Below, piece by piece: positions 1 through 38,226 of a DNA stretch of 38,226 bases. The notes beneath the pieces are model-generated. The model searched no databases and had not been told where the DNA came from. It saw only the letters and a list, made by a program, of their open reading frames with translations. Each line of letters begins with the position of its first letter. Position 1 is the first letter of the stretch. This DNA is from an uncultured Ectothiorhodospiraceae bacterium (GTDB lineage Bacteria > Pseudomonadota > Gammaproteobacteria > UBA6429 > Thiohalophilaceae): NCBI GenBank assembly GCA_947260005.1, contig CAMYOL010000050.1, positions 1-38,226 of the forward strand, in the 5' to 3' direction. Position numbers and translations under genes: made by a program.

Positions 1-1
1 T

Positions 2-1543
2 ATTATGCTGGCTATCTGGTATATGGCAGATAGCGGTATGCTAGCACCCGTTATTGAGCATTTAGCGAATGGCAAAAAATATAAATACAGTTCAGAACTA
101 TCTACATTGCCACTATATTTCGGTATTTTCTCAGCTATAGTCGGTGCCTGGCATTTATTTGGTAGTCATAAAGAAGGTGCGCTCGATTATTATTCTTCAA
201 CGGTTGCCGGCGGTATTTTTATATTGTTAATTGCAATGTTGGTTCGTTGGTTCATCGCACCAGAAATTGCCGTCATCAGTACGGGAATGGGTAAGGTTGG
301 CGATACAGGCAAATATATACATAAGTTATTAGGCCTAAACTATGTTGTACTGGGTATTGTTACCGGTATCGTTATCGTTAATGTTTTCAAGGTACCCGAA
401 TGGGCGAAAAACGGTGTGCGTTTGTCTCGTCTTGGTTTGAAGACGGGCGTCATTTTATTAGGTACTTTATACAGTGCTGCAGAATTAAAGAACCTGGGTG
501 GTCTATCTATCATTATGATAGGCTTTTTTGTATTGGGTTCGGTTGGCATGGTTTTATGGATCGGTGCTCGACGTAAAATTCCTAACTCGATGGGGGGTGT
601 GTTATCCGCCGGTATGGGTGTATGTGGTGTGTCGGCTACAGTTGCGGCTGCACCAGTAGTGCAAGCCAAATCAGTTGAGATTGCTTATACCATTGGTACC
701 ATTTTGTTATGGGGTGTCGGTTGTATGTTTATCTTCCCCATCATTGGCAATCTACTCGGTATGACGCATGTACAGTTTGGTGCCTGGGCCGGTACCGGTA
801 TCCTCAACTCGGCACAAGTCGCCGGTGCGGCATTAGCCTACCAGCCTGACGGTATTGAAACTCTAAAAGTTGCTGAGATCTTTAATATCACTCGTGTATT
901 GGTATTGCCAATTATCGTCTTGTGGTTAGCGGTTTGGTATGTCAAACGTGAAGGCAGCGAAGCGACGGCTAAGGTGAACGTGGGTAAAGTCGTGTTTGAG
1001 AAATTCCCTGTGTTTGTGCTTGGTTTCATACTGCTATTTGCCTTATCTACCACCGGCATGTTTGCTCCGGCAAATCACTATAAGGGTAAATATTTTGGTA
1101 ATACTGCAGATACAGGATTCAAGGACAAGAATCTGCTTGACGCAAGTAAAATTGCAGTCTTACAAGCAGAGTTTGGCAAGATACAACGTGAGGATCGTAA
1201 GGCAGCGGTGACCGGCTTGATGGAGAATGGCAAGATCATGACCATTGAGCATGATGATGCAATCCGTGGTCTGGTCAATTCCAAAGTCTTGTCGAAAGAC
1301 GCAAACAAGATTCTTAAAAAGTCTCATAAAGCGGTTCGACATACGGCTGCGAAAGTTAAAGCATTCCGTAAATGGATCACCTGGCTATTCGCCTTTGGTC
1401 TGGTTGGACTTGGTATGCAAATTACCGTTGGCGCAATGAAACAAGCAGGTGGTCAACCAGCGGTTATTGGTGGCATTGTCGGCTTCGTTAAAGCAGCCTT
1501 GTCATTAGTTGTTGTCATGTTGTTGATCCAGACAACCATTTAA
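2..1543 (+). CDS. YeiH/UPF0324-type putative sulfate exporter, 5' end probably missing
   Basis: Polytopic inner-membrane protein of the 'putative sulfate exporter' (YeiH, UPF0324) family. The first ATG is at position 5, but the frame is open to the window edge, so the true start may lie upstream. What I see: many hydrophobic segments, plus the Gly/Ala-rich stretch typical of the family (GGVLSAGMGVCGVSA at about residues 198-212) and WAGTGILNSAQVAGAA further on. After about residue 350 the hydrophobic pattern is broken by a charged helical stretch of roughly 95 residues (Lys/Glu/Ala-rich) before a final membrane part. Long versions are known in this family, but the insertion is notable. A 39-residue membrane peptide follows 17 bases later and a strong terminator closes the unit. 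Transport of sulfate or a related anion is a family-level inference; no substrate can be read from the sequence. Confidence 0.8.
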   Translation: MMLAIWYMADSGMLAPVIEHLANGKKYKYSSELSTLPLYFGIFSAIVGAWHLFGSHKEGALDYYSSTVAGGIFILLIAMLVRWFIAPEIAVISTGMGKVGDTGKYIHKLLGLNYVVLGIVTGIVIVNVFKVPEWAKNGVRLSRLGLKTGVILLGTLYSAAELKNLGGLSIIMIGFFVLGSVGMVLWIGARRKIPNSMGGVLSAGMGVCGVSATVAAAPVVQAKSVEIAYTIGTILLWGVGCMFIFPIIGNLLGMTHVQFGAWAGTGILNSAQVAGAALAYQPDGIETLKVAEIFNITRVLVLPIIVLWLAVWYVKREGSEATAKVNVGKVVFEKFPVFVLGFILLFALSTTGMFAPANHYKGKYFGNTADTGFKDKNLLDASKIAVLQAEFGKIQREDRKAAVTGLMENGKIMTIEHDDAIRGLVNSKVLSKDANKILKKSHKAVRHTAAKVKAFRKWITWLFAFGLVGLGMQITVGAMKQAGGQPAVIGGIVGFVKAALSLVVVMLLIQTTI

Positions 1544-1560
1544 TTAAGAGGATATATAAA

Positions 1561-1680
1561 ATGGAAAATGAATATGATCGTGGTTCAGCATTGTCAATTT
1601 TTGGCAGTGATCGAAGAGAAGACTTAATGGCATTAGTTTTTGCTTTAGCCATTGCTTTTGCCGTTTTAATTTTCGTATAA
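1561..1680 (+). CDS. small single-span membrane protein, 39 aa
   Basis: Short reading frame starting ATG, 17 bases after the transporter stop. AGAGGA lies about eight bases upstream as a good ribosome-binding site. The product has a polar, charged N-terminal half (MENEYDRGSALSIFGSDRRE) and a C-terminal hydrophobic segment of about 18 residues ending in V. It is therefore probably a single-span inner-membrane peptide with its N-terminus in the cytoplasm. It sits between the transporter and the terminator at 1697-1735, so co-transcription with the transporter is very likely. A role as an accessory subunit of the transporter is inference from position only. I do not recognise the family. Confidence 0.7.
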   Translation: MENEYDRGSALSIFGSDRREDLMALVFALAIAFAVLIFV

Positions 1681-1696
1681 AGTCGAAAGGTGATTG

Positions 1697-1735
1697 TTCA
1701 ATGTCCGCCTGTATAGGCGGGCATTGAATTTTTTT
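1697..1735 (+). terminator. rho-independent terminator
   Basis: A 14-bp stem (TTCAATGTCCGCCT / AGGCGGGCATTGAA, one G-U pair) closes a GTAT loop and is followed by a run of seven T. It ends the transporter/small-peptide unit and separates it from the universal stress protein gene. Confidence 0.92.
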
Positions 1736-1759
1736 ACTAACTGTTTGTAAGGTGAAAAA

Positions 1760-2227
1760 ATGAACGCAGAAAATAATATTTTATTGGCCAGCCATGGCAC
1801 GCAAGGCGCCATAGCGGCTGAACAGGCTGCAATTGAGAATTGTAACAAAGGCGATCACTTGCATCATCTGTTGGTCGTGCCGTCATTGTGGCAGGGGATG
1901 ACGGGAGATGATTGGCTGAATAATGGTGTTACTCGTGACCGTTATCGGCGTTATATTGAATCAGAGCTTACTAAAGAAGTTGAAGAAACAGTATCGAGGG
2001 TTAAGCAACATGCCGAGCAACACGAACTGGTTTATACCCAACAGGTCGTTATCGGAGAGCCAGAAGACTGCTTGCTTGATGCTAGTAACAATGAAGAATA
2101 TAACCTGATTGTAATGGGTTCGCCTCGTCCAAAGGGTGAGACCGGTCTGAAATCACGTATGGTGACGAAGAAAGTAACGCGTAAATTGACAACGCCGGTT
2201 AAAATGGTGCCTCATCCCAATGAATGA
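1760..2227 (+). CDS. universal stress protein family protein (UspA-like)
   Basis: 155-residue single-domain Usp protein, the usual length for the family. The N-terminus NILLASHGTQGAIAAEQAA corresponds to the first strand and helix of the fold. The C-terminal YNLIVMGSPRPKGETGLKSRM is a divergent version of the nucleotide-binding glycine loop (G-2x-G-9x-G-S/T), so ATP binding is uncertain. AAGGTG lies upstream of the ATG. The end of this gene overlaps the next one by eight bases, which points to co-translation. It is a cytoplasmic stress-linked protein by family; its actual role is unknown. Confidence 0.8.
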   Translation: MNAENNILLASHGTQGAIAAEQAAIENCNKGDHLHHLLVVPSLWQGMTGDDWLNNGVTRDRYRRYIESELTKEVEETVSRVKQHAEQHELVYTQQVVIGEPEDCLLDASNNEEYNLIVMGSPRPKGETGLKSRMVTKKVTRKLTTPVKMVPHPNE

Positions 2228-2831
2228 TATGACGGGGCCACTTGCGATGGAAGATGCGGCCTGGGCTTCCGTGCAGACACCATTAAGTGTTGAGGCTTTA
2301 AGCGAGTTTTGTGCTGATATTGAGCGCTTGATTCGAATAAATCCTATGCTGGAGTTTAAATGCTGGGAAAATAGAGGCGGAGGCGTTTACTTTATCAGTG
2401 GAAAAAATTCCAGCCAGGAAACGCCGTTTAATTTTGAGACAGCGTTTAGCGTGACTAAACTCGCTGATGGTTATCAGATTGCCTATGATTCCGGCATCAA
2501 GTCCAGTACTGAAATCAAGATCGAAGCAAGCGACTCAGGTTCGAAACTAACCATTATCGATCGCTATGATCGACTCCCGGTAGAACAGCGTGAACAACAC
2601 CTGGGCGAAGTGGATAAAAGCATATCCACCTGGGCTGAATATACGCAACGTTATATACTGATGTGGCAACGTTGGTCTCAATTTGGTTTGTGGCGTTGGT
2701 ACATGCGTCGGATATGGCAACCCATGAAACCGTCCGGGCGGCGAATCACCTATATGTTGTTATGGATTTCAGTGGTCGAAGTTGCCTTGATTTTACTCGG
2801 TGTGGGGATCTATTTCGCTGAATATGCATAA
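2220..2831 (+). CDS. SRPBCC-like protein with C-terminal membrane anchor
   Basis: 203-residue protein of unknown function that overlaps the universal stress protein gene by eight bases. Residues about 1-150 look like a lipid/ligand-binding SRPBCC (START-like) fold: alternating strands (EFKCWENRGGGVYFISG, TEIKIEASDSGSKLTIIDRYD) and a C-terminal Trp-rich amphipathic helix. This is a weak, fold-level impression. Residues about 177-198 form one clear transmembrane helix (YMLLWISVVEVALILLGVGI), so the soluble domain is tethered to the inner membrane. The overlap suggests joint expression with the Usp protein. Confidence 0.7.
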   Translation: MNDMTGPLAMEDAAWASVQTPLSVEALSEFCADIERLIRINPMLEFKCWENRGGGVYFISGKNSSQETPFNFETAFSVTKLADGYQIAYDSGIKSSTEIKIEASDSGSKLTIIDRYDRLPVEQREQHLGEVDKSISTWAEYTQRYILMWQRWSQFGLWRWYMRRIWQPMKPSGRRITYMLLWISVVEVALILLGVGIYFAEYA

Positions 2832-2877
2832 TTCAGTCACAAAAACTCATTTCAATTAGTCGTAGTGTTAAAAATAA

Positions 2878-2903
2878 TTAACGAAAAACGACCGTTTCGT
2901 TAA
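2878..2903. repeat. 9-bp perfect inverted repeat
   Basis: TTAACGAAA and its complement TTTCGTTAA flank an 8-base spacer in the gap between the SRPBCC-like gene and the next small gene. There is no T-run on the plus side, so it is a poor terminator. An operator is possible. A second hairpin (2940-2960) follows directly. Confidence 0.45.
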
Positions 2904-2939
2904 AGAAAATCTGTGTGTGTCCGAAGTTTCTCTTACGGC

Positions 2940-2960
2940 ACAGTGAATTCGTTTCACTGT
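2940..2960 (+). other. 5'-leader hairpin of the small gene at 2979
   Basis: ACAGTGAA / TTCACTGT forms an 8-bp stem with a 5-base loop, ending five bases before the AAGAGG ribosome-binding site of the next gene. It could stabilise the mRNA or modulate translation; this is not demonstrated. Confidence 0.4.
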
Positions 2961-2978
2961 TTATCAAGAGGTTCTTCC

Positions 2979-3149
2979 ATGCGGCAAAGGCTACGTAAGT
3001 TATTCAAAAATGAGTTGTTTTTATTCCTACTCAATGGCGTCTTTGCCTATGTGGCCTTAAATGCCATTATCATCGCCACCTTACAGGTTCCACCCGAAGC
3101 TATCCTCGACAGCGGCTTAGATGAGGTTATTAAGGTTTTTGAGGATTAA
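2979..3149 (+). CDS. small membrane protein, 56 aa, unknown function
   Basis: Start chosen at ATG 2979 because AAGAGG is placed about eight bases upstream; the open frame continues upstream but without coding character. The product begins with a basic patch (MRQRLRKLFKNE), followed by one transmembrane helix (LFLFLLNGVFAYVALNAIII) and an acidic C-terminal tail. It ends convergently with the PAS-GGDEF gene, overlapping its stop by four bases. I do not recognise the family. The leader carries two inverted repeats, so it may have its own promoter. Confidence 0.6.
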   Translation: MRQRLRKLFKNELFLFLLNGVFAYVALNAIIIATLQVPPEAILDSGLDEVIKVFED

Positions 3150-4042
3150 GCTGCGGTTTGCACCTGGTTGCGTCCGCCGTCTTTCGCTGCGTACATTGCC
3201 ATATCAGCACGTTCAATCACTTCTTCTAAAGTATCATCATCCGATGTAAATGAGGTAACGCCAAAGCTTGCCGTGATGGTTAATTCAATTTCACTGAATT
3301 TGATTATGGTGTTAGCAAGACGAACACGCATGCGCTCCGCAACCTGTTCCGCGTTGGCTTTAGGGGTATCGGGTAATAACAGGATAAATTCCTCACCACC
3401 AATTCGCCCCAGCACATCAGAGTCACGCAGAGTATCACTACAAATGTGTCCGACATTTTGTAGTACATGATCCCCCGCAGCATGTCCATATTGATCATTA
3501 ATAGATTTAAAGTGATCAACATCGATCATTACGATTGATAAGGGACGGTTATATCGTTTTGCGCGGGCAAATTCTTTTGCGGCTTTATTCATAGTAGCCA
3601 GTCGATTGGGTAAACCGGTTAGCATGTCGGTACTAGCCAGCTTTTCAAGACGCGACTCGAGCATCTTATGTTCCGTTAAGTCTCGTTCAATGGCCGCGAA
3701 GTAAGCGATTTCGCCCTGGTCATTTTTAATGGGCACGATATTAATGTCCATCCACACGGCCTGTTCATCTTTCGTATAGTTGAGTATCTGTGTGCGAATG
3801 CGTTTGCCTGCGGCCATTGCTTCACGGATTTTCAGGCGGGTGGCCTTGTCGGTATCCTCACCCTGTAGAACACTGGGATTCTTACCAACCACTTCCTCTG
3901 AGGTATACCCCATAAGTTTTTCAAATGCGGGATTAACATAAACAATAAAAGGACCACCATCATCCAGTGGCGTGGAATCCATAACCATAATAACGTCATT
4001 GGTATTTTCGACCAGACTCTTAAAAACATTCTCAAAAATCAT
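3146..4042 (-). CDS. PAS-GGDEF diguanylate cyclase
   Basis: Soluble 298-residue protein, probably cytoplasmic. An N-terminal PAS sensor domain (about 5-125) is joined by a short coiled linker to a GGDEF domain (about 132-295) that makes c-di-GMP from two GTP. The active-site motif is GGEEF at 215-219, a functional variant. The RxxD product-inhibition site is present five residues upstream (RDSD, 206-209). The PAS domain contains GKNPSVLQG where light-sensing LOV domains carry GxNCRFLQ. The photoactive cysteine is replaced by proline, so flavin photochemistry is not expected. GGGAAG-like Shine-Dalgarno bases precede the ATG. The gene stands alone, convergent with the small gene at 2979. Confidence 0.92.
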   Translation of the reverse strand: MIFENVFKSLVENTNDVIMVMDSTPLDDGGPFIVYVNPAFEKLMGYTSEEVVGKNPSVLQGEDTDKATRLKIREAMAAGKRIRTQILNYTKDEQAVWMDINIVPIKNDQGEIAYFAAIERDLTEHKMLESRLEKLASTDMLTGLPNRLATMNKAAKEFARAKRYNRPLSIVMIDVDHFKSINDQYGHAAGDHVLQNVGHICSDTLRDSDVLGRIGGEEFILLLPDTPKANAEQVAERMRVRLANTIIKFSEIELTITASFGVTSFTSDDDTLEEVIERADMAMYAAKDGGRNQVQTAA

Positions 4043-4251
4043 GACATTAAACTTCCCATCATTTCCCTGGCGGCTAAATGAAACTCCTTAAAATAGTTTC
4101 TTATATTAAAGACTAGAATCGGCCTCTGTGAAGTAAAATTTACAGAAGAGTGCCAAAGCTGAAGCAGTGTCACACAGAAAATTTGAAGTTCAACCAAATT
4201 ATAGGGGAATTTTGTTAGCTGGATCACAAATCAGGGAATACTCGAAGAGAT

Positions 4252-4286
4252 GAAAAAACCCCGCAACCTAAAACGGCGCGGGGTTC
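4252..4286 (-). terminator. rho-independent terminator of the DUF5684 gene
   Basis: Read on the minus strand, AACCCCGC pairs with GCGGGGTT across a 13-base loop and is followed by TTTT. It lies about 20 bases past the stop of the gene at 4306-4683. Confidence 0.8.
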
Positions 4287-4305
4287 ATAAGTAGTAGAGG
4301 TATAA

Positions 4306-4683
4306 TTAAGATTGTGCTGCAGATGGACCTGTGTATGTGGCACTACCGAAACCAATAATAGGGAAGAAAATAAATGGCAGCAAGAATAACCCGATTCCAG
4401 TTCCTGCACCTTTTCCGAAACTCTTAGCAAAATCGATGCATACAATAATTGCTGGAATGATAGGGATAAGCAAAACGAGGATTATCCACCAGGCAGGTCG
4501 GCCACAGATTTCTAACCAGACGAGTATATTATAGATTGGTATAATACATGACCATCCCGGTTTCCCTGCTTTAGCATATGCTTTCCAGCATCCGATAATT
4601 ATTAACAATAAGAGTGCTAAATAAATTAATGCGGCTATACCAAATCCACCCGCTGCTGCCCCAGTTGCAAGTTCTTGATCCAT
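4306..4683 (-). CDS. DUF5684 family membrane protein
   Basis: 125-residue membrane protein. Start placed at ATG 4683 because AGGAGAG lies five to six bases before it; an ATG five codons further upstream overlaps that ribosome-binding site. Features typical of the DUF5684 family: a first membrane helix (IAALIYLALLLLIIIGCW), then KAGKPGW, IPIYN and a central pair of hydrophobic segments. An FAKSFGKG motif precedes the last helix, which ends in FFPIIGFGSATYTGP. Function unknown; related domains are sometimes fused to signal peptidases. It is next to, but probably not in an operon with, the histidine kinase gene, since about 270 bases separate them. Confidence 0.8.
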   Translation of the reverse strand: MDQELATGAAAGGFGIAALIYLALLLLIIIGCWKAYAKAGKPGWSCIIPIYNILVWLEICGRPAWWIILVLLIPIIPAIIVCIDFAKSFGKGAGTGIGLFLLPFIFFPIIGFGSATYTGPSAAQS

Positions 4684-4951
4684 TACTTCTCTCCTCATGA
4701 ATTTGTTTTAAGTTCTGATTAAGATTGTAACCAACTTTATGACTTGGATGGAAGTTTTGTTGGGTAAAGTTACATTCGAATATTAGAATAAACCAATTGA
4801 AAATCGTTTTTATGGTTAAAGCCAATTCGGATCAGTTTATGTTCATTAAAGCGTGATTTAAGTAGGGTGTTGATGAGTTCGCAGTAGATTAAGTGTACAG
4901 CGGTCGTTATTGTCGCCCTGAGAAACAGCAAACTCGACAAAACAGGTGTTT

Positions 4952-7222
4952 TTATGGTGTCGTCGAATTATCGCTTACCGGAAGAATAGGAAAGCTCAGG
5001 CGGAACTCGGCACCTGGCTGATGGTTAACCACATCAATATTACCGTGCATAGCCTGGGTAATCTGATTGACAAGAGCAAGACCAATACCAGTGCCGACTG
5101 TATTACGGGTCAATTCATTTTCGCTTCGATAAAAGAGGGTGAAGATCTTTTTCAATTGATCTTTCGCAATTCCAGGACCATAGTCCCGGATACTAATGAC
5201 GAGTGTATTATTATTTTGAAGTTGGCAATTAATATCGATGACTTTTTTATCTGCTTTGTTGGCAAATTTAATTCCATTGTCGACTAAATTTATTATAATT
5301 TGGCTAAATTGATCCAGGTCGATATTAACTTTTAACTCTTTAGTGATTTGATCACAATTTAAGTTAAGTTCAAAGTGGTTGCGTTCGACTTGAGAAGTCA
5401 CTTTCGAACGAATGGTATCGACTAACTCAGCAACAGTGACAGGATTAAGCTCCAGGTCAAACTCATTTCTTGTCATACGGGCTAGTTGCAAAATATTTTG
5501 AATGAGTCGTGACAAACGTTCACTTTCATAATAAATATAATCATAATATGATTTTTTCTTTTCTTCACTGGCCCAACCTTCACGGAGCATTTCACCGTAC
5601 ATACGTATTGAAGTCAGTGGGGTTTTTAACTCATGGCTCACAGAAGAAACAAAATCTTGTTGTTGTCTGGCTAATCTTATCTGTCTGAGTCCGAGACGGT
5701 ACATCAGAAAGAAACCACCGGTTAAGATGATGAATAGAACAAGCGTCGTCCAGGTTATGATTTTTCCGCCCGGACCACTGGGTAACTGCTGAATGCTAAA
5801 GATCAATTCAACATCATTTAATGGAGAAGATAGGCGTGTTCTGTATAACAGTGAGCCTTCAAGTTGTCTGGCATTTGACGAGTAGCTAGACCGGTTGCGA
5901 GAATTAAATACGGTAAACACATCGCCATTATAAGCGATGGCCAAATCACTGACTTCAGATACAGAAGTAGAGTTATAAATAGGCTTGATAGTATTTTGTA
6001 AAAAGGATTTTGAGTCGATTAAAATGCCTTGAATATAGCGATGCTTGTTACGCCAGACCTTGCGATATAAGACAAATTGCCCACTTTCCAATAAACTAAA
6101 TTCAAACGGATCAATTTCACTTTCAAAGATATCCAGTTTGATAGGGGCATTAAGGCGTCCAGAAATATTCTGGCCGGCGAGGCCTTGCTGAAGGCGTTGG
6201 TCGGGTAAAACGGTCTTCTCAGTTCTTTTACTCGCGCGTTTCTTTTGTTTAGATATTTCCCGTTTTTCTTGTAGTTTGGCCTCTTTACGTTTTAGTTGTT
6301 GTTTATCGTATTTTTCCCCAAGAACGATATCATCGACCGTCCCTAACGAAAAATCAAATTTATCTTTCTTGTTTCTTTTCCCGGATTTGGATTTAGTATC
6401 TTTTGATAAACTATCAAAGGCCGAATAGCTATTTCTTTGAGGTTCAATTACCTGCGGCGCTTCTTTTGGTGCACTAGCGGCAACTTCAGCCGTTGGTTCC
6501 GCTACAATTACTTTTTTACTGATTTCTTCAGCAATTTCTTCACTAACTTCTTCAATAAGCTCAGAGCTACCAGCAGCAACAGCCAGATCACCTTCATCAG
6601 TACGCGATTGGCCGACAATAGCTTGGGGCTTTGATTTTGGTTTTAGGTTCGGATCGGGCTGTGATTGACGGGTTTCTATTTCATTTTCTGAGAGTAGTTC
6701 TTTGTCTCTGAAGCGAGCTTGTCGATCGACGGGGATTAACTGATTCTCTTTTAAGATATTGAATATCTTTTGTTGTTTAATTTTTCGTTGCGAATATTCA
6801 CTCTTGGAGATTCCATAGCCAGACAACCAATTATTATTGGGCGGTAGGATCGGAGTGCTGACCTGGCCCTGATGATCTATCTGAAAATAGCCAATAACGC
6901 CGTTAATTTCTGAGCTGATATTCAAATTCGTTAATGGGGAGCGTTGTAGAATATTTGCGGCTGGGTCGCCGGCTATATTGAGGAAGCTATAATCAGAAAA
7001 AGCACGTTGTTCTTCAGAGTAGATAAGATTATTAAACTTATCATCAATACGTGTGGCCAATTCTTCCGCCAGTTGACGTTGTTGGTGATAAGCTTCCCAT
7101 TTTATTTGATCATAGGCCTGGTAAACGAGTAGACCGGTTGGGATCAACAAAGCAAGAAAAAATCCGACTAAAATTAACCTGAGATTATTCTTCTCAATTT
7201 GTTTAAAGCTGAAGTTTTTCAT
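4952..7222 (-). CDS. membrane sensor histidine kinase with large charged periplasmic insertion
   Basis: 756 residues: TM1 about 16-36, a very long periplasmic part about 37-487, TM2 about 488-508, then HisKA and HATPase_c. Phospho-accepting His530 lies in SVSHELKTPLTSIR. The N-box has NLVDNGIKFA (Asn649). G1 is DYGPGIA, the F-box is IFTLFYR and G2 is GTGIGLALV, so the kinase looks intact. Between residues about 185 and 345 the periplasmic region becomes low-complexity: Glu/Ala/Pro-rich, then strongly Lys/Arg-rich with coiled-coil character (for example KRKEAKLQEKREISKQKKRA). This stretch separates two plausible folded halves of the sensor. The gene overlaps the upstream response regulator gene by four bases (ATGA), so they form a cognate pair. 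The pair is divergent from the pspA/VWA operon. Confidence 0.93.
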   Translation of the reverse strand: MKNFSFKQIEKNNLRLILVGFFLALLIPTGLLVYQAYDQIKWEAYHQQRQLAEELATRIDDKFNNLIYSEEQRAFSDYSFLNIAGDPAANILQRSPLTNLNISSEINGVIGYFQIDHQGQVSTPILPPNNNWLSGYGISKSEYSQRKIKQQKIFNILKENQLIPVDRQARFRDKELLSENEIETRQSQPDPNLKPKSKPQAIVGQSRTDEGDLAVAAGSSELIEEVSEEIAEEISKKVIVAEPTAEVAASAPKEAPQVIEPQRNSYSAFDSLSKDTKSKSGKRNKKDKFDFSLGTVDDIVLGEKYDKQQLKRKEAKLQEKREISKQKKRASKRTEKTVLPDQRLQQGLAGQNISGRLNAPIKLDIFESEIDPFEFSLLESGQFVLYRKVWRNKHRYIQGILIDSKSFLQNTIKPIYNSTSVSEVSDLAIAYNGDVFTVFNSRNRSSYSSNARQLEGSLLYRTRLSSPLNDVELIFSIQQLPSGPGGKIITWTTLVLFIILTGGFFLMYRLGLRQIRLARQQQDFVSSVSHELKTPLTSIRMYGEMLREGWASEEKKKSYYDYIYYESERLSRLIQNILQLARMTRNEFDLELNPVTVAELVDTIRSKVTSQVERNHFELNLNCDQITKELKVNIDLDQFSQIIINLVDNGIKFANKADKKVIDINCQLQNNNTLVISIRDYGPGIAKDQLKKIFTLFYRSENELTRNTVGTGIGLALVNQITQAMHGNIDVVNHQPGAEFRLSFPILPVSDNSTTP

Positions 7223-7920
7223 TTTACGTTAAGACGATAACCCGCCCCGCGTACAGTGACCAGAAATTGTGGATCAGAAGAGGAGTGTTCAATCTTGCGA
7301 CGTAGCTTGGCAACATGAATGTCAACGGTTCGGGTTTCGATATCCAGATCCTTTGCATAGCCCCAGATCTTACTCAGCAGTTCGTCACGTGTGATGGGAC
7401 GGTCTGAATGAGAGTTTAAGTATTGCAGGATATCCATTTCGCGGCGGGTAAAGCTGAGTACTTCATCTTTGCGTTTGCCATTCAGGTTTTGTGTATCTAT
7501 ATAAGTATCAGCATCCAGTTCGATACGATGTTCCTGTTCAATACTGATTTTTGCACGACGTAAAACGGCCTGGATACGTAATACTAATTGGGCCACTGAA
7601 AAAGGTTTGGCAACATAATCATCCGCCCCCAGGGATAAACCATGAATGATATCGTCATCGCTGGTCTTGGCGGTCAGCATGATGATCGGTTGTTCTCGAT
7701 CATCCTGCCGGATTCGATTACAGATCTCAAAGCCGTCCATACCGGGTAGCATCACATCTAGAAGGATTAGATCAAATTGTCCTGTTTGAGCTTTTTTTAA
7801 GCCGGCCGGTCCTTCTTCGGCAAAGTCGACCTCGTAGCCATGATAGACTAAGACATCGATTAGCCCCGTTCGTATTGCGGCTTCGTCCTCAACCACTAAA
7901 ATCCTTATTTTTCTACTCAT
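7219..7920 (-). CDS. OmpR/PhoB-family response regulator
   Basis: 233 residues. Receiver domain 1-120 has the acidic pair Glu11/Asp12, phosphoacceptor Asp55 in LLDVMLPG, Thr83 and Lys105 (KPF). The C-terminal winged helix (about 135-230) ends in the family signature VRGAGYRLNV. It is a DNA-binding transcription factor partnered with the histidine kinase that overlaps its stop. No good Shine-Dalgarno is visible before the ATG. Its most likely targets are its own promoter and the divergent PspA operon. A TGTAAA-N5-TGTAAA repeat with the 11-bp spacing favoured by this family lies about 50 bases upstream. Confidence 0.95.
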   Translation of the reverse strand: MSRKIRILVVEDEAAIRTGLIDVLVYHGYEVDFAEEGPAGLKKAQTGQFDLILLDVMLPGMDGFEICNRIRQDDREQPIIMLTAKTSDDDIIHGLSLGADDYVAKPFSVAQLVLRIQAVLRRAKISIEQEHRIELDADTYIDTQNLNGKRKDEVLSFTRREMDILQYLNSHSDRPITRDELLSKIWGYAKDLDIETRTVDIHVAKLRRKIEHSSSDPQFLVTVRGAGYRLNVK

Positions 7921-7968
7921 AATAGTGATAAGAATACCTGTTTATGGTCGCTATATCACGGTCATGAA

Positions 7969-7985
7969 TGTAAAAGTTTTGTAAA
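7969..7985. promoter_or_regulatory. candidate binding site for the OmpR-family regulator
   Basis: TGTAAA-AGTTT-TGTAAA: two identical hexamers with an 11-bp period in the 164-bp gap between the divergent regulator gene and the pspA-like gene. Tandem repeats with this period are how OmpR/PhoB dimers bind DNA. Assignment to the neighbouring regulator is inference. Confidence 0.45.
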
Positions 7986-8084
7986 TATACATATGAATGT
8001 TTTACCTGTGACTGTCTAAAAATCAGCCTGATTACCCCCTAAACTCCTTAGCAGAACATAAATTTGTCGATAAGGAGAAGTTTC

Positions 8085-8621
8085 ATGGCACTGATTAATC
8101 GTTTTTCCCGCCTGTTCAAAGCCGATTTGCATGCGGTAATGGATCGCATAGAAGAACCCACGCTATTACTCAAACAGGCGGTACGTGAAATGGAAGAAGA
8201 CGTCACCGAGGATGAAAAAAATCTGAAACTTATTCGTTTTGAACAAGAACAGGTACCTGTATTACAAACTGAAGTCGAAGCGTCATTAAAAGAACTCCAA
8301 CTTGAGATCGATTTATGCCTTGATTCAAAAAATGAAAAACTGGCCCGTTCTGTCATTAAACGTAAATTAGAGCTGCAACAACGAGCCAAACGAATTAAAC
8401 AAAAATCCGATGGTCTGACGGCTGAATTGGAAGCAATAACAAAGCGGTTAGAGTCAAATCGCAGTCGTTTAATTGCCATGCAGCAAAAGCTTGATATTTT
8501 AGAAGAGGATCAAGCTAATCGAACTAACCATTCTTGCGTTTATGATAGCGAAATAACAATCTCAGAAGATGACATTGAAGTTGCGTTACTAAGAGAAAAA
8601 CAGGCGAGGAGCAGATCATGA
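8085..8621 (+). CDS. PspA/IM30 family protein
   Basis: 178 residues, shorter than E. coli PspA (about 222). Start at ATG 8085, with AAGGAG eight bases upstream. The N-terminus MALINRFSRLFKADLHAVMDR and the following EEPTLLLKQAVREME match the PspA/Vipp1 fold: an amphipathic membrane-binding helix followed by a long antiparallel coiled coil, here about residues 25-145. The C-terminal 30 residues are acidic. PspA proteins are ESCRT-III relatives that coat and stabilise stressed inner membranes. No pspF, pspB or pspC is nearby. Instead the gene overlaps a membrane-protein gene by four bases and is followed by a VWA gene, a different module from the enterobacterial psp operon. The divergent two-component pair is the probable regulator. 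Confidence 0.85.
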   Translation: MALINRFSRLFKADLHAVMDRIEEPTLLLKQAVREMEEDVTEDEKNLKLIRFEQEQVPVLQTEVEASLKELQLEIDLCLDSKNEKLARSVIKRKLELQQRAKRIKQKSDGLTAELEAITKRLESNRSRLIAMQQKLDILEEDQANRTNHSCVYDSEITISEDDIEVALLREKQARSRS

Positions 8622-9217
8622 ATAGGCCCGGTTTTGCAGAAGGAATAGTGGTCGCCATTATTATAAGCCTGGCCGTTAGCGCGATATTTACGGTGATGTC
8701 GACTTTTTTCCCAACCCGATGGCTGTTACAGATATTGATCGCCGGTGTCAGTTTTTCATATGTCTTTTATTTATTAGTAAGAAGTCGTGAAAAGGTTGGC
8801 AAATTGACGGTGGTGGCGGTATGGGGTTCTGTTGCAATTTTGAGCTGGATGTTTTCACCTTCGATTCTTGTCACTTTGTTTGTACATATCGGTTTAATTT
8901 GGTTAGTTCGGGCATTGTATTTTTACACAAGTCTGATACTCGCCTTTATTGACCTCGGTCTAATCTTATTTGCAATGGCAGTGGGAATTTGGACCTTGTT
9001 ATACACGAATAGTCTGTTTCTCAGTGTCTGGTGTTTTTTCTTATTGCAGTCGTTATTTGTACTGCTACCAGCGGATTTATCTGGAAATAGTCGAAAGCAA
9101 AAGCTATCGCGCTCTACAGTAGAGACAAATAGCAATGAATCAAAAAAGAAAGATCCCTTTGAGCAGGCACATCAAACAGCACAAGCGGCACTACGCCAAC
9201 TTGCCGCGCAACGCTAA
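8618..9217 (+). CDS. polytopic membrane protein of the PspA-VWA operon
   Basis: 199 residues, overlapping the PspA-like gene by four bases (ATGA), with AGGAG upstream. Four to five hydrophobic helices fill residues about 8-150 (IVVAIIISLAVSAIF, LLQILIAGVSFSYVFYLL, VAVWGSVAILSW, LILAFIDLGLILFAMAVGIW, SLFLSVWCFFLLQSLFVLL). A charged cytoplasmic-type tail follows, with KKKDPFEQAHQTAQAALRQL at the end. I do not recognise a named family. Position suggests an inner-membrane partner for the PspA-like protein, perhaps recruiting it to the membrane; this is inference. Confidence 0.75.
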   Translation: MNRPGFAEGIVVAIIISLAVSAIFTVMSTFFPTRWLLQILIAGVSFSYVFYLLVRSREKVGKLTVVAVWGSVAILSWMFSPSILVTLFVHIGLIWLVRALYFYTSLILAFIDLGLILFAMAVGIWTLLYTNSLFLSVWCFFLLQSLFVLLPADLSGNSRKQKLSRSTVETNSNESKKKDPFEQAHQTAQAALRQLAAQR

Positions 9218-9238
9218 TAATTAATCGGAGATTAAATC

Positions 9239-10438
9239 ATGAAATCTAAAATACTGGCATTATCGTTATTTGTTGTTACCGCCGGTGTCATCGGCTTATA
9301 TCCGATGTATCAGCAAGGTAACGCACATGTAAATATTCCTGGACAAACAACACAGGTTAGTAACAAACAGGCTAATCGGATCGATTTAGTGTTTGCCCTG
9401 GACACCACGGGTAGCATGGGCGGTATGATCGAAGCGGCCAAGGAAAAAATATGGTCCATTGCTACCAATATGGCACAAGCGAAATCAGCACCGGAAATTC
9501 GTATTGGTCTGGTTGCTTTTCGAGACCGTGGTGATGAATATGTGACGAAAATAGTTGACCTTTCCAGTGACCTTGATTCGGTATACGCAAAGTTAATGGA
9601 CTTTAGTGCAGGCGGAGGTGGCGATACACCTGAAAGCGTCAATCAAGCTTTGCATGAGGCGGTAACGAAAATGTCCTGGAGCCAGTCAAGTGGTGCCTAT
9701 AAAGTTATCTTTGTAGTGGGTGATGCGCCGGCGCAAATGAACTATCGAAATGATGTTAAATATCCGCAGTCCATTAAAATGGCAAAACAAAAAGGTATTT
9801 TAGTGAACACCATTCAATGTGGACAGGATGTCAACACCTTATCACAATGGAAACAGATGGCGTCCCTGAGTGAAGGCAAATTTTTTAATGTTGCGCAAAA
9901 TGGCAGTGCTGTGGTTATGAAAACGCCGTTCGATGAACAACTTGCCAATTTATCGAAAGATCTGGATAGCACACGTTTATATTACGGTGCTCCAGAGGTG
10001 CGTGAACAGAAGCGCAAAAAAATAGAAGCTACTGACAAAATGCACAGAGAAGCCTCAGTTGAGTCGCGTGCTCGCCGTGCAACATTTAACGGTTCAGCCA
10101 GCGGTGAAGTGAATGCAGTTGGTGAAAACGACCTGGTTGAAGATATTACTTCTGGACGAGCTGACCTTGCAACAATCGGGGTTCAAGCCTTACCTGAACC
10201 CATGCAGGCGATGTCGCCTAAAGAACAACAGAAATTACTTGTTGAAACCAAACAAAAACGCGCAGTATTAAAGAGCAATATCAGTAAACTGGCTAAGAAG
10301 CGTGATGACTACATTAAAAAGGAAATGAAAAAGAAAGGCGGAGCGAAAGGCTCGCTGGATGATCAATTAGTCGGGGCATTACGTATGCAAGCAAAAGAGA
10401 AGGGGATTGATTATGACGGTAAATCGGTAGCGTATTAA
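9239..10438 (+). CDS. exported VWA-domain protein
   Basis: 399 residues, 21 bases after the preceding gene, with CGGAG upstream. The N-terminus (MKSKILALSLFVVTAGVIGL) is a signal peptide or membrane anchor. A von Willebrand factor A domain follows (about 48-235) with a MIDAS metal site of the DxTxS form at 55-59 (DTTGS). A second MIDAS-type residue lies in GGGGDTPESV. The C-terminal 160 residues are charged and helical (KEQQKLLVETKQKRAVLKS and after), suggesting a coiled coil. It is probably a metal-dependent adhesion or assembly protein facing the periplasm. It closes the PspA/membrane protein/VWA operon, and a terminator follows at 10481. Confidence 0.88.
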   Translation: MKSKILALSLFVVTAGVIGLYPMYQQGNAHVNIPGQTTQVSNKQANRIDLVFALDTTGSMGGMIEAAKEKIWSIATNMAQAKSAPEIRIGLVAFRDRGDEYVTKIVDLSSDLDSVYAKLMDFSAGGGGDTPESVNQALHEAVTKMSWSQSSGAYKVIFVVGDAPAQMNYRNDVKYPQSIKMAKQKGILVNTIQCGQDVNTLSQWKQMASLSEGKFFNVAQNGSAVVMKTPFDEQLANLSKDLDSTRLYYGAPEVREQKRKKIEATDKMHREASVESRARRATFNGSASGEVNAVGENDLVEDITSGRADLATIGVQALPEPMQAMSPKEQQKLLVETKQKRAVLKSNISKLAKKRDDYIKKEMKKKGGAKGSLDDQLVGALRMQAKEKGIDYDGKSVAY

Positions 10439-10480
10439 AAATGAATTAATATATGACAACACACAAAATACTAAAAGAAG

Positions 10481-10509
10481 GCTTCCCTCTATCGGGGGAG
10501 CACTTTTTT
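10481..10509 (+). terminator. rho-independent terminator of the PspA-VWA operon
   Basis: GCTTCCCT pairs with GGGGGAGC (8 bp, two G-U pairs) over a CTATC loop, followed by AC and six T. It lies about 40 bases after the VWA stop. Confidence 0.85.
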
Positions 10510-10735
10510 GATCAAATTTCTATATATAAATTAAACTATTGTTGGGAATTTGGACTAATAATAACTCATTGATTAAATTAGTGAAATTTTTTCCTCAGTC
10601 TAAATATTTTTGATCCGGGGGAAGCTATTCAGCATAAATTACCTATATAATGTATTTTCTAACAAGCATGATGTGCTTCATATCCGACATAGAGGCTTAT
10701 TGCTCATCTAAAATAATTACCATGTAAGGATGCAT
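10510..10735 (+). other. intergenic region upstream of the lipoprotein gene
   Basis: AT-rich gap. A consensus -10 hexamer TATAAT is present at 10646-10651, about 85 bases before the start codon, without a convincing -35 hexamer. I see nothing else in it. Confidence 0.3.
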
Positions 10736-11284
10736 ATGATTAAGTTAAAATTAACAAAAATTATCTGCTTAATATCGGTTTTTGTTCTGCTGGTTTCTTG
10801 TGAACAAGCTGCTGATGTATCTGTTCCAGTTACCTATGATCAGAATGGAATTTATTTACAGCACCCTAAAAACTGGAAAATTACTGAAGATGCTGAGCAG
10901 GATGATGTTCGCTATATGATAGTAGAGAGTCCGGGGGATGCTATTTTCATCGTGCAGGTGTATTTAGCCGAAGATGCTGTCTCGATAAACGAGTACGCAG
11001 AATGGTTTTCCGATGAGGCAATTAAAGAAACCCCTGTCGTCGAACGAACCGTTGGAGAATTTAATGAGATTGAAGCAACCATTAATGGCGAAAAAGTAAC
11101 GGGACTAAGACAGAATTTTTCTATTAAAGTATTTAATTTAGATGTTCCGCATGTGTCTGAATATTATAGAGTTGAAAAAGGGAATAAGGTTGGATTTATT
11201 ATTTGCCAAGCTGCCCAGGATGATCTTAAAAAAGTAAAGACCGGATTTGATCTGCTAATTAACTCGTTTAAACTTGAATTCTGA
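10736..11284 (+). CDS. putative lipoprotein of unknown function
   Basis: About 182 residues. Start taken at the second ATG (10736), since AAGGA then lies five bases upstream; the ATG at 10730 overlaps that site. The N-terminus is a lipoprotein signal: a basic start, a hydrophobic core (ICLISVFVLLVSC) and a lipobox LVSC. The mature part has a GIYLQHPKNWKI stretch and a VGFIICQAAQDD stretch that recall PsbP-like or DUF1795-type small domains, which often start with 'hydrophobic ligand / W-K-I' motifs. This is only a loose resemblance. The mature protein is acidic. It stands alone, with the radical SAM gene 31 bases downstream. Confidence 0.75.
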   Translation: MIKLKLTKIICLISVFVLLVSCEQAADVSVPVTYDQNGIYLQHPKNWKITEDAEQDDVRYMIVESPGDAIFIVQVYLAEDAVSINEYAEWFSDEAIKETPVVERTVGEFNEIEATINGEKVTGLRQNFSIKVFNLDVPHVSEYYRVEKGNKVGFIICQAAQDDLKKVKTGFDLLINSFKLEF

Positions 11285-11315
11285 ATTATAAAAAAATTAG
11301 CTGGTAAATTAAGCG

Positions 11316-12380
11316 ATGGAGAAAATTATTCCGAAAGGGCGTGGTGCAGTCAGTAACCCGGATTGCCGATATCAATCGGATTCTCGCGATGAGATTGATG
11401 ATGAATGGTATTTTGATCAGAAAATTGACAAAATTAAAACCATTGTCACTCGTGATACCAGTAAATCGATCATATCTAAAAATAACTCGCCAGATGTGCC
11501 CTTTACAAATTCGCTTAATCCCTATCGTGGTTGCGAACATGGATGTATTTATTGTTTTGCACGCCCGACCCATGCCTATCTGGATTTATCTCCAGGTCTG
11601 GATTTCGAAACTAAACTAATAATCAAACCTGATGCACCTGAGTTATTAGAAAAAGCGTTACGGGCAAAAAATTATCAATGCCAGCCATTGGCATTAGGGT
11701 CGAATACTGATCCCTATCAACCGATAGAACGTCAATATAAACTGACCCGGCAGGTACTGGAGATTTTGGCTGAGTTTAAACACCCGGTTGCCATTATCAC
11801 CAAATCATCATTGATTGAACGTGATATCGATATCTTATCTGACATGGCAAAATCCAGTCTGGTAGAGGTGATGATTTCAGTTGCTACCCTGGATAAAGAG
11901 ATCGCTCGCACCATGGAACCCAGGGCCAGCAGCCCGGTTCGTCGCATCAAAACTATTGAACGTTTGACTAACGCCGATATTCCTTGCGGGGTCTTAGTGG
12001 CGCCAATGATCCCGGTGTTAACCGATCCTGAACTTGAACACATTATAAATACTTGTGCTACGGCGGGAGCGCAGAAGGCGGCTTATATTTTATTAAGATT
12101 ACCCCTGGAGGTCGCGCCACTATTTGAAGAATGGCTTCGTGCTCACTATCCATTGAAAGCGGAGCATGTTCTTACCCGAATTCGCGATACACGTGCTGGG
12201 GCCTTATATAATAGTAAGTTTGGTTCACGAATGAGAGGTGAGGGGGCTTTTGCGGCAATCATTGGCCAACGTTTTGATAAAGCCTGCAAAAATGCCCAAC
12301 TCAATACTAAAACAATGTCATTAAATTCTGCCCATTTTAGTATTCCTGATCGATTTGTCCCGCAAATGAGCCTGTTTTAA
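11316..12380 (+). CDS. PA0069-family radical SAM protein
   Basis: 354 residues. The N-terminus (KGRGAVSNPDCRYQ) and NPYRGCEHGCIYCFARP are hallmarks of the PA0069/SplB-like radical SAM group. The [4Fe-4S]-binding cysteines are Cys73, Cys77 and Cys80 in CX3CX2C. Downstream motifs such as LALGSNTDPYQPIE and SVATLDKEIARTMEPRASSP are also typical. The protein is presumably a cytoplasmic S-adenosylmethionine radical enzyme. Resemblance to spore photoproduct lyase suggests nucleic-acid or nucleotide chemistry, but no substrate is known to me. It may be co-transcribed with the lipoprotein gene (31-base gap). Confidence 0.93.
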   Translation: MEKIIPKGRGAVSNPDCRYQSDSRDEIDDEWYFDQKIDKIKTIVTRDTSKSIISKNNSPDVPFTNSLNPYRGCEHGCIYCFARPTHAYLDLSPGLDFETKLIIKPDAPELLEKALRAKNYQCQPLALGSNTDPYQPIERQYKLTRQVLEILAEFKHPVAIITKSSLIERDIDILSDMAKSSLVEVMISVATLDKEIARTMEPRASSPVRRIKTIERLTNADIPCGVLVAPMIPVLTDPELEHIINTCATAGAQKAAYILLRLPLEVAPLFEEWLRAHYPLKAEHVLTRIRDTRAGALYNSKFGSRMRGEGAFAAIIGQRFDKACKNAQLNTKTMSLNSAHFSIPDRFVPQMSLF

Positions 12381-12508
12381 ATCGGTTTAAAATATTATTT
12401 ATGATTAACCCCCAAACTTTAACAATAAACGTTACTTATTGGAGACTGGCATAGTGTATGCGTTGTCTGCTATGCAGTCAGATGTTCTCCTCCTGTTATG
12501 GGAATTAT

Positions 12509-12537
12509 GGGCGCTTATCCTTAAGCGCCCTTTTTTT
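12509..12537 (+). terminator. rho-independent terminator
   Basis: Perfect 9-bp stem GGGCGCTTA / TAAGCGCCC with a TCCT loop and seven T. It lies 128 bases after the radical SAM stop and 26 bases before the hydrolase start. The long distance from the upstream stop leaves room for a short untranslated RNA, but no promoter is obvious. Confidence 0.9.
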
Positions 12538-12562
12538 ATAGCTGATTTTTTAAAAATTACAC

Positions 12563-13276
12563 ATGAGTAATATAAAAAGCGATTCATTCCGTGTGATTTT
12601 ATTGCCGGGTATTTATGGCACGGGTCTGATGTTCACACCATTGCTTAACGCGATGCCGGATGAATATGATTGCCAGGTGATCTCTTATCCTCTTGAACAA
12701 GTGCTTTCCTACGCTGAATTGACGGCCTATGTTGCCGAACAGATCCCACAAGATAAACCGTTTGTTATATTAGCTGAATCATTTTCGGGGCCGATTGCCT
12801 TAATGTTGAGTGAGGTTTTAAGCGATAATCTCAAAGCGCTTATATTAGTTTGTACGTTCGTAACGAACCCTCATCCTTTATTAACAAAACTCTCTAGATT
12901 CTTTTTAAAAGACCACATTGTTGCCAGGCCACCGAGTCGGTTCATGGCCAGATTTATGATTGCTGGATTTGAGATGGATGATGAGCAGCTGGATCTCGCC
13001 TTTTCGATACAACGGCGAGTATCGCCGAGGGTATTTCGATATCGGCTTTATGAGGCGATGAAAGTTGATGTAAGCGATATTCTGAAACAAACAACGTTAC
13101 CGATACTACAAATGTACTCTACCCAGGATCGTGTGATTCCCCGTTCAGCACAACGCAAAATAGAAACAATACGTCCGGATATCAAACCGGTTGCGATTCC
13201 TGCACCGCACTATTTATTACAAACCAAACCAGAACAATGCGTTACTTATATAAAACCTTTTCTGGAATCGCTATAA
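12563..13276 (+). CDS. alpha/beta-fold hydrolase
   Basis: 237 residues, cytoplasmic, no signal peptide. The oxyanion strand is VILLPGIYGTG. The nucleophile elbow is AESFSG with Ser73 (small-x-Ser-x-small). The acid is probably Asp190 in YSTQDRVIP and the base His217 in IPAPHYLLQ, so the triad is complete. A short cap region (about 105-165) lies between strands 6 and 7. It is probably an esterase or acyl hydrolase; the substrate is unknown. The gene begins just past a terminator, so it needs its own promoter or read-through. Confidence 0.88.
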   Translation: MSNIKSDSFRVILLPGIYGTGLMFTPLLNAMPDEYDCQVISYPLEQVLSYAELTAYVAEQIPQDKPFVILAESFSGPIALMLSEVLSDNLKALILVCTFVTNPHPLLTKLSRFFLKDHIVARPPSRFMARFMIAGFEMDDEQLDLAFSIQRRVSPRVFRYRLYEAMKVDVSDILKQTTLPILQMYSTQDRVIPRSAQRKIETIRPDIKPVAIPAPHYLLQTKPEQCVTYIKPFLESL

Positions 13277-13366
13277 ATATTATTTAAGTTTGATTTGGTA
13301 ACGGCTCACTAGCGACAATGTTAGCTCAGGATCGTAAAAAATGTTATTTTTTAAACTGAAAAATTG

Positions 13367-14992
13367 TTAATCATAGTCTTCATTGAGGGCCTTAAGAAAG
13401 GCAACAAGATCATTTACTTCGTTGGCAGTAATATTAATTTTATTCAATTCGGGATCGGCGTTGCGCAGCTTATTTTTTTTCGCCAATACACTGCTTCTCA
13501 GGTAAAGCGTGACGGATTCTTCCAGTGTATTAAACTGTCCTGAATGCATATAGGGATCTGAATGGCCAAGATCACGCAGTACGGGTGTTTTAAATGTACC
13601 TACCGTATGAGGCAACAAAGCTTCATTAGTACAGGGAGTCACTTTTGTTTGTTCGCACATTAGATTTTTCAGCTTAGCTTGTGGCGTGGGTATATCCGGA
13701 TTGGCAAACACATTCCACATCCCTAAGTCTGTGTAGCCAGGTTTATCTATGTTAACGAGTGTACGAAAACGATCACTTGCATTTGGGTGTTTTGCTGTTG
13801 CGGGTAAATATTGATTATAGTTTTTATTACGGGAATCTAAATCGGGAATACTGAGTTTAGAAAATGTGCCAGCACCATGAGTTTCGTCATAGTTAAGTTC
13901 GGTAAGCCCGGTATTATGAAATTTAAAGTCAGAAAAATGAGGTGCGCTGTGACAACTTACACAATTGCCGCCGGTATTATTTTTATTTCCCTGCCTGAAA
14001 AATAATTTCATTCCATTAAATTCTCGTTCGCCAAATGAAAATATTTGCTTATGGTATTTAAATGTATTGATTTTAGCCGTCACGTATTGAGGTGACTTGA
14101 GTTTATTAATTTCTGTTAGTAATCGGCTTGCATATTGTTGTGTCGATTCCCCTTTAACCGGTTGGCGTGGGAGATTATTAATTTTTAGAAAATGGTCATA
14201 GGGGCTACCAATGTAGTTTCCATTATCATCCCTGGCGAAACTGAGATCATTTACATAAACTGATATCAATTTAGCCACTGCATTAAAAATTTGTTGGTCA
14301 GAGGCATTAGCAACATCCACACGATAGTTCTCAGGTAATAAAAACTCAGCAGGGATGGTTGCATCGGTTGCCGTTAATATTCGCTGATAACGGCCGCCAA
14401 ACTCTTGCCCTAAGGCATCCATTCCATCGTCTTTGCGAATAATATTTGCGATATGCTTAATTGCCTGTGCAGATTCATCCGCTAACCAGCCATAGTTTCG
14501 TCCGCTCAGGGTCGCCCGTACCAGATCTTCCATGCTGTTGAATTCACCATCAAAGTGAAATAAAACACCATGCTGACTGGCAATATTAATATTTACCAGC
14601 GACATGGAGTTACGTGGTGTGGCATGCAGACCATCTTTTCGATTGGGAATTGGGCTATTGTGAATGAAATCGGCATAAGCACGCATACCCGCTGTTTTAT
14701 CTTCAAGGTGTTCATCAACCATATGACAAACACGACAATTTATCGTTTTGCCTGCAAAAGTCCCAGGCAAAGGATCATTCATCGTTAAGGTATATTGCAA
14801 TGATGGATCGGCGCTATTCGGCTTGGCAAAATAGGCTTGCGCAAAGCGAGTTTCTAAGAACAGACGTTCGCCTACGGTGATTTCCGCAGGATCATGTTGG
14901 TCCGATTCAGGTGGTTTTTCACTTGTACAGGAGACGATCCCGAACAAACTAAAGATGCTGACCATGATCGTAAATAACGAAATAATTTTCAT
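13367..14992 (-). CDS. di-haem cytochrome c peroxidase/MauG-family lipoprotein
   Basis: 541 residues. The signal ends in a lipobox (IVSC, Cys22), so this is probably a membrane-tethered periplasmic lipoprotein. Two c-type haem sites are seen: CRVCH (86-90) and CVSCH (344-348). The second half has the family's TPVLRDLGHSDPYMHSG motif, including the Met/His region near the haem. It is longer than classical cytochrome c peroxidases (about 340 residues); the first haem lies late after an extra N-terminal stretch. It is the last gene of the Fur-boxed porin operon, starting about 18 bases after the PepSY-like gene. Peroxide reduction or a MauG-like oxidation are both possible; the sequence does not decide. 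Confidence 0.9.
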   Translation of the reverse strand: MKIISLFTIMVSIFSLFGIVSCTSEKPPESDQHDPAEITVGERLFLETRFAQAYFAKPNSADPSLQYTLTMNDPLPGTFAGKTINCRVCHMVDEHLEDKTAGMRAYADFIHNSPIPNRKDGLHATPRNSMSLVNINIASQHGVLFHFDGEFNSMEDLVRATLSGRNYGWLADESAQAIKHIANIIRKDDGMDALGQEFGGRYQRILTATDATIPAEFLLPENYRVDVANASDQQIFNAVAKLISVYVNDLSFARDDNGNYIGSPYDHFLKINNLPRQPVKGESTQQYASRLLTEINKLKSPQYVTAKINTFKYHKQIFSFGEREFNGMKLFFRQGNKNNTGGNCVSCHSAPHFSDFKFHNTGLTELNYDETHGAGTFSKLSIPDLDSRNKNYNQYLPATAKHPNASDRFRTLVNIDKPGYTDLGMWNVFANPDIPTPQAKLKNLMCEQTKVTPCTNEALLPHTVGTFKTPVLRDLGHSDPYMHSGQFNTLEESVTLYLRSSVLAKKNKLRNADPELNKINITANEVNDLVAFLKALNEDYD

Positions 14993-15009
14993 AGAAGCTA
15001 ACCTTTATA

Positions 15010-15753
15010 TTACAATTGGCGACGTCGCCGTTTAAACCAAATAGTAAAACCCGAGATAGCAAGAATAATTAATGCAATTCCCGCCAGATCGATTAAAAAT
15101 GTACCCGCCTTTGTGGCGATACGACCGCTGTGCACATCTAGTAGAACACGTTCCCAGCTAATACTATGACCCTGAGTAAAAATTTCGTCGGATAATTGGG
15201 CCGGAACGATATCCATGTCAGACCAAACAATGCCGGTGTCTTCGATGGGTTGCCATGATACCAAATCCGCATCGGCCTTAAATAAACCTTGCTCGGTTTT
15301 AATAACAATAAATTTATTCTGATGACCTAATTGAATTATATCCCCGAGTTTTTCACCGGGGGCATTGAGTTTTTCGATGATGTCTCCATCGATGGTGATT
15401 AACCATATTGTTTCAGATGTCGCGAGGGCAAAAAAATGTTCGGTGGTAGTGGCACCCCGTAAGGGATTAATACTTTGACCGATAATTTTTTTATTGAAGT
15501 AGATATCATCATTCCATTGAGAAATCCAGTGTTCATTAAGTTTGTGACCACTCAAAGATGCTGGGTGACTAATTCCATACCAGCCCAGAACCGTTGAGCT
15601 ATTGATATAGTTTTTATCAATTCCAATATCGTTCGTATGATTAAGTAGTATTCCGGTAATGGATAAGTGGATAGCGATAATCGCCACGCTCAAGCCAATG
15701 TAGCGATGAAGGGACAATAGGCTGCGAATGAAGGAAGGCTTTCTAGGTGCCAT
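15010..15753 (-). CDS. PepSY-associated membrane protein
   Basis: 247 residues. The N-terminal helix (SLHRYIGLSVAIIAIHLSITGILLNH) carries the His-Arg-Tyr and GILLNH motifs of PepSY-associated TM proteins. A C-terminal helix (LIDLAGIALIILAISGFTIWFKRRRR) has a cytoplasmic basic end. The roughly 170 residues between face the periplasm. Proteins of this type accompany ferric-reductase-like and flavin-carrying electron-transfer modules. It overlaps the FMN-binding gene by 11 bases, so the two are translationally coupled. Electron transfer from the membrane to the FMN protein or to the di-haem protein is a reasonable inference. Confidence 0.85.
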   Translation of the reverse strand: MAPRKPSFIRSLLSLHRYIGLSVAIIAIHLSITGILLNHTNDIGIDKNYINSSTVLGWYGISHPASLSGHKLNEHWISQWNDDIYFNKKIIGQSINPLRGATTTEHFFALATSETIWLITIDGDIIEKLNAPGEKLGDIIQLGHQNKFIVIKTEQGLFKADADLVSWQPIEDTGIVWSDMDIVPAQLSDEIFTQGHSISWERVLLDVHSGRIATKAGTFLIDLAGIALIILAISGFTIWFKRRRRQL

Positions 15754-16279
15754 CTTTTTTCAACACCTGCGAATGTAAATAAAGGGCGACACGCGATAAT
15801 TTAGTGACCGCATTAACCGATAAGGTGGCACCGGAAATACTGTCAATGCGTTTTGATAGCCTGTTTTCTTTTTCGAGTGTGATGTCTTTGAATTGATCGG
15901 TAAAGCCGTTGCGTTTAATTTCCCAACCACGACTTTCACGAAAGATGAGTACCTTGATGCGCTCGATTTGTCCCTGATTGATAATAAATCCAACGGTGAT
16001 GGGTTTGTCTTTGCCAATTTCTTCCAGTATCCAGACACTACGCTCATCCTGTAACCAGTAACGCGTGCGAAGACTGGCTGGTTTGTGACTCAATATCGAC
16101 TTAACGGTTTTACCCACCTCGCCGGTAAACCAGATGAATTGCGCTTTGGGGACCTTGTCAGCAAAAGTTTCAGCTAGAAAGGCATCGGGGTGTTGATAAA
16201 CACCCCGGGCCAGGCTGGCTTCCGAATTAGCCAGCGATATAAGCAAAAATAAACTTAGTAAATAGAGTCGTACCATCAT
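15743..16279 (-). CDS. exported FMN-binding domain protein (RnfG/NqrC-like)
   Basis: 178 residues with a signal peptide (MMVRLYLLSLFLLISLANSEASLA). The C-terminal part matches the FMN_bind domain. The flavinylation motif Dxx(S/T)GA(T/S) is present as DSISGAT (146-152), which predicts FMN covalently attached to Thr152 by an ApbE-type transferase in the periplasm. No apbE is in this window. It lies 27 bases after the porin gene and overlaps the next gene by 11 bases. The context of porin, FMN protein, PepSY protein and di-haem protein suggests a periplasmic redox chain under iron control. Confidence 0.88.
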   Translation of the reverse strand: MMVRLYLLSLFLLISLANSEASLARGVYQHPDAFLAETFADKVPKAQFIWFTGEVGKTVKSILSHKPASLRTRYWLQDERSVWILEEIGKDKPITVGFIINQGQIERIKVLIFRESRGWEIKRNGFTDQFKDITLEKENRLSKRIDSISGATLSVNAVTKLSRVALYLHSQVLKKDGT

Positions 16280-16306
16280 TAGCTTTTAATACTTTCTGGG
16301 TTTGGT

Positions 16307-17512
16307 TTAGAACTGATATCCGACACCCAGGTTAAAGCCATCAAACTCGTTTTCACCCGCTGGTGCGCTCTGATCCTGGTAGTCAAATTTCAGAACAACA
16401 TGCTCATGAGGCCAGTAGTTAAAACCAACATCGGCTTGACTGGTCTCTGAATCAGTAGCATCTGAAGCTTGATTATCCCATTCACTGTAGCGAGCGAAAA
16501 GCCCCCATTGCGGATTAATACGATAGCTGGGTTCGACATACCAACCGCGTTGCTTATCCGCACCGACGCTGGCGGGTCCTGTCCCATCCAGATCCCAGTT
16601 TGCATACAAAGCGCGAAGACCAAATGGGCCCGTTTGCCAAACAGCATGTGCCTCAATTAAGGTGGCTGCGCCGGCGGTAGGATCGGTACCCTGGGTAATA
16701 TCAGCCTGATATTGCAAGGTCGAGGCCAATTCAAGACCATTGATACCCGTCCATTTTAGACGTGCCGTGTAAGCTAAATCATTGGCGTTTGCGTTGGAGG
16801 TCTTTTGGCGGCCACTTCGAATGGAGTAATCACTCGTGCTACTGGTGAATAATCCCGAGTGTGCGGCGATATCAAAGGAAAGCGCATTTTCAAAACGTTG
16901 GTTATATAACGCACCGGCTTCCCACCACGTTGTGGGGACAATATATTTTTCAACGGAATTTCGTTCAACGCCATAGAAGGTGTTTGGTTCATGGGTTTCG
17001 TTGAGGATACCGACTGGTATCAGGAACACACCCGCTTTGGCACTTTGTGTATCGGTGAAATCAAATTCAACATAGGCCTGTTCTAGTTCCACTTCGCCGC
17101 CATTAGAGCCATCAGCGGTATCTTTTACTAAGGCATGTTCGACTTCGAGTTCTGAAAAGAAGCGAATACTATCAGTAAAATCATGGCCAAAGAACAACAC
17201 GAAGCGGTGTAAATCGAGTTCTTTTTTATCCGAACCCCCCGGGTTCTGGTTTTGAAGATTGTTGTAATGCACTTCACCATAACCGCCAAAATATGAAGAT
17301 GATTGAGAGGATGCCTTGCGAGATGACGAATTGTTTGCGGCATCCTGTTCTATCTGGGTGGTCACAGCGTCCAAACGCTCGGTGATTTGCTCATTTTGAT
17401 TTTTAAGTTTTTCAATCTCCGCCTGTAGTTTTTGGTTGTCTGCATCGGCAGCGACGGACAGGCCTGCGGCACTTAGGCACACAAAGGCGGTGATGATTCG
17501 ATATAAAGACAC
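16307..17512 (-). CDS. outer-membrane porin with N-terminal coiled coil
   Basis: 401 residues starting at GTG, with AGGAGC seven bases upstream. A signal peptide (about 1-22) is followed by a short coiled coil (about 26-60, heptad Leu/Ile in KLQAEIEKLKNQNEQITERL), then a beta-barrel. The barrel has repeated aromatic-polar strands and ends in FNLGVGYQF, a good BAM-recognition C-terminus with terminal Phe. It resembles the DcaP/OprP-like group of trimeric porins with coiled-coil extensions. The upstream promoter is overlapped by a Fur-box-like sequence, so expression should rise on iron limitation. It is the first gene of the four-gene operon. Confidence 0.88.
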   Translation of the reverse strand: MSLYRIITAFVCLSAAGLSVAADADNQKLQAEIEKLKNQNEQITERLDAVTTQIEQDAANNSSSRKASSQSSSYFGGYGEVHYNNLQNQNPGGSDKKELDLHRFVLFFGHDFTDSIRFFSELEVEHALVKDTADGSNGGEVELEQAYVEFDFTDTQSAKAGVFLIPVGILNETHEPNTFYGVERNSVEKYIVPTTWWEAGALYNQRFENALSFDIAAHSGLFTSSTSDYSIRSGRQKTSNANANDLAYTARLKWTGINGLELASTLQYQADITQGTDPTAGAATLIEAHAVWQTGPFGLRALYANWDLDGTGPASVGADKQRGWYVEPSYRINPQWGLFARYSEWDNQASDATDSETSQADVGFNYWPHEHVVLKFDYQDQSAPAGENEFDGFNLGVGYQF

Positions 17513-17563
17513 GAGGTTGCTCCTAATTAAGTAAACACTTAAATACTAATTAAACGGAACGAA

Positions 17564-17592
17564 ACTATAGTTGAATATAAATCTAAATGCAA
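17564..17592 (-). promoter_or_regulatory. sigma-70 promoter of the porin operon
   Basis: On the minus strand TTGCAT (17592-17587) and TATAGT (17569-17564) are separated by exactly 17 bases. They match the -35 consensus in 4 of 6 positions and the -10 in 5 of 6. Transcription would start about 45 bases upstream of the GTG. Confidence 0.7.
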
Positions 17593-17601
17593 ATCATTCT
17601 C
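17583..17601. promoter_or_regulatory. Fur-box-like operator
   Basis: CTAAATGCAAATCATTCTC matches 13 of 19 positions of the consensus GATAATGATAATCATTATC, including the whole core AATCATT. It covers the -35 hexamer of the porin promoter, where bound Fur would block RNA polymerase. Fur regulation is a prediction. Confidence 0.65.
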
Positions 17602-17690
17602 ATTAAGATTAAGGAAGAATGCTTATGAATCTGTAATTAATTGATTTTTCAATGATTAATGAGTAAGTGAGGACTTACTTGGACGATATT

Positions 17691-18104
17691 TTATGGGCGT
17701 AGAACCGCTAAAAAGATAATAGCGAATAAAATTAGTACGGGAAATTCATTAAACCAGCGGTAGAAAACATGACTGCGGGTGTTTTTATCTCGTTTAAAAT
17801 CGATCAGCAATTTGCCACAGTAAATATGATAGACGATCAAAACGGTTATCAGCCCCAATTTAATATTGAGCCAAAGCTGGCCGGAGTAATCATTGATGAC
17901 CATCATTGATACCCCGAAGATCAATGTCAAAATCAATCCGGGCGTCATAATGCCGTAAAACAGTTTACGTTCCATGACCTTGAAACGGTCCAGGCTGGTC
18001 TGGTCGATGGCCATGGCGTGATAAACAAATAAACGCGGTAGATAAAACAGCCCGGCAAACCAGGTCACCATGAAAATGATATGCAGGGCTTTTAGCCAGA
18101 GCAT
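17691..18104 (-). CDS. hemJ: protoporphyrinogen IX oxidase HemJ
   Basis: 137-residue four-helix membrane protein of the HemJ (UPF0093) family. The N-terminus MLWLKALHIIFMVTWFAGLFYLPRLFVYH is diagnostic; His8 corresponds to the conserved haem-coordinating histidine. WLNIKLGL, VYHIYCGKL and RWFNEFPVLILFAIIFLAVLRP are further family motifs. HemJ oxidises protoporphyrinogen IX to protoporphyrin IX in haem synthesis, in place of HemG or HemY. It shares one base with the stop of the TlpA-like gene (TAATG). In Pseudomonas a hemJ also lies near argC, from memory. Confidence 0.92.
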   Translation of the reverse strand: MLWLKALHIIFMVTWFAGLFYLPRLFVYHAMAIDQTSLDRFKVMERKLFYGIMTPGLILTLIFGVSMMVINDYSGQLWLNIKLGLITVLIVYHIYCGKLLIDFKRDKNTRSHVFYRWFNEFPVLILFAIIFLAVLRP

Positions 18105-18634
18105 TAAGAGGCCTTCTTCTGTTTATTAATCATGGTTAGTATCTGGGCGTGCAGTAGGTGCATGTCCATTTCGCCAATCTTTTGTTTGACGATCTGTCCT
18201 TTTGGATTGATCACGAAAGTGGTTGGGGTCAGGCTGACACCACCAAAGGCGGCTGATAATTGGCCGGTACTATCATAGGAAATCGGGTAGGGGATGCCTT
18301 TGCGTTTTTGCATTTCAAGTATATGGTCAGGACGATCATGTGACATGGCAATGGCGATGATCTCCAATCCCTTGGGTGCCAATTCTTTGTAGAGTTTAAT
18401 TAAATGCGGCATTTCTTTTACGCAGCCAACGCAGTTGGTCGCCCAGAAAGTTACGATAATGGGGCGGCCTTTGAGTTGTTTCAGATCAAGCGTATGTTGT
18501 GTGTTCAGGACCGGGATCTGGACATCAGGCGCGGCCTGGGCACCCGCAGGGCTAAACCAGACATATAGACTGGTCAGCAACAGGCCGAGGACAAAAACAA
18601 TAATTAACTTATCGCGTAGTGAGTTTGATTTCAT
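18104..18634 (-). CDS. TlpA/ResA-like membrane-anchored thioredoxin
   Basis: 176 residues. One N-terminal membrane anchor or signal (IIVFVLGLLLTSLYVWF) precedes a periplasmic thioredoxin fold of the AhpC/TSA-TlpA class. The redox motif is WATNCVGCVKEMP with Cys68 and Cys71, and the cis-proline is in LTPTTFVI. Proteins of this type reduce disulfides, for example in apocytochrome c maturation. The cytochrome gene nearby and the haem gene next door fit this, though the exact target is not visible. It overlaps the ClC gene by four bases and hemJ by one, so the three are co-transcribed. Confidence 0.9.
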   Translation of the reverse strand: MKSNSLRDKLIIVFVLGLLLTSLYVWFSPAGAQAAPDVQIPVLNTQHTLDLKQLKGRPIIVTFWATNCVGCVKEMPHLIKLYKELAPKGLEIIAIAMSHDRPDHILEMQKRKGIPYPISYDSTGQLSAAFGGVSLTPTTFVINPKGQIVKQKIGEMDMHLLHAQILTMINKQKKAS

Positions 18635-19974
18635 ACTTTGTTTTCTCTTTCTAACTTAGGTTTGGAGGCTTTTTTATCGCCTTGGTTCAATACGATATCA
18701 ATATAGGCCTCCGCCATGGCCTGGTAGATCGGCTTCGGACAGACCCAGCGGGCCACCCCTTTCGCAATTAATGCAGTCGCCATCAATGGCAATAACATGG
18801 ATGAATTATCGGTCATTTCCATCACGATAATCAAAGCCGTAATCGGTGTTTGCACGACGCCGGTAAAATAGCCAACCATGCCCAGCATCACCAATACCGC
18901 AAACGGGACATAGGGAAAGAACTCCGCAATGTTTGCCCCCATTCCTGCTCCGACCGATAGTGAGGGGGCAAAGATGCCACCGGGGATGCCACTTAAATAA
19001 GAAACAATGGTCGCACCATACTTATATATAGGGAACATTAAATCCGCTTCTTCCTGTCCGGTGATCAGTCCCCGGGCCTGGTCATAGCCGGTGCCAAAGG
19101 AATCGCCGCCGGAAAAGTAACCGAGTAAGCTGATGAGTAGGCCACAACCGAAGGCCAGCACGATAGGCTGACGGCGGGCGAAACCTGCGATGCGGCGGGT
19201 CATATAAATAAGTACGGTGCTGAAGGTCCCACCAAAAAATCCACCTAACACACCACAAATGATGATCGCCAGCCAGGCTTCCTTGAGGGTGGTCGTGGCG
19301 TCTGAAGTCCCAAAATAGGTGTAGTTACCAAGAATGGTCAATGCGGTAATGCCGGCTAATATAACGGCAATCAGCAAGGTGCCGCTGGTACGCTCCTCAA
19401 ATGAGCGACTCATCTCTTCGACCGCGAACATGATGCCGGCCAGCGGCGTATTAAACGCGGCAGAAATCCCGGCCGCACCGCCCGCCAGGATTAAAGCCCG
19501 ACTCATCTCTTTACCACGAAAAGGGGCAATTCGTCTTAGCGAATACATGATGGCCGCACCAATATGGACAGTAGGACCTTCACGACCGATTGAGGCACCA
19601 CTGAGTAAGCCACCACAGGTCAAAATAATTTTACCGATCACGACTTTGATCGAGAGAATGGATGCACGCATCTGACTGCGATTGATATGCAGGCCGGCAA
19701 TGGCTTGCGGAATGCCGCTGCCCTCAGAGCCTTTAAATAAATAACGGGTTAGTGCCGCAATGATCCCTAATCCCAAAGGCGGGATAGCCAGGGCGATATA
19801 GGGGTGCTGGTGATAAAAGTGCCGGAAGGTGTCATCAGCAAACACCGTGGCGATGGCAAATAAGGCCGCTATCGCTCCGATACTGATGGCACCTCCCCAA
19901 AAAACAAAGCGCAGTTTCCATTTACGACGCGATAGCACGTAGCGCCGTATTCTGTGAATTGGTTTTCTATGCAT
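18631..19974 (-). CDS. ClC-family chloride channel/transporter
   Basis: 447-residue polytopic membrane protein. Anion-selectivity motifs are GSGIPQ (85-90), GREGPTVHIGA (130-140) and PGGIFAPSLSVGAG; KPIYQAM near the C-terminus supplies the pore tyrosine. The gating glutamate is Glu132. The inner proton glutamate is present in AVEEMS (186-187). A Cl-/H+ antiporter like E. coli ClcA is therefore more likely than a passive channel. No CBS domains. Shine-Dalgarno bases before the ATG are weak. First gene of the ClC–TlpA–HemJ unit. Confidence 0.93.
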   Translation of the reverse strand: MHRKPIHRIRRYVLSRRKWKLRFVFWGGAISIGAIAALFAIATVFADDTFRHFYHQHPYIALAIPPLGLGIIAALTRYLFKGSEGSGIPQAIAGLHINRSQMRASILSIKVVIGKIILTCGGLLSGASIGREGPTVHIGAAIMYSLRRIAPFRGKEMSRALILAGGAAGISAAFNTPLAGIMFAVEEMSRSFEERTSGTLLIAVILAGITALTILGNYTYFGTSDATTTLKEAWLAIIICGVLGGFFGGTFSTVLIYMTRRIAGFARRQPIVLAFGCGLLISLLGYFSGGDSFGTGYDQARGLITGQEEADLMFPIYKYGATIVSYLSGIPGGIFAPSLSVGAGMGANIAEFFPYVPFAVLVMLGMVGYFTGVVQTPITALIIVMEMTDNSSMLLPLMATALIAKGVARWVCPKPIYQAMAEAYIDIVLNQGDKKASKPKLERENKV

Positions 19975-20098
19975 AACTAATCTATAAACCTAAATACTCG
20001 TTTAAACTGACACTTACTCTTGTAGAAGGGGTATTGGCTATCTTATCGTTTTGAGATTCTAAATATAAGTTGACCAGATTGGGTAGCTTAGATATTGT
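19975..20098. other. intergenic region between ClC and the repeat element
   Basis: AT-rich sequence separating the divergent ClC and argC units. I see no convincing promoter pair, hairpin or reading frame in it. The ClC promoter must lie here. Confidence 0.3.
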
Positions 20099-20281
20099 CC
20101 CGCGGGCACTTTTCCCGAAATAAATGGGGGTCAGAGACGAATAAATGGGGGTCAGAGACGTATTTTCTAACCGTAAAACCCGCGGGGTACTTTTCCCGCG
20201 AAAGCCGGAATCCAGATATATTTAGATTCCCGCCTCCGCGGGGATGACGGTTAGAAAATACGTCTCTGACCCCTATTTATT
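20099..20281. repeat. nested palindromic repeat element (REP/RAYT-like, no transposase)
   Basis: Outer arms 20140-20174 and 20247-20281 are inverted repeats matching at 34 of 35 positions (…GGTCAGAGACGTATTTTCT…). Just before the left arm its first 21 bases are exactly duplicated in tandem (20119-20139). Inside the arms a second imperfect palindrome (20195-20242) pairs CCCGCG…GCCGGAATC with GATTCCCGC…CGCGGG. A CCCGCGGG…ACTTTTCCCG segment also occurs twice (20099-20117 and 20179-20198). The GGGGTCAGAGACG arm and the CCCGCG…GGAATC core both resemble dispersed repeats mobilised by REP-associated tyrosine transposases. No transposase gene is present, so it would be a non-autonomous copy. Confidence 0.8.
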
Positions 20282-20363
20282 CCTATTTATTTGTTTATTT
20301 CAATTATTTTTCGATTTGAAAAACGGTCTGTGCGCATAAACAGGCTTAAGGTAAACTAACAAC

Positions 20364-21404
20364 ATGACAGATAAGATCAAAGTTGGCATTGTCGGTGGCA
20401 CGGGTTATACCGGTGTTGAATTACTACGGCTCCTGGCCCTCCATCCAAGCGTTGAAATCGTTGCGATCACTTCGCGCTCGGAAGCGGGTATGCCGGTTGC
20501 CCAGATGTTTCCTAACCTACGTGGGTATCTGGATCTTGCCTTTAGCCAGCCGGACTCGGCCGTTTTAGCTCAATGTGATCTGGTTTTCTTTGCTACGCCA
20601 AATGGAACGGCCATGAAGCTGGTTCCGGAGTTATTAGAAAAAGGCACTCGTATTGTTGATTTAGCGGCTGATTTTCGTCTTCGGGACGAACAGGAATGGC
20701 AGCATTGGTATGGAGAATCCCATGCCTGTCCAGAATTGTTGGATCAAGCCGTCTATGGATTGCCCGAGGTGAACCGGGCCCAGTTAAAGACGGCCAACCT
20801 GGTTGCTAACCCAGGCTGTTATCCAACGGCAGTGCAATTGGGATTCTTGCCGTTACTTGAAGCCGGTTTAGTTGATAGCGAACATTTGATTGCTGATACT
20901 AAATCCGGTGTCAGTGGCGCAGGTCGTGGTGCTAATGTTGGCACCTTATTAAGCGAGACCAGCGAAAGTATGAAGGCCTACGGCGTTGCCGGACATCGGC
21001 ATTGGCCTGAGATACGTCAGGGTTTGAGTCTGGCAAGTGAATCAAAAATCGGTTTGACCTTTGTACCGCATCTGACCCCGATGATCAGAGGCATTCACGC
21101 TACGTTGTATGCACCGCTAAAATCAGGCAAAAAAGATTTACAGAATTTGTATGAATCCCGTTACAAAAACGAACCATTTGTTGATGTGATGCCAGCCGGC
21201 AGTCACCCCGAAACGCGCAGCGTGAAAGGGGCAAATCATTGTCGCCTGGCCGTACATGTTCCGGCCAGCGGTAACACTGTCGTGGTATTATCCGTCATCG
21301 ATAACCTGGTCAAAGGTGCCGCGGGTCAGGCGGTACAAAATATGAATATTATGTTCGGCTTTGAAGAAGATGCCGGCTTAAAAATAATAGGATTGGTGCC
21401 TTAA
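20364..21404 (+). CDS. argC: N-acetyl-gamma-glutamyl-phosphate reductase
   Basis: 346 residues, full length for the ~345-residue type. It reduces N-acetyl-gamma-glutamyl phosphate with NADPH, the third step of arginine synthesis, in the cytoplasm. An N-terminal Rossmann motif GGTGYTG (11-17) binds NADP. The catalytic cysteine is Cys152 in [12 protein letters not shown]. The substrate motif [12 protein letters not shown] and the later HRHWPEI are present. The DUF6776 gene starts on the base after the stop, so they are co-transcribed. The other arg genes are not in the window. Confidence 0.97.
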
Positions 21405-22112
21405 ATGTCGTTAGTGGTAAAAGCGCATCACCCGTGGCGAGTGCGAATTATTATCGCCCTGGTTATCGTGGCCTTGGTGACGATTGGTTATTCTTTATTT
21501 GAATATGGTCGTTTTAGTGCCGGTTATGACAGCCTGGATGTTGAACAGGAACATAAAGTCTTACTTGATCATGTGGATGATCTGGAATCGAATATCGAGG
21601 ATCTACAAGAAGAGAAGGCGGTGTTAGAGCGGGCCAAACAAATCGAACGTAAGGCCTATGATGAGCTGGATACCACTTTGAAAGTATTACAGGCTGAGAT
21701 TCTCGAGCTTAAGGGTGAGCTGGCTTTCTATCGGGGCATCGTGTCGCCTAAGGACGCGGCTCAGGGACTGCATTTACAACGCTTTCGGATCGAGCCAAAT
21801 GGCAAAACCCGAGGTTTTCGCTATAAGGTTATTTTGACCCAGGTCCTGAAAAATGATCGCTTTGCACGCGGCGCGGTACGAATTAATATCGAAGGAAGGC
21901 AGGGAAAAGAGCCAAAAGTGCTAAAATTATCTCAAGTAACTGCGAAATCGGTTAAAGAACTGGAATACCGTTTCCGCTATTTTCAAAGTATGGAAGGTGA
22001 GTTGACGCTGCCTTCAGGATTCACGCCACATCGTATCACCGTCAGTATTGTTCCTAGCTCTCGCAGTAACAATAAACAGACGATTGAAAAGACATACGAT
22101 TGGCCAGCATAG
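21405..22112 (+). CDS. DUF6776 family membrane-anchored coiled-coil protein
   Basis: 235 residues. One N-terminal membrane helix (IIIALVIVALVTIGYSLF) is followed by a coiled coil (about 42-105, LLDHVDDLESNIEDLQEEKA…). A periplasmic beta-rich domain comes next (about 106-235, GLHLQRFRIEPNGKTRGFRYK). This matches the DUF6776 family, which sits between argC and a bactofilin in many gammaproteobacteria. Function unknown; the architecture recalls cell-envelope scaffold proteins. It starts immediately after argC and is followed by bactofilin 12 bases later. Confidence 0.8.
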   Translation: MSLVVKAHHPWRVRIIIALVIVALVTIGYSLFEYGRFSAGYDSLDVEQEHKVLLDHVDDLESNIEDLQEEKAVLERAKQIERKAYDELDTTLKVLQAEILELKGELAFYRGIVSPKDAAQGLHLQRFRIEPNGKTRGFRYKVILTQVLKNDRFARGAVRINIEGRQGKEPKVLKLSQVTAKSVKELEYRFRYFQSMEGELTLPSGFTPHRITVSIVPSSRSNNKQTIEKTYDWPA

Positions 22113-22124
22113 GAGAAGGAACCC

Positions 22125-22556
22125 ATGTGGGGAAACACGAAAAAACCAAAGCAAACGGCACAAATCGATTCACTTATTGGACAAAACAGTGAGATCCATG
22201 GTGATGTGATTTTTAGTGGTGGATTGCATGTGGATGGTAAAGTGAAAGGCAGTGTGATTGCGGTTGAAGGTGATGATTCCGTACTGACCCTGAGTGAGCG
22301 CGGTGTGATTGAAGGTGAAGTAAAAGTCCCGAATGTCGTGGTCAACGGCACCGTGATCGGTGATGTGCATGCCCTGGCGCATGTCGAATTGGCCGCCCAG
22401 GCTCGAGTTCATGGTAATGTTTATTACAGCTTGATTGAAATGGCGATGGGCGCTGAGGTGAACGGTAATCTGGTGCATACCGCCGATAAGTCGGTTGTGT
22501 CGATGCCGACCAAGAGTGCCGCTCCTAAGGGCTCAACCGAAGCAGAAACGGCTTAA
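22125..22556 (+). CDS. bactofilin (polymer-forming cytoskeletal protein)
   Basis: 143 residues, GGAGAAGG upstream. The central region (about 15-115) is a right-handed beta-helix made of short repeats with a V-x-G pattern (IHGDVIFSGGLHVDGKVKGS, VIEGEVKVPNVVVNGTVIGD). This is the signature of the bactofilin (DUF583) family. The tails are polar and disordered. Bactofilins polymerise without nucleotide and position envelope-synthesis enzymes. The DUF6776 protein just upstream is a good candidate partner, by analogy with membrane-anchored bactofilin partners; this is inference. Confidence 0.92.
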   Translation: MWGNTKKPKQTAQIDSLIGQNSEIHGDVIFSGGLHVDGKVKGSVIAVEGDDSVLTLSERGVIEGEVKVPNVVVNGTVIGDVHALAHVELAAQARVHGNVYYSLIEMAMGAEVNGNLVHTADKSVVSMPTKSAAPKGSTEAETA

Positions 22557-22607
22557 ATAGACTTGATATCAGTCATATCGACCTTACATTGGGGTAGGTG
22601 ATATGGC

Positions 22608-22613
22608 TATAAT
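22608..22613 (+). promoter_or_regulatory. -10 hexamer of the erpA promoter
   Basis: TATAAT, a perfect consensus, about 55 bases upstream of the erpA ATG. No strong -35 hexamer lies at the right distance, which would fit a regulated promoter. Transcription would start near 22620. Confidence 0.55.
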
Positions 22614-22621
22614 AGCGATTA

Positions 22622-22646
22622 TATACCCTATCACATGTAGGGTAAT
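22622..22646. promoter_or_regulatory. candidate IscR type-2 binding site
   Basis: The sequence fits the published E. coli consensus WWWWCCxxAxxxxxxxTxxGGWWWW at every fixed position: CC at 22626-22627, A 22630, T 22638, GG 22641-22642, with W bases on both flanks. It also forms a 7-bp inverted repeat (TACCCTA / TAGGGTA). It lies just downstream of the predicted transcription start, where binding would repress erpA. No iscR is in the window. Confidence 0.65.
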
Positions 22647-22666
22647 AAATTTAAAAGAGAAAAACG

Positions 22667-23008
22667 ATGAGTGAAGCAACAGAAGATATCGTATTTACAA
22701 ACAATGCCGCCAAGCGGGTTAAACAATTGATCGCGGAAGAGGGCAATGATGCCCTGAAATTACGTGTTTTTATTACCGGTGGTGGCTGCTCAGGCTTTCA
22801 ATATGGTTTTAGCTTTGATGAGAATTCCCAGGAAGGTGATACGGTGGTCGATAATGATGGCGTAACCCTGGTTATCGATCCGATGAGCTTTCAGTATTTA
22901 GTCGGTGCTGAAGTAGATTACAAAGAAGATCTCTCTGGTGCCCAATTTGTTATCAATAACCCCAATGCGACGACGACTTGTGGTTGCGGCTCCTCCTTTT
23001 CGGTCTAA
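22667..23008 (+). CDS. erpA: iron-sulfur cluster insertion protein ErpA
   Basis: 113-residue A-type carrier, the usual ErpA length. It inserts [4Fe-4S] or [2Fe-2S] clusters into target proteins, notably IspG/IspH. The three cluster-binding cysteines are Cys41 in [11 protein letters not shown], and Cys105 and Cys107 in [11 protein letters not shown]. The sequence is close to E. coli ErpA throughout ([20 protein letters not shown]). AAGAGA lies upstream. Its own promoter carries a likely IscR site, which would match cluster-dependent control of erpA in E. coli. Confidence 0.97.
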
Positions 23009-23192
23009 TTTAACGGAAGTACCTGATTTTTCTCAGAATTATTTTTAATCAACACTGTAAATAATCCTGGCCAGAATAGACGCCACCATCAGGTGGTGTG
23101 CTATCCTTTAGCTTATCCAACTATCTTATTGAAATCCCATGTAATTCTTATGGCGGTTTCCTAATTCTAGATTTAATTCTAGGGAGACATTT

Positions 23193-24353
23193 ATGAGTGA
23201 GTATCTTCCTGGACTGGCGGGAGTTCCGGCTACCCAGTCCAATATTTCTGATATCGACGGCGAGAAGGGTATTTTGGCTTATCGCGGCTATCCCATAGAA
23301 CAGCTGGCAGAAAAGAGCACCTTCGAAGAAACAACATTATTATTGCTTGATGGTGAGTTACCGACGGCTCAAGTCCTCGATGATTTTGATCGGCGAATTC
23401 GTCATAACCGTCAAACTCAGTTTCATATTCGCGACCTGATGAAGACCTTTCCTCCTTCGGGACATCCGATGGATATGTTGCAGACCTCGGTGGCCAGTTT
23501 GGGGATGTTTTACCCTGGCAATGAATGTTTGACCGGTGCGGATGCCTGCCGTGATCTGGATTATATCCACAACATGAGTGTAAAAATCATTGCCCGAATG
23601 CCAACCATGGTGGCAATGTGGGAATATTTACGTCACGGTTACGAAGCTCCTGAGCCACGTGACGATTTGAATTATGCGGAAAATTTTTTATATATGTTTA
23701 CCGGCGAAGAACCTGATCCATTGATGGCCAAAATCATGGATGTCTGTTTGATTCTGCATGCTGAACATACCATTAATGCATCGACCTTTTCTGTTTTGGT
23801 GACGGCATCAACCTTAGCCAGCCCCTATAACGTGATTGCGGCGGCGATCGGTACCTTATCAGGACCCTTACATGGCGGTGCAAACCAAAAAGTATTGGAA
23901 ATGCTGGAAGAAATTGGATCACCCGACAAGGTTGAGGCCTATATTGATAATAAGCTCGCGAACAAAGAGAAAATCTGGGGTATGGGCCACCGGGAATATA
24001 AAACCAAGGACCCGCGGGCAAAGTTTCTGGAGAAACTGGTCGACAAGGTGCTGGAGTCTAAAGGTAGTAGCCAAAATTCGTTTCTGGAAACAGCTAAGGA
24101 AGTCGAGCGCGTTTGTGAAGATCGGTTGGCCCATAAAGGGGTATATCCAAATGTCGATTTTTACTCAGGTATTCTCTATAACGAAATGGGCATTCCCGCA
24201 GACCAGTTTACGGCCATTTTTGCGGTCGCTCGCTCTGCCGGCTGGCTGGCACATTGGCGTGAGCAATTGGGTGATAACCGTATTTTCCGTCCAACCCAGG
24301 TATACACAGGCGAACCCGAACGGGCCTATGTCCCAATAGAAATAAGGAAATAA
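23193..24353 (+). CDS. gltA: citrate synthase, short (dimeric) form
   Basis: 386 residues. It condenses oxaloacetate and acetyl-CoA to citrate. The catalytic triad is His227 in GPLHGGAN, His266 in GMGHREYK and Asp322 in PNVDFYSG. Length and N-terminus (MSEYLPGLAGVPATQSNISDIDGEKGILAYRGYPIEQLAE) place it in the short type-I-like group, as in cyanobacteria and Gram-positives, rather than the ~427-residue NADH-inhibited E. coli form. Methylcitrate synthase is close and cannot be excluded. It sits in its own transcription unit (184-base gap after erpA). In Pseudomonas erpA is followed directly by anmK, so this gene looks inserted. Confidence 0.9.
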   Translation: MSEYLPGLAGVPATQSNISDIDGEKGILAYRGYPIEQLAEKSTFEETTLLLLDGELPTAQVLDDFDRRIRHNRQTQFHIRDLMKTFPPSGHPMDMLQTSVASLGMFYPGNECLTGADACRDLDYIHNMSVKIIARMPTMVAMWEYLRHGYEAPEPRDDLNYAENFLYMFTGEEPDPLMAKIMDVCLILHAEHTINASTFSVLVTASTLASPYNVIAAAIGTLSGPLHGGANQKVLEMLEEIGSPDKVEAYIDNKLANKEKIWGMGHREYKTKDPRAKFLEKLVDKVLESKGSSQNSFLETAKEVERVCEDRLAHKGVYPNVDFYSGILYNEMGIPADQFTAIFAVARSAGWLAHWREQLGDNRIFRPTQVYTGEPERAYVPIEIRK

Positions 24354-24639
24354 CTGCCTTAGTTCTATTGAAAAATATTCAATATACCCTGCAGCAATTA
24401 AATATTTGATAGAAATTGCCGACATATAAAAGGTAATAAATTTAAGTATTGTTGTGAGGGGCCCCATTTTTATTCAAATTACAAAAGCGCCTTGTTGCGG
24501 GACAAGGTTGTGCCGACGTTATTGTTCGTGTCCGACTTTACGGCATTCATTTGCATTGATCGCTGGCGAGAGAATTTAAAATGTGCGCGATCCTTGGCCC
24601 TGTAACGTTTATCTATCTCACTGAGATCTGTATTTGAGG
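24354..24639 (+). other. leader between citrate synthase and the GGDEF-EAL gene
   Basis: A 7-bp hairpin TATTGAA / TTCAATA (24366-24384) follows the citrate synthase stop but has no T-run. Further on, CCTTGT / ACAAGG makes a 6-bp stem with a TGCGGG loop (24490-24507). GATCGC (24558-24563) can pair with GCGATC (24587-24592). No known riboswitch was recognised. Confidence 0.3.
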
Positions 24640-26820
24640 ATGAGTGAACGTTCAAACATTATCGATCTGCTCTGGCATAACAGTCTGGTAGGAAAGTTTG
24701 TCACCCTGGCGATGGTGGTTGCTTTTTTGATCATGGGCACCAATGCGTTTATTAATTATCAGTCCCAAAAAGATACCAGTCTTGCCAACATCATTAGTCA
24801 AAGTGAGATGTTAGGTAGCTTTATTGTCAGTATAACGCCTGAAGCGATACTTTCTTATGATTACGATGCGCTGGATAATTATATGGAGGAAATTAACAAG
24901 GGTGAAGATATAGTTTATGCCATCATCTTAACTCCGGAAGGTCGCCCGCTAACTTCTTACGTAGATAGGCGAAATAGTTTTATTGTTGAGAAGATGCGCA
25001 ATACAAAAAAATTGAAATTAGAAAAGTTGATAGATGATCTGAATAAAAATAAATTTATTATTCAACAAAGCTTCCCAATATTTTTTCAGAATAACTTATT
25101 AGGTGATTTCAAAGTTGGGATAAGCAAATCACGAATTGAAAAAGACTTAAAAAATAAATTAATTAATCAAATTATTGTGAGTTTGATCTTAACTGTTTTA
25201 CTGGGGATAGGGATCTTTATTGTATTCCGTCTTTACACCATGAAACCAATCCTGCAATTAATTCAGGGTGCGCAACGGATTGCCGGAGGGACTCTGGATA
25301 AAAAGGTCAAAATAAAAAGTAATGATGAGTTAGGACGTTTAGGTGAAGTCTTTAATCAGATGATGGATAAACTCAGGACCAGTATTGAAGATAAGGATGA
25401 AGCATTAGTCACCGTTAAGGAATTAAATTTATATCTGGAAGAAAGAGTTATTGACCGCACTAAAGAATTAAAAGGTGTAAACGAGCAACTCGAGAAACTG
25501 GCAATGAATGACTCGCTCACTGGATTGCCTAATCGTTTTTGTATCCAGAATCGTCTTAATAACCTATTTATCGAGGCGAAAAGAGATAATTCAGTTTTTA
25601 CCGTTGTTATGATGGATTTAGATCGCTTTAAAGATATTAATGATACGTTAGGGCACGACTGCGGAGATCAATTATTAATCGAAGTTGGCTTACGTTTAAA
25701 AGATATCTTACGGCCTTCTGACTTTCTAGGTCGTCTCGGTGGTGATGAATTTGCAATATTACTTACAGAAACGGATGAAAATAATGCCAAGACGGTTGCA
25801 CAAAAAATTCAATCTGCACTGGAGCCATCATTTTATTTGTCGGAAATGGCTTTTTCAATCGCAGCGAGTATCGGAATTGCAACCTATCCTCAACATGGCA
25901 GCACGACCTCAACAATTTTAAAATCGGCAGACGTGGCCATGTATTATGCAAAGCAAAATAAACTCGAATATTGCATATATAATCCGGGTGCCGATCGAAA
26001 TACACCGGACAGATTAAGTTTGATGGGTGAATTGCGCCAGGCGATTCACGAAGATCAATTAGAATTATTTTATCAGCCTGAAGTTGATCTAAGCTCGCGA
26101 CGGATCATTGGTGTTGAAGCCCTGGTACGTTGGAACCATCCTGAGCGCGGGTTTATTCCCCCGGATGATTTTATACCGATGGCAGAGCAATCTGGCCTTA
26201 TTCGTCCGTTAACGTATTGGGTTTTAAATTCTGCAATTAGGCAGCGTGAAAAATGGCATGACATGGGAATTGATATCCTTATTTCTATTAACATTTCAAT
26301 GCATAATTTAAACGATACTGAATTTGCACCACAACTGGAGATGTTATTACAGAATACCGATGTGCCAGTAGAATATTTTGAGTTTGAAGTCACGGAAAGC
26401 TCAATTATGGATAATCCTGATCATGTCGTTGAGGTCATGGACAAATTAAATACTTTGAATGTCAGTTTTGCAGTAGATGATTTCGGTACCGGTTACTCTT
26501 CGTTAAGTTTGCTGAAGAAACTTCCTGTGCATAAACTCAAGATTGATAAGTCGTTCATCATGGAAATGGAAACCGATTCAGATGATGAGGCAATCGTTCA
26601 CTCGGTTATTGATATGGCACATATCCTGGGTTTAAATGTCATTGCAGAAGGTGTAGAAAACGAGAAAGTGATTCAGTTACTAACCTCTTTAGGTTGTGAT
26701 TTGGTTCAGGGGTATCACATAAGCCGGCCATTACCTGCAAAATTAATCACCCCGATGCTGGAGCATGGATCCTGGGATGCGGATAATGGGCATTCTGGTG
26801 CAGTGCATAACTTGCGATGA
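24640..26820 (+). CDS. membrane GGDEF-EAL protein with HAMP domain
   Basis: 726 residues from ATG 24640 (a TTG two codons earlier is possible; no strong ribosome-binding site for either). TM1 about 20-38, a periplasmic sensor of about 135 residues, TM2 about 176-196, HAMP (200-255), a coiled linker, GGDEF (288-450) and EAL (460-715). The GGDEF motif is intact (RLGGDEF), with the RxxD inhibition site RPSD five residues before it. The EAL domain has EALVRW, EVTESS, DDFGTGYSSL, KIDKSFI and AEGVE, all needed for c-di-GMP hydrolysis. Either activity may dominate. Its transcription is independent of the citrate synthase by spacing. Confidence 0.93.
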   Translation: MSERSNIIDLLWHNSLVGKFVTLAMVVAFLIMGTNAFINYQSQKDTSLANIISQSEMLGSFIVSITPEAILSYDYDALDNYMEEINKGEDIVYAIILTPEGRPLTSYVDRRNSFIVEKMRNTKKLKLEKLIDDLNKNKFIIQQSFPIFFQNNLLGDFKVGISKSRIEKDLKNKLINQIIVSLILTVLLGIGIFIVFRLYTMKPILQLIQGAQRIAGGTLDKKVKIKSNDELGRLGEVFNQMMDKLRTSIEDKDEALVTVKELNLYLEERVIDRTKELKGVNEQLEKLAMNDSLTGLPNRFCIQNRLNNLFIEAKRDNSVFTVVMMDLDRFKDINDTLGHDCGDQLLIEVGLRLKDILRPSDFLGRLGGDEFAILLTETDENNAKTVAQKIQSALEPSFYLSEMAFSIAASIGIATYPQHGSTTSTILKSADVAMYYAKQNKLEYCIYNPGADRNTPDRLSLMGELRQAIHEDQLELFYQPEVDLSSRRIIGVEALVRWNHPERGFIPPDDFIPMAEQSGLIRPLTYWVLNSAIRQREKWHDMGIDILISINISMHNLNDTEFAPQLEMLLQNTDVPVEYFEFEVTESSIMDNPDHVVEVMDKLNTLNVSFAVDDFGTGYSSLSLLKKLPVHKLKIDKSFIMEMETDSDDEAIVHSVIDMAHILGLNVIAEGVENEKVIQLLTSLGCDLVQGYHISRPLPAKLITPMLEHGSWDADNGHSGAVHNLR

Positions 26821-26827
26821 GAATTAG

Positions 26828-27937
26828 CTAGCTGCTTTTATAAATGGCGCCTAGTAGTACTGCTTTCGAAGCCCCTGTCACACTGGCGATATTGCCTGCA
26901 TTTTCTGCTAAGCGTTGTTGTGCCAGCCAGGCAAAGGCGCTGGCTTCAACCCAATCCGGGTGTAGCCCTAGATTTTCAGTGCTGGCCAATTCGATTGGGC
27001 CAAGTTGTTTCGTTAATAAATCGATTAGATATTTATTATGAACGCCGCCTCCACAGACAAAGACCTGTTGAGTGGAGGGCGCAAAGTTGACAATCGCTTT
27101 TGCGATAGACTGGGCTGATAAATGAGCCAGGGTTGTTTGTACATCTTGTGGCTTTTGGGTTTTGAGTTCAAACTTTTGCTCTAACCACGATAAATTAAAA
27201 TATTCACGTCCCGTGCTTTTTGGTGGCGGCTTTGAAAAGTAATCATCGTCGAGTAATTTTTGTAGCAGTGGTTCCAGACATTGCCCCTTCGCGGCCCATT
27301 GACCACCATCATCGAAACTACTGTGCTGATGACGTTGGTTCCACTCATTTAATAGTGTATTGCCCGGGCCGGTATCAAAACCAGTGACTGCTTCAGCTTT
27401 TTTCATCGGCAAGATGGTCAGGTTTGCGATTCCTCCAATATTTAATATGGCTCTGTTTTTATTTTCGGCATGAAATTGTGAGCGGTGGAAAGCCGGAACC
27501 AGTGGGGCACCTTGTCCTGCTACCGCCATGTCCATTCGACGGAAGTCGGCAACCACCGGTATTTGAGTCCGTGCGGCTAAAAAATTTGGATCACCAATCT
27601 GAATGGAGTTGGCTATCTCTGTCTTTGGTTCATGGTGGATGGTTTGACCATGGTAGCCAATGGCGCTGATAGAATTCTTATTCACGTTACTGGATTGCAA
27701 TAATTTGTTGACCGCCAGTGCGTTGAGTACGGCCAATGAATGATCCAGTGCAGAGAGGGCTGAAAGTGATGTCGTCTGCTCGCTGACCAGTTTATCTAGT
27801 TGAGTCTTAATTTCCTCAGGATAAGGCTGGTAACACGTGTCGAGTAGTTCAAATTGTTGGGGAGATAAATTAACCAGACAGGCATCAATGCCATCGTTAC
27901 TGGTACCCGACATTAATCCTATATAGAGTTCGTCCAT
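26828..27937 (-). CDS. anmK: anhydro-N-acetylmuramic acid kinase
   Basis: 369 residues, cytoplasmic. It phosphorylates 1,6-anhydro-N-acetylmuramic acid released during peptidoglycan recycling. The N-terminal ATP-binding motif GLMSGTSNDGIDACLV is diagnostic. GYHGQTIHH, VADFRRMDMAVAGQGAPLVPAFH and NIGGIANLTIL are further AnmK motifs. An in-frame TGA just upstream fixes the ATG. No Shine-Dalgarno sequence is visible; the bases before the start are four 11-bp repeats. It converges with the GGDEF-EAL gene (seven-base gap) and follows the M23 peptidase gene, as in Pseudomonas. Confidence 0.96.
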   Translation of the reverse strand: MDELYIGLMSGTSNDGIDACLVNLSPQQFELLDTCYQPYPEEIKTQLDKLVSEQTTSLSALSALDHSLAVLNALAVNKLLQSSNVNKNSISAIGYHGQTIHHEPKTEIANSIQIGDPNFLAARTQIPVVADFRRMDMAVAGQGAPLVPAFHRSQFHAENKNRAILNIGGIANLTILPMKKAEAVTGFDTGPGNTLLNEWNQRHQHSSFDDGGQWAAKGQCLEPLLQKLLDDDYFSKPPPKSTGREYFNLSWLEQKFELKTQKPQDVQTTLAHLSAQSIAKAIVNFAPSTQQVFVCGGGVHNKYLIDLLTKQLGPIELASTENLGLHPDWVEASAFAWLAQQRLAENAGNIASVTGASKAVLLGAIYKSS

Positions 27938-27981
27938 GGCAATTCAGGGGCAATTCAGCGGCAATTCAGCGGCAATTCAGG
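27938..27981. repeat. four tandem 11-bp repeats abutting the anmK start
   Basis: Unit GGCAATTCAG followed by G or C, four copies with no gap (GG-GC-GC-GG pattern in the last base). They lie directly against the anmK start codon and eight bases from the stop of the M23 peptidase gene. On the mRNA they read CTGAATTGCC repeats and occupy the place of the ribosome-binding site. Confidence 0.9.
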
Positions 27982-27988
27982 AGTAATA

Positions 27989-29371
27989 TTATTGAGAGTT
28001 AAAGGCAACGTTGGTTTCTTTATACATATTGATTTTGTCGATCATTGATTGTGCGTGGATGACAAAATCCTCTTTATATTTTTTATTGATCGGTTTGGCA
28101 TGTGGTAGTCGAATCGTAAGCGGATTCCGATGGGCGCCATTTACGCGAAATTCATAATGTAAGTGCGGTCCAGTTGCACGGCCTGAGCTGCCAACGTAGC
28201 CGATGGTTTGACCTTGTTTTACCCGTTTACCAACATGTATACCGCGTTTGTAAGATGACATGTGCGCGTATAAAGTACTGTAACGCCCTCCATGTTTTAT
28301 GATCACCGTGCGACCATAGCCACCTTTGCGACCTTTATGCACGATCTTGCCATCACCTGAAGATTTGATCGGGGTGCCACGAGGTGCGGCGTAATCAACG
28401 CCTTTATGCATTCTGATTCGATTCAGTACCGGGTGCTTACGTTTTCCGAAGCGTGAACTGATACGTCTGAAATCTACTGGAGTACGTAGGAAAGCCTTGC
28501 GCATGGATAAACCATCTGGAGAATAATAGTCACTGCGGTTTTCTTCATCGGTATATCGAATGGCTTTGTAAATGTTTCCCTGATTTACAAATTCGGCTGC
28601 CAGGATGGGTCCATCGTTTAGTTTGCTACCATCAAGATAATGCTCTTCGTAAATAACGGTAAATTGATCACCTTGTCGAATGTCCAATGCAAAATCGACG
28701 TCCCAGCCAAAGATATGAGCGAGTTCCATCGTTAAACTGTCAGACAGGCCTGCTTTACGACCCGCCTCAAATAATGAACTTGTTATTTTTGCGGCGGCAT
28801 GATGGGTTCTAATTTCCACGTCTTTGTGTCGAAATTCAGTAGTAAAGCCGTCGCCCACACGTTGGATGGAAAGGGTTTCGAGTTTGCTAATGTCATATTC
28901 TAGTGTTTGTACAACACGCTCTTGATCAATCTTGATGCGAAAGTGTTGGCCGGGCTGCACATTACGTAATCGTTTGGTGGCTTTTCCCTGACTCATGATT
29001 TGATGCAGGTCACTTGCGGCCAGATCGTGACGGTGAAAAATAGCCGCCAATGAATCACCTTTTTTTACTTTTGCAGTCAACCAGCTTTCACTGTCGTCTT
29101 GTTGCTGTTCTGTAGCATGTTCGATCTCAGATTGTTGCGAGGGTGGGATATCGATCGAGAGTAAAATGCGGTTGGCTGGGTTACTGCTCACCGTTTCAAC
29201 GTGCTTTTTCGCCCGGGCGTCCAACGAGGCAAAAGTAAAAATAATGGCGCTGACAACCGTAACCGTGCCGACCATGAGCAAATGACGAGCTCTAAGACGC
29301 TTTCGTCTGGGGTTGGCATCAGAGTGCACAATGTTCTTATAATCTTTGTTTAAGAATGATTTGTAATTCAC
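27989..29371 (-). CDS. mepM: M23 family murein endopeptidase (MepM-like, OapA/LysM N-terminus)
   Basis: 460 residues. N-terminal cytoplasmic tail, one membrane anchor (LLMVGTVTVVSAIIFTFASL, about 31-50), a LysM-like/OapA domain (about 97-150) and a C-terminal M23 (LytM) peptidase. Zinc ligands are His322 and Asp326 in RMHKGVDYAAP, plus His405 of HLH; His370 and His403 complete the site. MepM-type enzymes cut D-Ala–mDAP crosslinks so that new murein strands can be inserted. It is transcribed with anmK (51-base gap, repeats between) and divergent from tyrS. Confidence 0.93.
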   Translation of the reverse strand: MNYKSFLNKDYKNIVHSDANPRRKRLRARHLLMVGTVTVVSAIIFTFASLDARAKKHVETVSSNPANRILLSIDIPPSQQSEIEHATEQQQDDSESWLTAKVKKGDSLAAIFHRHDLAASDLHQIMSQGKATKRLRNVQPGQHFRIKIDQERVVQTLEYDISKLETLSIQRVGDGFTTEFRHKDVEIRTHHAAAKITSSLFEAGRKAGLSDSLTMELAHIFGWDVDFALDIRQGDQFTVIYEEHYLDGSKLNDGPILAAEFVNQGNIYKAIRYTDEENRSDYYSPDGLSMRKAFLRTPVDFRRISSRFGKRKHPVLNRIRMHKGVDYAAPRGTPIKSSGDGKIVHKGRKGGYGRTVIIKHGGRYSTLYAHMSSYKRGIHVGKRVKQGQTIGYVGSSGRATGPHLHYEFRVNGAHRNPLTIRLPHAKPINKKYKEDFVIHAQSMIDKINMYKETNVAFNSQ

Positions 29372-29548
29372 GGAAAAACCTAGCTTTTTATCTTTAATTT
29401 AAAGATACCTTGAAACACTGTTTCGGTCAAACTTCGGTCATCTTTAATGGGTTTTCTTGAGTGTATCTAATAAGCATTATGATTAGTACAGTTTATTGAA
29501 AATGAGGCGGCTGTGATACTCTACGCGCCTTTCAGAACGAGTGATAAC

Positions 29549-30745
29549 ATGAATAATATTGAAGAAAATTTGACCACTATCAAGCGTGGCTGTGATGAAC
29601 TACTGCTGGAAAGCGAGTTGATCGAAAAACTTAAAAAAGGCAAACCACTGAGAATCAAGGCGGGCTTTGATCCCACCGCGCCTGATTTACACCTTGGTCA
29701 TACAGTGCTAATTAATAAGTTGCGTCAGTTTCAAGACCTTGGCCATGAAGTCCTGTTTCTGATTGGAGATTTTACCGGGATGATTGGTGACCCAACTGGA
29801 AAGAGTGCGACTCGTCCGCCCTTAACCCGGGACGATGTCATAGAGAACGCCCGCACCTATGAACAACAAATTTTTAAAATACTGGATCCGGAAAAAACAC
29901 TGGTCATGTTTAATTCTAGCTGGATGAACGAAATGGATGTTTCGGGTTTAATTCAGCTGGCGGCTAAACATACTGTTGCGCGAATGCTGGAACGTGACGA
30001 TTTTGATAAACGCTACAAATCAGGACAGCCGATCGCTATCCATGAATTTTTATACCCGCTGATTCAGGGGTATGACTCGGTCGCTATGAAAGCGGATGTT
30101 GAACTGGGTGGTACCGATCAAAAATTTAATTTACTGGTCGGACGTGAATTACAAAAGCATTACGGTCAGGACCCGCAGATAGTTTTAACCATGCCTATCC
30201 TGGAAGGTTTAGATGGCGTGCAAAAAATGTCAAAATCGTTAAATAACTATATTGGTATTGATGAGGCACCGATTGAAATGTTCGGAAAGATCATGTCTGT
30301 CTCAGATGATTTAATGTGGCGTTATTTTGAGTTATTGAGCTTTAAACCGGTTGCAGGTATTGAAAATTTTAGACATGAGATCTCTTCGGGCAAAAACCCC
30401 AGGGATGTGAAATTTGAATTGGCGTTGGAAATTGTTGAGCGCTTTCACTCAACATCTGATGCAGAAAAAGCGAAACGCGATTTTCTCGATCGAGCGAAAG
30501 GAAACGTTCCCGATGATATTCCAGAATTAAGCATTAAAGCCTCAGATGGAGAAATGATGCTGGCGAACCTACTGAAAGAAGCTAACCTGGTAAAAAGCAC
30601 CTCGGAAGCCCGGAAAATGATTCAACAAGGTGCAGTTAAAATGGATGGTGAGAAGGTATCTGATCCCAAGCTGGTTCTTAAAACCGGGACCCAACATATC
30701 TACCAGGTTGGCAAGCGTCGTTTTGCAAATATCACCCTAAATTAA
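29549..30745 (+). CDS. tyrS: tyrosyl-tRNA synthetase (TyrZ-like)
   Basis: 398 residues. Charges tRNA-Tyr. HIGH motif as HLGH (48-51), KMSKS at 225-229, tyrosine-binding [13 protein letters not shown] and [14 protein letters not shown] motifs, and a C-terminal S4 RNA-binding domain (about 332-398). Start at ATG 29549 chosen by the usual N-terminus of this subtype (…[12 protein letters not shown]). A GTG at 29513 with GAGG upstream would add 12 residues. It is the Pseudomonas TyrZ-like form, which in that genus also stands just before an rRNA operon. Confidence 0.96.
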
Positions 30746-30795
30746 ATTTAGACTATTTCAAATTTAAAATCACCTGACTTATTTTGTTATATATT

Positions 30796-30824
30796 CGGTT
30801 TTAAAAGCGCCGCTTTTAGAACCG
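30796..30824. other. strong hairpin downstream of tyrS
   Basis: A 13-bp stem (CGGTTTTAAAAGC / GCTTTTAGAACCG, one G-U) with a GCC loop. It is likely the end of the tyrS transcript, but there is no T-run after it, so it may instead be a remnant palindromic repeat. Confidence 0.5.
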
Positions 30825-30917
30825 GGTTCGCATTCATAAAGACTTTTCATGAATTATCTCTATACTTAGTGGTGATTTGCGTGATAGCAAAGTTATATAC
30901 ATTGGGGGTTTGGACAA

Positions 30918-31691
30918 ATGCCAGGATTTCAAAATGGTGCAAATGTTATGTGTCATTTTATTCAAATTACGACCATTAGTTTGATCCTGTACCTCTGCGC
31001 CGGATTTGATCCAGGAATCACCCATGCACAGACTCTGGTTATAAATGATACCAACGGTCCTCCCTTTACTACGGTTGAGGGCGATGGTTTTCTCGATATT
31101 ATTGCGGGCAAGGCATTTAAAGAAGCGGGCTTGACTTTACAGCTAATTAAAACACCTCCCGAACGAGCGCTGCGAAATGCTAATGCAGGTATTGATGATG
31201 GCGAGTTAACTCGTATTAAAGGCATCAATAAAACGTATACTAATCTGGTTCGAGTGCCGGAAAAATTAATTGAGTGGAAGTTTGTGGCCCTGACGCGAAA
31301 ACCCGGTATCACGGTTCGGAATTGGGGTGACCTGGAAAAATACTCAATTGGTTTTATACGAGGCTGGAAAATACTCGAGAACAACACTAAAGATCACAAA
31401 AATGTGAATATCGTCCGCAGCCCTGCAGAGCTATTTTCGATGTTAGATAAAAATCGAATTGATATTGCTTTGTATGCAAAATGGATGGGGCTTGAGATAG
31501 TCAGGAAAAAAAATATTCAGGGTATAAGGGTCATTGAACCCCCGCTTGCAATGCGTGAAATGTATGTTTATTTAAACAAAAAACATTCACGGCACATCAA
31601 TAATATTGCGAGCGCACTTAAAAAAATCAAAGAGAATGGTGAATATCAACGGTTATTCGACATAAAGGTAATACAACCATTTAATCAATAA
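30918..31691 (+). CDS. periplasmic solute-binding-like protein (SBP family 3 type)
   Basis: 257 residues. GGGGGT lies eight bases upstream of the ATG. A signal peptide precedes a predicted cleavage near THA-QT (37/38). The mature part has family-3 binding-protein features: TLVINDTNGPPFTTVEGDGFLDIIAG at the start, PPERAL, and a C-terminal KIKENGEYQRLFD helix. There is no ABC permease or ATPase nearby. Instead a histidine kinase gene follows 12 bases later, so the protein probably presents its ligand to the kinase rather than to a transporter. Confidence 0.82.
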   Translation: MPGFQNGANVMCHFIQITTISLILYLCAGFDPGITHAQTLVINDTNGPPFTTVEGDGFLDIIAGKAFKEAGLTLQLIKTPPERALRNANAGIDDGELTRIKGINKTYTNLVRVPEKLIEWKFVALTRKPGITVRNWGDLEKYSIGFIRGWKILENNTKDHKNVNIVRSPAELFSMLDKNRIDIALYAKWMGLEIVRKKNIQGIRVIEPPLAMREMYVYLNKKHSRHINNIASALKKIKENGEYQRLFDIKVIQPFNQ

Positions 31692-31703
31692 GTTGATAAC
31701 TCT

Positions 31704-34025
31704 ATGCATAAACATCCCAAACCAACAAGAAGGATTGCACGTAAGTTAATTTTTTATTTAGTATCAGCAAGTGCGCTGATTACTCTTTTTATTACTTTTT
31801 TCCAACTTTATCTGGACTACAATCGAGATATCACGTCTATTGATAATCGTTTTCAACAAATTCAAAAAGTTAATCTGGATTTGATTTCTCATGCGCTTTG
31901 GGAAACGGATAATCATGAACTAAATTTACAACTTCAAGGCATGATTCAGATGCCAGATATGCAGTACCTGGCGATTAGTGAAAACGGTAAAGTGATGGTT
32001 GCTGTTGGGGGAAAAAAATCAACAAATATAATTTCTAAATCTTACCCACTATTATATAAGCATCGTGGGGTTACCCAAAAAATCGGAAGCCTGGAAGTAG
32101 TGGCGACTTTAGACGATGTTTATCAACGATTAATCGACAAGGTATGGATTATTCTAATTTCTAATGCAATTAAGACCTTTATTGTCGCCGGTTTTTTACT
32201 TTTTATCTTTCAGCGGTTGGTTACCCGACATATAAATGATCTTGCCCAACAGGTCGCTGCTGCCGATGTTGATAATTTATCTTCTCCGCTTATATTAAAG
32301 CGAGGTAGAACCAGATCAGATCGTCATGATGAATTTGATATCTTGATTAATGCTTTCGAAGTTATGCGTCATAAAATTTCTGAATCAGTTGCCCGAATTC
32401 AACGGCGCGAAGAAAACTTACGCCTATATGAAATGATTATGGCTACGACCACGGATTTAATGTCTTACGTAGATTTAGATTACAGTTATCGAGCAGTAAA
32501 TGAAGCGTACCTGAAATTTTATAATAAATCGCGTGAAGAAATTATAGGAAAACATATTAGCTTGTTGTTAAGTGAATCATATTTTGAACAACAGGTAAAA
32601 CCGAATCTGGATAAGACATTTTCTGGGCGACATATATCATACATTTCAAAAATTTTTAAGCTTAATGGAACCGATATCGACATTGAGGTGAATTTATATC
32701 CTTATTATGGTGATAAGGTTTCTGTTCAGGGGGCAGTTGTGAACGTGCGTGATATCACGCAAAGATTACAGGCCGAGAAGGATAAATTGCGAAACGTGCA
32801 AGTATATCAAGCACTCGCGCAGCATGGTTCAATGCGTTTTAGTCAATTCTTACTGAGCAGTTTAAATTTACTACAAGATGTATTCCAGGCAAGGATCGCC
32901 TTTGTTGGTCGTTTGGTAGCGGATACTACTAGTATTAAAACTGAATGCATGCTCGACAGAACGACGGTGATGGCGACACTCGAATATGAAATAAAGGGCA
33001 CCCCGTGTGAAACAGTGCAAGAGAAACGTCAATGTCTTGTCTATGAGGCAGCGACCAGTCAATACCCTGAGGATCCATTTCTTGCTGAGTCTAAAATCGA
33101 AGCCTATTTTGGTGTGCCCTTAATTGACACCAACAATAACATGATGGGTATCCTTGCCGTTATGGACACAAAACCTCACGAGAAAGAGGAATGGCATACT
33201 GATACCCTAAATGTGTTTGCAGCACGCATTGCAATAGAGATGGAACGCGCTGATGCGTTGGAGAAACTTGAAAATTATAATGAAGAGCTTGAAAAGCAGG
33301 TTTACACACGAACGATTGATCTTCAGGAATCTGTAAACGAGCTCGAGTCATTTAGTTATTCAGTTTCTCATGATCTGCGAACGCCATTACGGGCCATTAA
33401 TGGCTATTCACAAATCTTAATGGAAGATAACTTGAAGGATCTGGATGAAGCCGGTGCTGGCCACTTACAAAAAATTCATGCTGCGAGTATGAGGATGGGA
33501 GAATTAATCGATAGTTTATTAAAACTATCGCGCATCACTCGCCAAACATTAGAGCTCTCAAATATTAATTTAAGCAAGGTAGCAAGAGAACAATTAGACC
33601 AACATTCTCAAGATGAAATGACAAGAGTAATAATAAATATTGAAGATGATATTCATTGCTATTGCGATTTGGGGCTAATAAAAGTTGCTTTGGGCAATTT
33701 ATTGGATAATGCGATTAAATATTCAGCAAAGGAATATAAACCAGAAATAGAAGTAGGCTCACTTATTAAAGATGGTGAGATGGTTTATTTTATCAGAGAT
33801 AACGGGATAGGATTTGATCATCGTTATGCACATAAATTATTTTCTCCTTTTCAACGTTTGCATGCTGATTCTGATTTCCAGGGGATGGGGATTGGTCTGG
33901 CTACCGTACAACGAATCTTTCATCGCCATGGTGGTAAGGTCTGGGCTGAATCGACACCGGGAGAAGGGGCGACGTTTTATTTTACAATTGGATCACACAA
34001 AAACTCGGCATCAGCAGTGGCCTAA
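31704..34025 (+). CDS. hybrid-architecture sensor histidine kinase (periplasmic sensor, PAS, GAF, HisKA, HATPase)
   Basis: 773 residues. TM1 about 15-35, a periplasmic sensor about 37-145 with the W-E-x-D pattern (ALWETDNHELNLQL) seen in Cache-like LapD-type sensors, TM2 about 147-168 and a HAMP-like linker. Then come PAS (243-355), GAF (about 372-518) and a coiled coil. HisKA of the bacteriophytochrome class has His556 in YSVSHDLRTPLRAINGY, and the HATPase has LLDNAIKYS, DNGIGFD and GMGIGLATV. All kinase motifs are intact. No Cys for a bilin is expected in this GAF. The gene follows the solute-binding-like gene and converges with the receiver gene at 34027. Confidence 0.93.
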   Translation: MHKHPKPTRRIARKLIFYLVSASALITLFITFFQLYLDYNRDITSIDNRFQQIQKVNLDLISHALWETDNHELNLQLQGMIQMPDMQYLAISENGKVMVAVGGKKSTNIISKSYPLLYKHRGVTQKIGSLEVVATLDDVYQRLIDKVWIILISNAIKTFIVAGFLLFIFQRLVTRHINDLAQQVAAADVDNLSSPLILKRGRTRSDRHDEFDILINAFEVMRHKISESVARIQRREENLRLYEMIMATTTDLMSYVDLDYSYRAVNEAYLKFYNKSREEIIGKHISLLLSESYFEQQVKPNLDKTFSGRHISYISKIFKLNGTDIDIEVNLYPYYGDKVSVQGAVVNVRDITQRLQAEKDKLRNVQVYQALAQHGSMRFSQFLLSSLNLLQDVFQARIAFVGRLVADTTSIKTECMLDRTTVMATLEYEIKGTPCETVQEKRQCLVYEAATSQYPEDPFLAESKIEAYFGVPLIDTNNNMMGILAVMDTKPHEKEEWHTDTLNVFAARIAIEMERADALEKLENYNEELEKQVYTRTIDLQESVNELESFSYSVSHDLRTPLRAINGYSQILMEDNLKDLDEAGAGHLQKIHAASMRMGELIDSLLKLSRITRQTLELSNINLSKVAREQLDQHSQDEMTRVIINIEDDIHCYCDLGLIKVALGNLLDNAIKYSAKEYKPEIEVGSLIKDGEMVYFIRDNGIGFDHRYAHKLFSPFQRLHADSDFQGMGIGLATVQRIFHRHGGKVWAESTPGEGATFYFTIGSHKNSASAVA

Positions 34026-34026
34026 C

Positions 34027-34725
34027 TCATTTGGGCGGTGGCATATTGGTATTTAACCAGTATTCTCCAAGTGATTTTAAGGTATTACAAAAAATGGAGT
34101 AGTCAACTGGTTTGCGTACATAGCTGTTAACTCCATACTCATATCCTCGCTGAATATCGATACGTTCATCAGAGGTCGTTAATAAGACGGTGGGGATTTG
34201 GTTGGTTAACTCAGAGGCGCGAATTTCTTTTAAGACGCTCAATCCATTGACCTTGGGTAAATTAATATCGAGCAATATTAGTTGTGGTAACTCGTTTATA
34301 TTTCTTGAAGCGTATTTTCCTTTTGCGAAAAGAAAGTCGAGAGCTTCCTGGCCATCCCGACAGACGGTAATATCAAAATCGGCTTCCAGTCTTTGAATTG
34401 CGCGAAAGGTTAATTCAATATCGCTGGTGTTGTCTTCGACTAACAGGACAATCGGCGCCTGCAAACTCGTTGTTGATTCAGTACCCTGTAATTTATGTAG
34501 CTGAACCGTTATTTTTTCAAAACCAATATCACGACACCAGGTTAGCGCGGTGTCAGAGGTTTTGAAAATCCTGGGCTTGCCACGCTTGAGAGTGAGTATC
34601 TGTATATCACCATTTTCAGCCTCATTAAGTTCAATTAACCAACCCCCTTCCGTGGTGGCATAACGAACCGTGGCCCCACTCCAGTGGCCGGCCGTAAACA
34701 GTAGCTTGACGTCGCGCTCATTCAT
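34027..34725 (-). CDS. receiver protein with novel N-terminal domain (Rcp1-like REC)
   Basis: 232 residues. The C-terminal receiver (about 90-228) has Glu97/Asp98, phosphoacceptor Asp153 in LLDINLPKVNG, a Thr in VLLTTS and Lys in VRKPVD. Its end (LGEYWLNTN) matches the Rcp1 family that partners phytochrome-type kinases, so the convergent kinase is the probable donor. The first 76 residues form a separate domain (MNERDVKLLF … PRIFKTSDTAL … IGF) with no output-domain motif I know. The stand-alone protein at 34871-35101 is a paralogue: 24 of 76 residues identical in an ungapped alignment. The domain resembles, loosely and from memory, short plasmid partition-associated (ParC-like) proteins. Confidence 0.85.
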   Translation of the reverse strand: MNERDVKLLFTAGHWSGATVRYATTEGGWLIELNEAENGDIQILTLKRGKPRIFKTSDTALTWCRDIGFEKITVQLHKLQGTESTTSLQAPIVLLVEDNTSDIELTFRAIQRLEADFDITVCRDGQEALDFLFAKGKYASRNINELPQLILLDINLPKVNGLSVLKEIRASELTNQIPTVLLTTSDERIDIQRGYEYGVNSYVRKPVDYSIFCNTLKSLGEYWLNTNMPPPK

Positions 34726-34870
34726 TTGAACTTCATCTTACCCATTGCATGAATCTCCAATATACCCAAATACTAAATTATGGGGAAGTTTATTTAATGG
34801 TAAAATGAAAGTTTAATTTTACGGCTATGGTATTTGTAAGCTTGAGGTAGAGGTGAATATAGACCTGGAC

Positions 34871-35101
34871 TTAAAGCTTTACTTCGACCTGATTGAAACC
34901 AATACGCACACAACAGCGAAGTGCAGCGTCCGTTGTTTTAAACAGACGAGGGTCGTTAGAACGCTTTGACCTGAGAAACTGGTGATTCTCATTTGTGTCG
35001 ACCACCATAATCGTCCAGCCGCTACTGTTCGCGGTAGGTTCAACAATGACCGTCTTAAGGTCGTTTGACTCAAATAGTAATCTGGCTTCCCGTTCCTGCA
35101 T
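34871..35101 (-). CDS. stand-alone 76-residue paralogue of the receiver's N-terminal domain
   Basis: Starts ATG, with AGGGG about eight bases upstream and AGGA adjacent. Ends in VKL, exactly where the homologous part of the receiver protein ends. Shared positions include MxER, LLF, GW, PR-FKT-D-AL, C-IGF and the final V-L (24/76 identities, no gaps). It lies 145 bases upstream of the receiver gene on the same strand, so the two could be co-transcribed. Function unknown; it may compete with or bind the fused copy. Confidence 0.72.
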   Translation of the reverse strand: MQEREARLLFESNDLKTVIVEPTANSSGWTIMVVDTNENHQFLRSKRSNDPRLFKTTDAALRCCVRIGFNQVEVKL

Positions 35102-35338
35102 TCCTGGGGCCCCTATAATAGTGAAATGGGATAAGTAAAATATAAATGAAATTCATAAAATTGAAAGTAAAAATTGTGAATTTTTTAATATTTGTGTGGG
35201 TTGAACCTTCAGGGCTTTAAAATTTACTGAAGAATCAAGTATTTGTTTCAGGAATGAGGAAGGAAGTAGGTTTTGTTAAAGATCGTCAACTCAGATGAAT
35301 ATAGAGCCCTTGTCGCGTATATTTTGTAGGTAAGGGAA

Positions 35339-35356
35339 CACCTGATTTCTCAGGTG
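35339..35356 (+). other. hairpin next to the ribosome-binding site of the following gene
   Basis: CACCTGA / TCAGGTG forms a perfect 7-bp stem with a TTTC loop, ending just before the AAGGGA site at 35358. AAGGGAAC is repeated directly on both sides (35332-35339 and 35358-35365). Confidence 0.5.
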
Positions 35357-35371
35357 CAAGGGAACTGTTAC

Positions 35372-35845
35372 ATGCACGTATATTCGAAAAAAAAGTTATC
35401 GCCGGCACATAGCAAACGCGTTTATCTGGTGGACAATAATCCAGATAATATCGCTGTTACGCGTCGATCATTTGCCATGGATGGAGTGTCTGTTCATCTT
35501 GAGGCCTTTCAGACAATCGATGCACTCGTGCGTCTTTTTAACGATGAAAATAAATTTAATTACCCCGATCTTGTTTTAATCGACTCTAATCTGCCTGATG
35601 ATGGAAGTTTTAAATTAGTAGCCTGGATCCGTCGCCATCCAATTTTATTACTGACACCTATCGTTGTTGTCGGCCATGGTCAATCCGAAAGTGAGGTGGT
35701 TCGCAGCTATGAATTAGGAGCAAGTAGTTACATACAAAAGTCGGTTGATTTTACCGAATACTCTATCCAGTTAAAGGAAGTGTGTTCTTACTGGCTTGAT
35801 TTAAATGTGCTTCCTGCCCATAACCAGTTTAGTAAATCTGCTTAG
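35372..35845 (+). CDS. degenerate receiver-domain protein (Rcp1-like)
   Basis: 157 residues from ATG 35372, with AAGGGA about eight bases upstream; a GTG 18 bases earlier lies inside the hairpin and is less likely. Stand-alone REC fold. The phosphoacceptor Asp is present (LVLIDSNLPDDG), but the usual acidic pair is Asp-Asn (YLVDNNPDN). The switch Thr/Ser is replaced by Gly (VVVGHGQ), and Lys is followed by Ser instead of Pro (QKSVD). It is probably a poorly or non-phosphorylated receiver. The C-terminus (VCSYWLDLN) shows it belongs with the Rcp1-type receiver at 34027. Confidence 0.82.
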   Translation: MHVYSKKKLSPAHSKRVYLVDNNPDNIAVTRRSFAMDGVSVHLEAFQTIDALVRLFNDENKFNYPDLVLIDSNLPDDGSFKLVAWIRRHPILLLTPIVVVGHGQSESEVVRSYELGASSYIQKSVDFTEYSIQLKEVCSYWLDLNVLPAHNQFSKSA

Positions 35846-36098
35846 TAATACAAAAAATCTCAAGGCCTGAAATTTTAAGCTTGTTTGATCTGGGCATGCT
35901 CAAACTCATGCCTGGAGACGGCTTTTGCCCGACTAGGGTTTGCTTGGATCAAAAATAGGTGATTCACCATTGTTGATTCTGGGGTTTAAGATGCCGGTTT
36001 TGGACAGACGCAGGTTATGTGTCTAATATATCGACTACCCCCTCATAAAATAAAGTTGATAATCAATCCAGGTTAGTCTCAGGTGTACGAAAAATTTT
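35846..36098 (+). other. possible structured leader of the REC-GGDEF-EAL gene
   Basis: TTTGATC (35884-35890) can pair with GATCAAA (35947-35953). Between them GGGCATG / CATGCC(T) (35892-35898 with 35907-35913) and a small CGGC-TTTT-GCC(C)G hairpin (35919-35931) could form, giving a three-way-junction-like shape. No known riboswitch class fits. The rest of the gap shows nothing. Confidence 0.25.
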
Positions 36099-37817
36099 AT
36101 GATAAACCAGTATTTGAATGTCCTTATTGTCGAGGATTCTGAAGACGATACATTTTTGCTTGAGCGAGAATTAAAACGGGGTGGTTTTGTTCCTTCTGTT
36201 ACGAGAGTGGTCAAAGAAAAAGATCTTGCCGTTGCATTAAGGGATCCGAACTGGGATATTGTTATTTCAGACCATAATATCCCCGGACTCTCTTCTGGAG
36301 TTGTATTGGAGTTAGTACAGGCTTCAGGTCTGGATGTCCCTTTTATTATTGTCTCAGGCAGCATTGGTGAGGATATAGCCGTCTCTGCGATGCGCACCGG
36401 AGCGCACGATTATATAATGAAAGATAATCTGGTTCGCCTGGTTCCGGCCATTACTCGCGAGCTGCGTGAGGCTGAGACCCGGCGTGCACATAAAAAGGCG
36501 CAAGAGGTGATCCATCATCTTGCCTACCATGATTCTTTAACAGGACTAAGTAACCGCCATGTTATCGAGGATCGTATTAATCAATTGCTTGCTGATATCT
36601 CACAGGATCAACCCTCTCATATCTTGTTATATATTGATCTCGACCAGTTTAAAATTATTAACGATACCAGTGGTCATATCGCAGGTGATGAACTGTTAAA
36701 ACAACTGGCTCGTATGTTAAAAGGTCTTATTCGAACCGACGATGTTTTATCTCGGCTCGGTGGCGATGAGTTTGGCGTTTTGTTGAGAAGTTGTGGCATC
36801 AAACAAGCCGAGTCGATTGCAAAAAATATCCTCGCCGTTATTCAGGATTTTAAATTTGTCTGGGATACAAAAACGTTTACGGTTGGTGCCAGCATTGGTT
36901 TAGTCGAGTTTACCGGGTACATGTACAAGGACATGGCTTCGGTATTAAGTGCTGCGGATATGGCCTGTTATGCGGCAAAAGATCTGGGTCGTAATCGCAT
37001 CCACATTTATTCTGAGGAAGAGGTGAACATCCTGCGACGTCAGGGTGAGATGCTTTGGGTCTCAACCATCAACGATGCCCTGGAAAAAAATCGCTTTTGT
37101 CTTTATCAACAAAAAATAGCCTCTTTAGCATCGACCGATGATGAGGATTATCAAATAGAGTTTTTAGTCCGCATGCTCGACCATGCTGGTGAGCTAATCT
37201 TGCCAGGTGCATTTATACCGGCAGCAGAGCGATATAATCTAATGAATCAAATAGATTGCTGGGTGATTAAAAATGCATTTGCTGCATTCATAGGAATGCA
37301 GGAGTTGACTGATTCTCCAGGCATGGCGTTTATAAATTTATCCGGTGTTTCATTATGCGATGAAAACACCCTGGCGGTTATTAAGCACGAACTAGAGAAC
37401 ACTTCGATAAAACCTGAGCAGATTTGTTTTGAAGTGACTGAAACAGCGGCGATTGCTAATTTATCATCGGCCGTGACATTTATTGATGAGCTAAAGCAAC
37501 TTGGTTTTCAATTTGCGCTGGATGATTTTGGTGTTGGACTAAGCTCATTCTCTTATTTGAAGTCCTTACCCGTCGACTATCTCAAGGTTGACGGCGGTTT
37601 TATTCGCGACATGTTGAGTGATCCAATGGATGCAGCCATTGTTGAATCAATTAATAAGATAGGTCATGTTGCGGGTTTAAAAACCATTGCTGAGTTTGTT
37701 GAAAGCGAAGCCATCAATATTCGCCTCAAAGAGCTTGGTTTTGATTTAGCTCAGGGTTATGCCATTCACATACCTGAAGAAGCTATCTCACCCACCAATA
37801 CTTGTGTTTTGGCCTAA
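36099..37817 (+). CDS. REC-GGDEF-EAL response regulator
   Basis: 572 residues, no membrane segments. Receiver (1-120) with Glu12/Asp13 and phosphoacceptor Asp58 (VISDHNIPG). GGDEF domain (about 140-305): SRLGGDEF with GGDEF at 221-225 and the RxxD inhibition site RTDD (212-215). The EAL domain (about 318-560) has EFL instead of EAL (354-356), keeping the catalytic Glu. It also has EVTETA, DDFGVGLSS, KVDGGFIRDM and AEFVES. EFL variants can be active. The protein could receive phosphate from the kinase at 31704 and turn the signal into a c-di-GMP change. The N-terminal MINQYLNVLIVEDSEDD has only weak Shine-Dalgarno bases before it. Confidence 0.92.
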   Translation: MINQYLNVLIVEDSEDDTFLLERELKRGGFVPSVTRVVKEKDLAVALRDPNWDIVISDHNIPGLSSGVVLELVQASGLDVPFIIVSGSIGEDIAVSAMRTGAHDYIMKDNLVRLVPAITRELREAETRRAHKKAQEVIHHLAYHDSLTGLSNRHVIEDRINQLLADISQDQPSHILLYIDLDQFKIINDTSGHIAGDELLKQLARMLKGLIRTDDVLSRLGGDEFGVLLRSCGIKQAESIAKNILAVIQDFKFVWDTKTFTVGASIGLVEFTGYMYKDMASVLSAADMACYAAKDLGRNRIHIYSEEEVNILRRQGEMLWVSTINDALEKNRFCLYQQKIASLASTDDEDYQIEFLVRMLDHAGELILPGAFIPAAERYNLMNQIDCWVIKNAFAAFIGMQELTDSPGMAFINLSGVSLCDENTLAVIKHELENTSIKPEQICFEVTETAAIANLSSAVTFIDELKQLGFQFALDDFGVGLSSFSYLKSLPVDYLKVDGGFIRDMLSDPMDAAIVESINKIGHVAGLKTIAEFVESEAINIRLKELGFDLAQGYAIHIPEEAISPTNTCVLA

Positions 37818-37885
37818 AACACCCCATTAATAACTCATAAACCATCGCTTTATTACATCGAAATATTGTGTTTTTGATGGGAGAT

Positions 37886-37910
37886 AAAATGGCCAAGAAT
37901 TGACCATTTT
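37886..37910 (+). terminator. weak candidate terminator after the REC-GGDEF-EAL gene
   Basis: AAAATGG / CCATTTT, a 7-bp stem with an 11-base loop, whose right arm contains the only T-run. It lies about 70 bases after the stop and 60 bases before the rRNA promoter. Confidence 0.35.
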
Positions 37911-37972
37911 GGGCTTTGCAGTGAATACTTTAAACATTGTTATAAGATTTCAAATTTATGACGATATAGTGC

Positions 37973-38007
37973 TTGACGTAATTCAGTGTCTGCGTATAAT
38001 GCGCGCC
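37973..38007 (+). promoter_or_regulatory. rRNA operon promoter
   Basis: TTGACG (37973-37978), 16 bases, TATAAT (37995-38000), then the GC-rich discriminator GCGCGCC typical of stringently controlled stable-RNA promoters. The stretch before it is AT-rich and could act as an UP element. Start of transcription near 38007-38008. Confidence 0.88.
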
Positions 38008-38226
38008 TTCGACAGACGTTGACCTCTTCAAAACAAACGAAGAGGAGCCCATAAGCACTTGATTTGCTTGAGGGATTTAAATTTAGGCTTAAACGCCAGT
38101 CTGCACCAGCTCACCTCTGGGGGTTGGTTTTGCTCTTTAACAATTAGATCAGATAATTTGTGTGGGTGCTTGCATTGTTTGAAGAGGCTTTGTATGCCAA
38201 TGAAAATCGATGTAAGTAACCTAACG
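38008..38226 (+). ncRNA. 5' leader of a rRNA operon (16S gene begins beyond the window)
   Basis: A CCTCTTC / GAAGAGG hairpin (38023-38045) is followed by boxA TGCTCTTTAACA (38131-38142), identical to the E. coli antitermination element. A boxC-like TGTGTGGGTGCTTG (38159-38172) comes next. These bind Nus factors to prevent premature termination. The mature 16S 5' end is not reached. In Pseudomonas an rRNA operon also follows tyrS, here separated by the sensory island. Confidence 0.88.
38131..38142 (+). promoter_or_regulatory. boxA antitermination element
   Basis: TGCTCTTTAACA, the NusB/NusE-binding boxA of rRNA leaders, followed 16 bases later by a boxC-like element. Confidence 0.88.

Follow-up and report, generated by a model that had tools for sequence, protein, structure and literature searches.

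A 76-residue domain related to plasmid RepB-like and ParC-like proteins, found free and fused to a receiver in Gammaproteobacteria, and the palindromic box of its locus

Why should a small domain occur twice in a row on a bacterial chromosome, once in front of a receiver and once as a protein of its own, and what could such a pair do? The question is raised by two adjacent genes in a 38,226-nucleotide stretch of DNA from an uncultured Ectothiorhodospiraceae bacterium, the whole of which is called the window in what follows. An earlier note, made from the sequence alone, had described the two genes and suggested that phosphorylation would control the formation of homo- or hetero-oligomers.

Two paralogous domains, one free and one fused

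The fused gene (34027..34725, minus strand), delineated by its reading frame, Pfam search and pairwise alignment, codes for a protein of 232 amino acids in which a 76-residue domain (residues 1-76; 34498..34725, minus strand; delimited by alignment and profile comparison) is followed by a linker and a C-terminal Rcp1-like receiver. The free gene (34871..35101, minus strand), supported by alignment, conservation and dN/dS, codes for a 76-residue paralogue of this domain. Both frames had been placed at these coordinates by the earlier note, whose gapless alignment with 24 identities was reproduced on recount (24/76); when two one-residue gaps are allowed, the full-length alignment contains 29 identical positions out of 77 (38%), with an E value of 6e-16. 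This value and the conservation in relatives rule out a chance likeness and, as judged from the alignment, residues 1-76 of the fused protein and the free 76-residue protein are paralogues.

Concerning the receiver, residues 93-210 of the fused protein match PF00072 with an E value of 4.1e-17 and 62.8 bits, above the curated cut-off of 30.2. Its canonical, presumably phosphorylatable character, as first described, agrees with E97 and D98, the acceptor D153, a Thr/Ser at position 183 and K205, all of them present in the nine aligned fused proteins of the window's family (9/9, read off the alignment). For residues 1-76, a Pfam profile search returned no match up to an E value of 10, which excludes a known Pfam output domain at this position and agrees with the earlier view of the domain as unclassified.

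Between the window and genome G031, the free gene has a dN of 0.05 and a dS of 1.3, and among genomes G000, G030, G031 and G032 the free and fused domains have dN values of 0.05-0.23 with dS above 1. These substitution rates show both domains to be under purifying selection. Also, the start position of the free gene is kept despite a GTG start codon in G029, G346 and G783 or a TTG in G791. The small frame, found across families with a low dN/dS and a fixed start position, is conserved in relatives, as the initial reading of the pair implied, and a spurious frame is ruled out by this conservation and by dN/dS.

Other proteins with this domain N-terminal to a receiver do exist: the fused form was found in 14 genomes belonging to four families, and in 14 out of 14 the free form lies directly upstream on the same strand, at a distance of 32-269 bp. 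None of these 14 genomes has the fused form without the free one. Within the window's order (40 genomes, one family), ten genomes gave a match at E ≤ 0.1, nine of which carry both forms; the tenth, G001 (E 0.05, a small frame beside a DNA methyltransferase-like gene), was too weak and was dropped. In a class-wide sample of 369 genomes, with at most 15 candidates scored per genome, seven had a match at E ≤ 0.01: the pair was present in the window's own genome, G323 and G346, the free form alone in G091, and the remaining three gave weak single-domain matches. Pairs were thereafter counted in one of the three genomes of the order of G323 and in three of the 20 genomes searched in the group of G346 (G346, G783 and G791). 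Three of the 13 genomes searched in a further group matched as well, G803 with the pair and G091 and G802 with the free form alone, the latter being the two genomes with a free form and no fused one. As for the 58 related-receiver loci that were fetched, only two, L001 and L002, contain the domain, and both come from the window's genus.

In G803, G091 and G802 (loci L087, L124 and L125), the free gene is flanked by pyrG and a MORN-repeat gene, as read by eye, and these common surroundings suggest that in their family the fused gene comes and goes while the free gene stays. The site between pyrG and the MORN-repeat gene is thus a natural case of gain or loss of the fused gene.

A tree of 35 domain rows placed the 16 free domains on one side of a branch with supports of 89/92 and the 14 fused domains on another with supports of 81/80, these values being only moderate because the domain is short; some long branches were flagged. 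The simplest reading of this tree is that one duplication and one fusion took place before the four families split.

No relative of the domain came out of a scan of viral contigs. Among phage records, 143 match the whole fused protein at E values up to 1, and two of them seemed to cover residues 10-229 and 16-208; these two, the ones examined, contain no domain at E 1 and are therefore receiver or kinase matches. A viral or phage origin of the domain was rejected on these grounds.

Relatives of the domain on plasmids and its predicted fold

Searched by tblastn against plasmids at E values up to 1, the free protein matched 187 records and the fused one 148, most of which are from Aeromonas (147 and 106, respectively), and many of the plasmid matches among those listed are annotated as "plasmid replication protein RepB". 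A profile built from 18 domain rows and run against a small set recovered three plasmid proteins at E values of 4e-15 to 5e-12 and four more at 3e-7 to 0.004. In profile-profile comparisons with hhalign, the domain aligned to six plasmid "RepB"-type rows with a probability of 99.4% (E 2.4e-21, 77 columns) and to seven ParC-like rows, themselves below the cut-off of the ParC family NF041544, with 97.1% (E 5.8e-11, 69 columns). The real scores were 106 and 57, vs. maxima of 17.2 (plasmid) and 18.4 (ParC) in 200 column shuffles each.

The plasmid RepB-like proteins of Aeromonas, Moritella, Pseudomonas and Klebsiella, called either "plasmid replication protein RepB" or hypothetical, are about 80 residues long and, judged by profile comparison, share the domain over its whole length. 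Several of their genes lie near replication, partition or mobilisation genes, and in the examined records none carries a receiver fusion. No paper on the function of these small proteins was found in the open-licence literature, and their role in replication is a matter of annotation.

The likeness to ParC proposed in the earlier note held at the level of the profile comparison given above and fell far short of the curated ParC family: against NF041544, the fused protein scores 17.8 bits and the free one 11.9, for a cut-off of 95. Nine of the 18 domain rows match ParC at E ≤ 0.5 (best 8.9e-5) and five match CV_2116 (best 6.2e-4). The homology to ParC is thus distant, with a common G-W and R-x-F-K/R motif. 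A third copy of the domain in G323 (L086, 1435-1725, minus strand) reaches 61 bits against the same ParC cut-off of 95 and thereby links the plasmid-type and ParC-type groups. No parA or parB gene was seen beside the pair, the neighbours of which are a kinase, a receiver, a REC-GGDEF-EAL gene and tyrS.

Two named ParC proteins were considered and set aside. Identity with the ParC of the Myxococcus plasmid pMF1 is excluded, since the latter is about 80% helical according to the parts of its description that were available (PMC7843461). The ParC of NAH7 was not retained as a functional guide: in the accessible portion of the source, its function is called unknown and its deletion is reported to have no marked effect on plasmid stability (PMC12421886). 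A weaker profile match links the domain to CV_2116 (PDB 2KON), a prophage protein of Chromobacterium violaceum made of strands followed by a helix, which sits among phage tail genes and is described as a monomer in the sections available (PMC3397530). The free protein scores 12.6 bits against the corresponding family NF046097, for a cut-off of 58, and the fused domain was not among the matches listed.

Two further ParC-type proteins, L109 1285-1752 (minus strand) and L107, were noticed for a C-terminal extension of about 70 residues without Pfam match near the cut-off; this extension resembles an antitoxin tail.

The AlphaFold2 model of the fused domain, built from six rows (pLDDT 72, pTM 0.62, residues 1-9 under 50), predicts strands at 15-23, 28-35 and 41-47 (the last one broken), a helix at 57-67 and a strand at 72-75; the free domain gave a similar model with low confidence (pLDDT 56). 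A fold search of solved structures with this model of modest confidence gave no match at E ≤ 0.001, and no DNA-binding fold was matched with confidence. The best structural neighbour, a chain of respiratory complex I (Z 5.6, rmsd 4.0 over 63 residues), may reflect only a common arrangement of elements. 2KON is absent from the best 50 structural matches listed in either search, the confidence of the model being modest.

This outcome bears on another explanation, in which the domain would be an oligomerisation module devoid of DNA binding and the free protein would be a partner of the fused one, phosphorylation opening or closing the hetero-oligomer. We regard it as unlikely. The listed structural neighbours, which are not DNA-binding domains, are in its favour, though all the matches are weak; so are the co-occurrence of free and fused forms in 14 out of 14 genomes and the shortness of the closest solved receivers, RcpA, RcpB and Rcp1 (140-149 residues), which have no DNA-binding output. 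Any palindromes near the genes would then belong to an unlinked transcription factor, and it is the palindromes described below that speak against it.

The palindromic boxes and what may bind them

A comparison of promoters revealed a 20-bp palindromic box, CCCA-N12-TGGG, before the fused gene (34765..34784), directly followed by a -10-like TATATT (34759..34764, minus strand), which was recognised by eye and is only consensus-like. The same comparison revealed two such boxes in tandem, with a period of 22 bp, over the start of the free gene: on the gene's strand, box 1 (35111..35130) reads CCCA-N12-AGGG and extends from -29 to -10, and box 2 (35089..35108) reads CCCA-N12-CGGG and extends from -7 to +13, into codons 1-5. 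The general form is therefore CCC-N14-GGG with a common CCCA left arm. This common box had escaped the earlier note; it suggests DNA binding and autoregulation.

In a region from 120 bp upstream to 15 bp inside each gene, CCC and GGG with a span of exactly 20 were present in 14 of the 16 free genes and 10 of the 14 fused genes; the other spans from 8 to 40 occurred in at most three genes each, except 21 (6 free and 5 fused genes), the counts of which are due to runs of C or G. With CCCA as left arm, the span of 20 was found in 13/16 free and 8/14 fused genes, and in none of 29 control promoters of five neighbouring genes was the span-20 pair present. The boxes of the fused genes start at -54 to -87 and, in eight cases out of ten, are followed at once or one base further on by TATATT or TATAGT. 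In a promoter scan, the TATATT after the fused-gene box was absent from the output and a single promoter-like site was reported near the pair, fewer than in shuffles.

Dinucleotide-keeping shuffles were used for spans 15-21 in a region ending at the start codon, so that box 2 fell outside: the fused genes gave 10/14, vs. a mean of 0.96 and a maximum of 4, and the free genes, without box 2, gave 9/16, vs. a mean of 1.8 and a maximum of 8. The full CCCA..TGGG form (spans 17-21) was found in 8/14 fused genes, for 0.15 expected, and in 0/16 free genes, where the right arm is AGGG or CGGG. When six of the seven outer pairs were required at span 20, the fused genes displayed a twofold excess (11 sites vs. 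5.2 expected) and the free genes no excess (6 vs. 5.1), which indicates that the symmetry extends over no more than three or four bases per arm.

Where box 2 overlaps codon 4 of the free gene, CGG encodes the arginine in 14/15 free genes. The corresponding counts are 3/12 for the fused genes and 29/159 for the other arginine codons of the domains; the p-values derived from these counts are too small, as related genes were treated as independent. This bias suggests that the DNA sequence itself is constrained there.

Across the window's genome, the exact box with A/T beside its arms occurs at 11 sites, vs. eight for a reversed control; a genome-wide regulon was dropped for lack of a clear excess, an outcome that suggests a regulator encoded at the locus itself. 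A few of the ten other exact boxes in this genome lie upstream of reading frames, two of them, in L127 and L132, at 54 and 73 bp from frames judged by eye to be peroxiredoxin-like and DNA-glycosylase-like. The tandem pattern, allowing at most one mismatch, matches the free gene in eight of the nine pair genomes of the order, with seven further matches in six other genomes, for six matches in all with the control. The absence from control promoters, the tandem matches at the free gene and the lack of a genome-wide excess together indicate, as far as base sequences can tell, that the box is tied to the locus.

There are exceptions. G039 lacks a box before the fused gene and has only a weak one at the free gene; there the two genes, only 32 bp apart, may share a promoter. 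Boxes are also poor in the two free-only genomes, G091 and G802. Before the start of the ParC-type gene of L086 (G323), a CCCA-N12-TGGA was noticed by eye (CCCAAATTGTCTATTTTGGA, then a -10-like TACACT). No description of an operator of this kind was found in the open-licence literature.

Tandem palindromes were also found at the gene start of the plasmid relatives, with another sequence: 8 out of 13 have 19-bp palindromes with a 21-bp period, the other five regions scoring at chance. On a grid of 98 length/period combinations, from which G036 and G783 (near copies of G033 and G346) and plasmids p76 and pAH06 were left out, the 14 chromosomal free genes peaked at 20/22 with a z of 6.5 for three-base arms, and only narrowly for four-base arms (z 3.9, vs. 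3.7 at 22/22). The 13 plasmid genes peaked at 19/21, with a z of 5.8 for six-base arms and 5.1 for four-base arms, the runner-up 17/21 corresponding to the same palindromes one base in. The arm lengths of three, four and six were chosen by the analyst, and each z comes from 40 shuffles. In 15 plasmid promoters, perfect seven-pair dyads were in excess at spans 19-22 (two to five promoters each, 0.1-0.2 expected), with a mild excess at spans 16-17 and 24. Palindromes of the Aeromonas group have ATCAAA/TTTGAT as arms, vs. CCCA/TGGG on the chromosome, and two related Pseudomonas plasmids have a single 22-bp palindrome instead of a tandem.

That relatives on unrelated replicons have palindromes of nearly equal size and layout, with another sequence, would not be explained by a single host regulator; together with the attachment of the boxes to these two genes, this argues against the oligomerisation module introduced above, even if an unlinked regulator could bind the boxes. 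The locus-bound box and the analogous plasmid layout are best explained by a domain that would bind the palindrome as a dimer and regulate its own gene. Against this explanation stand the short symmetry of the box, the narrow grid peak of the free genes with four-base arms, the predicted fold without a confident DNA-binding match, the missing or weak boxes of G039 and the poor ones of the free-only genomes, the difference between plasmid and chromosomal boxes, the five plasmid regions at chance level, and a kinase that is not conserved at the locus.

A control at the RNA level was also considered, with the box that spans the start of the free gene acting as a translational element and the domain binding RNA. 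Boxes 1 and 2 of the free gene do contain the Shine-Dalgarno-like GGG and the start codon, which would fit. This possibility nevertheless appears very improbable: the box of the fused genes precedes a -10-like hexamer in 8/10 cases, and so lies outside the likely transcript, and a protein dimer on DNA accounts better than a short, long-looped hairpin for a span that is constant at 20 bp around a variable interior.

We therefore favour, with confidence that is real and no more than middling, a reading in which the domain would be a sequence-specific DNA-binder of the plasmid RepB-like/ParC-like kind, the free copy being autoregulatory and the fused copy serving as the N-terminal output of a response regulator. 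The domain would have settled on the chromosome and been duplicated once, one copy being joined to the front of an Rcp1-like receiver. As a dimer, the free protein would bind the two tandem 20-bp boxes (CCCA-N12-NGGG) over its own start and repress its own gene. The fused protein, a putative response regulator with an N-terminal output domain, would recognise the same kind of box and act on the CCCA-N12-TGGG before its own -10 region, either by itself or in a mixed dimer formed with the free protein. Once phosphorylated by a histidine kinase, the receiver would alter the state of the dimer, hence its hold on the boxes, thereby coupling a signal to the amounts of both proteins and of any further target. 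The homology, the pairing, the old duplication, the purifying selection and the boxes with their spacing emerge from the comparisons reported here; DNA binding by the domain, repression, mixed dimers, control by phosphorylation and the part of the kinase are what we infer from them. The two genes together probably form a switch that reads DNA and controls itself.

The roles could be divided differently, the free protein being the only DNA-binding repressor and the fused one a phospho-controlled antagonist, either a decoy or an anti-repressor, which would form non-binding mixed dimers. The tandem operator belongs to the free form, the fused form was never seen without the free one in 14 genomes, and in G091 and G802 the free gene stands without the fused one at the very place where G803 has both, all of which would suit such a scheme. 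The boxes are however poor in these free-only genomes, and most rows of the fused domain retain the core motif PR-FKT-D-A, so that no obvious binding surface has been lost; we consider this division of labour quite improbable.

The receiver, its possible kinase and the neighbouring genes

Known response regulators offer a partial parallel to the reading of the domain as a DNA-binding output. PhyR has an N-terminal output domain and a C-terminal receiver, the output being sigma-like. The fused protein resembles it in this order of domains and differs from it in the nature of the output, as its residues 1-76 have no Pfam match. The earlier note knew of no described receiver fusion with this domain; likewise, no description of one was found in the open-licence literature. 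We tentatively suggest, while thinking it could well be otherwise, that the fused protein represents a new class of response regulators, with a domesticated plasmid RepB/ParC-type DNA-binding output at its N-terminus and a free paralogue acting on tandem palindromes, and that the RepB-like/ParC-like superfamily of small plasmid proteins consists as a whole of autoregulatory DNA-binders with the same operator layout. If this is true, an unexplained family of plasmid proteins would gain a testable function and a predicted binding site, response regulators would gain a new output domain at an unusual end of the protein, and a plasmid maintenance regulator would have been placed under two-component control.

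Among solved receivers, the fused receiver is closest to RcpB (2e-25), RcpA (5e-24) and Rcp1 (1e-20), which it resembles in sequence, with a YWL..N tail in the fused receiver. Unlike the fused protein, these three are stand-alone receivers of 140-149 residues without DNA-binding output. Convergent with the fused gene, a histidine kinase gene (31704..34025, plus strand) was identified by domain search, its product having a CHASE5-PAS-GAF-HisKA-HATPase architecture in which the GAF match is weak and below the cut-off. Only the four genomes of the window's genus have such a convergent CHASE5-PAS kinase next to the fused gene; beyond it lies tyrS where the contig extends that far (G000 and G032), the contig of G031 ending inside the kinase. 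In G039, the free gene has a divergent neighbour that codes for a different kinase sharing this catalytic part, and in G323 the end of a matching kinase was found about 6 kb from the pair. In the stretches fetched from G033, G034, G036, G346, G783, G791 and G803, no kinase of this class was found; in G029, the contig edge lies 1.3 kb before the pair.

Elsewhere, a kinase of this catalytic type lies immediately before the receiver at 28 of the 41 related-receiver loci that were counted; these 41 remain of the 58 once the two pair loci and 15 matches that were weak or short are set aside. Given the Rcp1-like character of the receiver and this precedence, a kinase of this class is a reasonable conjecture, and not more, for the input of the fused receiver, as far as can be read from gene order and similarity. 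Of the link to bacteriophytochrome-type kinases that the earlier note proposed to look for, what survives is a catalytic part of the class found beside Rcp1-like receivers; the kinase itself is of the CHASE5-PAS type, not a bacteriophytochrome, and it stands beside the pair only in the window's genus, apart from the different one in G039.

On the other side of the pair, a divergent stand-alone Rcp1-like receiver (35354..35845, plus strand, likely start 35372) was recognised from its reading frame and by domain search. By eye, it looks degenerate, with an Asp-Asn acidic pair and a Gly in place of the Thr/Ser, the acceptor Asp and the Lys being kept; the corresponding receivers of G033, G034 and G036 appear canonical, also by eye. 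It is followed by a REC-GGDEF-EAL gene (36099..37817, plus strand; domain search). The REC-GGDEF-EAL and divergent receiver genes are kept beside the pair in G030, G031, G033, G034 and G036, an arrangement that hints at a connection with cyclic di-GMP.
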